Source: Pseudomonadota bacterium (GTDB lineage Bacteria > Pseudomonadota > Gammaproteobacteria > Pseudomonadales > Pseudohongiellaceae). Taken from it: DNA of 64,000 bases. Where the stretch lies: assembly GCA_027621405.1 (NCBI GenBank), contig JAQCBT010000007.1, positions 1-64,000 on the forward strand, in the 5' to 3' direction. The notes below the pieces were generated by a model. The model worked only from the letters and a program-made list of their open reading frames with translations, made no database searches and was not told where the DNA came from. Of the stretch, positions 1 to 64,000 are shown piece by piece (position 1 is the stretch's first letter; the number at the start of each line of letters is the position of its first letter). A program made the translations under genes and the position numbers.

Positions 1-40
1 CCGCAGGGCTTTTTCTGGAGTGAAGGCATCCGGGACGGAC

Positions 41-115
41 GCCGAGCCGGCGGGGCGGGAACCCTGCCGCCCCACAGCCGCGCTCGAGGGCATAAACTAA
101 ACTGGCCATATAAAT
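41..115. repeat. Hairpin repeat element, copy 1
   Basis: This copy shares an uninterrupted 24-nt core (69-92, containing CACAGCCGCGCTCGAGGG) with positions 3818-3841. A GCCGAGCC box lies before the core in both copies and a TGG-n-CATATA stretch after it. A hairpin with arms GGGGCGG (52-58) and CCGCCCC (67-73) precedes the core. The rest of 1-285 shows no gene; a start for the downstream dehydrogenase earlier than 286 lacks a ribosome binding site. The class of repeat is not known to me; REP-like is the closest description. Confidence 0.7.
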
Positions 116-285
116 AGCCACACAAATCTACTTCCCCAGAAATCTGAAAAGAGGTTGTTTCCGGGCCCCGATGTTGCAACTTGACCGTTCTCGATACTCA
201 AAGCACGAAGAACTCGAGCAATTGCTTTACCCACCATGGCAAATATTCGCTAGAATCCCTGAAAACACCAAGAATGGAGGGTCCC

Positions 286-2367
286 ATGACCGAGCCGTCA
301 CTCGCTCGTCCACACCGTATATTCAGGCAGCCTCGCCTGAGGGCAATGACAATCGTCAGCGCCAGCTTGCTGCTACTGTTTGGATGCGACAGTAATTCCA
401 CTGCCACCACTGCCAGCACGGAGTCTCCTGCTGCCACACCCATGGCGCAGGAATCTGCTCCTGGTGCAGCCTCTGTGGCCAGCAATGCCCAGGAGGGTGA
501 GTGGCAGGCCTATGGCGCGACCATCGGCAGCACCAAGTACACACCCCTGCGCCAGATCAACGCCGACAATGTAGATCAGATGGAAATCGTTTGGCGACGC
601 CCGGCAGTAGACCAGTACTATCTGGACATGAATCCCCAGCAACGCTACTCCACGAGCTGGAATGGCACTCCTGTGGTGCGTGATGGAGTTGCCTACGTGA
701 CTAACGGCATCGGCCTGGTTGAGGCATTCGATCCAGGCACTGGCGAGACACTGTGGGTGCAGGAGCCCCCAGGCGGGGTGGAAGGATTACCCGGCGCACC
801 GACTCGCGGTGTGGCGTACTGGAGCGATGGCACTGACGCACGAATCTTCGTGCAACGGGGAACCAGGCTCTATGCGCTGGATGCCGCGACAGGTGAACCC
901 ATACCGGGATTCGGCTCTGGCGGCAGTGCCGACCTGCAACTGATTCCGGAGAATTTCGAACGCTTCCGCTGGGGCGGAGTACCCATGGTGGTTCGCGACG
1001 TGGTGGTTATCGGTCAGGCCATGACCGACACCTTCTCCAACAAGGAAGCGCCTCGTGGCGACGTGCACGCATTCGACGTGCGCACTGGTGAGCTTCGCTG
1101 GACATTCAACACCATTCCCCAGGAAGGCCAGTTTGGCACCGATACCTGGCAGGACCGTTCCTGGTCCTATACCGGCCATGCACCGGTGTGGGCCCTGTTC
1201 AGCGCCGATGAGGAACTGGGCATGGTTTACATGCCGATCTCTTCCTCGACCAATGATATGTATGGCGGCCATCGCCTTGGAGACAACCTGTTCAGCCAGA
1301 GTCTGGTCGCCGTGGATGCCGAGACTGGCGAGCGGGTGTGGCACTACCAGACCGTGCACCATGGCCTGTGGGACTACGACCCACCGGCAGCACCGGTGCT
1401 AATGGACATCACCGTGGACGGTCGTGACATCAAGGCAATCGCCCAGATTACCAAGCAGGCCTTCCTGTTTGTGTTCGACCGCGAGACCGGCGAACCGGTG
1501 TGGGATATCGAAGAGCGCCCGGTGCCACAGTCCGATGTACCGGGAGAAGTCACATCGCCAACCCAGCCCTTCCCAACCCGTCCGGCTCCGTTCGATCGAC
1601 AGGGTGCCACAGAAGACAACCTGATTGATTTCACTCCGGAATTACGCGCCGAGGCCCTGGAAATCGTCAGCGACTATGTCATGGGGCCGTTGTTTACACC
1701 CCCCTCTATTGCTTCTGAAAATGGGACACAGGGCACTATTCAGCTGCCCGGCTCCCAGGGAGGAGGCGATGTGCAAGGTGCTGCATTCGACCCGGAGACG
1801 GGTTACCTCTATATCCCATCGATCACCGCACCATTCGTGGCAGACCTGCTGCCCGGCGACCCCGAAGTTACCAACCTGGCCTACACGAAGGGATCCCGGC
1901 GCTGGATCGCTGGCCCACAAGGGCTTCCCCTGTTCAAACCGCCTTACGGACGTATCACTGCTATAGATATGAATAGCGGTGAGCACGTGTGGATGGTGCC
2001 AAACGGCTGGGGCCCGGTGGACAATCCGGCCATAGCCCATCTGAACCTAGGCAAACTGGGGGTACCGGGACGACCATCGCCACTACTCACTGGCTCCCTG
2101 CTGTTCCTGGGCGAAGGACTTACCGGCCAGCGACCAGGCGGGCGTATCCCGCCTGATATGCCTATCGAGATCGCCACCAACAGCGGCGGTCCGTTTTTCC
2201 GTGCCTACGACAAGCAGTCGGGTGATGTGATCTGGGAGATTGAACTGGAGGCGGGAACTTCCAATGCCCCCATCAGCTACCTGCATGAAGGCAAGCAATA
2301 CATTCTGGTGGCAATCGGTGATCGTGATCATTCACCGGAGCTTTTGGCGTTCGCACTGCCGGATTAA
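286..2367 (+). CDS. PQQ-dependent dehydrogenase, lipoprotein
   Basis: Predicted quinoprotein dehydrogenase of the glucose/quinate dehydrogenase type. It would oxidise a sugar or alcohol at the outer face of the envelope using pyrroloquinoline quinone. The frame opens upstream, but the ATG at 286 has a GGAGG-type ribosome binding site and gives a 693-residue product. A hydrophobic leader ends in LLLLFGC, a lipobox, so the mature protein should start at Cys34. Repeated blade motifs such as AFDPGTGETLW and AVDAETGERVW fit an eight-bladed propeller. The segment HHGLWDYDPPAAP resembles the HHDLWD region of membrane glucose dehydrogenases. It has neither the five N-terminal membrane helices of those enzymes nor a CxxCH haem motif. 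The substrate cannot be read from sequence, and no pqq biosynthesis genes are nearby. It converges on the methyltransferase gene. Confidence 0.8.
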   Translation: MTEPSLARPHRIFRQPRLRAMTIVSASLLLLFGCDSNSTATTASTESPAATPMAQESAPGAASVASNAQEGEWQAYGATIGSTKYTPLRQINADNVDQMEIVWRRPAVDQYYLDMNPQQRYSTSWNGTPVVRDGVAYVTNGIGLVEAFDPGTGETLWVQEPPGGVEGLPGAPTRGVAYWSDGTDARIFVQRGTRLYALDAATGEPIPGFGSGGSADLQLIPENFERFRWGGVPMVVRDVVVIGQAMTDTFSNKEAPRGDVHAFDVRTGELRWTFNTIPQEGQFGTDTWQDRSWSYTGHAPVWALFSADEELGMVYMPISSSTNDMYGGHRLGDNLFSQSLVAVDAETGERVWHYQTVHHGLWDYDPPAAPVLMDITVDGRDIKAIAQITKQAFLFVFDRETGEPVWDIEERPVPQSDVPGEVTSPTQPFPTRPAPFDRQGATEDNLIDFTPELRAEALEIVSDYVMGPLFTPPSIASENGTQGTIQLPGSQGGGDVQGAAFDPETGYLYIPSITAPFVADLLPGDPEVTNLAYTKGSRRWIAGPQGLPLFKPPYGRITAIDMNSGEHVWMVPNGWGPVDNPAIAHLNLGKLGVPGRPSPLLTGSLLFLGEGLTGQRPGGRIPPDMPIEIATNSGGPFFRAYDKQSGDVIWEIELEAGTSNAPISYLHEGKQYILVAIGDRDHSPELLAFALPD

Positions 2368-2384
2368 AAACCAGAATTGAGGAT

Positions 2385-2411
2385 GCAGGGCTGACCGGAG
2401 GTCGGTCCTGC
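2385..2411. terminator. Hairpin between convergent genes
   Basis: A 12-bp stem (2385-2396 with 2400-2411, two G-T pairs) closes on a 3-nt loop. It sits directly between the stop codons of the dehydrogenase and the methyltransferase and touches the stop codon of the latter. No uridine run follows immediately on either side, so it may be a bidirectional 3' end stabiliser rather than a classical intrinsic terminator. Confidence 0.5.
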
Positions 2412-2983
2412 TACTTGACGCACTCGTAGACGAATGCCGGTGGCATGTTGCGCAGTGTGAAGCGCAGCTTCACATCCCTGAAGAAAGGCTTCATGTCGCC
2501 ATAGTTGGCAAGGCTGTACTGGTACTGCAGGAAGCGACCACCCTCACACAGGTTTTCACCTACTGTGGTAAGAATATCCTGGACCACCTGATCATCGATC
2601 AGTGCCAGCGGCAAACTGGAAACCACATGATCAACCGTCGCAATTTCCAGCTCATCAAGAATCTTCCTTATTGACGATGCGCAGGCATTGTAGACGTACA
2701 GACGAGAGTCATTGATATAACGGAGACGCTCGGCAAATTCGCTGTCCAGTTCAAGGCTGATCAGTTTGCAATCGGGGCTCATGCGTTCGAGTATGACTTC
2801 GGTGACACAGCCATTGCCGGGCCCCAACTCGACGATACAGCGAGCGGATTCGAAATCTACTGATTTGAGCAGGCGGTTGATCAGGTTAGGAGAACTGGGC
2901 GTGATGGTACCAGTTGTACGTATGTTCCTGATGAGTCGCAGGGTATCGCTATTCTGCCACCGGGCCGTTAGATCCTTAACCAT
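2411..2983 (-). CDS. SAM-dependent methyltransferase, phospholipid N-methyltransferase-like
   Basis: A 190-residue class I methyltransferase. Motif I is ELGPGNG around residue 53, followed by the acidic ISLELD strand and VVSSLPLALI where the catalytic motif lies. The SSLPL pattern is typical of the PmtA-type phospholipid methyltransferases and related rRNA adenine dimethylase-like folds. A phospholipid head group is therefore the best guess, but another substrate is possible. Its start overlaps the 3' end of the upstream TVP38-like gene by 16 nt, which suggests translational coupling and perhaps a shared membrane-lipid role. Confidence 0.65.
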   Translation of the reverse strand: MVKDLTARWQNSDTLRLIRNIRTTGTITPSSPNLINRLLKSVDFESARCIVELGPGNGCVTEVILERMSPDCKLISLELDSEFAERLRYINDSRLYVYNACASSIRKILDELEIATVDHVVSSLPLALIDDQVVQDILTTVGENLCEGGRFLQYQYSLANYGDMKPFFRDVKLRFTLRNMPPAFVYECVK

Positions 2984-3576
2984 TCACCAATTTCCACACC
3001 GAGGTAGACATAGATCGTTACCAGGGGAATCTCGCCAATAATTACCGCCGTTACCAGCTTCTTATAGGTTATTTTTACCAGGCCCGCCACATAACAAATA
3101 GCATCTGTGGGGACCAGGGGGAAAAACGACCATCCGGCGATGATCCAGAACGCATAGGGGCCGTGTAATTTCTGTTTCAGCCAGGCGATCTTGTCTGGAT
3201 ACCGCTCCTCCAGGAATTCATCGTAGCTCCCGAAGGCCGGGAAACTGTATACCAGGTATGCCCCTGCCGCAATACCGGCAAAGGAGATCACCACCACCAC
3301 GAACGGCATGTCCGGGAAGCTGATGCCTCCTGCCAGCACAAAAGGCGTGCAGGGAATCATCAACAGGGCCCGAGACAGGGATAACACGATGTAGACCACC
3401 AGGGCCAGTGCTCCCAGGCCATTGAGGAAATTCGAAATGGATTCCCGGGTCACCCAATCAGGATTTGCGAATAATACGCCGGCACAGACGAGTACCAGGA
3501 CTATCCAGAGTGTATTGAAGTGTTTGAGTAGTAGTGCCCGCACAACTATTTCCAGCGATTCAGATACATCTCTCAA
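2968..3576 (-). CDS. TVP38/TMEM64 family membrane protein
   Basis: A 202-residue inner-membrane protein with about five hydrophobic segments. The LMIPCTPFVLAGGISFP loop and the GWSFFPLVPTDAICYVAGL segment match the conserved re-entrant regions of the TVP38/TMEM64 (SNARE-associated, DedA-like) family. Members are linked to lipid transport or membrane maintenance. The exact role is unknown. It is first in a two-gene unit with the overlapping methyltransferase. Within the frame the most upstream ATG is taken as the start; no strong ribosome binding site separates the alternatives. Confidence 0.65.
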   Translation of the reverse strand: MRDVSESLEIVVRALLLKHFNTLWIVLVLVCAGVLFANPDWVTRESISNFLNGLGALALVVYIVLSLSRALLMIPCTPFVLAGGISFPDMPFVVVVISFAGIAAGAYLVYSFPAFGSYDEFLEERYPDKIAWLKQKLHGPYAFWIIAGWSFFPLVPTDAICYVAGLVKITYKKLVTAVIIGEIPLVTIYVYLGVEIGEWLRI

Positions 3577-3784
3577 CTGGAGCTAATTTCAGCGACAGGA
3601 GCGACCCAAGCAATTCTGCCAATGAATTTAGTCTATAGCGACTCTTTCTGAGGGTAAAAAAGCAGGGGCAATGAATATAGGAAAGAAATGTGCTTCATAG
3701 CGGTTTTGCGGGAATTGTGGCGTGGTTGGGATTGTGGAGCCGTTCGTTGTGTCAATTTCGGTTGGAGTCTACCTTTTCGGTGTT

Positions 3785-3862
3785 GCCGAGCCAGACTGGA
3801 GGGGCAGTAACCCCGCTGCCCCACAGCCGCGCTCGAGGGCACTAATCACTATGGACATATAT
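3785..3862. repeat. Hairpin repeat element, copy 2
   Basis: Second copy of the element at 41-115, in the same orientation, with the identical 24-nt core at 3818-3841. Its hairpin arms are GGGGCAG (3801-3807) and CTGCCCC (3816-3822). Compared with copy 1, one stem pair has changed on both sides (G-C to A-T), so pairing is kept while sequence differs. Apart from this element and the terminator at 3905, the gap 3577-3963 holds nothing I can identify. Confidence 0.7.
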
Positions 3863-3904
3863 TCAACAGATTTGCTGGTCACCAGCCAGGCAGCGATGAG
3901 CCAA

Positions 3905-3932
3905 GAAAAAGGCCACCTTTCGAGGTGGCCTT
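3905..3932 (-). terminator. Rho-independent terminator
   Basis: A perfect 9-bp stem (AAGGCCACC with GGTGGCCTT, loop 3918-3923) is followed on the minus strand by a run of five T. It lies 32 nt past the stop of the small secreted-protein gene and would end its transcript. Confidence 0.85.
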
Positions 3933-3963
3933 CATTCTGCGATTTGCGCCGAGCAATTAGCGA

Positions 3964-4299
3964 TTATTCTTCGCTTGGTGGCTCTGTAGGTGGTTCCGGC
4001 TCGCCAACACAGCCGTCGATGTAATTCAGGTCTGCCCCTGCCTTGTCGGCAGCATCCAGAACAGCTTCATTCAATTCAGGGTCAGGGTCCTTTCGGTCAC
4101 CACCGGGAATTCCTCCTGGCAGGCAATCACCATGGTTCAGATGGCCATGTAATCCAGTAACTGGCACCGTCAGGAGAAAACTCTCACTGGGTGGTTGATG
4201 GAGAACTTCAACCTCGGCTTTCTTACCACCCTTGGCAAGGGCAGCAGAGCCAGCCACGGCCAGACTCAAACTTACTAAACCAGAAACTATCAGTTTCAT
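3964..4299 (-). CDS. Small secreted hypothetical protein
   Basis: A 111-residue protein with a clear signal peptide (MKLIVSGLVSLSLAVAGSAALAK, cleavage near AALA-K). The mature part is rich in Pro, Gly and Asp and holds two cysteines (in HGDCLPGG and IDGCVGEP), which could form a disulfide in the periplasm. The C-terminal tail is acidic and proline-rich. I do not recognise the family. The gene stands alone with its own terminator, and the 230-nt gap upstream (4300-4530) contains no other gene. Confidence 0.6.
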   Translation of the reverse strand: MKLIVSGLVSLSLAVAGSAALAKGGKKAEVEVLHQPPSESFLLTVPVTGLHGHLNHGDCLPGGIPGGDRKDPDPELNEAVLDAADKAGADLNYIDGCVGEPEPPTEPPSEE

Positions 4300-4530
4300 A
4301 ACTTCCTCAATCTTGTGGGTTCAGCCCACGTTTATGGATGCGCTTGCGCGCGTCACTTTATGAATACGACTGCAGTGAATTGTAAGCCGATCATGTAATT
4401 TGAATAGGGCCATAGCAGGGTTTCATCCCCTATTTTTACCCGGATCTGGGTAAATTGTGGGCTGGTTCACACTACTTCCCGTCTGAATTCGAACTCAACC
4501 TTCCAAGTTCCCCACGAAGCTGGTAAGCCG

Positions 4531-5442
4531 CTATTGAGCCATCAACTCCTCATGAATGATCGGTAGCAGATCCAGCGGACCCCAGTTGGTATCGCCGAGC
4601 CAGCGGTCATCGAGATCACGGGTCAGATCCGCAGCCAGGATTTCATCCAGACTATCGCCCCTGGCGATCGCCTCGGCTACCAGGTCGCGCAAGGCAAACA
4701 GCATATCCTGATACTCCATCATACCCGTCCGGTCAGTGAAGCCCGGACCATGGCCGGGTATGACCTTCGTATTCGGACCAGCCATGCCGATGGCCAGGCC
4801 CATGGCCTCTATCATGCCGAGGAAGCTACCGCCATTGTACTTGTCCACGATGGGATACATATTGGTTCGAAATACATCGCCAAGGTGCAACACATCGGAG
4901 CCCATGAAATACACGAAACTATCGCCACCAGTGTGGGCGGGAGGCGCCTTGAAGACCCTGACCTCTTCGCCATTGAGGTGAAAAGAGATGGCTTCGCTGT
5001 AACTGAGCACCGGAAGTGCATTGGCTGGAGGCTGAGGAAAGAACGTGCCTCCGTTGCGCGGAATACGCAGCTCCTCCAGCATCTGCAGGCGCACCGTGTC
5101 GTGGGCCACGATGGTAACTCCATAGTCCGCCAGCAAGCTGTTACCACCGATATGATCCGGGTGGACATGGGTGTTAATGACGAACTCGATTTCCTGATCG
5201 CTCATCTCGCCAACTTCATCCAGCAACTGTGGAACCGACGGCTGGAAATGGGAGTCCACCAGCAACACGGCATCCTCACCCACGAACACACCTACATTGC
5301 CGTTAGTGTTGATCGGCTCCAGCATGTGCACATTGCCCTGCACATGATAGGGAGTGAAGGTCCAGTTGGCATTATTCTGGGCACTCGTAACTGAGGCCAG
5401 GAACAGAGTGCAAACGAGCATTAGTCCTGAAGCTGAATTCAT
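4531..5442 (-). CDS. Exported metallo-beta-lactamase-fold hydrolase
   Basis: The frame is open further upstream, but the ATG at 5442 gives a 303-residue protein beginning with a signal peptide that ends VTSAQ. The zinc motif NTHVHPDHIGGN (HxHxDH), a later HTGGDS and the C-terminal VIPGHGPG are hallmarks of the MBL fold. The arrangement resembles periplasmic MBL hydrolases related to quinoprotein relay (SoxH-like) and class B lactonase-like proteins. The substrate is not predictable. It starts 4 nt after the stop of a small membrane-protein gene, so the two are very likely co-translated. Confidence 0.75.
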   Translation of the reverse strand: MNSASGLMLVCTLFLASVTSAQNNANWTFTPYHVQGNVHMLEPINTNGNVGVFVGEDAVLLVDSHFQPSVPQLLDEVGEMSDQEIEFVINTHVHPDHIGGNSLLADYGVTIVAHDTVRLQMLEELRIPRNGGTFFPQPPANALPVLSYSEAISFHLNGEEVRVFKAPPAHTGGDSFVYFMGSDVLHLGDVFRTNMYPIVDKYNGGSFLGMIEAMGLAIGMAGPNTKVIPGHGPGFTDRTGMMEYQDMLFALRDLVAEAIARGDSLDEILAADLTRDLDDRWLGDTNWGPLDLLPIIHEELMAQ

Positions 5443-5446
5443 CTCT

Positions 5447-5680
5447 CTAGTCACAGCCACCTCCGTCACCGCCGCCATCGAAGAAACCAAAGAAACTGCC
5501 AGTGTTGGGACTCGAAATGGATTTCCAACCTGTGCGACCTGCCACCCAGAGCGCCAGAGCACAGAGCAATACGAAATCCATAATAGCAAGAAATACTGAT
5601 CGGAACCCGCTACCGGAATCGAGATCCGTGTAATAGAAGGAAACGCTGAGACAGAATGCGATGATGCCCAGAGACTTCAT
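5447..5680 (-). CDS. Small membrane protein with Gly-rich tail
   Basis: The ATG at 5680 follows a strong GGAGGG-type ribosome binding site and gives 77 residues; the longer open frame upstream lacks such a site. Two hydrophobic stretches (near residues 3-16 and 28-47) precede a tail ending FFGFFDGGGDGGGCD. Gly/Asp/Cys-rich tails of this kind occur on many small bacterial membrane proteins of unknown function. It lies immediately upstream of the MBL hydrolase gene in an apparent two-gene operon. I do not recognise a named family. Confidence 0.6.
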   Translation of the reverse strand: MKSLGIIAFCLSVSFYYTDLDSGSGFRSVFLAIMDFVLLCALALWVAGRTGWKSISSPNTGSFFGFFDGGGDGGGCD

Positions 5681-5820
5681 GTGTGCGACCTCCCTCCAGG
5701 CCCAGGTAGTGTCAGCCCGCGCCTGAGTTTTGAAGCGATAATGTCTTGCCACTCTAGCACCCGCCAGCTATCGAACCAAGAAATAAAGCGGTAGGAACCA
5801 TTGTTCCATGGTCGAAATAG

Positions 5821-7356
5821 ATGGGCTACACTGCCGGCATGCTGCACCATAGATTCATCGATCAGGCCCGCAAGCAGGCCGACAAGATTGCTATTCGCGA
5901 CAAGTCAACGGGAAACGATCTCTCTTACTCGCGCGCACTGGTCGCCTCGCTGATTCTCGCGCGGCGCTTTCGCAAGCTGGAGCGCGGACGCATCGGCATC
6001 ATGCTACCAACCTCTGCCGGTGGCGCTCTGGCAGTTGCTGCCTCACTGCTTGCCGGACTGACACCGGTGATGATCAACTACTCCACGGGTGCCGCGAAAA
6101 ACTGCCGCTATGCGCAGAAGCAATGTGATTTCAAGGTCATCATCACAGCGCGTGCATTGCTTGAGAAGACCGGCTGTGAAGAGCTTCCGGACATGGTGTT
6201 CATCGAGGACATCCTTGCGTCGCTTGGCGGTTATGAGAAGGCTCTCGCATTCATCAAATCCAAACTGCCTGGATCACTACTTAAGCGACTCTCCGGCACC
6301 GCCGATCTTGAGCGTCCCGCAGTGATACTGTTTACCAGCGGTAGCGAGAAAGAACCCAAAGTCGTTCAGTTGAGCCACCGCAATATTCTGTCCAACATCG
6401 ATTCCTTTTCCAGGATGATGGACATCTACGAGATGGATCGACTGCTGGCCGTATTGCCCTATTTCCATGTCTTTGGCCTGACAATTAATCTCTGGACTCC
6501 ACTGTGTCTGGGCATGACCGCGATCGCCTATGCCAACCCGCTGGAATTCAAGACCGTCGCTAAAATCATCAAGGACGAGAAACCCCAACTACTGGTGGGA
6601 ACCCCCCTGTTCCTGGAAGGCTACGCCAGACAATCAGAAGCCGGTGACTTTTCCAGCGTGGAACTGACCGTATCCGGTGCCGACAAATGCCCAGAAGCCT
6701 TAAGAAACCTCTATCGGGAGAAGCATGGCCTGGAAATCTTCGAAGGCTATGGCACCACGGAAACTTCGCCTGTTATCTCAGTCAACCCGCGCAACAATAA
6801 CAAGCCTGGCAGCATCGGCGTCGCCATCCCGGGAACGGAAATCAAAATCATCAACATCGACACTGGTGAGGATTGTGAAAGCGGAGAGACTGGCAAGATA
6901 TTGGTGAAGGGTGATGGCGTGATGCAGGGTTACCTCAATGACGTTGAGGAGTCCCACCTGCGAATCAAGTCCGGCTGGTATGACACCGGCGACCTGGGCT
7001 ACCTGGATGAAGACGGTTTCCTCTGGCACAAGGGTCGCCTCAAGCGCTTCGTCAAGATCGGCGGCGAAATGATTTCCCTGGTAATGGTGGAAGAAACCCT
7101 CAACAGCGTTACGCCGGAAGAGGTGGATTGCTGCGCCGTGGAGCTGCCCGATGCGAAGCGTGGGTCGCGTATCGTGGGAGTCACCAATAAGCCCATCAAC
7201 CAGCAAGAAGTCAGCAAGAAACTTGCCGCGGAGCTACCCAACCTGGCCCTGCCCAAGAAGTATGTCGTAGTCGAGGAGTTCCCCTACATGGGGAGTGGCA
7301 AGGCAGATTTCCGCACCCTCACCCGCATCGTCCAGCGCCAGGAAGAAGCCAAATAG
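5821..7356 (+). CDS. AMP-forming acyl-activating enzyme, Aas-like acyl-ACP/CoA synthetase
   Basis: A 511-residue member of the adenylate-forming superfamily. The phosphate-binding motif is ILFTSGSEKEPK, the adenine motif is GYGTTETSPVISVNP, and YDTGDLGYLDEDGF with GRLKRFVKIGGEMISL carries the hinge Asp and Arg. The catalytic Lys near the C terminus falls in MGSGKADFR. Overall it resembles the acyl-ACP synthetase half of Aas and its stand-alone homologues, which activate fatty acids for phospholipid acyl recycling. There is no acyltransferase domain. The second ATG (5839, MLHHRF) is an equally plausible start; neither has a clear ribosome binding site. It is not linked to a visible operon. Confidence 0.75.
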   Translation: MGYTAGMLHHRFIDQARKQADKIAIRDKSTGNDLSYSRALVASLILARRFRKLERGRIGIMLPTSAGGALAVAASLLAGLTPVMINYSTGAAKNCRYAQKQCDFKVIITARALLEKTGCEELPDMVFIEDILASLGGYEKALAFIKSKLPGSLLKRLSGTADLERPAVILFTSGSEKEPKVVQLSHRNILSNIDSFSRMMDIYEMDRLLAVLPYFHVFGLTINLWTPLCLGMTAIAYANPLEFKTVAKIIKDEKPQLLVGTPLFLEGYARQSEAGDFSSVELTVSGADKCPEALRNLYREKHGLEIFEGYGTTETSPVISVNPRNNNKPGSIGVAIPGTEIKIINIDTGEDCESGETGKILVKGDGVMQGYLNDVEESHLRIKSGWYDTGDLGYLDEDGFLWHKGRLKRFVKIGGEMISLVMVEETLNSVTPEEVDCCAVELPDAKRGSRIVGVTNKPINQQEVSKKLAAELPNLALPKKYVVVEEFPYMGSGKADFRTLTRIVQRQEEAK

Positions 7357-7470
7357 ATCAGAACCATAGCGCTGCTTCCTTGCGGCAATACCTCGTCCCT
7401 GCACGATTTTCGATAATTTCCCTATTTATTTCAGCTAGTTAAAAACTTTCAAATAAACCCCTTGTCTTTC

Positions 7471-7507
7471 TCTCATACTGTATATATTGTATATATACAG
7501 TATGAGA
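7471..7507. promoter_or_regulatory. Perfect inverted repeat, likely GntR-family operator
   Basis: Two perfect 17-nt arms (TCTCATACTGTATATAT at 7471-7487 and its complement at 7491-7507) are separated by 3 nt. The repeat covers the start codon of the regulator gene and an AT-rich stretch that could act as a -10 region. An operator here fits autoregulation by the GntR protein. Confidence 0.8.
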
Positions 7508-7903
7508 GGCAGCATCTTGTTACTCCACATCTCACAACAGTCTTCGGAAACCCTGCAGGAGCAGATCATCGGCCAGGTCAGGGCGCGCATCCTCAGTGGT
7601 GACCTGCCAGCGGACTACTCCCTGCCTTCGATCCGTGCCCTGGCAAAGGATCTTCGGGTCAGCGTCATTACCGTGCAGCGGGCCTATGACCATCTGCTCA
7701 ACGAAGAGCTGATCTATTCACGTCGTGGCAAGGGGTTCTTCGTCACCTCTCTCGAGCAGAATGACAAATCCGCACTGGCTCAACAGCGCTTCGCACAGCA
7801 GTTACGCTGCACGATCGAAACCGCAACACGCGATGGACTCTCCAGAGCAGAGATCCAGAAAGTCTTTAATGAGATTCTCCAATCGGGAGACAGCAATGCT
7901 TGA
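7502..7903 (+). CDS. GntR family transcriptional regulator, YtrA subfamily
   Basis: A 133-residue regulator. The winged helix-turn-helix spans LQEQIIGQVRARILSG to SVITVQRAYDHLLNEELIYSRRGKGFFV, and only a short tail follows, as in the YtrA subfamily, which lacks a large effector domain. The 7502 ATG is chosen over a TTG at 7487; both sit inside the palindrome and neither has a normal ribosome binding site, so the message may be leaderless. It overlaps the ABC ATPase gene by 8 nt. YtrA-type regulators usually repress the adjacent ABC exporter. Confidence 0.85.
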   Translation: MRGSILLLHISQQSSETLQEQIIGQVRARILSGDLPADYSLPSIRALAKDLRVSVITVQRAYDHLLNEELIYSRRGKGFFVTSLEQNDKSALAQQRFAQQLRCTIETATRDGLSRAEIQKVFNEILQSGDSNA

Positions 7904-8774
7904 AATTGAACAGTTGACTAAAAACTATCGGGATTTTTCATTGGGGCCGGTGAATCTTTCAGTGGAAGCTGGTTGCGCTTTGGGTCTTGTCGGCGCTAAC
8001 GGCTCTGGCAAGACCACTCTTTTTAGAAGCCTGATGGGAACGGTGCGCACCGATGATGGGAAAGTCATTGTCGCTGGCAATGAAGCCACCCCGGACAAAG
8101 GTGGCTGGAAAGAACACATTGGTTATGTCGGAGACTACGCTCCCTTCTTCGATAGCTGGACCGGTGAGAAAAACCTCATGAATCTCGGACGCTTCTACCG
8201 TAACTGGTCTATGGACACAGCCCACGAACTGGCCAGTCGCCTCAGGCTCGATTTAGGCAAGCGAGTCAGACAATACTCGACAGGAAACCGGACAAAGCTG
8301 GCTATCGTTTCGGCACTCAGCCGCAAGGCGACGCTATTGATCCTGGACGAACCCAGTAACGGTCTCGACCCCGTGGCGCGAGATTCGTTCATGGACATCC
8401 TCCACGAACAACTCGAGTCAGGCGAAATCGCCCTGCTCTATGCAACTCATCATATCTCCGAAATTGAAGTGTTGGCTGACCGACTGGTGTTTCTTTCCGA
8501 TGGCACGGTAGTAAGGGACGTTATCAAGGAAGACCTGATTGAGGCCTGGCGCCGATTCACATTTCGCAAGGAAGTGCTGCCAGAAAATATTCCAAACGTC
8601 GTGAGCCAACGCTCGGAACACCCCTATCATGAGCTGACTTCGGACAATGGAAAAATTACCGAATCATTCCTGCACGAGCAACGGGTCGAGCAATTGGAAT
8701 CCAGTATAGTCTCAATTGAGAAAATTGCTGTTGAGATCCTGAAATCCTCAGCCAAGGAGATGAATCATGCTTAA
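7896..8774 (+). CDS. ABC transporter ATP-binding protein (ABC-2 exporter type)
   Basis: A 292-residue ATPase starting at an ATG with a GGGAGA ribosome binding site, inside the end of the gntR gene. Walker A is GANGSGKTT, the signature is the variant YSTGNRTKLAI rather than LSGGQ, Walker B is LLILDEPSNGLDPV and the switch His lies in ATHHISE. This pattern is typical of DrrA/YtrB-like export ATPases. It overlaps the following permease gene by 8 nt, so regulator, ATPase and permease form one coupled unit. The transported compound is unknown. Confidence 0.85.
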   Translation: MLEIEQLTKNYRDFSLGPVNLSVEAGCALGLVGANGSGKTTLFRSLMGTVRTDDGKVIVAGNEATPDKGGWKEHIGYVGDYAPFFDSWTGEKNLMNLGRFYRNWSMDTAHELASRLRLDLGKRVRQYSTGNRTKLAIVSALSRKATLLILDEPSNGLDPVARDSFMDILHEQLESGEIALLYATHHISEIEVLADRLVFLSDGTVVRDVIKEDLIEAWRRFTFRKEVLPENIPNVVSQRSEHPYHELTSDNGKITESFLHEQRVEQLESSIVSIEKIAVEILKSSAKEMNHA

Positions 8775-9420
8775 TTCTCTGATCAGAACCGAGTTCGACG
8801 CAAATAAACTACTGGTGTTGATCTGGCTTGTGCTGAATTGTGTGTTCTTCCTGCTGCTGGGATCAAATGAAGAGCCCATCTACATTTATATGGGCATCTC
8901 CATCGTTAATTTTTGGATAATGATTACTGTCTGCGCCTTAATTGCCGGCCATGAAAAAAGAGTTCGACTATATGCTGAACTGCCTGTAACAACGCGACAG
9001 TCGTTCGTCGCAGGCTGGGTTTTCGTGCTGATGTGGATGGCGATGCAGATACTGGCATGGATGCTCTACGGTGCAATATTCGACGAAGAGTTTGATGCCA
9101 GACGCGCTGGTCAGGTGCTTAATTTCGGTCTGGGATCTATTACATTCATCGTGGTCATTTCCATCGGTATCGATCTCGGTGCATTCAAGCCACGCTATTG
9201 GCAATGGATTTATGTTCTGGTCATGGCAGCGCTGCTCGCTGTCGCGATCCTGAATGACTTCTCGGTGGGATTACTTGCCAGTGAAAACGGAATTCACTTC
9301 TATCCGCTCACGATATTGAACAATCTGCGGCTGGAGATACAGCTAAGCTTGGTCGTAATCGGCGTGTTGCTGATTGCCAACTACCTGATCTTTCGCAACA
9401 GCGACAGCTACCTTCACTAG
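8767..9420 (+). CDS. ABC-2 type membrane permease
   Basis: A 217-residue hydrophobic protein with about six membrane segments and short loops. Sequence similarity to named families is low by eye, but its position directly after and overlapping the ATPase gene makes it the membrane partner of that exporter. The ATG at 8767 follows an AAGGAG site. It ends 21 nt before the convergent opp operon. Confidence 0.7.
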   Translation: MLNSLIRTEFDANKLLVLIWLVLNCVFFLLLGSNEEPIYIYMGISIVNFWIMITVCALIAGHEKRVRLYAELPVTTRQSFVAGWVFVLMWMAMQILAWMLYGAIFDEEFDARRAGQVLNFGLGSITFIVVISIGIDLGAFKPRYWQWIYVLVMAALLAVAILNDFSVGLLASENGIHFYPLTILNNLRLEIQLSLVVIGVLLIANYLIFRNSDSYLH

Positions 9421-9441
9421 CTGACAGGATCAGGAATCACA

Positions 9442-10398
9442 TCAGGTGTAAAGATGACAGGCTACCATCCTGTCCACATCCTTCAGCGGAATAAGCTCAG
9501 GCGTAGTACTGCGACAGACGTCCATCACCTTCGGACAGCGGTTGGCAAACCTGCAACCCGCAGGCACATTGACTGGCGACGGTATCTCCCCTTTTATCGC
9601 CGTGGACGGGCGGCTCCGCTCCAGATTCGGATCCGGCTCCGGATTGGAACCCACCAGCACTTCCGTGTATGGGTGCTTGGGATCAAAGTACACTTCATCG
9701 GCTTTGCCCAGTTCCACCATGGAGCCAAGGTACATCACCGCCATGCGATCGCTCACGTAGCGCACCATGGACAGGTCATGGGCAATGAAGAGCAGGGTTA
9801 GTCCCAGCCTCTCCTTCAATTCACCCAGCAGATTGATGACCTGGGCCTGCACGGAAACATCGAGGGCCGAAATAGGTTCATCACAGACGACGAACTCGGG
9901 TTCCAGGATCAGGGCACGGGCGATGCCGATGCGCTGCCGCTGACCACCGGAGAACTCATGGGGGTAGCGGGACATATGGTCTGCATTCAAACCCACCCGG
10001 CGTAACCACTCGGCCACCCTCTCCCTGGTATCACTGGCGCTGACTTCACTGTGCAGCTTCAGGCCCTCGCCGATAATCTCCCCTACAGTCATGCGCGGAT
10101 TCAACGAGGAGTAAGGGTCCTGGAAAATCATCTGCATCTTCGTTGCCAGACGCTGGAAATCCTGCGGCGCATATTTCTGGGGCAGGGATTCGCCCCTAAA
10201 AAGCACCTCGCCGGAAGTCTTGGGGTACAAACCGAGCAAGGTTTTGCCAAAGGTAGACTTTCCGGAGCCACTCTCGCCCACCAGGCCAACGATCTCTTTC
10301 TCATCGATCGTCAGTGACACCTGATCGACGGCATGCACTCGCTGGTCACGACCAATGTCGAAGTAACGGGTGAGTTCTCTTGCTTCAACGAGCGCCAT
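9442..10398 (-). CDS. oppF: Oligopeptide ABC transporter ATPase OppF
   Basis: A 318-residue ATPase with Walker A GESGSGKST, signature FSGGQRQRIGIARAL, Walker B FVVCDEPISALDV and switch FIAHDLSMVRY. The C-terminal NPVNVPAGCRFANRCP-type region carries the Cys cluster (CRFANRC, then MDVC) seen in OppD/DppF proteins, some of which hold an Fe-S cluster. It is the last gene of the five-gene opp operon, and its start touches the stop of oppD. Dpp rather than Opp specificity is possible. Confidence 0.85.
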   Translation of the reverse strand: MALVEARELTRYFDIGRDQRVHAVDQVSLTIDEKEIVGLVGESGSGKSTFGKTLLGLYPKTSGEVLFRGESLPQKYAPQDFQRLATKMQMIFQDPYSSLNPRMTVGEIIGEGLKLHSEVSASDTRERVAEWLRRVGLNADHMSRYPHEFSGGQRQRIGIARALILEPEFVVCDEPISALDVSVQAQVINLLGELKERLGLTLLFIAHDLSMVRYVSDRMAVMYLGSMVELGKADEVYFDPKHPYTEVLVGSNPEPDPNLERSRPSTAIKGEIPSPVNVPAGCRFANRCPKVMDVCRSTTPELIPLKDVDRMVACHLYT

Positions 10399-11462
10399 CA
10401 GGACTTGTCCTTTGAATTCACTTCTGGCGGGAAATACAGTTCTGCGGGTCTCTTAGTCGACGCCTCGTTATGCAACCAGCAGCGTGTGAAATGTGTCTCG
10501 GCAAGGAAATAATCCTGCGGATGCTGCCTGTCGCAGATCGCCATGGCGTGGGGACAGCGCGGGCAATAGCCACAGCCCACAGGCGGCGAGAAAAGGTCCG
10601 GCGGACTGCCCTCAATGGGTTTCAGTTCATGTTGCTTCGTTGGATCGTTGGTCGGCATGGCCTCTTTCAGACCAACGGTATACGGATGCGCTGATCGGTA
10701 GAACACATCGTCCACGCTGCCATGCTCTACGACCTTGCCCGCATACATCACGGCCACCTCATCGGCCATGCGCGCCACAACACCCAGATCGTGTGTGATG
10801 AGAATGATGGCCATACCGGTTTCTTTCTGCAGATCCTGCATCAGGTCCAGAATCTGCGCTTGAATGGTAACGTCCAGTGCCGTGGTCGGCTCATCGGCAA
10901 TAAGCACCGCTGGTTTACAGGCCAGGGCCATGGCAATCATGGCGCGCTGCAACATACCTCCGGAAAACTCGAAGGGATACTGTGCGGCCCGCCGCTTTGC
11001 TTCGGGAATCTTGCTCATCTCCAGCAGGCGGATTGCCTCGATGCGGGCGTCCTTGTAGCTATAACCCTTGTGCACCTGTAGAGGTTCAGCGATCTGGTCG
11101 CCGATAGTCATGGTCGGATTCAGGGACGACATTGGATCCTGAAAGATCATGCCGATTTCGGCGCCGCGAATTTCCTTGCCTTTGATGGTGTTGCGGCCCA
11201 GCACCTCGTGCCCGCGCAATCGAGCCGAGCCCGATGTGATGCGCCCCGGGGGCATGGGAATCAAGCCCATCATGCTCTGCACCGTAACCGACTTGCCACA
11301 GCCAGACTCGCCGACAATGGCCAGGGTCTCACCCATGTCGACCTTGAAGTCCACTCCACGCACGGCCTTCACGACGCCGCCATAGGTATCAAACTCCACC
11401 GCCAGATTTTCCACTTCCAGCAGCTTGGGTGCCGTTTCCATGTTCAGTGCCGCCTCGCTCAT
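10398..11462 (-). CDS. oppD: Oligopeptide ABC transporter ATPase OppD
   Basis: A 354-residue ATPase pairing with OppF. Walker A is GESGCGKSV, signature FSGGMLQRAMIAMAL, Walker B VLIADEPTTALDVT and switch LITHDLGVVARMADE. The C-terminal region has the cysteines CGYCPRCPHAMAIC. The GTG/ATG boundary overlaps oppC by 4 nt at 11459-11462, so translation is coupled. Known partners in the importer are OppB/OppC in the membrane and OppF. Confidence 0.85.
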   Translation of the reverse strand: MSEAALNMETAPKLLEVENLAVEFDTYGGVVKAVRGVDFKVDMGETLAIVGESGCGKSVTVQSMMGLIPMPPGRITSGSARLRGHEVLGRNTIKGKEIRGAEIGMIFQDPMSSLNPTMTIGDQIAEPLQVHKGYSYKDARIEAIRLLEMSKIPEAKRRAAQYPFEFSGGMLQRAMIAMALACKPAVLIADEPTTALDVTIQAQILDLMQDLQKETGMAIILITHDLGVVARMADEVAVMYAGKVVEHGSVDDVFYRSAHPYTVGLKEAMPTNDPTKQHELKPIEGSPPDLFSPPVGCGYCPRCPHAMAICDRQHPQDYFLAETHFTRCWLHNEASTKRPAELYFPPEVNSKDKS

Positions 11463-12823
11463 TCGCGGTTCCTCATGCGCGCATCCAGGGCATCCCGCAG
11501 CCCGTCCCCGAGCAGGTTGAATGCCAGCACAGTGAGACTGATGAACAGCGCCGGAAAGATCAGCTCGTGCGGCGTCGTCAGCATGGTCTTGATGCCTTCA
11601 TTGGACATGGATCCCCAGGAGGGTGTAGGCGGTGCCACACCCATGCCGATGAAGGAGAGGAATGCTTCCGTGAAGATCGCACTGGGAATGGCGAAAGTCA
11701 GGGTAACGAGTACTACTCCCAGGGTATTGGGAATCATGTGGCGGAAAACCAGGTAGGGTGTCTTGGCACCCAGCAGGCGTGAGGCATCGATATAGCCCTG
11801 CTCCCGAATCTGAAGTATCTGGCCTCGCACGAGCCGCGCGGTTGCCGGCCATAACAGGACAACCATCGCTACCAGCATGGGAAACACACCACTCTCGCCT
11901 GGCCCGATACCGAAGGCAATCTTGAAAACGATCATGAACAACAGGAAAGGCAGGGCCACTACGAAATCGGCGAAGCGCATCATCACCTGGTCTACTCGCC
12001 CACCGACGAAACCGGCTACGGAACCGTACGTCACACCAAACAAGACAAACAACAAGGGAGCCCCGATTCCGATAAACAGGGACACCCGCGCCCCTGCCAT
12101 GAGCCGTGCCAGCATATCCCGTCCGAGGTAGTCCGTGCCCAGTGGATGCCATGCCAGCTCGATCTGATCGCCCACCTGCAGGTTCGTTCCTTCTTCGAGA
12201 AGGCCGCGCTCAATGGCCTCGGCAACGGTTGTGACCCTCTGGATATCCACTTCCAGAGATTCGTATTCCGTGGTGATCTCGCCTCGTGGTCCCAGAGCCA
12301 CAACAGAGTAGAAATATGTACCGGGCTGCAGATCCAGGCGGTCTTCAAAATATAGCGTGTCGTTGTTGAGAATCTCGGCCAGGGGAATACCGTAGGCATA
12401 TTCCGGGCCTACCGGGAACAGGTTGCGATAGACACGATGCCCATTGGCTCCGGGCAACACCTCCCACTGCAGGCGCACGGCCTGAGTGGTACCCGGCTCC
12501 GCCAGGCGCAATCCTGTGCCCGGCAGGTTTGCGTCACCAAACCACGGTTGATACGGGGCCACAATCGTCGCATTGCGATCGGTACCGGGGGGCAGACTGA
12601 TCTGGTCGATATCCTGTCGAGCCGGATCAACTGGCCACAGCACCGGACCCAGCAGGGTAAAGGCCAGCAGCCCAATCACAATATACAGGGATGCCAGTGC
12701 CCGGCGATTGGCCTTCAGGCGAATCCAGGCGTCCTGCCAGTACGACAACGAGGGTCGGGAGATGACCTGGGTTTCCTGCCCGGCAGTGAGGGGCTGAAAG
12801 TCGGCGGCGCTAATTTCGCTCAT
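11459..12823 (-). CDS. oppC: Oligopeptide ABC permease OppC with FnIII-like insert
   Basis: A 454-residue permease, well above the roughly 300 residues usual for OppC. The N-terminal cytoplasmic segment (DAWIRLKANRRALASL) and first membrane helix (about 41-63) are normal. The permease core resumes at HPLGTDYLGRDMLARL (226-241) and keeps the coupling motif region LLGAKTPYLVFRHMIPNTLG. Between them, residues about 104-193 look like a fibronectin type III domain: VRLQWEVLPGANGHRVYRN, then YFEDR, PGTYFYSVVALGPRGE. That places an extra beta-sandwich in the first periplasmic loop, where it could contact the binding protein. The stop overlaps oppD and the start overlaps oppB. Confidence 0.85.
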   Translation of the reverse strand: MSEISAADFQPLTAGQETQVISRPSLSYWQDAWIRLKANRRALASLYIVIGLLAFTLLGPVLWPVDPARQDIDQISLPPGTDRNATIVAPYQPWFGDANLPGTGLRLAEPGTTQAVRLQWEVLPGANGHRVYRNLFPVGPEYAYGIPLAEILNNDTLYFEDRLDLQPGTYFYSVVALGPRGEITTEYESLEVDIQRVTTVAEAIERGLLEEGTNLQVGDQIELAWHPLGTDYLGRDMLARLMAGARVSLFIGIGAPLLFVLFGVTYGSVAGFVGGRVDQVMMRFADFVVALPFLLFMIVFKIAFGIGPGESGVFPMLVAMVVLLWPATARLVRGQILQIREQGYIDASRLLGAKTPYLVFRHMIPNTLGVVLVTLTFAIPSAIFTEAFLSFIGMGVAPPTPSWGSMSNEGIKTMLTTPHELIFPALFISLTVLAFNLLGDGLRDALDARMRNRE

Positions 12824-13755
12824 TGTTCCAGCCTCACTCTCGGGTCGATAAGCCCGTACACCACATCGACGAGAATCACCATGAACACGAGGAAGGCGCC
12901 ATAGAAGACCGTGGTTCCCATGATCACGGTGTAATCCAGTTGTTGCACAGCTTCCACGAAGTAGCGGCCGAGGCCAGGAATAGCGAACACCAGTTCCACG
13001 ACAAATCCACCGGTAGTGATGGCGGCGATTGCCGGGCCGAGTACGGTGACCACGGGCAGTACCGCATTTCGAAGTTGATGATGGGTGAAGATGCGGGTTG
13101 CCGGAACGCCCTTGGACTTGGCTGTTCGAACATAATCCGAACTCGTTACCTCCAGCATGGAAGAGCGCATGAGTCGAGTCAGGTAAGCCATGGTACTCAG
13201 TCCCAGCACCAGGGCAGGAACTAACATATGCAATATGGTGCCCCAGCCAGCCACTGGAAGTATTGTGCGACCCAGTGCCGTGTTGAGCGTCACTAGCCCC
13301 AGTTGACTGAGGGCAGCGACGACGAAGCTGGGCACAGAAATTCCCAGAATTACCAGGAACATGATGACGTAATCCGGCAGGCGATTTCGATAGAGCGCGG
13401 TGAGCGCCCCGAGCAACACGCCGCCGGTCGCCGCGAAGATAACGGCCAGAATCCCGAGTATGGCGGACACCGGGAAGTGTTCGCGAATGATGTCGTTCAC
13501 CTCGCGGTTTTCCTGGGTAAAGGAAATACCGAAGTCGCCCTGCAGCAGGTTACCGAGGAAGATCGTGTACTGGGTAAAGAGCGGCTGGTCGAGCCCGTAT
13601 TTCGCTTCGAGGTTGGCGCGGGTGATCTCTGTCATCGCCCGGTCATTGCTTAGCGGATCGCCCGGCACGTTGTGCATGGCGAAGAAGGTCGCGGTTGCAA
13701 TGAACCAGACTGTGAGTACGCCCTGTAACAGGCGCTTAATAAAATATTTCCACAT
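12820..13755 (-). CDS. oppB: Oligopeptide ABC permease OppB
   Basis: A 311-residue inner-membrane permease with six predicted helices. The N-terminal motif KRLLQGVLTVWFIATATFF, the periplasmic loop NVPGDPLSNDRAMTEITRANLEAKYGLDQPL and the cytoplasmic DYVRTAKSKGVPATRIFTHHQLRNAVLP (EAA-like coupling loop) match OppB/DppB. It lies 50 nt downstream of oppA and overlaps oppC by 4 nt. Confidence 0.88.
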   Translation of the reverse strand: MWKYFIKRLLQGVLTVWFIATATFFAMHNVPGDPLSNDRAMTEITRANLEAKYGLDQPLFTQYTIFLGNLLQGDFGISFTQENREVNDIIREHFPVSAILGILAVIFAATGGVLLGALTALYRNRLPDYVIMFLVILGISVPSFVVAALSQLGLVTLNTALGRTILPVAGWGTILHMLVPALVLGLSTMAYLTRLMRSSMLEVTSSDYVRTAKSKGVPATRIFTHHQLRNAVLPVVTVLGPAIAAITTGGFVVELVFAIPGLGRYFVEAVQQLDYTVIMGTTVFYGAFLVFMVILVDVVYGLIDPRVRLEQ

Positions 13756-13805
13756 CCGAACTTATCGAGCCTTTATGTAGCTAAACCTTGCAAATCTGAT
13801 GCTGC

Positions 13806-15518
13806 TCACTGCCCCGAGGTATCGATGTAAGCAAAGTTATAATCCACTTCTGGCCCAACTGATCGCCGCCGGAAATCTTTCAGGCGCGGATCTACGACAA
13901 ATGAGATACCGCGTTCATACATGGGAATGATCACCACGTCTTCATACAAAAGGCGCTGAATTTCACCGAAGGCATCCATTCGTTTCTTCGGTTCGAGCTC
14001 CGATTGCGCAATCCGGATCCAAGAGTCCATCTCCGGGCTGTTGTAGCGACCGCGGTTCTGCAAGTTCCAGGAAGAGAAGAGATCGCCGTAGGTCAGCACA
14101 TCATTGTAGTCTGGCCCCCATCCCGAAAGTACTATATCGAATTCACCTTGCCGCATTTTCTCCAGGCGCTGCTTGAATATCTGCACATCGAGACGTAATT
14201 CGAGCCCGAGGTTTTCCCGGAATAGTTGCTGATAGTACTCCGCGGCCAGCAGGGAAATCGGTGTGTCACCCGTGAGCATCATTAGCGGCGGAAATTCATC
14301 GATTCCAAGTTCCTGCTTTGCCAACGCCAGGTGCTCGCGAGCTTTCTGCACGTTCATCTTGTGCTCGACCGGTGGATACTCTTTCTGGAAAGATTCGGAC
14401 ACACCATTCAACCAGGCAGGGAACAGGGTCGTGCCTGGAATATAGCTGGGCTCCTTCAAAACCTTGTAGACAAGCTCAGTGGAATCCTGCGCCAGTTGCA
14501 TGGCGCGGCGGAAATTCCAGTTGCGGGTGATGCGGTTATCCCGGTGATTGAACTCCAGATAAAAAACGGAACCGTCCATGGAGCGATCAATCTGCCAGCG
14601 CTGTTCCATGGCTGTTGGCAACATTGGCGAAAGCAGGTGTGTGTCGACGATCTGGCCATCCTTGAACAGGTTCAGCTTGGCATTGATATCCTGGGTGATA
14701 TAAGCGGTGCGAATCTCATCCAGAAAACCCTTGTTCTCCTTGTTCCAGTACAGGGGGTTCTTTTCCCAGCGCATGGTAGAACCATGCACCCACTCCGTCA
14801 GCACGTAGGGACCGTTGTAGAGCATCATGTCGGCATCTGCACCATAGCGGCCATTGGTGCTCTTGAAGAAGTCTTCCCTGGTCGGGAAATAGGTCAGGTA
14901 GGAAACCAGCTTGTCGAAGTATGGCGTAGGACGCTCGAACTCCACTTCCAGAACCCGGTCTCCAGCGGCGCGCACACCCAGAGTCTCGACGGGGAGCTGA
15001 CCAGTGTTTATCGCTTCTGCATTCTTGATGGGATAGAGGATGAAGGCGTATTGGGAGGCGGTTTCAGGATTCAGCACACGCCGCCATGAGAATACGAAGT
15101 CGTGGGCGGTAACCGGAACCCCGTCGCTCCACAGCGCGTTTTCACGTAACCAGAAAGTGGCACCGTCTTCCCGGATTTCCCAGCGCTCCGCCACACCGGG
15201 AATGGGCTGGGCGTCGAGATCGTAGCTGATCAGCCCTTCCATGACGTGGGAGAGCACGACGTTGCTCGAGGCGTCAGTCGCCCTGGCTGCATCCATCTGC
15301 GGCGGTTCCTCCCGCAAGGCGATAGTGATGCTGTTGTTTTCCACATCGATAGCATTGCCTGTGGCGGAGCTGCCTGCCCCACCGGCTGCCAAGGAAAGCA
15401 CAAACATCACCGCAGCTACCGCAGCGATTGCGTAGAGAGCATACAGCGCGAGCTGTTTTCCAGCCGAGCGCGTAAAGCCCTCATCCGCGTCAACGACGAC
15501 GGAACTCGTATCGGACAT
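13806..15518 (-). CDS. oppA: Oligopeptide-binding protein OppA, membrane-anchored
   Basis: Extracellular solute-binding protein family 5. The ATG at 15518 has a GGGAGGAAG ribosome binding site and gives 570 residues; the upstream extension lacks support. After about 22 polar residues comes a single hydrophobic segment (LALYALYAIAAVAAVMFVLSL) with no signal-peptidase site and no lipobox Cys. The protein thus appears tethered by an uncleaved N-terminal helix rather than free or lipidated. The binding domain is typical: LREEPPQMDAARATD, ERWEIREDGATFWLRENALWSDG and YNGPYVLTEW. It is the first gene of the opp operon. Confidence 0.85.
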   Translation of the reverse strand: MSDTSSVVVDADEGFTRSAGKQLALYALYAIAAVAAVMFVLSLAAGGAGSSATGNAIDVENNSITIALREEPPQMDAARATDASSNVVLSHVMEGLISYDLDAQPIPGVAERWEIREDGATFWLRENALWSDGVPVTAHDFVFSWRRVLNPETASQYAFILYPIKNAEAINTGQLPVETLGVRAAGDRVLEVEFERPTPYFDKLVSYLTYFPTREDFFKSTNGRYGADADMMLYNGPYVLTEWVHGSTMRWEKNPLYWNKENKGFLDEIRTAYITQDINAKLNLFKDGQIVDTHLLSPMLPTAMEQRWQIDRSMDGSVFYLEFNHRDNRITRNWNFRRAMQLAQDSTELVYKVLKEPSYIPGTTLFPAWLNGVSESFQKEYPPVEHKMNVQKAREHLALAKQELGIDEFPPLMMLTGDTPISLLAAEYYQQLFRENLGLELRLDVQIFKQRLEKMRQGEFDIVLSGWGPDYNDVLTYGDLFSSWNLQNRGRYNSPEMDSWIRIAQSELEPKKRMDAFGEIQRLLYEDVVIIPMYERGISFVVDPRLKDFRRRSVGPEVDYNFAYIDTSGQ

Positions 15519-15636
15519 AGGTTCTTCCTCCCGACCTGAGAATAACTCAGGGTTCCAGGGCGGACAAGCGAATCCCGTCGCACTTATGGCCATAAAGTGC
15601 GAAAATTCATGGGCTTAGTAGCCCGGGGAGTGGAAT

Positions 15637-16020
15637 CTAGAAGATGTTTCCGACCGCTGCAACGAGGCCAGCAATGAGCAGGAACGCGTTGGCAAAGAAC
15701 CCGGGTACGAAGCCCCTGCCGCGCTTCGCTGGATCGGACACATAGGCCTGCATATAGACAAGGCGAGAGATAACAAAAATCAGACCTACCCCGGCCGCGA
15801 TTGCGGGATTGCCATAGTAGCCATAGATCGTGATGGCCGGGAGGAAGATGACGAGTTGCTCCAGCGTGTTCTGCTGAACCCGGTAGTAGCGTTCGAAGAT
15901 GGGATCGCCAGTGATGGCTGGGGCCGGACAGTTGTACTTGCCGCGGGCGACGCCGACCATGATGCTGAAGCCGATGTATTCGATTAGTGCCAGTACTACA
16001 ACGATCACGACATGTTCCAT
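15637..16020 (-). CDS. MAPEG family membrane protein
   Basis: A 127-residue protein with four hydrophobic segments. The pattern ARGKYNCPAPAITGDPIFERYYRVQQNTLEQLVIFLPA is the MAPEG signature (membrane-associated proteins in eicosanoid and glutathione metabolism, including microsomal GST-like proteins). The conserved ERxxRVxxNxxE motif is present. In bacteria the substrates are mostly unknown. It is separated from oppA by 117 nt with no shared start region and may have its own promoter. Confidence 0.75.
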   Translation of the reverse strand: MEHVVIVVVLALIEYIGFSIMVGVARGKYNCPAPAITGDPIFERYYRVQQNTLEQLVIFLPAITIYGYYGNPAIAAGVGLIFVISRLVYMQAYVSDPAKRGRGFVPGFFANAFLLIAGLVAAVGNIF

Positions 16021-16087
16021 AGCTTTCTCCCTTAGCCCTGCGGCTGATTCATCTAATATTACTTGTTTGTGGATTTACCTATTACCT

Positions 16088-16891
16088 TCAATCCTGCTGC
16101 GCCGACTTATCGGCCAATTGCTGCTCCATCGTCTCCATGTATTTCTGTGTGTCAGTAACGGTGATGGGTTTGAATTTTATAGTTGGATGCAATTCGCGCA
16201 TGCGCAGGTTCAGCATGCCGTGGGCGGAAAACACCAGGGAGTCCAGAATAATGTTGTTGGTATCGCATTCCCTCGCCAATCTGGCCAGGCGATCGAATCC
16301 CACCAGGAAATTGTCTGTGTGCATGCGCCGAATATCCGTTCCGTAAAAGAGATCCGGGTAATCGGCTTCACCCCTGGCGGCCATGGTGAGGAACAGGCGT
16401 GAATAGACTTCAGAATCTCCCGTAGCGAATTGCTTCCACAGCTCTCCCAGTTGCTCTTCCGTGTAGGTGCCGTTGCCCACAGGACCCTGGCTGGATATAA
16501 ACAACAGGCCGGATATCGCACCGAGCTGGCGACGGGTTGCCTCGGAAATCTTGAAGAAGGTTTCCTGGCGGGCATTTAATTCGGTGGCAGCGATGGCCTG
16601 GGTCTGCTTTTCCGAATGCAGGTTGTTACGCCGCAATTCCTCGTTGTTCTCCGCCAGCACCGACTGCTGGATGAACAGACCAATGACCAGCCAGAGGAAG
16701 GCGAGAAAGGCGAAGGCTCCCTCCAGAAAGGTACCCATCTCGTCGATCGGCAGGTCTAGAAAATTGCTCCATCCCACATTGCGAGAAACGTAGATGCCCA
16801 TGAAGACGAACCATAGAGAAGTAAGCGTCAGTCCGAACTGGATACGCCAGTCCCTGGGCCAGTAGGAAAAGCTTTTCTGGTCTTCGTTCAT
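16088..16891 (-). CDS. Hypothetical two-helix membrane protein
   Basis: A 267-residue protein with two membrane helices (about 18-34 and 51-71), followed by a coiled-coil-like stretch (SVLAENNEELRRNNLHSEKQTQAIAATELNARQETFFKISE) and a soluble helical C-terminal domain. I do not recognise a named family. Its start faces the gene at 17151 across a 259-nt intergenic region containing nested inverted repeats. Confidence 0.6.
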   Translation of the reverse strand: MNEDQKSFSYWPRDWRIQFGLTLTSLWFVFMGIYVSRNVGWSNFLDLPIDEMGTFLEGAFAFLAFLWLVIGLFIQQSVLAENNEELRRNNLHSEKQTQAIAATELNARQETFFKISEATRRQLGAISGLLFISSQGPVGNGTYTEEQLGELWKQFATGDSEVYSRLFLTMAARGEADYPDLFYGTDIRRMHTDNFLVGFDRLARLARECDTNNIILDSLVFSAHGMLNLRMRELHPTIKFKPITVTDTQKYMETMEQQLADKSAQQD

Positions 16892-17007
16892 CGATTTATC
16901 GGGATTCTTCTAGTTACTGGAAACCGGCTGGTGCAAGGATATTGGATGACAGGGCACTTCTGTGTCGTCTGAGGCAATTGCCGGTGACATAGAGTAAAAC
17001 GCGCCCG

Positions 17008-17090
17008 TTGAGGGGTCAATTCTCGCGAGAGGCCACACAACCCCTCAAGTTTTCAAATCTGCGTGGGTAATTGGCACCCACTTATTTTAT
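17008..17090 (+). promoter_or_regulatory. Leader region with inverted repeats and terminator-like hairpin
   Basis: Arms TTGAGGGGT (17008-17016) and ACCCCTCAA (17040-17048) enclose the palindrome TCTCGCGAGA (17021-17030). Just downstream, GTGGGT (17063-17068) pairs with ACCCAC (17076-17081) and is followed by TTATTTTAT. The second hairpin resembles an intrinsic terminator on the plus strand, so a leader RNA or attenuator upstream of the 17151 gene is possible. The evidence is structural only. Confidence 0.4.
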
Positions 17091-17150
17091 GGTCTACGCT
17101 TATTTTAGAGGGAATGACTCAAATCTAGAAATTGCAGGAAGCAGTAGCAA

Positions 17151-17354
17151 ATGGCCATGCCCAAGCAAACCGACAGTTGGCAACGCACCGATCTGGAGAG
17201 AATACCGACCAAATCGATGGATGCACAACGCCTGAAGTCCATGCTCTCCAACATCGAGTCCAGCATAGCCAGCAACGTCAATAGCAAGGACAACAAGAAA
17301 CTGCGGGAACTGAAGGCCTTCTTCGAGAGAGAACTGCGCCGTCGCGGCGAATAA
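17151..17354 (+). CDS. Small hypothetical protein (67 aa)
   Basis: A 67-residue basic, helical protein beginning at an ATG preceded by AGGAAG. The second half (NIESSIASNVNSKDNKKLRELKAFFERELRRRGE) looks like an amphipathic helix or short coiled coil. There is no signal peptide or membrane segment. I do not recognise it; conserved short proteins of this style are common beside motility genes, but no function can be stated. Confidence 0.5.
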   Translation: MAMPKQTDSWQRTDLERIPTKSMDAQRLKSMLSNIESSIASNVNSKDNKKLRELKAFFERELRRRGE

Positions 17355-17508
17355 ATCCCGGCAGCCACCCAGGCTTCTACACACCCTTTCTATCCCATCG
17401 CTCCACGCAGGACTCCTGAGCCCGCGTATCTTCCTGCTTTCAGCTGCGCTACAATCGCCAGCAACACTTCTCCTTCTATAATTCCTATAACGATTTCAAG
17501 GGAGACTT

Positions 17509-17790
17509 ATGTCGGAGTGTTTTGCTGAAATAGCAATACTTGAAGAGCTCAATACCTTGCCTGCAAACATGCAGAAGGTCTATCTGCAACTGGTAAGTGC
17601 GATCGACAGTTGCTTACAGCGACTAAATGCATCAGGCACAGTTCCTTGCCAGCTATCAGAGACTTTCATTGAGTCTCTGGTGGACAAGATGCTGGATGAC
17701 TCCCTCAGCCAGGAGGCCGTTGATGAGATCGTTAAGGACGAGTTCCTGCGGCAGATACTGGAATCATCTGTAATCGACACCGTGTCCTGA
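17509..17790 (+). CDS. Small hypothetical protein (93 aa)
   Basis: A 93-residue acidic, helical protein starting at an ATG with a GGGAG ribosome binding site. It has no membrane segment. The middle LVDKMLDDSLSQEAVDEIVKDEFLRQILESS is probably alpha-helical. No family is recognised. It converges on the pilZ gene, with an 82-nt gap that contains a weak stem (GCTGCC with GGCAGC) but no clear terminator. Confidence 0.5.
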   Translation: MSECFAEIAILEELNTLPANMQKVYLQLVSAIDSCLQRLNASGTVPCQLSETFIESLVDKMLDDSLSQEAVDEIVKDEFLRQILESSVIDTVS

Positions 17791-17872
17791 GCGCTGCCTT
17801 TCTGCCCGGGCGATAATTCCCTGGCAGCCTTAGCTTTCTTTCGCCAGTTACGGCATTTCCCGAAATGCAAAA

Positions 17873-18514
17873 TCACCACGTCATCTTGTCGATGGGTGTC
17901 AGTCCGGGATTTCGCTTCGCCTTGATCTGGGCACTTTGCCGCTTCACCACGTACTGAATCAGGAACTCCTGAATGCGTTCGCTCACGTTGATGAATTCAA
18001 CCCGCGCGGTATGGCTAAAGCGACCGCTATCGGCTTCTGCTCCCTCGTAGCCTTCCTCACAGTTTACCATTCGGGCCAGAAGCTTCAGGTATTGCCTGCC
18101 CGACTGCAGCACCATGTGAATCTCCAGGTACTGACCAGTATCGATAGCCTCGTTGACCCCCAACGCCATCCCGACTGCACTCATATCAACCAGTTGTTCT
18201 GGAATGTCCTCGGCATGGGTCAGGCCTTCGGCGATGCCACTGTTGTTGACCAGGATCTTCAACTTCTGATTAAGCAGCTTCCCCATCTCCGCCACCTCAG
18301 GCGTACGGATTTTGACTTTCTCAAACAACAGTTCCAATTGCTGTTCGATCTCTGACAACTCATCCAGTGCAGGAATTTCCGCATACTGACTGGCTATCTT
18401 GCGCGAATGATATTCTGCGTCGGTAAGTATCAGGTAGCTGATACCAATATGGTCCTGGATCCGGAAATAGCGACGGTCTTCCCTGTTCCTGCTATTTTGC
18501 GCTTTCTCATTCAT
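17873..18514 (-). CDS. PilZ domain protein, possible c-di-GMP stator regulator
   Basis: A 213-residue protein. The N-terminal NREDRRYFRIQDHIGISY matches the RxxxR arm of PilZ domains, and DMSAVGMAL around residues 112-120 matches the DxSxxG motif; together these bind cyclic di-GMP. The two motifs are separated by an inserted helical region of about 80 residues (EQQLELLFEKVKIRTPEVAEMG). This spacing is larger than in a minimal PilZ, so the domain is split or of an extended type. It starts 15 nt after pomB, so the message probably also encodes the stator, and a role in adjusting motor output is inferred. Confidence 0.75.
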   Translation of the reverse strand: MNEKAQNSRNREDRRYFRIQDHIGISYLILTDAEYHSRKIASQYAEIPALDELSEIEQQLELLFEKVKIRTPEVAEMGKLLNQKLKILVNNSGIAEGLTHAEDIPEQLVDMSAVGMALGVNEAIDTGQYLEIHMVLQSGRQYLKLLARMVNCEEGYEGAEADSGRFSHTARVEFINVSERIQEFLIQYVVKRQSAQIKAKRNPGLTPIDKMTW

Positions 18515-18529
18515 GTTTCTTGATTGCCC

Positions 18530-19513
18530 CTAGAAGCTGTTTATAGAGGGTCGGTTATAAAGCAGGCGTCCTTCTTCCAGACCGAAGCTCTCATACAGCG
18601 CAGGATCGAGATTGCGCAACGCTTCTATCTGCTCCTGCAAATCGGGATCGATCGCCTGCCGGATGATGATCTCGACCCGTCGATTACGATCGCGATTCTG
18701 CGCCGAGTCGTTAGGCGCTACCGGCCGCACGTGGGCAAAGCCCGCCACGGCAAAACGTCTCTGGTCCAGCACATTGTCGATAAACAATTCCTGGGCAACA
18801 GTGACCGCCCGCGCCGCCGACAAATCCCAGTTTGATCGAAAGCGGCTGCTACGCATGGTGGTGTCATCGGTGTGACCCTCAACCTCGACGGTGCCTTCCC
18901 GCTTGGCTATCACCTCCCGGACACTGCGTAACACCGGAAAGTAGTCGTCCGCCAACTCAGCGCTGCCTGGCAGGAACGAGCCGCGCTCCTTGATACGTAC
19001 CACGATGCGCCGGCCCTCCGTTTCCACTTCTGCCTCGCCGCGTACAATCTGGATGCGCAACTCCTCGGAGAGTGACTCCGCGTCGGCGGCAGTTTCGGCA
19101 ACAAGCTCTTCCAGTCTCTGCACGATCGGCAACTGGATGCCCTGAGTGAGCCCCTCAGTACCCTGCTCCACATCGAACTGCTCCATCTCTTCGAAGTCGA
19201 GGGTGTTCTCGGTGATCTCCCGTGTCGATTGATAGATCTCATTGATGGGTGTTGGTTCGGGGATGCCTGGACTGAACTCCTGGGCGATGATGCTTGTGCC
19301 CTTGGGAATATCATCCACATTGAGCCTGTTCTGCACACCGAAGGCCTGGGCCATTGAACCTGCCAGTCGCTTGAACTTCAGGGCATCCATCTCGGAAAAA
19401 GACAACAGCAGTACGAAGAAGCACATCAGCAACGACATCAGGTCGGCGAAGGTCATTACCCAGGCTGGAATACCAGCCGGACAATCCGGACATTCGACTT
19501 CTTCTGCACTCAT
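18530..19513 (-). CDS. pomB: Flagellar stator protein PomB/MotB
   Basis: A 327-residue stator subunit. The single membrane helix contains TFADLMSLLMCFFVLLLSFSEMD with Asp24, the ion-binding residue whose number matches that of Vibrio PomB. A long linker with an acidic segment precedes the OmpA-like peptidoglycan-binding domain (VEGHTDDTTMRSSRFRSNWDLSAARA, then GFAHVRPVAPNDSAQNRDRNRRVEI). The SFSEMD ending of the helix resembles sodium-type PomB. It lies 23 nt after pomA. No flagellar structural genes are in the window. Confidence 0.88.
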   Translation of the reverse strand: MSAEEVECPDCPAGIPAWVMTFADLMSLLMCFFVLLLSFSEMDALKFKRLAGSMAQAFGVQNRLNVDDIPKGTSIIAQEFSPGIPEPTPINEIYQSTREITENTLDFEEMEQFDVEQGTEGLTQGIQLPIVQRLEELVAETAADAESLSEELRIQIVRGEAEVETEGRRIVVRIKERGSFLPGSAELADDYFPVLRSVREVIAKREGTVEVEGHTDDTTMRSSRFRSNWDLSAARAVTVAQELFIDNVLDQRRFAVAGFAHVRPVAPNDSAQNRDRNRRVEIIIRQAIDPDLQEQIEALRNLDPALYESFGLEEGRLLYNRPSINSF

Positions 19514-19536
19514 GGTCTAGTCCACCTTCCTGCGAA

Positions 19537-20298
19537 TCAGGCTTCAACCCCGGCTTCCCGTTGCGAGCCGGGCAGATAAGTGCGCAGCATGGAATCGATG
19601 ACCCGCGGATTCTGACCCGCCTGGATTGCCAATAGCGCATCGATAACCAGGGATTTGATCTTCTGCTCGTGGGAGCTGCGCAGGTTAAGTTTGTCGCAGA
19701 TCGGCAATGCCAACATATTGGCCATCATGGCGCCGTACAGGGTGGTGAGCAAAGCTACCGCCATGGATGGTCCAATGGATTGCGGGTCGTCCATGCTGGC
19801 GAGCATGCCCACCAGTCCGACCAGGGTGCCGATCATGCCCATGGCAGGGCCCACGTCACCAATGGACTGCCAGATCTTCTGTCCCCATTCGTGGCGATCA
19901 ACCGCCTGCTTCATGTCCTTCGACAAGAGGGTCTTCACTACTTCAGGATCGTGACCGTCCACCAACAGCTGGATACCATTCTGCAGGAAGTCGTTGTCCA
20001 CCTGCTTGCCTTCCAGTGACAGCAGCCCACCCTTGCGCGCGGCATCTGCCAGCTCAACAATTTCAGTGATCAGGTCTTCCGGCTTGTCCATCTTGTCGAT
20101 GAACACCTTGCCCGCCGTCTTGAATGCTCCGAAGAATTGAGACATACCAAACTTCATCATCACCACGAGCAGCGAACCCACTACCACGATCATGATCGAT
20201 GAGACGTTCAGGAACATATAGGCGGAACCGCCCATCATGATGGTCCCCACTATCAGTGCCCAGGCACCGATCAGTCCCAGCAAAGTTGCTAAATCCAT
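19537..20298 (-). CDS. pomA: Flagellar stator protein PomA/MotA
   Basis: The ATG at 20298 gives 253 residues, the usual PomA length; an upstream extension of 36 residues lacks family support. Four helices are visible, with the conserved cytoplasmic loop ending and DVGPAMGMIGTLVGLVGML, the segment lining the ion path. With PomB it would form the ion-driven stator that turns the flagellum. Gene order pomA-pomB-pilZ indicates one operon, whose promoter lies in the 261-nt gap shared with xseB. Confidence 0.88.
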   Translation of the reverse strand: MDLATLLGLIGAWALIVGTIMMGGSAYMFLNVSSIMIVVVGSLLVVMMKFGMSQFFGAFKTAGKVFIDKMDKPEDLITEIVELADAARKGGLLSLEGKQVDNDFLQNGIQLLVDGHDPEVVKTLLSKDMKQAVDRHEWGQKIWQSIGDVGPAMGMIGTLVGLVGMLASMDDPQSIGPSMAVALLTTLYGAMMANMLALPICDKLNLRSSHEQKIKSLVIDALLAIQAGQNPRVIDSMLRTYLPGSQREAGVEA

Positions 20299-20487
20299 GT
20301 GCTTCTGAATCCTTTCAGCGTGTCCAATAAGCACCGAATGCGGGACATAAGTTGCCCCCGATCCGGCTCCCAGGGCCAAACCCGGCCCTGTCATGTCTAT
20401 TTTCAAGTCTAGTCCGAATTTGCTTTTGTGAAGCCTTTCGACACAACTTTATTAGCTTTGCAGACAACAATTCCGGCAGGCTTCGCG

Positions 20488-20493
20488 TATAAT
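20488..20493 (+). promoter_or_regulatory. Possible -10 element for xseB-ispA-dxs
   Basis: A consensus TATAAT lies 67 nt upstream of the xseB start. No good -35 hexamer is found at normal spacing (TTGCAG lies 24 nt upstream), so this is only a candidate. Confidence 0.3.
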
Positions 20494-20559
20494 TTGCCTG
20501 CTATGGCTGGTATGCGACAAAAGCGCATCAGCCACGATTCTTTTAGACGGAAAAGCACT

Positions 20560-20802
20560 ATGTCCCCCAGGAAAAAGGCTGGATTCAACTTCGAAGAGGC
20601 TCTGGAAGAACTGGAGTCTCTGGTGACCTCTATGGAAGAGGGTGACCTGAGCCTCGAAGAATCACTGCAGGCATTCGAGAAGGGCATCAAGCTGACCCGG
20701 GAATGCCAGACCGCGCTGAAACAGGCGGAGCAGAAGGTGCAGGTGCTGCTGAACCAGAGCGGTGATACAGAAGACCTGGAAACAGGCGAACTCGAAGACT
20801 AG
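20560..20802 (+). CDS. xseB: Exodeoxyribonuclease VII small subunit
   Basis: An 80-residue acidic protein starting at the ATG at 20560 ([22 protein letters not shown]). The block [46 protein letters not shown] is the XseB signature. The small subunit supports exonuclease VII, which degrades single-stranded DNA. The large subunit gene xseA is not in the window. The stop lies 4 nt before the ispA start, as in many gammaproteobacteria with the order xseB-ispA-dxs. Confidence 0.93.
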
Positions 20803-20806
20803 TCCC

Positions 20807-21715
20807 ATGTCTGCCCCGCCTACCCCCCTGCTGCAGGAATTTCTCCAACGCTGCCAGAATCGTGTCGAATCGCGGTTGCAGGCTGTGTTCGAGGGCATGA
20901 GCCCGGAAGACACCACACCGAACCTCGTGCGCGCCCTGCAATATGCCTGCCTTGGTGGTGGCAAACGCATTCGCCCCGTACTCGTCTATGGCACCTGCCA
21001 GGTCCTCGGCATCGACCTTGAGCGCGCCGACAATGCGGCCTGCGCAGTGGAACTGGTGCACTGTTATTCCCTCGCCCACGACGACCTGCCCAGCATGGAT
21101 GATGACAACATGCGGCGCGGCAAACCCAGCCTGCACAAGGCATTCGACGAAGCCACCGCCATACTGGCAGGCGATGCCCTGCAGAGTCTGGCCTTCGAGT
21201 TGTTGAGCCGGGACAACGGCGTGGCGGCGACGAACCGCCTGCGCATGGTAGAAACACTTTCTCGCGCCATCGGCGCCGAAGGCATGGTGGCAGGTCAGGA
21301 TCTGGACTTTAGCGCCAGTGGCCAGAAACGTGAGGAAAGCCAGCTCGCGAAACTGCATGGGCTCAAGACCGGCGCCCTGATCCGGGCCTGTCTGACACTT
21401 GGCGCACTGGGCAAGGATGAAGTCGATGACAACGCCCTGGCGGCTTTGGATGAGTACGGCAGGTATATCGGCCTCGCCTTCCAGGTTCAGGACGACATTC
21501 TCGATGTGGTGGCAAATACGGAATCACTGGGCAAACCCCAGGGCTCCGATCAGGTCCACGATAAGCCAACCTATGTCTCCATCCTGGGACTGGAAGCGGC
21601 TCTGGTAAAGGCGTCTGAGCTCACAGATCAGGCCCACAAGGCGCTTCTGGCGCTACCGGGGGAAGCTGAAATCCTGCATGACCTGGCGACCTATATCACG
21701 GCCCGTAGTCACTGA
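20807..21715 (+). CDS. ispA: Farnesyl diphosphate synthase (polyprenyl synthetase)
   Basis: A 302-residue short-chain trans-prenyltransferase. The first aspartate-rich motif is DDLPSMDDDNMRRGKP and the second is QVQDDILDVV, both binding Mg-diphosphate. GGGKRIRPVLV and FEALLS-like LQSLAFELLS complete the family pattern. It condenses IPP with DMAPP and GPP to farnesyl diphosphate for ubiquinone and undecaprenyl synthesis. Position between xseB and dxs supports the ispA assignment over octaprenyl synthase. Confidence 0.93.
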   Translation: MSAPPTPLLQEFLQRCQNRVESRLQAVFEGMSPEDTTPNLVRALQYACLGGGKRIRPVLVYGTCQVLGIDLERADNAACAVELVHCYSLAHDDLPSMDDDNMRRGKPSLHKAFDEATAILAGDALQSLAFELLSRDNGVAATNRLRMVETLSRAIGAEGMVAGQDLDFSASGQKREESQLAKLHGLKTGALIRACLTLGALGKDEVDDNALAALDEYGRYIGLAFQVQDDILDVVANTESLGKPQGSDQVHDKPTYVSILGLEAALVKASELTDQAHKALLALPGEAEILHDLATYITARSH

Positions 21716-21811
21716 TTGACCCAGGAAACCTCTGCATTAAATTACCCGGCTTATTTTTAAAAACGCCCGCAAATAGTTGAATTATCAGCGGGCAAGCGTT
21801 GAAATACCCCC

Positions 21812-23719
21812 ATGCTCGAAGAAATACCCGCCACCCGGCCAGAAACCCCACTTTTGGACCAGATCGAGAGTCCGGAAGATCTCAAACGACTGGATTTATC
21901 CCAACTGGATGAACTGGCTCGTGAGTTACGCCTGTTCCTCTTGTATTCGGTAGGACAGACCGGGGGGCACTTCGGCGCTGGCCTGGGGGTCGTGGAACTC
22001 ACCATCGCCCTGCATTACGTATTCGATACGCCGACGGATCGCCTGGTCTGGGATGTGGGTCACCAGGCCTATCCACACAAGATACTCACGGGTCGCCGGG
22101 AACGCATGCTGACCATGCGCCAGAGTGGCGGGCTGGCAGCCTTCCCCAACCGTAACGAGAGCGAGTACGACACCTTCGGCGTTGGTCATTCCAGCACCTC
22201 GATCAGTGCCGTGCTGGGCATGCTGGTGGCCGGGCGCATGCAGGACAAGGACCGCCACAACATTGCGGTCATCGGCGACGGTGCCATGACAGCAGGTATG
22301 GCCTTCGAAGCCCTGAACCACGCCGGGCACATCGATGACAATATACTGGTTATCCTCAACGACAATAATATGTCGATCTCCAATAATGTCGGTGGACTAT
22401 CCAGCTACTTCGCCAGGATGTGGGCCAGCAAGCCCTACAACTTCATTCGCAAGGGCAGCAAACAGGTCCTGTCCAGGATACCGCCCGTTCTCAAGGCGGC
22501 ACATCGCGCAGAAGAGTACATGAAGGGCATGGTGTCACCGGGCACTCTTTTCGAAGAAATCGGCTTCAACTATATCGGACTTATCGATGGCCACGATACG
22601 GAACGCCTCGTAGAGATCCTCAGCAACATCAAGACTCTGCGTGGGCCGAAGTTGCTGCACATCGTCACCCAGAAGGGAAAGGGCTATTTGGAATCGGAGA
22701 ACGATCCATTTGGCATGCACGCCCTCAGCAAGATCGCCCCCAAGGCCAAGCCTGTCAGCAAACCTGAAAATGTTAAACCTGCCCCCACCTATTCCCAGGT
22801 GTTCGGTCAGTGGCTCTGTAAAATGGCCGAGCAGGACGATTCTATCGTAGGCATCACTCCAGCGATGGGCGAAGGTTCGGGGATGCGTGAATTTTCCGAG
22901 CGGTTCCCAGAACGTTTCCATGACGTGGCTATCGCCGAGCAGCACGCCGTCACCTTCGCCGCCGGCATGGCCTGCGAATCGTTGAAACCGGTTGTCGCTA
23001 TCTATTCCACTTTTTTGCAACGCGCCTACGACCAGCTTATCCACGATGTTGCACTACAGAACCTGGACGTATTGTTTGCCATAGACCGGGCGGGTCTCGT
23101 CGGTGAAGACGGGCCCACCCACGCCGGCAGTTTCGACCTGAGTTTCCTGCGCTGCATTCCTAACATGCTTGTCATGGCTCCGAGCAACGAGGATGAAACC
23201 TGCAAGCTGCTGACTACCGGCTATGCCTACTCTGGTCCCGCGGCCGTGCGCTATCCGCGGGGCAAAGGCCCGGGGGTCGTCATAGACCCTGCCATGGAGG
23301 CGGTGGAAATCGGTAAAGGTGTATTGCGGCGCAAGGGTCGCACGGTTGCAATCCTGGCTTTCGGCAGCATGGTGCAAACCGCGATGGAAGCGGCCGAGCA
23401 GATCGATGCCACGGTGGCCGATATGCGCTTCGTCAAGCCTCTGGACGAAGAGTTGATTGGCGACCTCGCCACCTCTCATCAATTGGTGGTCAGCATCGAA
23501 GAGAACACGGTGCTCGGTGGCGCTGGCTCTGCGATCAATGAATACCTGTTGTATGCGAACTACAGCATCCCGGTATTGAACCTCGGTCTGCCGGACCGCT
23601 TCCTGGATCACGGCAAGATCGCCGACATGCTTGCAGAGGTTGGCCTCGATGCCAGCGGTGTACTGCAGGCTATCAAGCAGAAGCTGGCCGCCTGCAAGAT
23701 CCAGTCAAAGGTCAGTTAA
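21812..23719 (+). CDS. dxs: 1-deoxy-D-xylulose-5-phosphate synthase
   Basis: A 635-residue thiamine-diphosphate enzyme that joins pyruvate and glyceraldehyde 3-phosphate in the first step of the MEP pathway. The N-terminal [42 protein letters not shown], the TPP motif [25 protein letters not shown] and the transketolase part [13 protein letters not shown] are all intact. The 96-nt gap after ispA could hold a promoter, but the genes are probably cotranscribed. Its 3' end overlaps the convergent btuF by 8 nt, so there is no room for a terminator. Confidence 0.95.
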
Positions 23720-24653
23720 GCCGGGCCGCTGCCCGGGCCTGCTCCACATACTCACACATCATTTCAGCACCCTGGATAATGCGCGGCGCGTTGCGTTGTA
23801 AGAGGTCTGGCGGAATGAAGCGTAGCTGATTGATCTCCGCGGCAGTTAATCCCGGCCATTGCCTCCACTCGTCGAGCCACTCTGGTCGTTCCTCATCCAT
23901 GCCGCTGACCACAATTAGCTGTGGATCCGCCGCCAACACCGACTCGGTGCTGATCACTGGCGCCAGCGGAATCGCATCGCTAAAAACGTTTTCGCCTCCA
24001 CACAGCCGAATGATGTCCGACACCAGGTGCTCTCCATTGAGCGTGGTCAGCGGTTCGTTCCATACTTCGTAAAAGACCCGCACGGGTTCCCCTGCCAGCT
24101 CACGCGCGTGTAATATGGCAAGACGATTGAGGAAATCTTCGGCGGCACGCCCGGCGATATCTTCATTAGCGGTGAGCACACCGAAACGGCGAAGCGAGCG
24201 GGCAACGTCTTCAATCTGGCGTGGTTCATCGAGATAGACGGTGAGGCCCAGACTGCGAATGCGGGCGATGATTTCCTCACCGTTGCCACTGGCCCAGACG
24301 ATGACCAAGTCCGGATCCAGACTCAGCAGTGACTCATAAGAGATTTCACTGAAGGAACCGATGACCGGTATGGCCGAGGCTGCCTCCGGATAGTTACTGA
24401 ACTGGACCGTGGCAACGATCCTGTCACCCGCCCCGACTGCGAATAGAGTCTCTGTTATATGGGGTGAGAGACTGATGATTCTCTGTGCGGGTTCGCGCAG
24501 GATGACAGGATTACCCAGATCATCGGTGACTTCGATCTGTCCATACAGGGGCAGGCAGTACAAGGCCATGACGCCCACTATCCAGCGCAGGGAGGACACT
24601 CTCTTTCCCGGCAATCGTTGACCCACCGACCTTGTTAGCAGATTACGAGGCAT
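23712..24653 (-). CDS. btuF: Cobalamin-binding periplasmic protein, BtuF-like
   Basis: A 313-residue class III solute-binding protein. After a basic N terminus and one hydrophobic segment ([16 protein letters not shown]) comes [51 protein letters not shown], very like BtuF/cobalamin-binding proteins, then [18 protein letters not shown]. It should deliver corrinoid to BtuC. It is the last gene of the btuC-btuD-btuF unit and overlaps btuD by 19 nt. The riboswitch upstream of the unit supports B12 rather than haem or siderophore. Confidence 0.82.
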
Positions 24654-25420
24654 GATCCATCCTTTGCATTAACCGACACCAGTGCATCGATGTTGAAGAC
24701 CCTGGATAACATCTCTTCGGTGAGCACAGCCTTCGGCTCACCGCAGTCAACCAGGCGCCCCCTATCAAGTACCACGATTTGGTCTGCGCATTTGCTCGCC
24801 AGGTTCAGGTCATGCAGCACTGTGAGAATTGCCACGCCCTGGCGCGCGAAGAAACGCATCATGCCAACAAGCATCGCTTGGTGGGCTAGGTCCAGTGAGG
24901 CGCTGGGCTCATCGAGAATCAGGCAGCGGTCCTGTGCCTGCTCGTCCCATATCTGCGCGGCGACCCGCGCGAGTTGCACTCGCTGTTTCTCCCCACCCGA
25001 CAGATGCACGTAGAGGCGCCCTGCCAGGTTGGCACAGTCAACCAGTTCGAGGGCTTCCATGACGATCTGGTGATTGCGCTGCCGCGGCGTGTCATGGGGA
25101 ATGCGTCCGAGGCTCACGACTTCCTCCACAGTAAACGGAAATTCCAGGCTTGAGCGCTGGGGTAAGATAGCCATTAACTTTGCGCGCTGCTGAGGTTTCC
25201 ATAAGTGCATGGCTTTGCCATTGAATTGCAGTTCCCCCAATTGTAGATCCAGCTCTCCACAGATGGCCCGCAACAGGCTGGTCTTTCCCGCCCCGTTGGG
25301 ACCGATGATCGCCGTCGCCGACCCAGCCGGCACCTCCAGTCTTATCTGATCCAGTGCCAGTTCAGCGCTGATTGCCGCGTGCAGATTATCCAGATGCAGG
25401 GTGCCGATCGTGCTCATCAC
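24635..25420 (-). CDS. btuD: Cobalamin ABC importer ATPase, BtuD/HmuV-like
   Basis: A 261-residue ATPase with Walker A GPNGAGKTS, signature LSGGEKQRVQLARV, Walker B CLILDEPSASLDL and VLHDLNLASKCADQ. The segment LPQRSSLEFPFTVEEVVSLGR is more like haem (HmuV) than E. coli BtuD ATPases, but both belong to the FecCD-associated class. The start overlaps btuC by 4 nt. Taken alone it could be called hmuV; the riboswitch and BtuF-like partner favour B12. Confidence 0.82.
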   Translation of the reverse strand: MMSTIGTLHLDNLHAAISAELALDQIRLEVPAGSATAIIGPNGAGKTSLLRAICGELDLQLGELQFNGKAMHLWKPQQRAKLMAILPQRSSLEFPFTVEEVVSLGRIPHDTPRQRNHQIVMEALELVDCANLAGRLYVHLSGGEKQRVQLARVAAQIWDEQAQDRCLILDEPSASLDLAHQAMLVGMMRFFARQGVAILTVLHDLNLASKCADQIVVLDRGRLVDCGEPKAVLTEEMLSRVFNIDALVSVNAKDGSCLVIC

Positions 25421-26448
25421 ATCTTCTCCGGATTATTCAGTGCACGATTGCGAATCAGCAGATAGAAAAACACCGGTGCACCCACCAGTACGGTCAGGAT
25501 GCCGGCAGGCAACTCGGCCGGTGATATCAGGGTTCTGGCCGCCATGTCAGCAACGAGCAACAAGGTTGCACCGGCCAGGGCAACACCGGGCAGCAGGGCG
25601 CGGTGATCCGGCCCCATGGCACCGCGCAATATATGAGGTACCACGAGGCCCACAAAGGCGATATTGCCGACCACCACCACACTGACTCCAACTGCCAGTG
25701 CGGTGACGAGGATGAGCTCTTTCTTGACCCATTCCACGTCGATACCAAGGTAACGCGCGTCGGACTCTCCCAACAGGAACGCATTCAGGGCCGAACGATA
25801 GCGCGGCAAGCGCCATAGCAGAACAAGCGCCACCGCTGCCATTAGCACGACTCTTTCCCAGCTTGCCCCTTCGAGGTTGCCCATTTCCCAGACTGAAATA
25901 CGGCGCAACATGACGCTGTCGGCAAAATAGGTGAACAGATTATTCAGGGCACTGGCCACAGCGCCAATGGCCACACCAGAGAGCAGCATGGTTATAACCG
26001 ACGTGCCATATCGATCAGTCGACAGGCGATACACCAGAAACACGGCGAGGATGGCACCCGCCACGGCACCTATACTGACCACGGACAGACCCAACAGTTG
26101 ATTGCCCTGCAGGATGGACGCGCCGAACACAATCATGAAGCTGGCGCCTGCTGATGCACCGCTGGAAACACCAATCAGGGAAGGATCCGCCAGTGGATTG
26201 CGAAACAGGCCCTGCATAACTGCACCGCAGACCGCAAGCGATGCACCCACCAATACCGCCATGACTGCTCTCGGCAGACGTATCAAGGTGAGAATCACCT
26301 GGTCCCGTACCTGATCTTCCGCACCCGAGCTACCGAACAGTACCAGTGGTGAAATCAGGCTGGGACCAATCGCCAGATAAGCGAGAAAGCACAATGGCAA
26401 CAACCATAGCAGGCTCCCGATCACGGTCCGTGATTTCAATCGCTCCAT
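25417..26448 (-). CDS. btuC: Cobalamin ABC importer permease, BtuC-like
   Basis: A FecCD-family permease with about ten helices. The ATG at 26448 (MERLKSR) is preferred over a GTG at 26508 because an AGGA site precedes it, giving 343 residues. Family motifs include RLPRAVMAVLVGASLAVCGAVMQGLFRNPLADPSLIGVSSGA, the region contacting the ATPase, and VGNIAFVGLVVPHILRGAMGPDHRALLPG. It is the first gene downstream of the cobalamin riboswitch and overlaps btuD by 4 nt. Confidence 0.85.
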   Translation of the reverse strand: MERLKSRTVIGSLLWLLPLCFLAYLAIGPSLISPLVLFGSSGAEDQVRDQVILTLIRLPRAVMAVLVGASLAVCGAVMQGLFRNPLADPSLIGVSSGASAGASFMIVFGASILQGNQLLGLSVVSIGAVAGAILAVFLVYRLSTDRYGTSVITMLLSGVAIGAVASALNNLFTYFADSVMLRRISVWEMGNLEGASWERVVLMAAVALVLLWRLPRYRSALNAFLLGESDARYLGIDVEWVKKELILVTALAVGVSVVVVGNIAFVGLVVPHILRGAMGPDHRALLPGVALAGATLLLVADMAARTLISPAELPAGILTVLVGAPVFFYLLIRNRALNNPEKM

Positions 26449-26654
26449 GGAAGTATCCTGAAACACATGACCCGATAATCGCTGCTGATTAACAGCATGA
26501 TTCACCACTGCCTCTTCACCTATCCGCTGAACAGATGCCCGGCGAAAGACTCAATTGAAATTGCTAAAGAAGCGGCGGAAAGAAAGGAGGCGAAGCCAGC
26601 AAGGGAACACAGACAGTGCCGACCGACCCACATAAGCCCTCCGCTTACTTCGTC

Positions 26655-26828
26655 GAATCTGTGGCAGGCCGGTGTCGGGCTCGACTGCTGAATGTCAGCA
26701 TCTTACCGTTGCGGGGGCAGCCCAGGATTAAGCACCTGTGTTCCCAATTAAGCTGCACTGTCGATAATTCCGGGATTTGAACCGGGCTAGCCGATCCAAC
26801 AACAGTACAGTCACCTGTCAGCAGTGGG
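26655..26828 (-). promoter_or_regulatory. Cobalamin riboswitch
   Basis: Read on the minus strand, the hallmark sequences appear in order: TTAATTGGGAA, ACAGGTGCTTAATCCTG, the highly conserved GCTGCCCCCGCAACGGTAA (about 26700-26722), and the B12-box-like AGCCCGACACCGGCCTGCCA (26662-26681). These match the core and kissing-loop region of cobalamin riboswitches. It lies about 200 nt upstream of btuC. I see no hairpin-plus-T-run after it, so control may act on translation. The ends are approximate. The rest of 26449-26971 is leader and divergent promoter space. Confidence 0.9.
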
Positions 26829-26971
26829 ATTATAGAGAGACGCCATGAAGAGTGTCAAAAGCTCAAATTGACAGACAAGTGCCAACAGTCAATGATGGCC
26901 GCTCTCAATCCGGAAAAGTCCAGCGACAAAACATCAATCACAACTCTCAGTACAAACCCAAGAAGGAAGCA

Positions 26972-27580
26972 ATGGCCACATCAGACGAACGCAAGGCCCG
27001 ACACAAGAAAGCCATGCAGCGCAAGAAAGAGCATATCGATAACCGGATCCAACAGGCGACTATCGACAAGGGACTTATCGTCGTCCTGACCGGTAATGGC
27101 AAGGGCAAGAGTTCATCCGCATTTGGCATGCTGGCCAGAAGCCTGGGACACGGTCTGAACTGCGCGGTCATCCAGTTCATAAAGGGTGTGTGGGAGACTG
27201 GTGAGCACCTGATGTTCAAGGACCATCCCAGGGTCGAGTTTCATGTCATGGCCACCGGATTTACCTGGGAAACCCAGGACCGGGACAAGGACATCGCGGC
27301 CGCCAAGGCTACCTGGGCTGAGGCGAAGCGACTCCTGCAGGATGACAGCGTCGACCTGATCATCCTCGATGAACTTACCTACATGCTTACATATGGCTAC
27401 CTCGACAAACAGGAAGTCATCGAATGCCTGCAGAACAGACCCGCCATGCAACATGTGGTCATCACCGGACGCAACGCGTCACCGGAACTGATTGAGATTG
27501 CCGACACGGTGGCCGAGCTGGAAAGCGTGAAGCACGCGTTTGACCAGGGAATAAAGGTTCAGAAGGGAGTGGACTACTAG
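26972..27580 (+). CDS. cobO: Corrinoid adenosyltransferase
   Basis: The frame is open from 26852, but the ATG at 26972 has an AAGGAAG ribosome binding site and gives a 202-residue CobO/BtuR protein. The N-terminal KKAMQRKKEHIDNRIQQATIDKGLIVVLTGNGKGKSSSAFGM includes the modified P-loop GNGKGKSS; VIQFIKGVWETGEH and ILDELTYMLTYGYLD follow. It attaches the 5'-deoxyadenosyl group of ATP to cobalamin or precursors. It diverges from the B12 importer, so uptake and activation sit side by side. The rest of de novo B12 synthesis is not in the window. Confidence 0.92.
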   Translation: MATSDERKARHKKAMQRKKEHIDNRIQQATIDKGLIVVLTGNGKGKSSSAFGMLARSLGHGLNCAVIQFIKGVWETGEHLMFKDHPRVEFHVMATGFTWETQDRDKDIAAAKATWAEAKRLLQDDSVDLIILDELTYMLTYGYLDKQEVIECLQNRPAMQHVVITGRNASPELIEIADTVAELESVKHAFDQGIKVQKGVDY

Positions 27581-27585
27581 GTTTT

Positions 27586-28272
27586 CTAGCCCGGGCTGGA
27601 TTCCTTCGGCAGGTCCATCCAGCTACCGGAATACTCTGCGCCATTGTGAAATATCAAGGCCGGGTGCGCCTTGCCATCGCGGATCTCGATACTCACCCTG
27701 CTGAAGCAGGCAAATGGGATATACAGCGGAAAACTCCGGTTCATTGGCATACCCAGCACCATGGGCAGGATGACTCTCAGCACGCCACCATGAGTGACAA
27801 GCAGGATATGCTCAGCGTCTTCGCTCTGCAGAATGGTATCCCATGCTGACATGACCCGATCGCGAAAATCCAGGAAGGTCTCACCATTGGGCGGGGCAAG
27901 AGCGGTGATGTCTTCCCTGAAAGCTCGAAACTGGTCAGCCGCAATTCTGCGCCATTCCTCGGCGGGCATACCATCCCAATCACCGTAATCGATCTCCTGC
28001 CACGACTCGTTTACCGAGACTTCGAGTTCAGCCCGTGCTCCCAGGCGTTGGGCGAAGTCCTTACAGCGCGACAGTGGTGAAGTTACGATGCGTGAGAAAC
28101 GTGGCGTGGCCGACGACGGTGAATAGTCTTCATTCAATCCCGTGGCCAGGCGCATCTGCTCCCAACCCAACGCCGTTAATACGGGATTCACCCGACCACG
28201 CACGATGTGGCCGCCTTCGGGTTCGCCGTGACGAATCAGATCGACGGTGATTTTTTTGCTATCGCTTTCCAC
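27586..28272 (-). CDS. Histidine phosphatase family protein
   Basis: A 228-residue phosphoglycerate-mutase-like phosphatase with the catalytic LIRHGEP near residue 13, the second Arg in TSPLSRCKDFAQRLG, and the C-terminal His in LLVTHGGVLRVIL. In a B12 context a CobC-like alpha-ribazole phosphatase is one option, but the family has many substrates. The start appears to be GTG with no strong ribosome binding site. It converges on cobO with a 5-nt gap. Confidence 0.75.
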   Translation of the reverse strand: MESDSKKITVDLIRHGEPEGGHIVRGRVNPVLTALGWEQMRLATGLNEDYSPSSATPRFSRIVTSPLSRCKDFAQRLGARAELEVSVNESWQEIDYGDWDGMPAEEWRRIAADQFRAFREDITALAPPNGETFLDFRDRVMSAWDTILQSEDAEHILLVTHGGVLRVILPMVLGMPMNRSFPLYIPFACFSRVSIEIRDGKAHPALIFHNGAEYSGSWMDLPKESSPG

Positions 28273-28313
28273 GGTGAATCGATTGGAACCTAACGAGTAT
28301 GTGAGATTGATGG

Positions 28314-28898
28314 CTACTTGATGTGACCAAGCTTGTCGATCTTTACTGCCAGGTAACTTTCGTTGTGGGGGTTTGCTCCGGTGCGAATAGAAACGATCTC
28401 GCCAACCTCGAATCCCAGATCCTTCAATGCATTGACCTTGCGGGGATTATTCGTCATCAGGCGAATCTTGTTGACCTTTATATGCTCCAGCATGGGTTTA
28501 CAGATGTCGTACTCCCGACCATCGGGCTCGAAGCCGAGCTGCACGTTGGCTTCCACGGTATCCGCGCCGAAATCCTGCAATGCATAGGCCTTGATCTTGT
28601 TCAGCAGGCCGATGCCCCGACCCTCCTGGCGCAAGTAGAGGATGAGCCCCCTGCCTTCCTCGGCGATATTCTTCATGGCGGCCTCGAGTTGGGGGCCGCA
28701 ATCACAGCGCAGGCTGAACAGGCAGTCACCGGTCAGGCACTCCGAGTGAATTCGGCACAGCACTGGATCACCGGAAGAGACATCGCCCATGGTAAGGGCC
28801 ACGTGTTCCTTTCCGGTTTCAGCATCCTCGAAGCCATGAATCGAGAATTGCCCCCAGCGTGTGGGCAGCTCTGCTGAAGCGATGTAATTAACGGACAC
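28314..28898 (-). CDS. ribA: GTP cyclohydrolase II
   Basis: A 194-residue enzyme starting riboflavin synthesis by opening GTP. The zinc-binding [20 protein letters not shown] has all three cysteines, and [20 protein letters not shown] and [13 protein letters not shown] complete the family signature. A separate, intact RibA fits the fact that the RibA-like half of RibBA in the same cluster has lost these cysteines. It is the last gene of the rib-nusB-thiL-pgpA cluster. Confidence 0.95.
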
Positions 28899-28926
28899 GA
28901 GTACCTCGCGGACTTTCCAGACCAGC

Positions 28927-29406
28927 CTAGACCAGCAAAATAGTGAGTGCCTGTAAGCACAGGGCGGCCATTATACCCGCTAAAACGTCATCTAGCATGA
29001 TGCCCAGCCCGCCTTCGACGTGCTTGTCGGCCCATTTTATAGGCCAGGGTTTCAGGATATCCAACAGGCGGAACAGCACGAAGCCAATTAGGATCCAATG
29101 CCACTCGGGTGGAGCCAGGAACAGTGTCAGCCACATGCCGACGAATTCATCCCAGACGATGCCACCATGATCGTGTACCCCGAGATCCTTCGCTGTTTCT
29201 TCACAGAGCCAGATGCCGAAGGCAAAGGCAGCAATAACCACCATCGCATATACCATGGGGGGCAAGTGACTGAGCGGAACATAGAACAACAGCGCCAGCA
29301 CCGACCCCGCGGTGCCTGGAGCCTTGGGCGACAGGCCACTACCCAGGCCGAAGGCCAGCCAGTGACGCCAGTTGCGCTTGTCGAAATTTAGCGGCGTACT
29401 ATTCAA
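28927..29406 (-). CDS. pgpA: Phosphatidylglycerophosphatase A
   Basis: A 159-residue membrane enzyme that removes phosphate from phosphatidylglycerophosphate. [36 protein letters not shown] and the C-terminal [18 protein letters not shown] are the PgpA signatures. It starts 6 nt after thiL and is presumably cotranscribed, the usual arrangement in gammaproteobacteria. Confidence 0.93.
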
Positions 29407-29412
29407 CTGCTA

Positions 29413-30423
29413 TCAGGCCTGGAAGTGGGAATAGGATCGATGGCGCACCGGTTCCAGTTTCCCGGTATCCTGTCGCAACAATAATTTGTGGCTGCTGTTT
29501 ATCTCACCGATCCTGGTGAGCTGCAAGGACAGTCCTGCGGCGATCGTCTCCAACTCTGGAGCACTTTCTTCAGCCACCGTCACACACAGTTCGTAATCAT
29601 CACCACCATACAACGCTGCAGCCAGGCACTCTGCCGGGCTGGCGGCACGTCGTAATGCCGGGGCATAGGGTAGCAAGTCAGCTTCGATGATCGCGCCACA
29701 CTCACTGGCTTCGAGAATATGAGCAAGATCTCCTGCAAGACCATCAGATACATCGATGGCACTATGCAACAGGTGGCAGGCATTGAGCGCGAATTCGACA
29801 CGCGGCTCGGGACTATAGAATCGAGTATTGAGATAGGCGAGATCCGTCTCTGACAGCAACTCAATCCTGGGCGCGAATGCGGAGTCAAATTGCACTTCGA
29901 TTTCCTGTGCGGCCAGCGCCAGTGCACCGTTACCCAGTGTGCCGGTCACGTAGATCACATCGCCGGGCCTCGCACCGGCCCGGGTCACGCTGCGACCGCG
30001 CCTGGTGAGACCCTGCACCTGTATCGCGATGGTTCCGGAACCGGCAACCGTGTCACCCCCAACCAGAGGACAATTGTAGCGTCGGGCAACCAGCGCAAGG
30101 CCATCCCGGAACTTTTCCAGCCAATCTCGATCTGCTCTGGGTAAGGCTATCCCGAGAGTAAAGCACAGAGGTTCCGCTGCCATCGCCGCCAGATCGCTGA
30201 TATTGACAGCTAGGCAGCGTTGGCCAATGAGAAAAGGGTCGGCATTGGCAGGGAAGTGAATGCCTTCAACCAGCACGTCCATGCTCATGCACAGGGATTT
30301 TTTTTCCGGCACCGAGATTACGGCAGCGTCATCGCCGATACCCAGCTCAATCCCGTCTCGAGCAAACGCGAGCGAGTCGTGCCTGAAGTAGTCGTTGATG
30401 AGCTGGAATTCGATTTGGGACAT
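29413..30423 (-). CDS. thiL: Thiamine-monophosphate kinase
   Basis: A 336-residue ATP-dependent kinase converting thiamine monophosphate to the diphosphate. The ATG at 30423 (MSQIEFQLI) matches the usual ThiL N terminus better than one four codons upstream. GIGDDAAVI, MSMDVLVEGIHFP, AVNISDLAAMAAEP and ALYGGDDYELCVTV are conserved ATP- and substrate-binding segments. It follows nusB in the cluster. Confidence 0.93.
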   Translation of the reverse strand: MSQIEFQLINDYFRHDSLAFARDGIELGIGDDAAVISVPEKKSLCMSMDVLVEGIHFPANADPFLIGQRCLAVNISDLAAMAAEPLCFTLGIALPRADRDWLEKFRDGLALVARRYNCPLVGGDTVAGSGTIAIQVQGLTRRGRSVTRAGARPGDVIYVTGTLGNGALALAAQEIEVQFDSAFAPRIELLSETDLAYLNTRFYSPEPRVEFALNACHLLHSAIDVSDGLAGDLAHILEASECGAIIEADLLPYAPALRRAASPAECLAAALYGGDDYELCVTVAEESAPELETIAAGLSLQLTRIGEINSSHKLLLRQDTGKLEPVRHRSYSHFQA

Positions 30424-30492
30424 CTGTGCCGTCACTTTCGGTGCCAGGAGTTGAACAGAGACAGCACCATGCCTGCAGTCAGGCTTCCCCGT

Positions 30493-30933
30493 TCAGGATT
30501 TATTCTTGTACTCGATGGGGCGCAACTCAGGCACCAGTTTGTCGAGGATACCGTTGACATACTTGTGACCATCGGTAGCACCGTACTGCTTCGCCAGTTC
30601 TACACACTCATTGATCACGACCCGGTAAGGCACATCGATCCTGTTGGCCAGCTCAAATGTGCCCAGGTACAGGCAGGCACGCTCGACGGGGTCAAGTGAT
30701 CCTTTCGCCCGATCCAACAGCGGGGATATGTGCTGGTCCAGGGAATCCTGCTGTTTGGGAATTTCCTTGAATATGGCGTCGAAGTAGCCCCAGTCGATTT
30801 TGCCTGAATTGTCTTCGTGATATTGCTTTGCGATATCGAGGGGATCGTCCTTCGTCATGAGCCACTGATACAGTGCCTGCATGATGAGTTGGCGAGCCTT
30901 GCGCCGTTGGGCCAGGGGTATTGTATTGCGCAT
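30493..30933 (-). CDS. nusB: Transcription antitermination factor NusB
   Basis: A 146-residue all-helical RNA-binding protein. RRKARQLIMQALYQW at the N terminus and PYRVVINECVELAKQYGATDGHKYVNGILDKL at the C terminus match NusB. With NusE it binds boxA in rRNA transcripts. It lies 44 nt after ribH. Confidence 0.93.
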   Translation of the reverse strand: MRNTIPLAQRRKARQLIMQALYQWLMTKDDPLDIAKQYHEDNSGKIDWGYFDAIFKEIPKQQDSLDQHISPLLDRAKGSLDPVERACLYLGTFELANRIDVPYRVVINECVELAKQYGATDGHKYVNGILDKLVPELRPIEYKNKS

Positions 30934-30977
30934 TGGGGATCAGCCTGAGGTGCCGCGGTAGAGTTGAAGGGCCAAGA

Positions 30978-31454
30978 TCAGGAATCAAGCTGTCGTAACA
31001 GGCTTACCATTTCCATGGCAGTCAGCGCTGCCTCTTCGCCCTTGTTGCCAGCCTTGGTACCGGCACGCTCGATGGCCTGTTCGATAGTGTTCACTGTCAG
31101 GACTCCTAATGCGATGGGCAGACCACTCTCCATTGAGACATGGCTGAGGCCCTTAACACATTCACCTGCCACGTATTCGAAATGAGGAGTGCCACCACGA
31201 ATCACCGCACCGAGGGCAATGATCGCATCGTAGTTTTCTGAGGCGGCCATCTTCTTCACCGCCACCGGAAGCTCGTAGGCACCGGGTACACGGACGATGG
31301 TGATATCGCGATCCATAACCCCATGCTTCTGCAGAGCCTCGATTGCCCCATCGAGCAGTTTGTCCACGATAAAACTATTAAAACGCGCAACAGCAATTCC
31401 GTAGCGGGCGCTGGCATTCTGAAAATTCCCTTCTACCGTCTTAATAGTACTCAT
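30978..31454 (-). CDS. ribH: 6,7-dimethyl-8-ribityllumazine synthase
   Basis: A 158-residue lumazine synthase, the penultimate riboflavin enzyme. [57 protein letters not shown] and [16 protein letters not shown] are conserved active-site segments; the catalytic His is in TPHFEYV. It lies 94 nt downstream of ribBA. Confidence 0.95.
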
Positions 31455-31548
31455 TCCTGTTTTCCTTACTAATACTTTCTGTTGCCACCGATTAGCCGCC
31501 TGCTAACCGGGAACTGTAATTCTCTGACTGCTGCCGTCAGGCCACGCG

Positions 31549-32661
31549 CTATGTGTTGAACTGTACGAAATCCACTACTTCGAGATCAAATCCGGAGATC
31601 GCATTAAACCTCGCCGGATAACTCAGCAGCCGCATCTTGCCTACACCGAGATCACGCAATATCTGCGAACCGGTTCCGATAGTCAGGTCGCTGCCGGCAC
31701 GGCCTCCGCCAGAGGCATCGCCAACTTCGGCGAGGGCGTTCGCCAGGTTCTGCGCCACATCCTGGCCGTAGTCTTCGGCGGATAATAGCACAGCAACCCC
31801 GTTCCCTTCCTCGGCGATGTGTTCCAGCGCACTACTGAAAGACCAGCTCGTGCGCTCCTGGTTATACACCTCACAGATGTCGCGGAGGGTATTGGGGATA
31901 TGCACCCGGACCAGGGTTGGCTCTTCTGTCTTGATGTCACCCTTCACAAAGGCGAGGTGCAGGCTGCCGCTGATGGAGTCTTCATAGGTATGTAAGGTGA
32001 ACTCTCCGTAGCGGGTCTGCAGCAGGTTACTGCTCACCTTCTGTACCGTGTGTTCGTTGGCTATACGGTAATGGATCAGGTCCACTATCGTACCAATCTT
32101 CAGATCATGCTTTTTGGCAAACTTCTCCAGATCAGCACGGCGTGCCATGGACCCGTCTTCGTTCATTATCTCCACGATAGCAGCCGCCGGCAGGTATCCG
32201 GCCATGCGCGCAAGATCGCAACCAGCCTCGGTGTGCCCGGCGCGACGGAGCACACCTCCGGGCTGCGCCATGATGGGGAATATATGGCCGGGCTGGATGA
32301 TATCTTCCGGCTGGGCATCCCTGGCCACGGCGGCCTGAATCGTTCGCGCCCGATCGGCGGCAGAGATTCCTGTTGTCACCCCGGTGGCTGCCTCGATGGA
32401 AACCGTGAAGTTGGTGTTATAGGGAGTGCCGTTTTCATTGACCATCAGGGGCAATTTCAGGTGGCGACAACGTTCTGGAGTCAAGGTCAGGCAAATCAGG
32501 CCACGGGCATTGGTTGCCATGAAGTTGATGTCTTCCGTTCGCACCCGTTCTGCCGCGATGATGAGATCACCTTCGTTTTCACGATCCTCATCGTCCATCA
32601 GGATAACCATCTTGCCCTGACGGATATCATCGATAATTTCTTCGATTGAATTCAGTTCCAT
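31549..32661 (-). CDS. ribBA: 3,4-dihydroxy-2-butanone-4-phosphate synthase with degenerate GTP cyclohydrolase II domain
   Basis: A 370-residue two-domain protein. The N-terminal RibB half (1 to about 200) is intact: [31 protein letters not shown] and [14 protein letters not shown]. The C-terminal half has the RibA fold layout ([20 protein letters not shown]), but the zinc segment reads [20 protein letters not shown] and lacks the CxxxxxxxxxxCxC cysteines, so cyclohydrolase activity should be absent. Only dihydroxybutanone phosphate synthesis is expected, with RibA at 28314 supplying the other step. Confidence 0.93.
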
Positions 32662-32728
32662 ACTCTCTTTCCACTACACAAGAACATCCACTACACGATG
32701 CCGATACGCCACCCATGCGGCATTTCTA

Positions 32729-33376
32729 TCAGGTAGATTTGAACCCGTGTTGCTCCAAATATTCTGCTGTCACCGCGATACCGGCACCTCCCGTAGCCAA
32801 CCTTTCGAGGTAGCGCGCCACCAGGTCCACTTCGAGATTGACCTGTTGGCCGACAGCATAGGCGCCAGAAATCGTTTCTTCCTGGGTATGCGGTATGACA
32901 TTAATATGAAACTTGGCTCCCGCTACACCATTTACCGTAAGACTGGTTCCATCTATGCAGATAGACCCCTTCGCCGCAATGTAGCGGGACAACTCGTCAG
33001 GTGCCCTGAATTGAAGCTTCAGGCTCTTGCCTTCCGGCGTGATCGACTCCAACTCACCAACGCCATCCACATGCCCGCTTACGATATGACCACCGAAGCG
33101 GTCGGTAGCCAACATGGCCTTCTCGAGATTCACTGCCGCGCCCACCTGCAACTTCCCCAGGGTCGTGCAGCGCAGCGTCTCCATGGACACATCCGCCGCG
33201 AAGCCTGAACCACTGAGCGTCACCACCGTTAGACAGCAACCATTTACCGCAATGCTGTCACCTACCTTTACATCAGAAAGATCGAGCGTGCCGGTTTCTA
33301 TGCTGATACGCCACTCGGACTCCAGTTGTTGGAGGCTGGCTATGGATCCCTTGGCTTCAATAATTCCAGTAAACAT
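32729..33376 (-). CDS. ribE: Riboflavin synthase alpha subunit
   Basis: A 215-residue protein with two lumazine-binding repeats. The N terminus MFTGIIEAKGSI and GDSIAVNGCCLTVV belong to repeat 1; GGHIVSGHVDGVGEL and IAAKGSICIDGTSLTVNGV belong to repeat 2. It dismutates two lumazine molecules to riboflavin. It starts 4 nt after ribD, indicating coupling. Confidence 0.95.
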   Translation of the reverse strand: MFTGIIEAKGSIASLQQLESEWRISIETGTLDLSDVKVGDSIAVNGCCLTVVTLSGSGFAADVSMETLRCTTLGKLQVGAAVNLEKAMLATDRFGGHIVSGHVDGVGELESITPEGKSLKLQFRAPDELSRYIAAKGSICIDGTSLTVNGVAGAKFHINVIPHTQEETISGAYAVGQQVNLEVDLVARYLERLATGGAGIAVTAEYLEQHGFKST

Positions 33377-33380
33377 GCGG

Positions 33381-34550
33381 TCAATTCTTTACCTGCGGAG
33401 ACAGGATGATCTTCAGGTCGTCTCCGACTACACTCACTTCTTCAATAGTAAATTGTCTGGCTTCGGCGAGAGACTGCAAGCCAGTGCTGCCGAATAGTGG
33501 CCTGGCGTCGGCACCAAATATTTTTGGCGCCATATAGATGATGAGTTCATCTACCAGCCCTGCATCGAGGAAGGCACCGCTAAGAGTAGGTCCTGCTTCC
33601 ACCAGTATTTCGTTGCAGGCGAAATCAGTAGCCAGGGAGTGTAGCACAGAACGAAGATCGACTCTTCCATCCGGGCAATCGACTGCGACCATTTCCACAT
33701 GGTCACCAGGGGCTTTGCGCCGGGATACACTGCCTGCATTTCCGAAAATTATAACCCTGCCCTGCGAATTGACTAATTTTGAGGTGTCAGGTGTATGTAA
33801 TTGGCTATCCAGCACAACCCGCAGTGGTTGCTTCGCCAGATTGGTTTCGTTCGTAAGCTTCTGGGTTTCCGAGATGTCGAGGTCTTCCACCCGCACGTTA
33901 AGCTGCGGATCGTCCGCCAGCACCGTGCCAATTCCCGTCAATACCGCACTGCTACCGGCACGTAACAGTTGCACGTCGCTGCGTGCGCCTGTTCCGGTGA
34001 TCCATTTGCTTTCACCATTGGCCAATGCGGTTCGCCCGTCCAGGCTCATGGCAAGCTTCAACCTGACGAGCGGCAGTCCTGTTTCCATGCGCCGCATAAA
34101 TCCCGGGTTAATGGAACTGGCAGCCGCAGCGAAATCGCTTAGCCGGAATACCTCGATGCCGTTCTGCTCGAGGAAAGCGATGCCCTTACCGGAGACCTGC
34201 GGGTTGGGATCGACGATGGGAAGTACTACCTGTTTCACCCCGGCTGCCTGAAGCGCCTCACAGCAGGGTCCGGTGCGGCCCTGATGGGCGCAGGGTTCCA
34301 GGCTGACAAAGGCGGTTGCTCCCTCTGCATTGGCACCTGCCTGCCCCAGGGCGACCACTTCGGCATGGGGCAAACCAGGACCCCGATGCCAGCCCTCTCC
34401 CACGACTTCATTGTCTTTGACCAGCACACAACCCACTCGCGGATTCGGGGTGGCCGTTATCACGTGGCGAGCGAGATCCAGGGCTCTTTGCATATGGACT
34501 GGCCAGTCAATAACCGAGGCGTCCAATTCACTATTGCGTAGCGATTTCAT
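33381..34550 (-). CDS. ribD: Bifunctional pyrimidine deaminase/reductase
   Basis: The ATG at 34550 gives 389 residues; 22 further upstream residues in frame have no family support. The N-terminal deaminase has HAEVVAL and PCAHQGRTGPCCEAL, the zinc ligands; the C-terminal reductase begins near RLKLAMSLDGRTALANGESKWITG and ends FLDAGLVDELIIYMAPKIFG. It deaminates and reduces the GTP-derived pyrimidine in riboflavin synthesis. It lies downstream of nrdR in the same direction. Confidence 0.93.
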   Translation of the reverse strand: MKSLRNSELDASVIDWPVHMQRALDLARHVITATPNPRVGCVLVKDNEVVGEGWHRGPGLPHAEVVALGQAGANAEGATAFVSLEPCAHQGRTGPCCEALQAAGVKQVVLPIVDPNPQVSGKGIAFLEQNGIEVFRLSDFAAAASSINPGFMRRMETGLPLVRLKLAMSLDGRTALANGESKWITGTGARSDVQLLRAGSSAVLTGIGTVLADDPQLNVRVEDLDISETQKLTNETNLAKQPLRVVLDSQLHTPDTSKLVNSQGRVIIFGNAGSVSRRKAPGDHVEMVAVDCPDGRVDLRSVLHSLATDFACNEILVEAGPTLSGAFLDAGLVDELIIYMAPKIFGADARPLFGSTGLQSLAEARQFTIEEVSVVGDDLKIILSPQVKN

Positions 34551-34683
34551 GTCGGGAACCAGACGTCGACGGCCTGGGGCAGCATCTCTTGAAGGTGAGA
34601 GCCGCGATTCTAGCAAATCCGGGGCATGAAATGGACTGCGGTGACGCGGCGCCCCAGGAGCCCGGTCAGGCCGGGCGCGAGAC

Positions 34684-35145
34684 TCAGGAATTATTGTCTT
34701 TTGAGAGCCGGTCTATCTCTTCACGGAACTCATTCAGGTCCTTGAAGCTGCGGTATACAGAGGCGAACCGGACAAAGGCCACCTCATCCAGGCTACGCAA
34801 TTCCTTCATCACCTGCTCGCCTACCACGCGCGACTCGACTTCCCGTTCTCCGGTGGAACGCAGGTTGGCCTTGATGCGGTTCACCGCTTCTTCGACTCTC
34901 TCAATACTCACCGGACGCTTCTCCAGCGCCTTGTTGAGTCCGGCAATGAGCTTGTCTTCATTGAATGGCTCGCGCACGCCATCAGTCTTGATAATGCGAG
35001 GCATCACCAGCTCTGCTGATTCATAGGTTGTGAAACGTTCCTGACAGGTAACGCACTCCCGTCGGCGACGGACATGATTGCCTTCAGACACAAGTCTCGA
35101 ATCGATTACCTTGGTGTCGGTTGCTCCGCAGAAAGGACAGTGCAT
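34684..35145 (-). CDS. nrdR: Transcriptional repressor NrdR
   Basis: A 153-residue repressor of ribonucleotide reductase genes. The zinc ribbon is [17 protein letters not shown] with [12 protein letters not shown], followed by the ATP-cone ([24 protein letters not shown]) that senses ATP/dATP. It lies between glyA and ribD, a standard gammaproteobacterial position. Confidence 0.95.
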
Positions 35146-35212
35146 GGGATAACTCTATAGTCTCGTTTCGATTTTTGTTCTTTTGTGTGCCAGCAAATCG
35201 TGCTGAGTGAAC

Positions 35213-36466
35213 TTACTGATACACTGGGAACTTCGCACACAGGGCAAGCACCTGCTGCTTAACTTCTTCAATCTTCGCAGCATTGCCCAGGTCGTCGAGG
35301 ATGTCACACATCCAGCCGGTTAGCTGGGCACATTCTGCCTCGCCGAAACCACGGGTAGTAATTGCCGGTGAACCAATGCGCAAACCACTGGTAACGAACG
35401 GCGGGTTCGGGTCATTCGGCACCGCATTCTTGTTCACCGTTATATTGGCGCGATCCAGGGCAGCGTCTGCATCCTTGCCGGTAAGCCCCTGCCGAATCAG
35501 GCTCAGCAGGAACAGGTGATCGTCGGTGCCATTGGACACCACATCATAGCCACGATCCATGAATCCCTTCGCCATGGTCTGGGCATTCTTCACAACCTGC
35601 TGCTGGTAGGTCTTGAAGTCATCACTCATGGCTTCCTTGAAGCAAACGGCCTTGGCGGCGATGACATGCATGAGCGGACCGCCCTGGCTTTCGGGAAATA
35701 CGGCGAAATTCAGCTTCTTTTCCAGCTCTTCGTTGGCGCGGGCCAGGATGATTCCGCCGCGGGGGCCACGCAGGGTCTTGTGTGTAGTCGAGGTGGTGAC
35801 ATCGGCGATATTAACCGGGCTGGGGTAGACACCGGCGGCAATAAGGCCAGATACATGGGCCATATCGACCACGAAGTAGGCGCCTACCTGGTCGGCGATA
35901 TCGCGGAACTTCTGCCAGTCGATGACTCGAGAGTAGGCGGAGAAGCCTGCCATGATGATGCGTGGCTTGTGCTCCTCGGCCAGTGCCGCAACCTGCTCGT
36001 AGTCGATCTCACCGGTTTCGCTATTCAGGCCATACTGCACAGAGTTATAGATGCGACCCGAGAAGCTGACCTTGGCGCCGTGGGTAAGATGGCCACCGTC
36101 GGCGAGACTCATACCCAGCACGGTGTCGCCGGGCTTGGCGAGGGCCATGTAGACGGCGGCATTGGCCTGGGATCCGGAATGAGGCTGCACGTTGGCATAG
36201 TCGGCGTTGAACAACTCTTTCGCCCGTGCGATGGCGATCTCTTCCACCGTATCCACGTTCTCGCAGCCACCGTAATAGCGCTTGCGTGGATACCCTTCTG
36301 CATATTTATTGGTGAGCACCGAGCCCTGGGCCTCCATCACGAAGGGGCTGGTGTGATTCTCAGAAGCAATTAGCTCTATATGTTCTTCCTGCCGGGTCTT
36401 CTCTGCTTCGATCGCCGCGCTAATTTCTGGGTCAAATTCAGATAGGCTGACATCGGTCTTGAACAT
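35213..36466 (-). CDS. glyA: Serine hydroxymethyltransferase
   Basis: A 417-residue PLP enzyme interconverting serine and glycine with tetrahydrofolate. [40 protein letters not shown] and the lysine segment [14 protein letters not shown] are conserved. The length is typical. It diverges from ettA; the 237-nt gap 36467-36703 should hold both promoters, but I cannot place them with confidence. Confidence 0.96.
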
Positions 36467-36703
36467 ATAACGCGGTCTCCGGTGAAGGTCCTGGTATGGC
36501 CGTAAATTGGGCAGAAAAATTGAATGCGCTATTCTACCCGATCAATCCTCCTTCATCATCTATATGTTGGGTCGGTGCTAACAATATCTTGCGTTTCCGG
36601 CCCCGCTGGCGTCACTTGGCGGCAGGCATCGGCAGCAAACAAAAATCCATGCCGCTGTGCAATAATAGCGCCCTCTTTTCACAGCCCCAGCGGGAACAGC
36701 TAC

Positions 36704-38371
36704 ATGTCTCAGTTCGTCTACACAATGAATCGCGTCGGCAAGATCGTTCCACCTAAACGCGAGATCCTCAAGGATATCTCCCTCTCATTCTTCCCGGGAG
36801 CTAAGATTGGTGTGCTGGGACTCAACGGCGCAGGTAAGTCCACCCTGCTCCGCATCATGGCCGGACTGGATACAGATATAAATGGCGAAGCCCGAGCCCA
36901 GCCAGGCATCAACATCGGCTACCTGCCACAGGAGCCCGAACTGGACGAAGAGAAGGACGTGCGCGGTAACGTGGAGCAGGGAATCAAGGAAGTCATCTCC
37001 CTGGTTGAAGAGTTCAATGCCATCAGCGACAAGTTCGCCGAGCCCATGAGCGACGACGAGATGAATGCACTGCTGGAGAAGCAGGGCGAGTTGCAGAACA
37101 AGATTGACGCCGTGGATGGCTGGCAAATCGAACGCACTCTGGAGATCGCCGCCGATGCCCTGCGCCTCCCGCCCTGGGACGCCAAGGTGGCCAAGCTGTC
37201 CGGTGGTGAGAAGCGCCGGGTCGCTCTCTGCCGACTGCTGTTATCCAAGCCCGACATGTTGCTGCTGGACGAACCCACCAACCACCTGGATGCCGAGAGT
37301 GTCGCCTGGCTGGAGCGCTTCCTGCAGGAGTATCCCGGTACCGTGGTAGCCATTACCCACGACCGCTACTTCCTCGACAACGCGGCGGGCTGGATTCTCG
37401 AACTGGATCGCGGCCACGGCATCCCCTATGAGGGTAACTACAGCGCATGGCTGGAGGCCAAGGAGAAGCGACTGGAAATCGAAGAGAAGCAGGAAGCGGC
37501 GCGGGAGCGCACCATAAAGTCCGAGCTGGAATGGGTACGATCCAATCCCAAGGGCCGCCAGTCCAAGAGCAAGGCTCGTATCGCCCGCTTCGAGGAATTG
37601 AATTCAAGAGACTTCCAGCAGCGCAACGAAACCCAGGAGCTGTATATCCCGCCCGGTGAACGACTGGGCGACAAGGTCATCGAGGTGAATCACCTGAGCA
37701 AGGGCTTCGATGGTCGGGTACTGATCGATGACCTGAGTTTCTCGGTACCCAAGGGCAGTATCGTGGGTATCGTTGGCGGCAACGGCGCGGGCAAGACCAC
37801 CTTCCTGCGCATGCTGGTGGGCAGCGAACAACCGGATAGCGGTTCTATCGAGCTGGGTGAGACCGTTAATCTCGCCTATGTGGACCAGAGTCGTGATGCC
37901 CTGAATGGCGATCACACGGTCTGGGAAGAGATCTCCGATGGCCAGGACATCATCCAGATCGGCAAGTACGAGACCCAGTCCCGTGCCTACGCCAGCCGCT
38001 TCAACTTCCGCGGCAGCGACCAGCAGAAGTTTGTTAAAGACCTCTCCGGCGGTGAGCGCAACCGACTACATATGGCCAAGCTGCTGAAGAAAGGCGGCAA
38101 CGTACTGCTACTGGACGAACCGACCAACGACCTGGACGTGGAAACACTGCGGGCGCTGGAAGAAGCCCTGCTGGCCTTCCCCGGCTGTGCCATCGTGGTA
38201 TCGCATGATCGCTGGTTCCTGGATCGCATCTGCACCCACATCCTGGCGTTTGAAGGCAACAGCCAGGTAGTGTGGCACGAGGGGAACTATTCAGACTACG
38301 AGGCCGAACACAGGAAGCGAGTAGGCGATTCCCAACCCACTCGAATCAAGTACAGAAAACTGGATGGTTAA
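36704..38371 (+). CDS. ettA: Energy-dependent translational throttle protein EttA
   Basis: An ABC-F protein of 555 residues. The ATG at 36704 ([22 protein letters not shown]) is the conserved EttA start; the frame is open upstream without support. Walker A motifs are GLNGAGKST and GGNGAGKTT; signatures are [14 protein letters not shown] and [14 protein letters not shown]; the linker has the long helical arm. It binds the ribosomal E site and gates the first elongation step according to ATP level. It has no membrane domain. Confidence 0.95.
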
Positions 38372-38386
38372 TACTGAGTACTGCCG

Positions 38387-39127
38387 CTAGAGCTTGAGTT
38401 CTGCTCTAAGCCTGGCGATGCGCTCCTTCTGCTCTTCCCTGCTTAAGCTGCGCTCGACCTTCTCGGTCAGCGCAGGCGGCGCTTCGATGTGTAACTCCTT
38501 TCCCTCCACCACCTGTTGGCAGAGCAGCCCGTAGTGGTAATTGAACACCGGGAACGCCTTGCTCTCCGGCTCGTTCGCCAGCATGAACCAGCCTGTAGCC
38601 TTACCGGCGAAGTACACTGCCTCGTGACTCCAGTTCCAGGCCTGCTTCGGTGAGCTGGCCCGGCAGGCCTCTTCATAGGCCTGGCGCGGTGATGGCAGGC
38701 CATACAGGTCAAATCCCTGCTCACAGGCCTTGAGCATGGCAGCGATGGAGGGCAAGTATTCCTGGGTCTTAACCACCCGCTTGGCTGCCTGCACGATGTG
38801 TCTGGGGGAATAATTTTCGAGGCTGCTTAACCAGTACTTCTTGGCAATGACCAGGCTCTCGGCATCGGAAAACGCCTTGTGGAACTGATTGTGATAGGCG
38901 AACTCGAACTCGGCGAACACCTGGTTGATGGCGTCCACCTGGTCCAGGGGCGTTTCCTGCCTGTCGTCAGTTCCAGCCTTACCATAGCGGCCAGCGGGTT
39001 CCACGACTTCGGCCGAGGCTGTTCCACTGGCAGAGTGACTACTCTGCCCAACTGCGGTCAGCGATGCGCTGGAACCTTTCTTTAATTCTTTGCTGGCTTG
39101 TTCCACCAGCGGCTTGATCTTCTGCAT
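38387..39127 (-). CDS. Lambda P-like replication protein, putative helicase loader
   Basis: A 246-residue protein resembling the phage lambda replication protein P family: DQVDAINQVFAEFEFAYHNQFHKAF, VIAKKYWLSSLENYSPRHIVQAAKRVVKTQEYLPSIAAML and LYGLPSPRQAYEEACRAS. P-type proteins bind and deliver the DnaB helicase. The N-terminal 45 residues are low-complexity and overlap the 3' end of the upstream gene by 89 nt in another frame, so a later start is possible. A coiled-coil tail ends EEQKERIARLRAELKL. It converges on ettA with 15 nt between stops. The family call is by eye and should be tested. Confidence 0.65.
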   Translation of the reverse strand: MQKIKPLVEQASKELKKGSSASLTAVGQSSHSASGTASAEVVEPAGRYGKAGTDDRQETPLDQVDAINQVFAEFEFAYHNQFHKAFSDAESLVIAKKYWLSSLENYSPRHIVQAAKRVVKTQEYLPSIAAMLKACEQGFDLYGLPSPRQAYEEACRASSPKQAWNWSHEAVYFAGKATGWFMLANEPESKAFPVFNYHYGLLCQQVVEGKELHIEAPPALTEKVERSLSREEQKERIARLRAELKL

Positions 39128-40187
39128 TGATACTTCGACCGGTTTCCAGGGATTTAAGGCGGCGCGCCCAGTCCTGCTTGATAAACTGCAGGAACACAGT
39201 ATTCCATGAGGCCTTTGCCTGTTGGCTGTCTCGCCAGTACATCACAAATTCGGGTATTTTGCTGCGGGCATAGTTCTCATCGATCTCAGCCAGCTGCAGG
39301 ATTTCGTAGCAATCCATGCTGGGCTGCCAATCGGCGGCGATGGGTCGGGGCGTGTCATCATGCCCGAATGACGCCTTGAACTTGGCCCATTGCCGACGAA
39401 TGTGCTCAATAAACTTCGTATTCCAGGCGCCGTGCACCACACCCCGCTCGCGCCAGTACAGCACAAATTCGGGCACCGCGTCCTCGATAAAATCACGGTT
39501 GATGTCGGCCTTCTCCAATATGTCCAGAGCATCCTGGCTGGGACGCCAGTCCGGTGACATGGTGCTGGCCAGTTCGAATGCACCCTGCCGGGTCTGTTCC
39601 TGGCGCCATTCTTTCAGCACATGCTTGTAGAAGGCATTGCCCCAGGAGAAACGGGCCTGCCCCCGGTCCCGCCAGTAGCTGACAAACTCCGGTACCAGGG
39701 AATGAATGAAGTCATCGGGAATCGCGTGTTGTTTGCAGAGCCGAATCCAGTTGTCGTCCGGTTTCCAGTCTGGAGGAATCTGTCCGGCATTGGACTGGGT
39801 CTGGCGACGACCCGGGGCAGGACTGTTGTTGCTGCTGCCCGGCCTGGCCCGGTGACGGGTCTGGTCGATCGCCAGGTACTGCTTGCCGTCGTGGGCAGTC
39901 TTGAACTGGAGGATTCCCAGGGATTGCAGGCTGCTGCGCACGCGGTCTATGTCCGCTGGCCTCCAGAATGGAAACTGCTCCGCCAACTCAGCGGGCTCCA
40001 CCTCAAGCCAGCGCAGATCTGCACCTGGCTTGATCTGTCCCCGGTGCCTGATCAGCTCCGAGATCACCTGCAACATCACGGTCTCTTCGAGGCCAATGGT
40101 GGCTGCGAGAGTTGGCGAGATAACGATTGGATGTTCTGGCAACACTGTGGAGTAAGCGTCTTGCAGTAGTGACTGGGATCGAAACAT
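39039..40187 (-). CDS. Primosomal DnaT-like protein with three tandem DnaT domains
   Basis: A 382-residue protein. Residues 1-110 look like a winged-helix replication-initiator domain (ISPTLAATIGLEETVMLQVISELI, VRSSLQSLGILQFK). Three repeats of about 62 residues follow at 139-200, 211-272 and 284-345, each with DWxP, a PEFVxYWR core and a terminal W. This pattern matches the DnaT C-terminal domain, which in E. coli DnaT occurs once and binds ssDNA and the helicase loader. A low-complexity linker (111-138) separates the parts. It overlaps the P-like gene, so both probably act together in DnaB loading. Confidence 0.75.
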   Translation of the reverse strand: MFRSQSLLQDAYSTVLPEHPIVISPTLAATIGLEETVMLQVISELIRHRGQIKPGADLRWLEVEPAELAEQFPFWRPADIDRVRSSLQSLGILQFKTAHDGKQYLAIDQTRHRARPGSSNNSPAPGRRQTQSNAGQIPPDWKPDDNWIRLCKQHAIPDDFIHSLVPEFVSYWRDRGQARFSWGNAFYKHVLKEWRQEQTRQGAFELASTMSPDWRPSQDALDILEKADINRDFIEDAVPEFVLYWRERGVVHGAWNTKFIEHIRRQWAKFKASFGHDDTPRPIAADWQPSMDCYEILQLAEIDENYARSKIPEFVMYWRDSQQAKASWNTVFLQFIKQDWARRLKSLETGRSINAEDQAAGGTSQQRIKERFQRIADRSWAE

Positions 40188-40310
40188 CGTAACACAGGAG
40201 CCGTTGCCAACTCATTGACTGAACGCCGCAATGAGGCATTAATTTGCTGAGTCGATGAGCACCGCTTAAGATGACGCCTGCTACAACCTCCTACACAAAC
40301 CAGTCACAGG

Positions 40311-41207
40311 ATGTACACCGTGTATCCACAAGTGGAATCCTTGCTTGTATCTGACTCCTTGCCTCCAAGCTATGCCGAGGACGCCAGCGAGTGGTTTCTT
40401 CCCCTCGCCGATGAAATGTTGCAAAGGATACAATCCAACAGCGGGCAGACTACTCTGCTGGGTATCAGCGGAGCACAGGGCACGGGCAAATCTACACTGG
40501 CCAAACTGCTCACCCTGATTGTCGAGAGCAGAGGGTATCGGGTAGCGAATCTCTCACTCGATGATTTCTATCTTGGGAAAGCGGAAAGAGTGGAACTGGC
40601 CCGAACCCATCATCCGTTATTTCGCACCCGCGGTGTACCCGGCACCCATGACACGGCACTGCTCTCGTCCACCATCAGTCAACTGCGCGCAGCGGACAAC
40701 ACAAGTTCCGTTCGCATTCCGCGCTTCGACAAGGCAAGCGACGATCGCCTGCCTGAATCCAGTTTCGACAATATCAAGGGTCCAGTGGACCTGGTGATTC
40801 TGGAGGGCTGGTTTGTCGGGGCCTCTGCGCAATTGGAGGGGGAACTGTCACTCGATATGAATGCCCTGGAACGGGAAGCAGACAGGGAAGGTCGCTGGCG
40901 AACAGCCGTGAACGATTCCCTCGCCACAGAATACCAGCCGATATTTGCCGAGATGGACCTGCTGGTGATGTTGCGTGCGCCTTCGTTCGAGCAAGTCTAT
41001 GAATGGCGAGGACTGCAGGAGCGCAAATTGGCCGCGCGCCGGGGGGCGGGCAGCGCGGTGATGAACGAGGCCGAACTACAAAGATTCATTCAGCACTATG
41101 AGCGCTTGACCCGCCACTGCCTGGCCAAATTGCCCGACAGCGCAGACATCGTGTTTCAACTGGATGCCGGGCATCGGGTAGTATCCAGGTCGGACAAGGC
41201 AGGGTAA
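40311..41207 (+). CDS. P-loop kinase, D-glycerate 3-kinase-like
   Basis: A 298-residue P-loop kinase with Walker A GISGAQGTGKST, the DDFYL segment (LSLDDFYLGKAERVELA), the RGVPGTHD loop and ILEGWFVG as the Walker-B region. This combination fits the glycerate kinase/uridine kinase-like group that includes plant D-glycerate 3-kinase and bacterial homologues. The product would be 3-phosphoglycerate if correct; pantothenate- or uridine-type substrates are alternatives. The start could also be a few codons later (GTG/TTG). It converges directly on the permease gene. Confidence 0.7.
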   Translation: MYTVYPQVESLLVSDSLPPSYAEDASEWFLPLADEMLQRIQSNSGQTTLLGISGAQGTGKSTLAKLLTLIVESRGYRVANLSLDDFYLGKAERVELARTHHPLFRTRGVPGTHDTALLSSTISQLRAADNTSSVRIPRFDKASDDRLPESSFDNIKGPVDLVILEGWFVGASAQLEGELSLDMNALEREADREGRWRTAVNDSLATEYQPIFAEMDLLVMLRAPSFEQVYEWRGLQERKLAARRGAGSAVMNEAELQRFIQHYERLTRHCLAKLPDSADIVFQLDAGHRVVSRSDKAG

Positions 41208-42293
41208 CTATCCCTGCTCTACCGGCGTACCAAGCGCCGTCTTGTCGCCATCCCTGCCAGCCACCCACTTCCGCCACAGCGGCGCAATCCATACTCGCAA
41301 CACCAGGGCCACCAGCATCATAGCCGCGAGCTGACGCCACAGGGGAACACTGGTGCCATGTTCCGCCATGGAGAGCTGCAGGGGCCAGCCATTGAGCGCA
41401 TAGAGTTGATTCAGTACCAGACCGCAGGCGATAGCTGTGCCGATGACACCGATCAGGTAGGCGATCAGTGATCGCATTCCCAACTGCTCCCTGATCACAC
41501 CCATGGTGGCGATGTTGGTGGCAGGGCCGGTCAGCATGAATACAAGGGCGGCTCCGGGAGAGACGCCCGCAAACAGCAGGCTGGCTGCGACAGGTGTTGA
41601 TGCGGTGGCGCAGATGTACATGGGCAGACCCACCACCACCATGACCAGCATCGCCATCACACCGTCACCCCACTGCAGGAAGAAGGACTGCGGCACAACT
41701 GCTGTGACAATGGCTGCGGCTACAAGACCAATGGTAAGCCACTTCGCGGTATCGGATATCATGCGTCCATAACCGTACTTCACCGCATCGATGAATCGTT
41801 GGGTAAGCGGCGGTGCGGCTACCACTTCCTGCTTCTTCTGGCCGCCGCAGCAATTGCCACAACTCGACGCTGCCTGCTGTACGGGCTCTTCTCTTGTGTC
41901 CAGCACATTAACCAGGCTGCCCGCGATGATCGCGCTGACGAGCGCACCTATGGGCCGCGCGATGGCGAAAATCGGTCCCAGCATCGCGTAGGAGAAGGAA
42001 ATGGAATCTACTCCCGTTTCCGGAGTAGCTACTAAAAAAGAAGACGTGGCACCTTTAGAAGCCCCCGCCTTGCGGATAGCCAGGGCAGTGGGAATGACAC
42101 CACAGGAACACAGGGGCAATGGAGCACCGATGAAGGCACCCTTGACGATGGCAGCGAATCCCCTACCTGAAAGCTGCTTCTCCACCCAGCTACCTGGAAT
42201 CACCTGCTTGATGATCCCGGCCAACAGGTAGCCTAGTAGTAACCAGGGTGCACTCTCTATGACCAGATCCCAGAATATGCTCAGTAATTCCAT
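41208..42293 (-). CDS. Cu/Zn efflux-type permease, SO_0444/YraQ family
   Basis: A 361-residue membrane protein with about eight to ten helices. GSWVEKQLSGRGFAAIVKGAFIGAPLPLCSCGVIPTALAIRKAGASKGATSSFLVATPETGVDS is the family hallmark, including PLCSCG. A cytoplasmic loop holds SSCGNCCGG, a likely metal-binding cluster, as in members annotated as Cu/Zn efflux. The start codon at 42293 overlaps the MerR stop codon by one base (TAATG), so it is translated with the regulator. Zinc or a similar divalent ion is the inferred substrate. Confidence 0.75.
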   Translation of the reverse strand: MELLSIFWDLVIESAPWLLLGYLLAGIIKQVIPGSWVEKQLSGRGFAAIVKGAFIGAPLPLCSCGVIPTALAIRKAGASKGATSSFLVATPETGVDSISFSYAMLGPIFAIARPIGALVSAIIAGSLVNVLDTREEPVQQAASSCGNCCGGQKKQEVVAAPPLTQRFIDAVKYGYGRMISDTAKWLTIGLVAAAIVTAVVPQSFFLQWGDGVMAMLVMVVVGLPMYICATASTPVAASLLFAGVSPGAALVFMLTGPATNIATMGVIREQLGMRSLIAYLIGVIGTAIACGLVLNQLYALNGWPLQLSMAEHGTSVPLWRQLAAMMLVALVLRVWIAPLWRKWVAGRDGDKTALGTPVEQG

Positions 42294-42775
42294 TACGATA
42301 CTCTCCATTCTTGCCATTCTTGACTTTCTTGCCTGTCTTGCGTCTCGTTACCGGCAGTCTCTTCCACCGCCACGTCACCGGCATCCAGCGCCTCGATGAT
42401 CGAACAATGAGTGGCGCTTTCGGGGCCACCGCAGCAACTCTCCAACAGTCGTTCGAGGGTCCGCTGCATGGACTGTAACTCGGCAAGCTTGTCGTTCACC
42501 TCATCCAGCTTGTGGCGGGTGATATCGGTCACCTCCTGGCAACTGTGGCTCTGCTTGTCGAGGCGTATGGACAGTAGCTGACCGATGTCTTCCAGGGAGA
42601 AGCCCATGTTGCGTGCCGTTTTTACGAACTCGGCACGGCGCACATCGGCGGCATTGTAGTAGCGATAACCCGCCGCGCTGCGTTCGCTGGCGCTGATCAG
42701 GCCATGCTTCTCGTAGAAGCGGATGGTATGGGAGGTCAACCCGGTCCGGGCCGCCAACTCGCTGATTTTCATCAT
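42293..42775 (-). CDS. MerR family metal-responsive regulator, ZntR-like
   Basis: A 160-residue MerR protein. The helix-turn-helix is KISELAARTGLTSHTIRFYEKHGLISASERSAAGYRYY, a dimerisation helix follows, and the metal loop ESCCGGPESATHCSIIEAL resembles the ZntR Cys-Cys-His-Cys site. The C-terminal tail (ETQDRQESQEWQEWRVS) is low-complexity. It should activate its own promoter when bound to Zn(II) or a related ion and thereby express the coupled permease. Confidence 0.85.
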   Translation of the reverse strand: MMKISELAARTGLTSHTIRFYEKHGLISASERSAAGYRYYNAADVRRAEFVKTARNMGFSLEDIGQLLSIRLDKQSHSCQEVTDITRHKLDEVNDKLAELQSMQRTLERLLESCCGGPESATHCSIIEALDAGDVAVEETAGNETQDRQESQEWQEWRVS

Positions 42776-42886
42776 GGCTATTTACCTGCTACTTCTAGAT
42801 AGTCCTGCAATTGCCTGGCAACTGCCGCTGCCAGTTACTGATGAATCACTGCCCGGCAAGGGCGGGAATCATCAAATCTCGCAATG

Positions 42887-42917
42887 AGTATAAGCTTAGA
42901 GTTAACTCTAAGGTCAA
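42887..42917 (-). promoter_or_regulatory. MerR-type promoter and operator
   Basis: On the minus strand TTGACC (-35, 42912-42917) and TATACT (-10, 42887-42892) are separated by 19 nt, the over-long spacer used by MerR activators. The spacer carries the perfect 18-nt palindrome CTTAGAGTTAACTCTAAG (42895-42912). It lies 112 nt upstream of the regulator start and drives regulator plus permease. Confidence 0.88.
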
Positions 42918-42940
42918 TAGCCTGGGCTTTTCAAGCCCGC

Positions 42941-43609
42941 TTAGGCCGTCAGGGTACGGCCTATCCAGTCGCCGATGTCCCGAATCTGTTCCGGGCATAC
43001 GGCATGTTCCATGGGGTAGCTGATGTACTCGGGGTTGAAACCCAGGTTTTGCAGGGTTGCCACGCTCTTGCGCCCCAGGACTTCGGGGACCACCGGGTCG
43101 TAGGTCCCGTGGCAGATGAGTATGGGCAGGGTATTCTGCACCGGGTTGATCTCGATGCTGTCCGCCGTGGCGAAGTAGGTGGACAAGGCCATGATGCCGG
43201 CCAGGGTGGAGCCATAACTGAGCCCGGCCTCAAACGTAACTGCCCCGCCCTGGGAGAAGCCGGCGATAATGATGCGGGAGGCTGGCACACCACGCTCGAT
43301 CTCCCGGTCGACGAGGTCGTGCACCCAGGCAGCCGATTGTTTCAGCTGTTCCTCATCCACATGGCGGTCTATATCCAGTTCCTTGATGTCATACCAGGCC
43401 GGCATAACGAAGCCATTGTTGATCGTCACCGGGATCGAGGGCGCATGGGGAAATATGAATCGTACGGCCAATTCATCCGGCAGCCTGAGTTGCGGCACGA
43501 TGGGTGCGAAGTCGTTGCCATCGGCACCCAGTCCATGCAACCAGATGATGGAAGCGTTGATGTCCCTTCCCTGTGGGTATTCGATTTCTACTGCCGGTAA
43601 ATAGTCCAT
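42941..43609 (-). CDS. Alpha/beta hydrolase, carboxylesterase/phospholipase family
   Basis: A 222-residue esterase of the Abhydrolase_2 (acyl-protein thioesterase-like) family. SIIWLHGLGADGNDFAP is the oxyanion region, GFSQGG holds the nucleophile Ser, the Asp is in HGTYDPVVP and the His in PMEHAVCPEQI. It is cytoplasmic with no signal peptide. A small hairpin (GGGCTT/AAGCCC) follows its stop before the MerR promoter; there is no T-run. Confidence 0.85.
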   Translation of the reverse strand: MDYLPAVEIEYPQGRDINASIIWLHGLGADGNDFAPIVPQLRLPDELAVRFIFPHAPSIPVTINNGFVMPAWYDIKELDIDRHVDEEQLKQSAAWVHDLVDREIERGVPASRIIIAGFSQGGAVTFEAGLSYGSTLAGIMALSTYFATADSIEINPVQNTLPILICHGTYDPVVPEVLGRKSVATLQNLGFNPEYISYPMEHAVCPEQIRDIGDWIGRTLTA

Positions 43610-43692
43610 TGGTGTTCCATCATCGTGAGTTGTAAGGCCTAAGGAGCCTCAGGTGACGATACGTTAGCAAAGTTCAGGGAGCTCTGACTAAT

Positions 43693-44511
43693 TTACTGCA
43701 ATAGACGAACTTCGCGCTGAGGGAAAGGGATAGCGATCTGTTCGGACTGCAAGGCATCTAACAGCACCTGATTGCAGGTGAAGCGCAGCTCCTGGAAACG
43801 CTGTGTGGCTACCCAGCAGCGTATCCCTATATTAATCGAGCTATCGCCGAAACTTTCTATACCCACCTGTACGGGTCTTTGTGTGCTGAGCCCATCTACC
43901 CGTGACAGTGCCTCGCTGATGGCCTGCCTGGCCTTGTTGGTATCACTGCGGTACTCGATACCCACCGACAGTTCCAGCACCGTGTCTTCCTGGGAATTAT
44001 GAATGATCTCGCCGATGATGTGCCGGTTGGGAATGGTAATTTTTTCCTCGTCTTCATTGGTGAGCACGGTGTAGGCGAGGGTCACCTCTTTGACCACACC
44101 CCAGATACCCTGCACACGAATGGTGTCCCCCACCACAAAGGGGCGGGTGAGGATGATGCTGAGCCCGGCTCCGTAGTTGGACAACAGACCCTGTATCGCC
44201 AAACCAGCGCCCAAACTTAGAGCACCGATTGCTGCGATGAAAGGTGTAATCTGTATCCCCAGTTTCGGTAATGAGATGACCAGGGCCGAGGTTATGATGG
44301 CAATCTTGGTGAAGCTGCCAAAGAAGCGGCTAAGAGTGATATCGAGCCCGCGCTTCTCAGCAAAGTCGAAGACGAAATTTCCAGTCTTGCGCGCGATGAA
44401 CACACCGATGGACATGATTATAACAGCGCCCAGGATCTGGAAGCTGTAAGTCACCAGGTATGTGGCAATCAAATTGTAGATCTCGGTGACCTGCTCAATC
44501 TCTTGTTCCAT
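43693..44511 (-). CDS. Small-conductance mechanosensitive channel, MscS family
   Basis: The ATG at 44511 has an AAGGGG ribosome binding site and gives 272 residues; the frame upstream is unsupported. Three helices are followed by the pore segment FIAAIGALSLGAGLAIQGLLSNYGAGLSIILTRPFVVGD, with the Gly/Ala packing typical of MscS TM3, then the beta domain (VVKEVTLAYTVLTNEDEEKITIPN). It releases solutes on osmotic downshift. Confidence 0.88.
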   Translation of the reverse strand: MEQEIEQVTEIYNLIATYLVTYSFQILGAVIIMSIGVFIARKTGNFVFDFAEKRGLDITLSRFFGSFTKIAIITSALVISLPKLGIQITPFIAAIGALSLGAGLAIQGLLSNYGAGLSIILTRPFVVGDTIRVQGIWGVVKEVTLAYTVLTNEDEEKITIPNRHIIGEIIHNSQEDTVLELSVGIEYRSDTNKARQAISEALSRVDGLSTQRPVQVGIESFGDSSINIGIRCWVATQRFQELRFTCNQVLLDALQSEQIAIPFPQREVRLLQ

Positions 44512-44624
44512 GTTTTTCCCCTTGTCAGAACTGTATGGACGGCGCCATTCTGCCACGAGTAAGCGAACATACAAGCCAGTAATGGGATTTGCACCGGGAG
44601 CAGCGGCTGAATTACCATGATGCC

Positions 44625-45035
44625 ATGAGCATGAAGTTCACAACACGATTGCTGGTCTTGTTCGCCGTCCTCAGCGCCGGGCCATTTGCGGCTTGGGCGC
44701 AGGAGACTCGGGATTCCCTGCTGGGTTCCTGGGAAGGGGGCCTCACCCTGGGTCGGGATGAAATGAGCCTGGCATTTACCTTTACCGAGCAGCCCGAAGG
44801 CTACGCTGCGGCACTGATCAGTGGCGGCCTGGGTATCTACGGTATGCCGGCCGATTCCGTCTCCCTGGATGGTCGCCGATTGACCATTCGCATCGCGCGC
44901 CTGGACCTGGAATTCACCGGCACTATTCGTTTTGACGAGAGTGGGGAAAAAATTCTGCGAATTGACGGCGACTGGTTCCAGTACAGTGAGATGGTGCCAG
45001 TTGTACTACTCCCGGTAGACAGCCCCAGCTTCTAG
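44625..45035 (+). CDS. Hypothetical exported protein
   Basis: The ATG at 44625 (or 44631) gives about 136 residues with a signal peptide (LLVLFAVLSAGPFAAWAQ). The mature part alternates short beta-strand-like segments (GSWEGGLTLGRDEMSLAFTFTEQ, SVSLDGRRLTIRIARLDLEFTGTIRF), suggesting a small beta-barrel or lipocalin-like fold. No named family is recognised. It converges on the SulP gene with a 14-nt gap. Confidence 0.55.
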   Translation: MSMKFTTRLLVLFAVLSAGPFAAWAQETRDSLLGSWEGGLTLGRDEMSLAFTFTEQPEGYAAALISGGLGIYGMPADSVSLDGRRLTIRIARLDLEFTGTIRFDESGEKILRIDGDWFQYSEMVPVVLLPVDSPSF

Positions 45036-45049
45036 GGCATCTCTGCTCG

Positions 45050-47230
45050 CTAGATATACCTGCTCAGGTTCCTGTTGGCTCTGCTGAGTCTTTCCGATAA
45101 TACCTTGACGATATAGGTGTGCAGTGCTGCCGTAGATGCCGGGAATCGGCGGGACATCGCTTCCAGCTTGTCTTTATCCAGCCTGAACAGCACGGCATCA
45201 TTTTCTATGCGCACACTCGCGGTTCGATTGTCGCCCGTATAGATAGCCATCTCACCGAGGATTGCGCCCGCCTTGTATTTGCGCAGTATCTGCTCCTGCT
45301 GGCTGGGAATCTGCAGTACTACGACTACCGTTCCCGATCCAACGAAATACAGCGACTCGCCCTTGTCGCCCTCCCTGAATAAATATTCACCGGACACCCT
45401 GTGTTCGACAACGAAGAAATCTGCCAGCAGCTTGACGTCCTCTTCGGCATAGGCGATTCGCCTGAGCACGTCGGTCAATTCCAGATTGTTGTCTTCGTCG
45501 CTGCGATTAAGGTCGGCAAGGATACGACGTTCGCACCAGTCGACAGCCGTATCTACCTGTTGTTTGTAGTTGCGCTCCCACTTCTGCTCACCAAGGGTAA
45601 AGAAGCCATGCTTCACCAGTTGCTTGATGGACTTATCATCGGCTCCACTTATGATTATGTGGAAGCCCACCCTGTCACTGAGTTGGGCCAGCTTGGTGAA
45701 GCTGACTATCGCCGAGGTATCCAGTTGGCTGACATGATGAAAATCCAGCACCAGATAGTCGAACTGGCTGCGATCATCGGCGTCCACGATGCGTGTGCGA
45801 ATGGCTGTGATCAATTTATCCGCCGTGCCGAAGAAGATGAATCCCTGCAGGATCAGGATGAGGACGCGGTGGCCTTCCTTGTTCAGTAGCTCCCTGGTTT
45901 CCAGATCGCGATCCACATTACTGGCATGATCGCTACCATTGGTCTCAATCTTGATCACACTGAGCTGTGAGTAGTTAATCACGAACAGGATGATGGCCAC
46001 GAAGAAGCCGAAGGTAACCCCCTGCAGTATGTCGGAGAAGATGATCACGATAAGGATCAGGATGACCACGACATAATCAGACAGAGGCAGTTCGTCACGT
46101 GCTTTCCAGAGCCAGTCGATGAGGAACTCGAGGCCTACGTAGATCAACAGACCTCCCAACAGGAAAGTAGGCACGATCTCCATGAATCCGGCGCCGGCGA
46201 AGATAGATGCACCAACGAGTACCGCATAGACATAGCCGGTGAGTCGGTCTTTGCCACCGAGACGATCCACCAGAGCCGTATCGGACGCATCGTGAACTCC
46301 CGGGAATCCGCCGAACAGGCTGTTCACCATGTTGGTGTAGCCCATGACTACCAGTTCATGGTCCGGGTTGAGATCCTTACGGGCTATCAGTTCGATTCCA
46401 GAGACATCCAGCAACAGCATCATGGAACACAGCAAGGCGACAACCACTATGCCGCTGAGCTGATCTGAAATCGCGATCCAGTTTACCTGCTGAAAATAGT
46501 CGAGGTGGAAAACCGGGACCAGGGCACCTGTGGACTTGATGCTGGGCAGCAAACCACTCTCCGCCGCTTCCTCGGTGGAAATACCACCCATGGCAAGCAC
46601 ACCATAGAAGATCAGTATTGAGAGCAGGAGAATCCCCGGCACGGAGAGTCGATTATCCCGGAACAGTTTTCCGGAAATCAGGCACAGTGCAAGCACCACT
46701 GCCGGGGTTGTGAGTTGAATGAATCCGGAATCGGTGAAAGAGCCGAGCGTGGGATCGCTACCGGAGGCGACCTGCAGGCCACCTTCGACGAAGATGTATC
46801 CAATCCCGGCAAAGAATCCACCTGTCACAGGATAGGGTATGTAACGTACCAGGTTACCCAGCTTGAGCCTTCCAAGCAGTAACAGAAACAGACCGGTGAT
46901 CATGGTGGTGACCATGAAGGCAACTATGATCGTGGCCTCGGCGCCGATAGAGTATTCATTGCCAAAACTGGAATAGATGCTGGTGACCATAACAGCAAAT
47001 ACGGGGACCAGTCCGTTCCGTGGAGAGCATATAACAGATTTGAAATCGCTGAAGAGAGACCCACCCAGTCCAGTGATGAGGGTACCCACCAGCAAAATGG
47101 CAATACCTGGCACCATCAGGCGCGGATCGGTCTGGGCGAAAAGCAACGCGGCAACCGAGATGGCTACCGAGATATTCACCAGTGCGATGAGAGCACCCGA
47201 GATTACATTGGCGATGTGGTTCGACGGCAT
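45050..47230 (-). CDS. SulP family anion transporter with STAS and cyclic-nucleotide-binding domains
   Basis: A 726-residue protein with three parts. The SulP membrane domain spans about 1-420 with the repeat ARKDLNPDHELVVMGYTNMVNSLFGGFPGVHDASDT. A STAS domain follows (LILILQGFIFFGTADKLITAIRT, LVLDFHHVSQLDTSAIVSF). The C-terminal domain, about 590-720, is cNMP-binding-like (LADFFVVEHRVSGEYLFREGDKGESLYFVGSGTVVVV, GAILGEMAIYTGDNRTASVR). The transported anion could be sulfate, bicarbonate or a dicarboxylate. The cNMP part suggests ligand control; most bacterial SulP proteins stop after STAS. The 342-nt gap 47231-47572 contains only the hairpin CCTCGGG/CCCGAGG at 47285-47302. Confidence 0.82.
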   Translation of the reverse strand: MPSNHIANVISGALIALVNISVAISVAALLFAQTDPRLMVPGIAILLVGTLITGLGGSLFSDFKSVICSPRNGLVPVFAVMVTSIYSSFGNEYSIGAEATIIVAFMVTTMITGLFLLLLGRLKLGNLVRYIPYPVTGGFFAGIGYIFVEGGLQVASGSDPTLGSFTDSGFIQLTTPAVVLALCLISGKLFRDNRLSVPGILLLSILIFYGVLAMGGISTEEAAESGLLPSIKSTGALVPVFHLDYFQQVNWIAISDQLSGIVVVALLCSMMLLLDVSGIELIARKDLNPDHELVVMGYTNMVNSLFGGFPGVHDASDTALVDRLGGKDRLTGYVYAVLVGASIFAGAGFMEIVPTFLLGGLLIYVGLEFLIDWLWKARDELPLSDYVVVILILIVIIFSDILQGVTFGFFVAIILFVINYSQLSVIKIETNGSDHASNVDRDLETRELLNKEGHRVLILILQGFIFFGTADKLITAIRTRIVDADDRSQFDYLVLDFHHVSQLDTSAIVSFTKLAQLSDRVGFHIIISGADDKSIKQLVKHGFFTLGEQKWERNYKQQVDTAVDWCERRILADLNRSDEDNNLELTDVLRRIAYAEEDVKLLADFFVVEHRVSGEYLFREGDKGESLYFVGSGTVVVVLQIPSQQEQILRKYKAGAILGEMAIYTGDNRTASVRIENDAVLFRLDKDKLEAMSRRFPASTAALHTYIVKVLSERLSRANRNLSRYI

Positions 47231-47572
47231 ATTGTTGTTATGGTCCAGGCTACTGCGCTCCCCGGGTACCGGGCCTTTGGCTCGCCTCGGGAAAGCCCGA
47301 GGATACTACCTGCAAGCAGCCGATACTAGGGCTAATAGCCTGAATTTCCAGACTTTTCCCGGCTTTGTAGACTTGAAATCCATTCATGCGTTACTTATGG
47401 AAACGTTAACGAGATCGAAACTGTAGAGCTTACTTGTAATAAACTATGCAGGCGCACTGTCTAACAATCAGGGGCTGGGAATCCGGCCATCATTCAATGG
47501 TCGATTGCTACCGCTTGCAGGCAAACAATCTCAATTTGTAGAACCAGGTCAGTCTATGCGGTTAAAAAAGCC

Positions 47573-48220
47573 ATGAACACATCGCTCAAGATAAGAAAAC
47601 TGCGAATGCTGCTGCTGGGGCTGCTCGTTGCTGCCAACAATTTTCATTCTGTGTTTGCCAGCACCGTGTTGAGCATGGACATCGACGAGCTCGCAGCCGA
47701 GGCTGAATTGATCTTTGAAGGCGAGGTTCTGCAACACAGCAGCCAGTTGGAAGCAGCTTCCGGAATCATTAACACCTACGTCACCTTTGCGGTTTTCGAT
47801 GTCGTGAAAGGCGACTACAGCGGTCAGCAACTCGAGCTTAAATTTGCAGGCGGCACTATTAACGGAGAGACCGTCGAGATAAGCGGCTTGATCCTCCCTC
47901 GGGTTGGAGAACAGGGAATCTATTTCGTCGAATCCATGAGCCGCAGCCTGATCAATCCCCTGCTTGGCTGGTCACAGGGCCACTACCTGATCATCGAAGA
48001 GAACGGTGAACGCCTGGTAAATACCGTCAGCGAATCACCGGTAACAGATGTCAGGCCAGTAGCCAATATCCCACGCACAATCAGAAAGCCACAGACGATT
48101 GTTGAGAGCGACACCGACGCAGCCTTCGGCGTGATCACTGACGTCAGCGCCCTGGGAATTGAAAAGGCGCTGACAGCGGAAGAGTTCAAAGACAGGATTC
48201 AGCAGCTAATCAGGCAATAG
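47573..48220 (+). CDS. Hypothetical exported protein (215 aa)
   Basis: A 215-residue protein with a signal peptide ending HSVFAS. The mature part starts TVLSMDIDELAAEAELIFEGEVLQHSSQ and continues TYVTFAVFDVVKGDYSGQQLELKFAGGTINGETVEISGLILPRVGEQGIYFVES. This pattern recurs in uncharacterised secreted gammaproteobacterial proteins; I cannot name a function. The ATG at 47573 has no strong ribosome binding site. It converges on the amidase gene (23-nt gap). Confidence 0.55.
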   Translation: MNTSLKIRKLRMLLLGLLVAANNFHSVFASTVLSMDIDELAAEAELIFEGEVLQHSSQLEAASGIINTYVTFAVFDVVKGDYSGQQLELKFAGGTINGETVEISGLILPRVGEQGIYFVESMSRSLINPLLGWSQGHYLIIEENGERLVNTVSESPVTDVRPVANIPRTIRKPQTIVESDTDAAFGVITDVSALGIEKALTAEEFKDRIQQLIRQ

Positions 48221-48243
48221 CTCTCTGGTATTCCCACCATGTC

Positions 48244-50100
48244 CTATGGCCACCAGCTTACACCCTGTGCCGGCAGGCCTCTGGCGAAGATGCGCAGGTA
48301 GACCCTCGATTCCGTAAAGGCCTGCCGGAATTCTTCGCTCATGAAATACTCCCCTGCACTGTCCACGGCACCCGGCGCCAGAAGATTGTGAACAACCGGG
48401 TCCGACCCGCGTTCATCTGCATCGGCGGCGATGGCGAGCGTGATGGCATAGAGGGCTTCCGCGCTACTGGGCGCAGAACTCAATTCATACGCCAATACGT
48501 TGCGCAGTGGCTCGAAGCGCAGCTCTCCCTCGAATTGTACGTCGCCCTCATTGAAGTCCAGTGTCAGGGTCCGGGACTGTAAGGCAGCACTGTCATTCAG
48601 AGAAGGCGTTACCGCCGGTGCCCTGCGCGAATTTCTTTGCGATTCGAGAGCGTGGGCGATAGCCAACAATTCGCTGTCTGCCAGTTCCGCTCCGAGTAAT
48701 TCCATACCAACTGGCAACTCGCTGCTGCTGAACCCGACAGGTATGGAGATGGCCGGCAGGCCTGAGTTTGCCGACAGGCTGCAGTTACTCCCGTTCTGGG
48801 GATCACCCACCTGCACGGGCAATTCGCCGATAGTCGGGTACACGATGGCATCCAGTCCTTCTGCACGCATCAGTTCCAGCACCGATTCCTTCAGGCGCAG
48901 GCGGGCTGCCATGCGCGCGGCATAGTCGTCCGCATCAACTGTCGCCTCGTCACTGCGTACCAACGCTCCACCCACCGCCTCGTGGTACATGCCCAGCCCG
49001 AGAACCATCGCCAGGTCAGCGACCTCGGTACTACCGAACTCCTGCAGGAAAGCGTTGAGATCGTCCCTGAATTCCAGGGTAATCAGCCCGGACTCACCGA
49101 TGAGCCCGTCCATTTCAGGAATCGAGATATTCACGACTACCGCACCCTGTTGCTCCAGCCATTCCAGGGTATCGTCGATGGGCGCGCGCACGGCAGCGCT
49201 GGCCCTATCGAAGTAACTGTCCAGCCTTCCCAAACGCAGCTCCGACAGGTTCACGGTATTCAGTGTATCCACGAAAGATGGAAAGCCCGCATCCCTAACC
49301 AGTACCGTGGCCGGATCATTGACATCGAAACCGCTCACCACATCCAGCACGATCGCCAGGTCTTCCGCACTACGGGCCAGGGGGCCTGCGACGTCCTGGG
49401 TGTGGGAAAGAGGCATGACGCCGTGAATACTGGAAAGGCCCTTGGTGGGTCGGAGGCCCACCAGGTTATTGAATGCCGAGGGAATACGAATGGATCCACA
49501 GGTATCAGAACCGAGACCAACCGCGGCCAGACTGGCGGCGATGGCTGCCCCGGTTCCCCCGCTGGAACCACCGGGTACACGACGCAGGTCGTAGGGATTA
49601 AGGGTCTGGCCAAACAGGGAACCCAGCGTGGTGATGCCGTAGGCGAATTCATGAAGATTGGTCTTGCCCAACACAATTGCACCGGCGTCGATGAGTCGCT
49701 GCACCTGGATGGAAGCAGCGTTGGGCTGGAAGTTGGCCAGCGCTACGGAACCCCCTGAGGTATTCATACCGGGAACGTTGTAATTGTCCTTCACCAGAAT
49801 CGGGATGCCATGCATAAGGCTTCTGGGACCAGTGGCGGCCCTTTCCCTGTCCAAGGCCAGAGCCTGGTCGGCAGCCGCCGCATTAAGACTCACGATCGAG
49901 TTCAGGGTCGGTCCTGCCTGATCGAAGGCCTCGATGCGTGCCAGGTATTGCTGTACCAGGTCGACCGAACTGATTCGTCCCGACTCCAGCGCCTGCTGAA
50001 TGTCCGCAATTCCGGCCTCGAATACATCGAAGCTGTCAGCTTGTGCCAGCACAGAGTTGGCACAGAGCAGCAGGAAAGCACCAATAACTATTCGTCTCAT
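48244..50100 (-). CDS. Exported amidase (amidase signature family)
   Basis: A 618-residue enzyme with a signal peptide (GAFLLLCANSVLAQA). The amidase-signature triad is visible: Lys in GIPILVKDNYN, the cis-Ser in GGSSGGTGAA and the nucleophile Ser in GSDTCGSIRIPSAFNNLVGLRPTKG. A C-terminal extension of about 120 residues (LDFNEGDVQFEGELRFEPLRNVLAYELSS onward) is not part of the catalytic domain. It probably hydrolyses amides in the periplasm; the substrate is not predictable. Confidence 0.85.
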   Translation of the reverse strand: MRRIVIGAFLLLCANSVLAQADSFDVFEAGIADIQQALESGRISSVDLVQQYLARIEAFDQAGPTLNSIVSLNAAAADQALALDRERAATGPRSLMHGIPILVKDNYNVPGMNTSGGSVALANFQPNAASIQVQRLIDAGAIVLGKTNLHEFAYGITTLGSLFGQTLNPYDLRRVPGGSSGGTGAAIAASLAAVGLGSDTCGSIRIPSAFNNLVGLRPTKGLSSIHGVMPLSHTQDVAGPLARSAEDLAIVLDVVSGFDVNDPATVLVRDAGFPSFVDTLNTVNLSELRLGRLDSYFDRASAAVRAPIDDTLEWLEQQGAVVVNISIPEMDGLIGESGLITLEFRDDLNAFLQEFGSTEVADLAMVLGLGMYHEAVGGALVRSDEATVDADDYAARMAARLRLKESVLELMRAEGLDAIVYPTIGELPVQVGDPQNGSNCSLSANSGLPAISIPVGFSSSELPVGMELLGAELADSELLAIAHALESQRNSRRAPAVTPSLNDSAALQSRTLTLDFNEGDVQFEGELRFEPLRNVLAYELSSAPSSAEALYAITLAIAADADERGSDPVVHNLLAPGAVDSAGEYFMSEEFRQAFTESRVYLRIFARGLPAQGVSWWP

Positions 50101-50146
50101 GAAAATACCTACCTCGATTCAAAATCACCCGGCAGGTATTTATACC

Positions 50147-51463
50147 CTATAAGCCGGTACTGGGTCTGTGTTCCCGCAGATGGCCGCGCAGATCCGTGCC
50201 CACCTTGAGGAAGATCAGGAGCAGCAATGCGGGCAAAGCTGAGCCGAACATCATGGAGAGAAAACCGCCGAAGATAATGGTCAGGTGCATAACGATGATC
50301 CGTTTGTAGGGCTCACCCATCTGTGCGGCTGCATCCTTGCCGATGTACTCGCGCCGACCGATGAAGTTAGTCACATAGGAGATACCGTGACTGATGAAGA
50401 ACGCGGCCAGGGCAGGAGACAGCATCCACAGGTCGGCAAGCAACTGCCCGACACTGACGTCAACCACCTCTCCCAGGTTCTCGCCGAAGAAGCCATAAAT
50501 GAACAACAGGTGCCCAACCATGAAACCGCCGTAGTGGCCGAGAAAGAAAGGACCGTAGAGGACAGCACCCCAACCCGCCACCCGGATCAGCTTCAGCAGG
50601 TTGTAGAATCCGATTACACCGCTCTCCGCCCAAAACAGGAGCATGATTTCGCCGATATCCCAACCCAGGAACAACACGCCACCCAGGGGAATGCAATTGG
50701 CTGCGATCAGGGCAATGCTGGACGCCGAGCCCAGTGTGTTGGGTTTTCCGCCGTCTGCTGCTGGGCTGGCCATGGGTCGAGCCTGTTGTGCCAACTTCTT
50801 CTCTTTCACCAAAAGCGGATCTTCCGCCGGAAGTTCGGGCAAAGGTGGCAACGGATCCGTGGCGGCAGGGAACAATCGATTCAGTTCCTTCAATATGAAT
50901 GCGGCCTTCACCTCATCGATATTGGAACCGAAGCCAACGGCTTCGCCGGCGTAGTCAAACGCCAGGTGCTCACCGCGCCAGGCAGTGCCTTCCCGCTCGT
51001 TGGGCAATTCGCGCCGGAAATTTCTCAGGTACTCCGCCGGATAGCTGGCTCCGAAACTGATACCGGGCAGTCCCATGCGCAGACTCAACTGTTGCTGCCC
51101 CACTGCCAGGGTTTCACGTCCGAACAGCAGAGCGCAAAAAACCAGGCCCAGGCCAAGCACGGCCACCGACCAGCCCAATCCCCAGAACAGGGTGAACAGG
51201 AATGACACCAGCGAGAACAGGCTGCCATCCGGGGTATCGATCAGGGTCGATGCAACACCGAACAGGGGGAAGGCGAAGGCGGCAAAGAAAGCACCGGCAA
51301 TCAGGATGGCCACCCAGGAACGAGCAAAGGGCAGGCTGACTGCGAACTCGGAATCGGCATTTCCCTGGGGGCCCAGACGAAAACTGAACTTCGGTGCCTT
51401 GTCACCCAGTGCCGCTCTCAATCGTCGCTTGTCGGCGAATTTCTGTTGCCTGCTATTTTTCAA
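50147..51463 (-). CDS. Multi-helix membrane protein, DUF6498-like
   Basis: A 438-residue protein. The N-terminal part has two helices (WVAILIAGAFFAAFAFPLFG and VSFLFTLFWGLGWSVAVLGLGLVF) and a PH-like soluble stretch; the C-terminal half (from about 245) has five to six helices with LLFWAESGVIGFYNLLKLIR and ALAAFFISHGISYVTNFIGRREY. The latter resembles the DUF6498 family of unknown function. The two halves look like a fusion. No function can be assigned. Confidence 0.6.
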   Translation of the reverse strand: MKNSRQQKFADKRRLRAALGDKAPKFSFRLGPQGNADSEFAVSLPFARSWVAILIAGAFFAAFAFPLFGVASTLIDTPDGSLFSLVSFLFTLFWGLGWSVAVLGLGLVFCALLFGRETLAVGQQQLSLRMGLPGISFGASYPAEYLRNFRRELPNEREGTAWRGEHLAFDYAGEAVGFGSNIDEVKAAFILKELNRLFPAATDPLPPLPELPAEDPLLVKEKKLAQQARPMASPAADGGKPNTLGSASSIALIAANCIPLGGVLFLGWDIGEIMLLFWAESGVIGFYNLLKLIRVAGWGAVLYGPFFLGHYGGFMVGHLLFIYGFFGENLGEVVDVSVGQLLADLWMLSPALAAFFISHGISYVTNFIGRREYIGKDAAAQMGEPYKRIIVMHLTIIFGGFLSMMFGSALPALLLLIFLKVGTDLRGHLREHRPSTGL

Positions 51464-51558
51464 CCCTGCATCTACCTCATCAACCGACGTTCACTCAAGA
51501 ACAAAGTTCATTGTAGTTTACCGGTAACGAATAATTATGTGGTGGATTCGGGTATGTC

Positions 51559-51615
51559 AGAAAATAGGGACAGATTTATTTTTTTTTAAAAAAAATAAAT
51601 CTGTCCCTATTTTCT
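51559..51615. repeat. 57-nt perfect palindrome
   Basis: Two perfect 28-nt arms flank a single T at 51587. The left arm starts AGAAAATAGGGACAGATT and runs into T-rich sequence; the right arm is its exact complement. It lies between the RidA gene's terminator and the upstream end of the DUF6498-like gene, in a gap with no gene. A MITE/REP-like mobile remnant or a very strong hairpin are both possible. No transposase is nearby. Confidence 0.85.
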
Positions 51616-51644
51616 CATCTCAAATCCCGGGAATCCGCGATAAG

Positions 51645-51684
51645 CAAAAAAAAGGACCGGCTGCATGACACAACCAGTCCTCTT
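51645..51684 (-). terminator. Rho-independent terminator
   Basis: On the minus strand AGGACTGG pairs with CCGGTCCT (one T-G pair) around a loop of about 13 nt and is followed by nine T. It lies 21-60 nt past the stop of the RidA-like gene. Confidence 0.8.
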
Positions 51685-51704
51685 TTTAACATACTTGCCG
51701 GATA

Positions 51705-52175
51705 TTAATCTGGCATGCGGGCCGCGCGAATTTCGATTTCTACCAACCAGCCTTCGACGACCAGGTCGGCGATCTCAACGAAGGAGCGCACCGGCTTGTT
51801 GGGGTTCTCGGCTGTGCCGAAGAACTGGGCATAGCCTTCATTGAAACCAGCGAAATCCAGGCCATCTTCGCCGGCCACGGCAAAGGCACGCACCTGCACG
51901 ATATCGCCCATGGACCAGCCCTGCTCTTCCAGTGTTTGCTTGAAGCGTTCAAAGGTATTTACTGTCTGCTGCTTCATGTCGCCCCAGCTACCGTCAGCCA
52001 GAGGACGGGCACCGGAGCCCGACAGGTACATGGTCTCTGCGCCAGGTGGAATTGTTATCGATGTATAGAAGTAGTTTCCTTCATTGTATCGAGTGATTTC
52101 CTGGGCTATCACAGTCGCACCGAAACCAGCGAATGCTACTACGATAATGCTTGCTATAACTTGCCTGGCTTTCAT
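51705..52175 (-). CDS. RidA family protein, exported
   Basis: A 156-residue protein with a signal peptide (VIASIIVVAFAGFGATVIAQE) ahead of a RidA/YjgF-type domain (YLSGSGARPLADGSWGDMKQQTVNTFERFKQTLEEQGWSMGDIVQVRAF, then NPNKPVRSFVEIADLVVEGWLVEIEIRA). Cytosolic RidA destroys reactive enamines; the Arg in the PVRSFVE segment corresponds to the active-site region. Periplasmic members are known, but their substrate is not. Confidence 0.8.
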   Translation of the reverse strand: MKARQVIASIIVVAFAGFGATVIAQEITRYNEGNYFYTSITIPPGAETMYLSGSGARPLADGSWGDMKQQTVNTFERFKQTLEEQGWSMGDIVQVRAFAVAGEDGLDFAGFNEGYAQFFGTAENPNKPVRSFVEIADLVVEGWLVEIEIRAARMPD

Positions 52176-52224
52176 CTTCTCTCCCCCGATTTACGCCATT
52201 TTCCATTGGTTTAACGAAATTCTA

Positions 52225-53637
52225 TCAGCTCGCGTTCTGTCCAGCCTGACCAGCATGTCCCATCTCACTGGCATTCTGGGGCGCCGTCACGTTGGCTTGT
52301 ACGTCATCTCCCAGCAGTCGCCGGGTGAGCACCCCCGTGGTGATGGCGCCGTTCACATTCAGTGCGGTACGCGCCATATCGATCAGCGGCTCAATGGAGA
52401 TCAGCAGAGCAACGACAGTAACGGGAAATCCCATGGCCGGTAATACTACAAGGGCAGCGTTGGTTGCGCCGGCACCTACCCCGGCAATGCCGAAGGATCC
52501 GATCGCAACAATCAGCAGCAAACTCGCTATAAAACTGAAATTGATATCCACGCCCATGGTAGGGGCTACCATGATGGCCAGCATTGCAGGGTATATGCCC
52601 GCGCAGCCATTCTGCCCAATGGTCGCACCGAAAGATGCGGAAATATTGGCGATCGGTGGGGGTATGTTCAGCTCTTCAATCTGTGCACGAATGGTAAGTG
52701 GGATCGTGGCTGCCGAACTGCGGGTGGCGAAAGCAAAGGTAAGAACGGGCCATACCTTTCTGAAGTAATCCCGAATGTTCAAGCCAACCATGCCAATCAG
52801 GAGTCCGTGAACTACGAACATGATTGCGATAGCGATGTAGGAAGCGATGACGAAACTGATCAGGGTTACGATGGCATCTCCATCGGACGTTGAGATCACC
52901 CGAGTCATCAGGGCCAACACACCATAGGGAGTCAGGTTCATCACCAGTCTTACCAGCTTCATGACCACCGCTTGCGTGGTGTCCACAAAAGAATAGATTC
53001 GTTCGCCATGCTCTTTATTTTCTTCGCTCACTAGCAGGGCCGATATTCCGAAGAGCAAACCGAATATCACTACCGCGATAATGGATGTGCTGCGGGCTCC
53101 ACTCAGGTCAGAGAAGATATTGGTAGACACGAAACTGACCAGGAGCTCCGGGACGCTGAAATCAGAGACTGAACCCTGTCGAGCCTCGAGCACTTCTGCC
53201 CGGGCCATTTCCCGCGCACCGGTGGCCAGGTCTCCCGCATTGAGATCGAAGACAAGCGCCATGAATATTCCGATTAGCGCTGCGATGGTAGTGGTGGCGA
53301 TGAGAATGGCAACCACCGAGCCTCCGATCTTGCCGAGGGACTTGATCTCTTCAACCTTGAGTACGGCAGCGATCATGGTAATGAGGATGAGGGGCATGAT
53401 GATCATGCGCAGCAGGTTCACATAGGAGTTGGCGATGATATTCGTCCACTCCAGCGTGTCCTGGGCAACCTCACTGCCGTATCCAAACACCAGTTGCAAA
53501 TAAAGCCCAAAGAGGGACCCTGCGACCAGACCGATAAGTGTGCGTCTGGACAGACCCATATCCCGCTTGTTGAGCTGAAACAGCATACTAACCAGAGCGG
53601 TGAACAGGACGAGGTTGACTATCGTGATTATTGACAT
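52225..53637 (-). CDS. tcyP: L-cystine:cation symporter TcyP
   Basis: A 470-residue DAACS-family symporter. Many segments match E. coli TcyP (YdjN) from memory: LLRMIIMPLILITMI, TSIIAVVIFGLLFG, VMKLVRLVMNLTPYGVLALMTRV, YFRKVWPVLTFAFATRSSAATIPL, ASFGATIGQNGCAGIYPAMLAIMVAPT and ISIEPLIDMARTALNVNG. It would import cystine with a cation. The C-terminal tail (GHAGQAGQNAS) is low-complexity. The 265-nt gap 53638-53902 upstream holds no gene I can see. Confidence 0.88.
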   Translation of the reverse strand: MSIITIVNLVLFTALVSMLFQLNKRDMGLSRRTLIGLVAGSLFGLYLQLVFGYGSEVAQDTLEWTNIIANSYVNLLRMIIMPLILITMIAAVLKVEEIKSLGKIGGSVVAILIATTTIAALIGIFMALVFDLNAGDLATGAREMARAEVLEARQGSVSDFSVPELLVSFVSTNIFSDLSGARSTSIIAVVIFGLLFGISALLVSEENKEHGERIYSFVDTTQAVVMKLVRLVMNLTPYGVLALMTRVISTSDGDAIVTLISFVIASYIAIAIMFVVHGLLIGMVGLNIRDYFRKVWPVLTFAFATRSSAATIPLTIRAQIEELNIPPPIANISASFGATIGQNGCAGIYPAMLAIMVAPTMGVDINFSFIASLLLIVAIGSFGIAGVGAGATNAALVVLPAMGFPVTVVALLISIEPLIDMARTALNVNGAITTGVLTRRLLGDDVQANVTAPQNASEMGHAGQAGQNAS

Positions 53638-53902
53638 GTCGGTTTCTCCTCAGGGCGTTGCAGCAGGGAGTGATCTGCGCCCTGCAGCGTTATTTTTAGT
53701 TATTGTGCTTCGCTGCTACGTATTGTGAATAGATTCTTGTGGTAAATGACCAGTGGGACCGGATCAGGGCGAACTGGTAGCAGTTATCTATGCTACCGTT
53801 GTTCCGATCACATGAACCGACCCAGTATATAGGCCCCTCAGTTCAAGACCAAGTGAGTTCTGGACCGGAATCATTAGCGATTTAGTTCGAGATTAGTGCG
53901 GC

Positions 53903-54532
53903 TTATCTTTCTGCCAGGCTATTGATATAGCTGACTACATTAATGATCCCCGCCTCGTCGCCGAGCATCTGGGCCATGGGGCGCATCTGCTGGCCGTAGG
54001 TGTCATCCGCATGATAACCCCGGTACCCGGCCATGAAGTTCTTCAGTTGGGTCACCAGATACCAGTCATTCTGACCCAGCAGCGCGGGAGCACCCAGTGC
54101 CTCATTACCGCTGGCATCCCGACCATGACAGCTGGCGCAAGTCGTATATAGCTGCGCTCCAGCCTGCGCATCACCTTCAACGGTGACTTCGGCGGGCTTG
54201 AAAGGCCAGCTTCCTACCCATTCGACGATATCGGCGATGCTCTCATCACTTAATTTAGCCGCCATCGGCTGCATGGCAATGCCTTCGACATCCATGGGAT
54301 GAGTGCCGCGTATGCCCGCCCGGAAGTTTTCCAGCTGGCGCTTGAGATACCAGTCTTCCATACCGGCAAGACGCGGTGCCTGCACACCTTCGTTTCCCTG
54401 GCCATCGGTTCCATGACAGGTCGTGCAATAGCGGTCATCGAAAGGCTCCCTGCCATCATCGGCCGCCATCAACCAGCCAGATACCAAAATCAGCAGGCTG
54501 CCTGCTACAACTCTAAAAGTATTCCTATTCAT
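53903..54532 (-). CDS. Dihaem cytochrome c4-like protein
   Basis: A 209-residue periplasmic protein with a signal peptide ending LMAADD. Two haem motifs, CTTCHGTDGQGNEG and CASCHGRDASGNEALG, each start a domain with the same order (APRLAGMEDWYLKRQLENFRAGIRG and APALLGQNDWYLVTQLKNFMAGYRG); axial Met residues lie in MQPMAAKL and MRPMAQML. This is the cytochrome c4 architecture. It lies 48 nt after the Tat-exported amine oxidase gene, so it could accept electrons from it. Confidence 0.88.
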   Translation of the reverse strand: MNRNTFRVVAGSLLILVSGWLMAADDGREPFDDRYCTTCHGTDGQGNEGVQAPRLAGMEDWYLKRQLENFRAGIRGTHPMDVEGIAMQPMAAKLSDESIADIVEWVGSWPFKPAEVTVEGDAQAGAQLYTTCASCHGRDASGNEALGAPALLGQNDWYLVTQLKNFMAGYRGYHADDTYGQQMRPMAQMLGDEAGIINVVSYINSLAER

Positions 54533-54580
54533 TTGCGCAAGAGACTCCTTTTACTACAACACATCCTACTCAGATTAAGA

Positions 54581-56161
54581 TCAGGCCGTTTCCGCCCTGA
54601 CTCGCTGATCGAGGTCCGACATTGCCCACTGGGCAGACATGACCGCGCTCTCTTGCCATGCTGAATGCATACTGACCTGGTCGCCGATGAAGTAGTGACG
54701 CCCATTCACTGGCTGCTGCAAGCGGTGGTACAGCTCTTCCTCTTCATGGGTCCAGCCCCTACCGAAGCTACGCTGCCATCGCGCTGAACAACCCAGCATG
54801 TGGTTCATGCGATGCCAGGCTATCGTGATGGGTTTCTCAACCAGATTTCGATAATCGGGGTGCAGCTTCTCACCATCGCTGAGGTGCGCTTCGATACGCT
54901 CCGCCTGGGTCATCTTCGTGTGATACATGCCCCCTCCATAGTCGTAAGCACCGAGGACAACACCCTTCTGCTGGTGAATACCAGCCGTGGGATACCAGAT
55001 CTGGCGGCTGGGATTGTTCATCCACGAAATTCCACCATAGATATCCATGTCTTCCCAGAAGCGAGTCCTCGCCTGGAAAGCAGCCTTGTAGGCCTCACCG
55101 CGACGCACATATTTCATTGCTCGCACATAGTCGCTGGGGAAGTTATGGTCGATGCCAACCATGAGATGGGTCGGAATGCAGTTGAAGCAATAGTCCGCCT
55201 GCATGGTATGACGCACGCCATCCTGGTCATAGCTGATCTCGACACCGTTGTCGCGAACCTGCACACCAGCCACCATGGCGCGATATTTAACCCGATCACC
55301 CACCTGGCGCAGGAAGCCCTCGATGATCTTGTCCATACCGCCCTTCGGCTGCAGGAGAATCGGGCCGGTATCGCCTTCGTTGGCACCCATTAGCTGGCGT
55401 CCCAGGCGGGTCTGCAACAGATCCCGAAACGCAATCATATCGTTCTGCACGCCGTGCTTGAGGAAACCACCCTCCGCATAACCAGCTCGGAAACTGCCGC
55501 GATAGACGTCATCTTCGCTGAGATCCCCGAAATCGCGGATCATGCCGAGCAGAGTCTCGGCCTCGCTCTCGCTGAAGGGAGAATTCATTTCTTCCGCAGT
55601 CATGGCCTTGGCCATGAGTTCTGCCATGAAGCCACGCATATTGGTGGTGTAGTCGATGTTGCGGATGGGCTTACCACCCAACATGGCATCGTCCTGCACC
55701 AGGGAAGTCTTGTTTTCGTTGATGAAGATTTCCAGCTCTACCCCGAGTTCCTTGCAGTAGGCCAGAAGATTGCGGTGGGTGCTGGGGATACGGGCCGCGC
55801 CTGCATTGAAGTACATATGAGGTTCATCGTCGAACTCGCAGTACTGGCGATTGCCAATCTCATCAATGAGATCGCCATGGCGCACGGTGAAGATTCTGCC
55901 GCCACAGCGATGTGAGGCTTCGAGGATCTCGCAGTCATAACCGCGCTTACCCAATTCATAGGCCACGGTCAGTCCGGATATACCGCCACCGAGGATCGCC
56001 ACCTTGCGGCTGTTCCCGGCAAGATTGAGCAGATCCAGATTGGCTGATGCGGCAGTTCCCGGCAGCAGGCCCAGGGCTGCGCCAGCGCGTAATGTTGCTG
56101 CCGTGCCACCGGTGGTGCCCAGCAGATTCAGGAATTCACGCCGGGTAACAAATCCAGCCAT
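54581..56161 (-). CDS. Tat-exported flavin monoamine oxidase
   Basis: The ATG at 56161 has a GGGGGAG ribosome binding site and gives 526 residues; the longer frame is unsupported. The N terminus VTRREFLNLLGTTGG is a Tat-type twin-arginine signal, with a cleavage site near TAASA. The FAD motif is VAILGGGISGLTVAYELGKRGYDCEILEASHRCGGRIFTVR. The rest follows the FAD amine oxidase fold (NTHLMVGIDHNFP-like and GWTHEEEELYHRLQQ). An amine is oxidised in the periplasm, and the adjacent cytochrome c is a possible electron acceptor instead of oxygen. Confidence 0.85.
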   Translation of the reverse strand: MAGFVTRREFLNLLGTTGGTAATLRAGAALGLLPGTAASANLDLLNLAGNSRKVAILGGGISGLTVAYELGKRGYDCEILEASHRCGGRIFTVRHGDLIDEIGNRQYCEFDDEPHMYFNAGAARIPSTHRNLLAYCKELGVELEIFINENKTSLVQDDAMLGGKPIRNIDYTTNMRGFMAELMAKAMTAEEMNSPFSESEAETLLGMIRDFGDLSEDDVYRGSFRAGYAEGGFLKHGVQNDMIAFRDLLQTRLGRQLMGANEGDTGPILLQPKGGMDKIIEGFLRQVGDRVKYRAMVAGVQVRDNGVEISYDQDGVRHTMQADYCFNCIPTHLMVGIDHNFPSDYVRAMKYVRRGEAYKAAFQARTRFWEDMDIYGGISWMNNPSRQIWYPTAGIHQQKGVVLGAYDYGGGMYHTKMTQAERIEAHLSDGEKLHPDYRNLVEKPITIAWHRMNHMLGCSARWQRSFGRGWTHEEEELYHRLQQPVNGRHYFIGDQVSMHSAWQESAVMSAQWAMSDLDQRVRAETA

Positions 56162-56461
56162 AATCCCACTCCCCCTTTTTCCTGTAACTGATTGTAATTG
56201 CAAGTCATTTGCGACATTAATCAAGCGCGCAAGCTTAACATTTTCCGGTGCCGGAATGAGTAACAATTTGTCTCATTTAAGACCCGAATTTCGCTTCGAG
56301 TTGTTCATCGGCTTGGCATGTTTGACAGCCCGGAAAGTGATGGATCTTGCAGGTGCTCACGACCGAATCGCTATGCCGGACGCGAGGACACGGTTCGGAC
56401 TTTGCCGGGCACGCCCTGCATTCTAGAATGGCATCAGAATCCCTTGAATCGAGAGCAGACC

Positions 56462-56776
56462 ATGACGCCGACTGACTATTTTCCCGAACATATCAGGAAC
56501 CTTCCTGCCTATGAGGGCCAATTCGAAGCCTATGAACTAAAAGGCCGGCAATGCAGGGTCCTGTTTGGCAGCTACCCGGCTGGCAGTGTGGTGGAAGCCC
56601 ACAGCCACGACACGGACAATGTGGGAATAATCACCCGGGGTGAGCTGAGGCTGACGATGGATGGGGTGACCTCAGTGATCCGGGCCGGTGAGTGGTATCA
56701 CGTGCCGAAGGGAAAGGAACATGCTGCGGAGTTCGCCGTTGATACAGCCGATATCGAATTCTGGTTTAGTGACTAA
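56462..56776 (+). CDS. Small cupin domain protein
   Basis: The ATG at 56462 gives 104 residues. The cupin core is GSYPAGSVVEAHSHDTDNVGIITRGELRLTMDGV, with the metal His pair HSH and the later His in KGKEHAAEF. It probably binds a metal; reaction unknown. It converges on the sensor kinase gene, overlapping its 3' end by 11 nt. The 300-nt gap 56162-56461 upstream shows no gene. Confidence 0.8.
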   Translation: MTPTDYFPEHIRNLPAYEGQFEAYELKGRQCRVLFGSYPAGSVVEAHSHDTDNVGIITRGELRLTMDGVTSVIRAGEWYHVPKGKEHAAEFAVDTADIEFWFSD

Positions 56777-59489
56777 CTCCAGCGCGCAATGCTTCCCTGA
56801 CATTGCGGGACATCTCCGACGCGGTAAATGGCTTCCGCATAATGCTGTTTATTTCGCCGGTTTCGCTCGCGCTGCCACTGGCCTCGCTCTGATAAAGTAG
56901 TTCGCTGTGGCCCGTACAAATAATGACGGGCAGATTGGACCTCACCGCGCGCATGGATTGCATTAACCCGGTTCCGCTCAAGCCGGGCATCAACTGGTCG
57001 GAAATTACCAGGTCGAACGCCTCCGGCTTCTGGCGGAAACTGGCAAGGGCGTCGAGTGGATCGTTGAATGCCTCCACTTCATAACCCAGTTTGTCCAGCA
57101 AGTCCTTCAGAGACCCAAGCAGGTCTTCTTCATCATCTACTAACAGAATCCGCTCACCGCTGCCTTGAACAAGCTCGGTGCTGTCATCACTTTCATGAAT
57201 GTCTTCTGTGGCAATGAACGTGTTGAAGAATATTTCAAATTCAGTACCGACGCCCGGCTCTGAAACGACGTTGATTTTGCCGCCATGGGCGCGCACGATC
57301 TTGAACACCATGGAAAGACCCATGCCGGTGCCTTCCCCTTCGCGAGTCGTGTAGAAAGGCTCGAAGATCAGGTTGTAGTCCTGCTTCGCGATCCCGCAGC
57401 CGTTGTCCTTCACTTTCAAAACCACGTAGCTACCCGGATTAACGACACCGTGGGAAAGGTAGTGCGGTTCCTTCACGTCCCTGCTCTGCACCTCGACGCT
57501 GATCTTGCCTTCTTCCTTATCAACTGCATGACTGGCATTGGTCGCGAGATTGACGATTATCTGTTGCAATTGCGTGAAATTGGCGAGGACTACAAGTTGC
57601 TCTTTGTCATCGTTCACCACAAGATCTATTTTCTGCGGAATGCTGGCCTTCAGCAGCTTCAACGACTCCCGAGCAACCGACTGCAGGTCAAGGGGCTTCT
57701 GCTCGACGCTCATGTCCCGGCTGAAGGATAGTATCTGGCTACACAGATCGCTGCCACGGCGGGTTGCATTAACGATCTTCTGCAGATGTTCCCTGTTTGG
57801 TTCCGAGATGTCGGACAGCGCTGTGAGTTCAGCGTAGGCGCTGATCACTGCCAATACGTTATTGAAATCATGAGCGATGCCGCCGACCAGGTTACCCAAA
57901 GCCTCCATCTTCTGGCTCTGGTGTTTGACCCGTTCCTCATTCAGCCGCCTGGTCACATCCCGAATCAAGGAGAAATAGCCGAGCACCTTGCCGTCGGAAC
58001 TCACTATTCGGGTACCGATGGTTTCCCCAATAAACTCTCCCTTACTCGACTTCACGAAACTCAGTATCTGGGGTCGAATCTCCGTATCGACACTGTCCAA
58101 CATGCGTTGCTCTGCTTCACGCTGTTCATCGCTCCTGAAGTGCATCAGGTCCGTCACCTTCATCGCCAGCAATTCGTCCCGGTCAAAACCAAACATGTCT
58201 ACGGCACTATTGTTCACCTCGTAAATGCTGCGATCAGCGTGGGTAATCAGTACCGCGTCGGGAAGGTTGTTTATCAGGGATTCAAAGAGATTCTTCTGAT
58301 TGGCAAGATCATCGGAGTATACCTGTAAAGCGTTCTCCACCTCCCTGCGCCGCTTCAGTGCCACCAGCAAAGCCAGGATCAGAACCGCCTGCAGTAGCAC
58401 AATCACAATCGCTGCAATGATCTGGTAGCGATAGGCATTCCAAAGTGTCACAGACTCATACAGGATTTCACTGTCTTGCGGCAACACTCTTCGATCGATG
58501 CCAAGTGCATCCAGCTGCCTGCCGTCGAACACATAGTTTAGATTATTCTGAAACGGAAGCGGGGCAACACCGATTGCGTTGGCCACGATCTGTTCACCGG
58601 TTTCACGCCCTCTATTTTCTGCGAAATCCATGTAGCCACCCACAATCCCGAAGCCAAGCGCAGAATCGTAACTGGCGAGTATGGGAATGCCGAAAGTGAT
58701 TGTTATCTCTGCCAATGCATCGGTAGAGGCGAAGCGATTGCCCGCGGTATCAGCTTCATAGCTTAACAATATTCCGGCACTGCTATCGGGGTCAGTAGTG
58801 ACATGCTCCGCCAATCTATCAATGGGGGCACCTGTCACATAATGCATCGTTATCCCAGGTAACGCATCACCGGCAAGCTGTTCGACCTGCAAGCGTTGAA
58901 CTGGTGCATAACCATCGACCCCCGAGAATACATAGAAATCGGTCAGGCCCGGAACCAGTTGGGAGGCTAATTGCAGTGTCCCTCTCATTGCTTCATTGGA
59001 ATTACGGTCGGTAGTAATAACGACGACATCGTCGGATTGGGTCAGATCGGTGATAGCTTGCTGAGGTACAACATAGATGCGGTTCACGCCTGGCAGGAGT
59101 TCATCACCGTAACGCTCGATGAACTGGGCTGAGATGGGTAGTACAGCAACAACATTGTCTATGGGATCAAGTTGATGACGATCGGCGATACGGTCCACAA
59201 TCGCCTGAGGAATGTCGTCGATCGGGTAGTTATTGATTCCGGCGTAATCTACAGATAGCCGGTAACTGATATCGACGCCGGTACGTGTGTTAAGAAATTC
59301 AAGCAGCGCATTGTCGAAGGCATGCCGCCAGCCCCCCAGATAGGCAGAATCATGAACCACGAGAACATGGTGGTCCCGGAATTCTTGTTCTTGTGCAGTC
59401 GCACTGGAAATCGTGAGCAAAGAGAAGACGAACAGGCCGACCAGGAGGTAGCTGTGCAGAGACGAGATTCTGGCGACCAGGTAATCCAT
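56766..59489 (-). CDS. Hybrid sensor histidine kinase with ABC substrate-binding-like sensor
   Basis: A 907-residue kinase. After a signal-like N terminus (LLVGLFVFSLLTISSATAQE), residues about 36-350 resemble an ABC substrate-binding (PF04392-type) domain (HVLVVHDSAYLGGWRHAF, DFYVFSGVDGYAPVQRL, GIPILASYDSALGFGIVGGY). A helix (IIAAIVIVLLQAVLILALLVAL) leads to a PAS domain (LPDAVLITHADRSIYEVNN, 410-520), the H-box GGIAHDFNNVLAVISAYAEL, the ATPase (DNGCGI, GEGTGMGLSM) and a receiver (LLVDDEEDL, VISDQLMPG). The last Asp is the phosphoacceptor. A periplasmic ligand is inferred. No response-regulator gene lies next to it. Confidence 0.85.
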   Translation of the reverse strand: MDYLVARISSLHSYLLVGLFVFSLLTISSATAQEQEFRDHHVLVVHDSAYLGGWRHAFDNALLEFLNTRTGVDISYRLSVDYAGINNYPIDDIPQAIVDRIADRHQLDPIDNVVAVLPISAQFIERYGDELLPGVNRIYVVPQQAITDLTQSDDVVVITTDRNSNEAMRGTLQLASQLVPGLTDFYVFSGVDGYAPVQRLQVEQLAGDALPGITMHYVTGAPIDRLAEHVTTDPDSSAGILLSYEADTAGNRFASTDALAEITITFGIPILASYDSALGFGIVGGYMDFAENRGRETGEQIVANAIGVAPLPFQNNLNYVFDGRQLDALGIDRRVLPQDSEILYESVTLWNAYRYQIIAAIVIVLLQAVLILALLVALKRRREVENALQVYSDDLANQKNLFESLINNLPDAVLITHADRSIYEVNNSAVDMFGFDRDELLAMKVTDLMHFRSDEQREAEQRMLDSVDTEIRPQILSFVKSSKGEFIGETIGTRIVSSDGKVLGYFSLIRDVTRRLNEERVKHQSQKMEALGNLVGGIAHDFNNVLAVISAYAELTALSDISEPNREHLQKIVNATRRGSDLCSQILSFSRDMSVEQKPLDLQSVARESLKLLKASIPQKIDLVVNDDKEQLVVLANFTQLQQIIVNLATNASHAVDKEEGKISVEVQSRDVKEPHYLSHGVVNPGSYVVLKVKDNGCGIAKQDYNLIFEPFYTTREGEGTGMGLSMVFKIVRAHGGKINVVSEPGVGTEFEIFFNTFIATEDIHESDDSTELVQGSGERILLVDDEEDLLGSLKDLLDKLGYEVEAFNDPLDALASFRQKPEAFDLVISDQLMPGLSGTGLMQSMRAVRSNLPVIICTGHSELLYQSEASGSASETGEINSIMRKPFTASEMSRNVREALRAGVSH

Positions 59490-59709
59490 AAGGAATCTGT
59501 TGAAACCCCTTTATTAGTGTAGTCTGGAGGGCAGTATTAGCGAGCCAGGACTTCCCATCCACTTCGGATGGACGCTAACATTCGACCGGAGTCGCGACAA
59601 TGAGCTTCGTTGTTGATTTTACGGGGTTTTTTTGTACTAACCACGACTTTCCAGATAGTCCTTGTACCAAGATAAGGCGGTAGTAGCAACAAGTTGGGCC
59701 GTTGCGACT

Positions 59710-60366
59710 TTAGACAGGCAGATGGCCCGTCTTAACCCAGATCACCGTGTCTACATCTACGAATGGTGTGTGTTCGCTAAAATGAGGACTGCGAATCCAT
59801 GTGCCTGCGGGATAGCAACCATGCTCATCCCTGAATTCACCACTGAGGACATAAATCTCTTCGCCTCCATAGTGCCTGTGTCGTTGAAAGCGCTCCCCCG
59901 CCGGAAATCTCACCAGGGCCACCGATTCTGTACCGTGCTGATGCAGGGGCATTACCAGTAGATTGCCCTGGCCAGGCAACCAGGGCGAATTGGTCGTATC
60001 CACCTGCAGATGGCTGCTGTCGCCCGACTGAAACTGGTGCAACTTTACCAGGATTTCGCAACCTTCCTCGCTAAACGGTGAGTGACGGAATCCTTCCGGG
60101 TTGCGGAAATAGGTGCCGGCGCCATAGTCACCCGTCTCATCTGAGAAGGTGCCCTTGAGCACCAGGATCTCTTCTCCCAGGGGATGACCGTGGGCAGAGA
60201 AGCTGGCACCGGGATCATAGCGGACTACGCTGGTGGCATGACCTCGCTCGGCGTCTTCCCGCGCCAGAGGCTTGCGCCACACGCCAGCCTTCGGACTGGC
60301 GACCCAGTCCATGTCCGCGGTATCGATAACGACCCGCTCATCGAAGTTCATGTTAATAAGAGCCAA
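59710..60366 (-). CDS. Tandem cupin protein, ChrR-type
   Basis: A 218-residue protein with two cupin repeats: FSAHGHPLGEEILVLKGTFSDETGDYGAGTYFRNPEG and FQRHRHYGGEEIYVLSGEFRDEHGCYPAGTWIRSPHF. Both keep the HxH...E metal pattern of ChrR cupin-like anti-sigma domains; the zinc-binding ASD domain is absent. Function is unknown, though related proteins sense singlet oxygen or organic peroxide. A possible start lies 15 nt in (60351). It follows mlaA by 3 nt and may be cotranscribed with it. Confidence 0.75.
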   Translation of the reverse strand: MALINMNFDERVVIDTADMDWVASPKAGVWRKPLAREDAERGHATSVVRYDPGASFSAHGHPLGEEILVLKGTFSDETGDYGAGTYFRNPEGFRHSPFSEEGCEILVKLHQFQSGDSSHLQVDTTNSPWLPGQGNLLVMPLHQHGTESVALVRFPAGERFQRHRHYGGEEIYVLSGEFRDEHGCYPAGTWIRSPHFSEHTPFVDVDTVIWVKTGHLPV

Positions 60367-60369
60367 GAA

Positions 60370-61131
60370 TCAGAACTCTTCAAACGCCAGATCCGGCAGG
60401 CTACCAGAAATTTCAAACTCGCGCTGTTGAAGATAGGCTTCACGCAGGAACAGATAGTGATCGCCGATGATGAAATCATCGAGACTCAGGTAGTTAGCCC
60501 GGTAGTCCACTACCTCGGTGACCAATAAAGTGTTGCGCGTTGCCGTGTGATCAATCTGGCGCACTGGTTCGACGATGCCATCCACGCCCAGACCGAAGGC
60601 ATCCCTGACTGTACTTGGGCCGAAGAATGGGAGTACCAGGTAGGGGCCTTCATTCACGCCATAGAGGGCGAGGGTCTTGCCGAAATCCTGCCGATTCTTC
60701 TCCAGGCCGAACTCGCTGTCAGCCACATCCAGCAGACCACCCAGTCCCAGGGTGGAATTGATGGTCAGGCGACCGAGGTCATGAGCAGCCTGTCCAAACT
60801 TCAGCTGTGCCACATCGTTGAGAATGACACGCACCTCGTCGAGGTTGCGAAAGAAGTTGCCGATACCCCGGCGCAGGAAGCCTGGTGTCGCCGTCTTGTA
60901 GGTACCGGCAACGGGTTTCATGACCCAGCGGTCAACAACCTGGTTGAACTGGTGAGTCACCCGATTCACTGGCTCCAACGGATCACTCTCAGCCGCCTGT
61001 GCCGTTGGCGCACTGATCAGGATAAAAAGGATTGCCAGTGCAATGCCTTTGGGGGCGGGCATTCTGCGCACCGGCAATCCACAGAGAGCCTTGCTTGCGG
61101 CTTTAAATTTGTCGAACACTCGAGCAGTCAT
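60370..61131 (-). CDS. mlaA: Phospholipid-binding lipoprotein MlaA (VacJ)
   Basis: A 253-residue MlaA-family protein. The segments SDPLEPVNRVTHQFNQVVDRWVMKPVAGTYKTATP, GIGNFFRNLDEVRVILNDVAQLKFGQAAHDLGRLTINSTLGLGGLLDVA and LALYGVNEGPYLVLPFFGPSTVRD are diagnostic. MlaA extracts mislocated phospholipids from the outer membrane. The leader (LAILFILISAPTAQAAE) has no clear lipobox Cys, so a normal signal peptide is possible. Other mla genes are not in the window. Confidence 0.88.
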   Translation of the reverse strand: MTARVFDKFKAASKALCGLPVRRMPAPKGIALAILFILISAPTAQAAESDPLEPVNRVTHQFNQVVDRWVMKPVAGTYKTATPGFLRRGIGNFFRNLDEVRVILNDVAQLKFGQAAHDLGRLTINSTLGLGGLLDVADSEFGLEKNRQDFGKTLALYGVNEGPYLVLPFFGPSTVRDAFGLGVDGIVEPVRQIDHTATRNTLLVTEVVDYRANYLSLDDFIIGDHYLFLREAYLQQREFEISGSLPDLAFEEF

Positions 61132-61242
61132 AATCCTTCACTCTCTACTATTAACTATAGCTGGCCAACAGCGCCCCCAATCACGCAATTACCCCAGCTC
61201 CAGGACCCACGTACCACGCCCACTCCCAGGCAATCATTCTGT

Positions 61243-61276
61243 GGACACCCATTTAATTTTTTCAGGACACCCATTT
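61243..61276. repeat. Direct repeat pair of GGACACCCATTT
   Basis: The 12-mer GGACACCCATTT occurs at 61243-61254 and 61265-61276 (22-nt period), each followed by T-rich sequence. It lies in the gap between tetR and mlaA. It resembles remnants of small REP-like or MITE elements, but no transposase is close. Confidence 0.5.
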
Positions 61277-61335
61277 TTTATTCTCTCCTCCCGCGCTTCC
61301 CCAACTCTTCGAACCCAACGTTCAAACAAAATAAA

Positions 61336-61352
61336 TAGACCAGTCTATTATT
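61336..61352. promoter_or_regulatory. TetR operator, copy downstream of tetR
   Basis: The 12-nt perfect palindrome TAGACCAGTCTA (61336-61347) plus TATT-type flank repeats a 17-nt sequence also found at 61975. It lies 17 nt beyond the tetR stop and about 205 nt upstream of mlaA, so it could let the regulator affect mlaA. Confidence 0.6.
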
Positions 61353-61368
61353 AAAATTCCAAATTTTT

Positions 61369-61962
61369 TTAGCGGCTGAAGAAAAATTTCATGAACATAT
61401 CCAGCGGTTGCCTGCTCTTCTGTAGTTTCATCTTCATCACCGCCCCTTGCCAGGAATTCATCAGCAGCTGGGCTCCCTCGTCCGGGTTCAGCTCACCCAG
61501 ATTCAGGTCCCGGGCCTCCGGCCCTTTGAGGCATTCAGCAATCCTGTCTACCATCAACTGGGAGAGCTCATTGATCTTGCAGCGTAGCTTCTCATTCACA
61601 TCCGCCAGTTCCTGGGACAGATTGGCCAACAGGCAACCCTGGCAATAGTCGATCTCCCCGTAGTGGTCGATACTGCCCTGGAAGAAGGTCTTCAACTTGT
61701 CATAGCTGTCCAGGTCCGATCGCTCGAGCAAGGTTTCCAGCGCCTGCAAATTCTGCTGCCCATAGTGCTGCACCACCTGCATCCCGAAATCCTCCTTGCT
61801 ATCGAAGTAGTGATAGAAGGAACCCTTGGGAATACTGGCCTCGCGCAGGATGTCGTTCAAACCCACGCTGTTGAAGCTGTTGTTGATAAACAGCTCCTCG
61901 CCCACCGCCAGCAGCGCTTCGCGGCATTGATTGAACTTTTGTTCGTCTCTAACTCGGGCCAT
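61369..61962 (-). CDS. TetR/AcrR family repressor
   Basis: A 197-residue repressor. The DNA-binding domain is VRDEQKFNQCREALLAVGEELFINNSFNSVGLNDILREASIPKGSFYHYFDSKEDFGMQV; the C-terminal part contains CQGCLLANLSQELADVNEKL, a cysteine-bearing region like NemR/AcrR_C ligand domains. It diverges from the efflux adaptor gene and should repress it through the palindrome at 61975. Confidence 0.87.
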   Translation of the reverse strand: MARVRDEQKFNQCREALLAVGEELFINNSFNSVGLNDILREASIPKGSFYHYFDSKEDFGMQVVQHYGQQNLQALETLLERSDLDSYDKLKTFFQGSIDHYGEIDYCQGCLLANLSQELADVNEKLRCKINELSQLMVDRIAECLKGPEARDLNLGELNPDEGAQLLMNSWQGAVMKMKLQKSRQPLDMFMKFFFSR

Positions 61963-61974
61963 GGGGGCAAATAT

Positions 61975-61991
61975 TAGACCAGTCTATTATT
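61975..61991. promoter_or_regulatory. TetR operator in the divergent promoter region
   Basis: TAGACCAGTCTA (61975-61986) followed by TTATT repeats the site at 61336. It starts 13 nt upstream of the tetR start codon and lies 117 nt before the adaptor gene, where autoregulation and repression of the efflux genes are expected. Confidence 0.8.
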
Positions 61992-62107
61992 TATAGCAAG
62001 CACTTCCTTCTCCTTTCCATACGGTCGCTGGGAAATACCGTGTAACCAAGTTTCATGAGTCGTCGTCTAACCCACGAAAGCCATAAAAATCATTACAGAC
62101 TCAGCAC

Positions 62108-63382
62108 ATGCCTATCTCTGATACTTCTTCCCAGGACGTGGCTCTCACGCCCCGCTCCAACAGCACGCGCACCGTCATCATCGGCGCGGTAATCGGGCTG
62201 CTTGGCCTCGCAGCCTGGTTCGTTACCCCAATGATCCAGCGCTGGACCCTGGCAGAAGACACGATTTCAGCCGAACGACTGCGAACCGCTACCGTGAGCC
62301 GCGGTGATTTCGTGCGCGACATCTCCGTGCAAGGCAGGGTAGTTGCCGCAGTCAGCCCTACCCTCTATGCGACTCAGACAGGCACGGTCACATTCGAAGT
62401 TGAATCAGGAGATACCGTAGAAGCCGGTCAGGTGATCGCCGTGATCGACAGCCCCGAGATTCAGAACCAGTTATTGCAGGAGCAGTCGCGGCTCACTTCC
62501 CTCAAGGTCGAACTGGATCGTCAGCGCATCATGACCCGTCAACAACAACTGGAGAACCAGAAGTCCGAGGATTCCGCAGCCATCACACTGCAAGCCGCCA
62601 AGCGGGAAATGACCCGTGCCGAGCAGGCCTTTCGCCAGGGCGCACTCACCGAAGTGGACTATGAGAAAGCCCAGGACGATCTGCAAACGGCCGAGTTGCT
62701 GCACAAGCACTCGCTGCTGGACAAGGACCTCGACAACGAACGCCTGGAGTTCGAATTGCAGACCAGGCAACTCAGCGTCGACCAACAGGAGCTGCTGGTC
62801 GCCGACCTCACCCGCCAGGTGGATGAGCTGGACATACTCTCGCCAGTGAGCGGCATCGTGGGCAATCTCGCGGTGGACCAGAAGACCAACGTCACCAAGA
62901 ATCAGGCCATCCTCAGTGTGGTCGACCTCACCGCCTTCGAAGTGGAAGTGCAGATCTCAGAGAGCTACGCCGACGACCTCGCCATCGGCATGCAGGCAGA
63001 AGTGCGTGCCGGCGGCGAAGACTACAGCGCCGTGCTCATCGCCGTCTCCCCGGAGATCATAGACAACCAGGTTACCGGTCGCGTGCGTTTCCGTGATTAA
63101 GTCCCGGCAGGACTGCGCCAGAACCAGCGCCTCTCTACCCGCATCCTGCTGGAAGAGAAATTCAATGTGTTGAAAGTGCAACGGGGTCAGTTCTTCGACA
63201 GCGGCAATGGCCGGGTCGCCTATCGCATCGAAGACGGCATCGCCTATCGAACTCCTATCCTGAGCGGAGCCACCAGCTTAAACAGCATCGAGATAATCGA
63301 AGGCCTGCAGGAAGGAGACACCATCATCATATCCGGCACCGACCAGTTCAATGGCGCCGAGACAGTACTGATTAATAACTAG
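62108..63382 (+). pseudogene. HlyD/MacA-type efflux adaptor, interrupted by an in-frame stop
   Basis: A periplasmic adaptor of the HlyD family: one N-terminal helix (IIGAVIGLLGLAAWFVTPMI), lipoyl half-motif GTVTFEVESGDTVEAGQVIAVIDSPEI, a coiled coil (about 115-235) and the second half-motif ILSPVSGIVGNLAVDQKTNVTKNQAIL. Codon 331 (63098-63100) is TAA. The same frame then continues without a break as VPAGLRQNQRLSTRILLEEKFNVLKVQRGQFFDSGNG to a stop at 63382. A single base change from CAA or GAA explains this. The truncated product keeps the coiled coil but loses the C-terminal beta-domains. Confidence 0.8.
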
Positions 63383-63395
63383 AGGGGATTTACAA

Positions 63396-64000
63396 ATGTT
63401 GAAGATGACTGATGTGTGCAAGGTGTTTCGCACCGAACTGGTTGAGACCCATGCCCTGAATCATGTTTCACTGCAGGTCGATGAAGGAGAGTTCATCACC
63501 ATCACCGGCCCCAGCGGCTGTGGTAAGACTACCTTCCTCAACATCGCCGGTTTGCTGGAAACCATGACCAGCGGTCAGTACCTACTCGACGGCGTCGATG
63601 TCTCCCAGTTAAACGACTTCAAACGCGCCAAGCTGCGCAACCAGAAGATAGGTTTCATCTTCCAGAGCTTCAACCTGATGCCGGACCTGAACCTGTTCGA
63701 CAACATCGATGTACCGCTGCGCTATCGCGGCATGCCGGCAGCCGAACGCCGCGAACGCATCGACAAGGCGCTGGAATCCGTGGGCCTGTTCTCCCGCAAG
63801 AAACACCTGCCCGCTCAGCTTTCCGGAGGTCAGCAACAGCGCGTCGCTATCGCCCGTGCCCTGGTGGGCGAACCTCGCTTCCTGTTGGCAGACGAACCCA
63901 CTGGTAACCTGGATTCCAATACCGCTCGCGGTGTCATGGAACTGCTGCAGGAAATCAACACTGCCGGAACGACCATTATCATGGTGACTCACGATCAGGA
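63396..64000 (+). CDS. ABC transporter ATP-binding protein, MacB/LolD-like (partial)
   Basis: The reading frame from the ATG at 63396 (GAGGGG ribosome binding site) runs off the end of the window. Walker A is [10 protein letters not shown]-loop [26 protein letters not shown], signature [16 protein letters not shown], Walker [13 protein letters not shown] and TIIMVTHDQ. These are MacB/LolD-type features. It starts 13 nt after the adaptor gene, so adaptor, ATPase and probably permeases beyond the window form a tripartite efflux operon. Confidence 0.87.

Follow-up and report, generated by a model that had tools for sequence, protein, structure and literature searches.

Which proteins load the helicase DnaB in this organism is the question raised by two overlapping genes on the minus strand of the window, that is, the whole stretch of 64,000 nucleotides that was analysed. 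The upstream gene encodes a protein with three DnaT domains, hereafter DopC, and the downstream gene encodes a homologue of phage lambda P, hereafter DopE. The preliminary description had placed both open reading frames (ORFs) within 38387-40187 with an overlap of 89 nt, and both were located there, on the minus strand, as follows.

39039..40187, minus strand: dopC-like gene, 382 aa; winged helix, linker, three tandem DnaT domains and conserved C-terminal peptide (ORF list, three matches to Pfam PF17948, AlphaFold2)
39852..40136, minus strand: winged-helix domain of DopC, residues about 18-112
39579..39773, minus strand: DnaT domain R1 of DopC, residues 139-203, with Y171-W172
39363..39557, minus strand: DnaT domain R2 of DopC, residues 211-275, with Y244-W245
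39144..39335, minus strand: DnaT domain R3 of DopC, residues 285-348, with Y317-W318
39042..39059, minus strand: C-terminal peptide DRSWAE of the dopC product
39039..39127, minus strand: overlap of dopC and dopE in different frames, 89 nt, encoding the conserved DopC tail and the N-terminal stretch of DopE
38387..39127, minus strand: dopE-like gene, 246 aa; lambda P homologue
36704..38371, plus strand: convergent neighbour, which we take from its sequence to be an EttA-type ABC-F gene, with a tblastn match downstream of dopE in relatives

Elsewhere in the window, a permease gene with a MerR-type regulator before it was recognised by eye at 41208-42775 (minus strand), perhaps a metal-efflux pair.

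The Pfam search identified three stretches of the DnaT profile PF17948 in DopC (224.4 bits, cut-off 25; E 9.1e-68) and the lambda P profile PF06992 in DopE (37.6 bits, cut-off 26; E 2.5e-9). Among the PHROGs, DopE matched a 'P-like helicase loader' (E 1e-19) and residues 14-97 of DopC matched a 'DnaD-like helicase loader' (E 5.5e-6), so that the profile searches bore out for both proteins the DnaT and lambda P resemblances first read from the sequence. The three tandem repeats and their motif PEFVxYWR (PEFVSYWR, PEFVLYWR and PEFVMYWR) are present as first described, but the length of 62 residues was not upheld, the domains being 64-65 residues long, at spacings of 72 and 74, on a purpose-built profile. 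In the Pfam scan, neither protein matched PF05258 (DciA) or contained an IstB/AAA+ domain. At E ≤ 1e-3, 448 homologues of DopE and 1887 of DopC were retrieved, and the best 120 listed for each protein include Pseudohongiella, Pseudohongiellaceae and Gammaproteobacteria MAGs. The 89-nt overlap was identical in 65 of 129 compared loci, a set with start codons chosen by script in which the window and its own copy (L006) both count, some genomes occur twice, and L070 and L097 are left out. Because of these many homologues and the recurring overlap, together with the Pfam matches, a chance pair of ORFs or an artefact was ruled out. In L070 (3966-5086) and L097 (3772-5086), dopC lies in two overlapping frames, perhaps owing to a sequencing or assembly frameshift.

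DopE aligned with lambda P over 181 columns in an HMM-HMM comparison, and its model matched DnaB-bound lambda P over 191 residues at 16% identity. It differs from lambda P in being chromosomal and in having a partner that is not detectably an O protein. Searches of solved structures with single sequences gave weak or unrelated matches. DopC/DopE have been described as derived from lambda O and P; the P part of that derivation is supported by profile, HMM-HMM alignment and model, and for the O part no kinship was detectable in the upstream protein. The lambda O profile PF04492, which does detect lambda O and FBPa42 O, matched none of 25 DopC members, and hhalign of lambda O with DopC gave 0.1% and 0.3%, leaving remote kinship beyond detection possible. 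The N-terminal part of DopC was modelled by AlphaFold2 as a winged helix (mean pLDDT 82.6; pTM 0.35, with an unreliable domain arrangement) and matched phage 'primosomal protein I'. The 'Primosomal protein I' of phage mEp460 shares this winged helix with DopC, but no DnaT domain was found in it and no P-like gene in the stretch examined. The 'DnaD-like primosome initiator' of Stenotrophomonas phage QH16 likewise has a winged helix, together with a DnaT domain, but only a single one, and again with no P-like gene in the stretch examined.

The DnaT domains of DopC matched the DnaT fold in the model comparison, and hhalign of the DopC profile with E. coli DnaT gave 83.5% (E 8.3e-6) in R1. According to an excerpt of one study, E. 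coli DnaT is a trimer in solution, and its residues Y127, W128, F135, K133, K143 and R146 matter for binding single-stranded DNA (ssDNA; PMC4132743). The Tyr-Trp pair corresponding to Y127 and W128 is present in all three DopC repeats. K133 aligns with Q, V and Q, and K143 with A, K and V, in R1, R2 and R3, respectively, a lysine being found in R2 only, and F135 and R146 fall at positions unaligned with the repeats. Among 24 other three-repeat proteins, Trp is kept in 21, 24 and 24 and Tyr in 20, 22 and 15 (R1, R2 and R3, respectively), with Phe in the remaining nine of R3; the basic ssDNA positions are kept more weakly than the Tyr-Trp pair. DopC and E. coli DnaT thus have in common the DnaT domain, which is the ssDNA-binding one, the Tyr-Trp pair and the gene order of adaptor then loader (dnaT-dnaC). 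They differ in that the domains are fused in DopC but reside on separate subunits in E. coli, that the N-terminus of DopC is a winged helix, and that the loader beside DopC is of the lambda P type and not AAA+.

In 2017, Brezellec et al. reportedly proposed that DopC/DopE, with an origin from lambda O and P, might be a third type of helicase matchmaker. That class and the present pair both have a lambda P-like gene preceded by a partner gene, in genomes that lack dciA and dnaC/dnaI; the three DnaT domains of the upstream protein and its undetectable kinship to lambda O set the pair apart from the reported derivation. By its P homology, the lack of a DciA or DnaC match and the co-occurrence of the partner genes, the pair is a member of the DopC/DopE class of putative loaders already published. 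An excerpt of PMC13326638 names 'DciA or DopE protein families' in one line. The literature searched, which did not cover the 2017 DopC/DopE paper, yielded no mention of DnaT domains in tandem or of a protein called DopC, and the DnaT content may already have been published.

The assembly containing the window (3.71 Mb, 56 contigs, 99.98% complete) gave no match to DciA (PF05258) in a profile search whose control matched in 7 of 14 genomes. DnaC/IstB (PF01695) gave no match above the cut-off of 24.1 bits; the two below it (23.5 and 20.3 bits) were read by eye as DnaA, with dnaN alongside, and Lon. Within the reach of these profiles, neither loader is thus seen in the genome, and its DnaT domains are confined to the dopC/dopE locus. 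Neither of the outcomes that the preliminary description had named as refuting it, a standard dnaC/dciA beside a dispensable pair or the lack of DnaT and P profile matches, was encountered. Of the 60 genomes of the order with a DciA match, three were inspected for the site of dciA. With names other than lpxC recognised by eye, dciA lies between secA and lpxC (L263), adjoins secA with no lpxC seen there (L264), or lies between lpxC and a peptidase gene before secA (L265). In the genome of the window, a gap of 168 nt separates lpxC (TIGR00325) from a peptidase gene, after which comes secA, and dciA is absent from this stretch. This genome has probably lost the usual helicase loader and kept a domesticated phage-type pair that does its essential job.

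The distribution of the genes was compared in 195 genomes of the same order and 370 genomes of the class. The six-frame probe with PF06992 missed the window's own dopE, although hmmscan of the protein detects it; its zero count is therefore untrustworthy, and the DopE counts rest on alignment A1. In the order sample, DopE, DciA and DnaT were matched in 126, 60 and 125 genomes, respectively, with dopE only in 125, dciA only in 59, both in one and neither in 10, a near-exclusion of dopE and dciA with a Fisher p of 3.7e-38 when kinship is ignored. The 125 DnaT-positive genomes are exactly the dopE-only set. The sole genome with both (G420) has a weak P match (4.4e-17), no DnaT and, by eye, transposase-like ORFs alongside. 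Since families are nearly uniform, independent switches from dciA to dopE may have been few. In the class sample, DopE was found in eight genomes and DciA in 311. Four genomes with DopE at E 1e-36 or better (G000, G158, G251 and G326) and one at 8e-15 (G003) are not DciA-positive, and three (G073, G077 and G146) are positive for both; in a quick DopE tree, the locus of G073 (L010) groups with phage rows and that of G077 (L012) has no sure place. Three genomes outside the order carry a strong dopE, and none of them is DciA-positive. The distribution agrees with the statement, in an excerpt of PMC5109545, that Cellvibrionales is an order without both dciA and dna[CI].

Among the genomes with neither gene, G006 (family f2) and G406 (family f204) possibly contain a divergent DciA, because the DciA matches of their family members are only weak. 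Five genomes of family f197 (G399, G428, G454, G478 and G501; 5.8-6.9 Mb) have no DciA match and 3 to 10 lambda P-type matches each, the extra ones presumably being prophages beside a resident copy.

The EttA-type neighbour was found by tblastn downstream of dopE in 56 of the 67 named loci whose sequence extends for at least 2.5 kb on that side; it was absent from the other 11 (DopE 35-47% identical) and from all 20 loci of other families (L137-L156). The genomic place is therefore kept among near kin only, and the genes are kept far more widely. In ten MAG loci (L110, L111, L115-L121 and L126), some of them with apparent lake names in the record title, no dopC adjoins dopE, and the ettA match is still present in eight and glyA in seven. 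Nine of these ten genomes encode a three-DnaT dopC elsewhere, and none of the ten, which are MAGs of unstated completeness, matches DciA. The tenth, G563 (L116), has dopE with neither a DnaT nor a DciA match and is either an incomplete MAG or a genome with DopE alone. In the DopE tree, L115, titled as a Klebsiella pneumoniae MAG, clusters with nine further MAG loci, and it is probably mislabelled. Inspection by eye revealed no phage genes among the ORFs of the window, in agreement with the observation from which domestication had originally been argued. With the exclusion of dciA in the 195 genomes, the dciA-free lpxC-secA region, the conserved neighbour in near kin and the retention of both genes when apart, the view that the pair is real, conserved and domesticated is supported.

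The overlap encodes two protein ends that are conserved in their own right. DRSWA is found in 49 of 55 selected rows of alignment A4, and the six rows without it (L007, L009, L011, L035, L043 and L049) carry variants such as DKEWA, DHEWA, DRHW, DSSWA and DTSW; D377 and W380 of DopC are invariant in the selected rows. In all nine dopC genes that lie apart from dopE, DRSWA plus one or two residues forms the protein end. Among the ten DopE proteins from loci without dopC, eight start with M-[KQ]-x-[LIV]-[DE]; the remaining two, L110 and L120, fit this pattern except that no M is visible. Both ends are therefore conserved without the overlap. In the DopE model, residues 5-16 form a helix with a pLDDT of 64-68.

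All three DnaT repeats are present in 24 relatives aligned to DopC. In a repeat tree of 64 columns, for which the bootstrap had not settled, the third repeats (25 of 25) cluster together in a 28-member group (95/87) and the first and second are not cleanly parted; the third repeat therefore split off before these families. Judged from these sequences, the repeats are an old set, and a recently expanded array is contradicted by both observations. The number of DnaT domains per genome among the 125 genomes is one in 31, two in six, three in 78, four in nine and six in one, the counts of family f197 being sums over several separate genes. Three domains are therefore not needed for the system as such, given the 31 genomes with a single one. 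The locus architectures comprise a winged helix with three DnaT domains and a winged helix with one, the profile having missed the helix in L137 and L145. Others are proteins of about 145-180 residues that contain one DnaT domain, proteins with two weak DnaT domains but lacking a winged helix, and proteins with four. In family f206, the dopC frame of L028, L037, L040 and L152 has 206-260 residues, and the profile detects in it two weak DnaT domains but not the winged helix; L021 and L025 of the same family have the full form. In the DopE tree, a quick method with long-branch warnings, the winged-helix loci with one DnaT domain form one group, including the misplaced-looking L012, the short one-DnaT loci form a separate group (7 rows, 99), and a third group of 119 rows has mostly three DnaT domains and includes L007-L009 and L011 from outside the order.

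No phage combining three DnaT domains with a P gene was found among the viral loci examined: of 106 confirmed viral DopE loci, 80 were kept, five with one adjoining DnaT domain and 75 with none. Coverage of DopC stayed below 80% in every record of the annotated phages. Five viral contigs (L177-L181) carry a gene with two DnaT domains on the purpose-built profile and no P-like gene, and in L178-L181 the genes that follow it resemble those of Mu by eye; tandem DnaT domains therefore also occur in phages.

Considering these results, we propose that the pair replaces DciA in this organism, with DopE opening DnaB and DopC placing it, a reading to which we assign a probability of roughly 0.8. A DnaB-loader function is likely in view of the match of DopE to lambda P, the lack of a DciA or DnaC match, the near-exclusion of dciA, and the co-occurrence and co-retention of dopC and dopE; DnaB loading itself is what we infer from them. 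Counting against this reading are the poorly kept basic ssDNA residues, the 31 genomes with a single DnaT domain, the unreliable domain arrangement in the DopC model, the genome with dopE but no DnaT match (G563), a neighbour conserved among near kin only, and a near-exclusion statistic that takes no account of phylogeny. DopE would bind DnaB and open its ring as lambda P does; the site of action of lambda P and of DnaC is the exterior of the DnaB ring (PMC9825169). DopC would then place DnaB, its winged helix binding DNA or an initiator. The C-terminal domains of E. coli DnaT form a filament with a nucleotide pair at each domain interface (PMC13377028, excerpt), and the three fused domains of DopC may amount to a prefabricated short segment of such a filament and wrap a few nucleotides of ssDNA. 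The DRSWA tail, the start helix of DopE, or both may hold DopC and DopE together or dock on DnaB. Initiation at oriC together with DnaA and the restart of forks together with PriA would both be expected tasks of the pair.

Alternatively, the pair might serve fork restart only, acting like DnaT with PriA, and loading at oriC would be left to DnaA alone, DnaB itself or an unrecognised loader. The DnaT domain is indeed known from restart (excerpts of PMC13377028 and PMC4132743), and the adaptor-then-loader order of E. coli dnaT-dnaC is the same; however, what is missing where dopE is present is the general loader DciA, and we regard a role confined to restart as improbable. SPP1 G39P has been described as a loader/inhibitor. 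DopE matches it in sequence and model, although G39P is a phage protein of which only the G39P domain matches, and the Pfam profile Inhibitor_G39P gave 14.4 bits in DopE, below the cut-off of 22. The pair could on this basis be a domesticated restrainer of DnaB, for a checkpoint or against phages; this would leave unexplained why DopE stands in for dciA, and we consider it very unlikely. A prophage remnant or cargo pair without a cell function, to which P-like genes in 18 of 50,697 phage records (tblastn) and in the viral loci kept, winged-helix or DnaT genes in 26 phage records and a neighbourhood not conserved outside near kin might point, is scarcely credible and is rejected mainly on distribution, dopE being present in 125 of the 135 order-sample genomes without a DciA match, with a DopE identity of at least 55% throughout the best 120 of 448 homologues, both genes retained when apart and no phage genes seen in the window, and with synteny (the 56 of 67 loci) arguing against it only among near kin.

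Returning to replacement of DciA by the pair, we tentatively suggest that DopC could be a covalent, preassembled DnaT filament that replaces the oligomerisation of DnaT, and perhaps the PriB hand-off, so that one protein would serve initiation and restart. The shared order of a DnaT-domain gene followed by a loader gene suggests that dnaT-dnaC and dopC-dopE might have been domesticated in parallel from one phage-type module made up of a DnaT-domain adaptor and a loader, with different loaders plugged in; this too is put forward as a possibility that we rate below even odds. The pair strengthens the case for a third helicase-loading route, neither DciA nor AAA+, across much of one gammaproteobacterial order. 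It also predicts, in a form testable against the 2026 structures of the E. coli preprimosome, that DopC is a DnaT filament in a single chain and carries a docking peptide at its C-terminus. The main interest of the locus lies in this testable filament idea and in the parallel with dnaT-dnaC.
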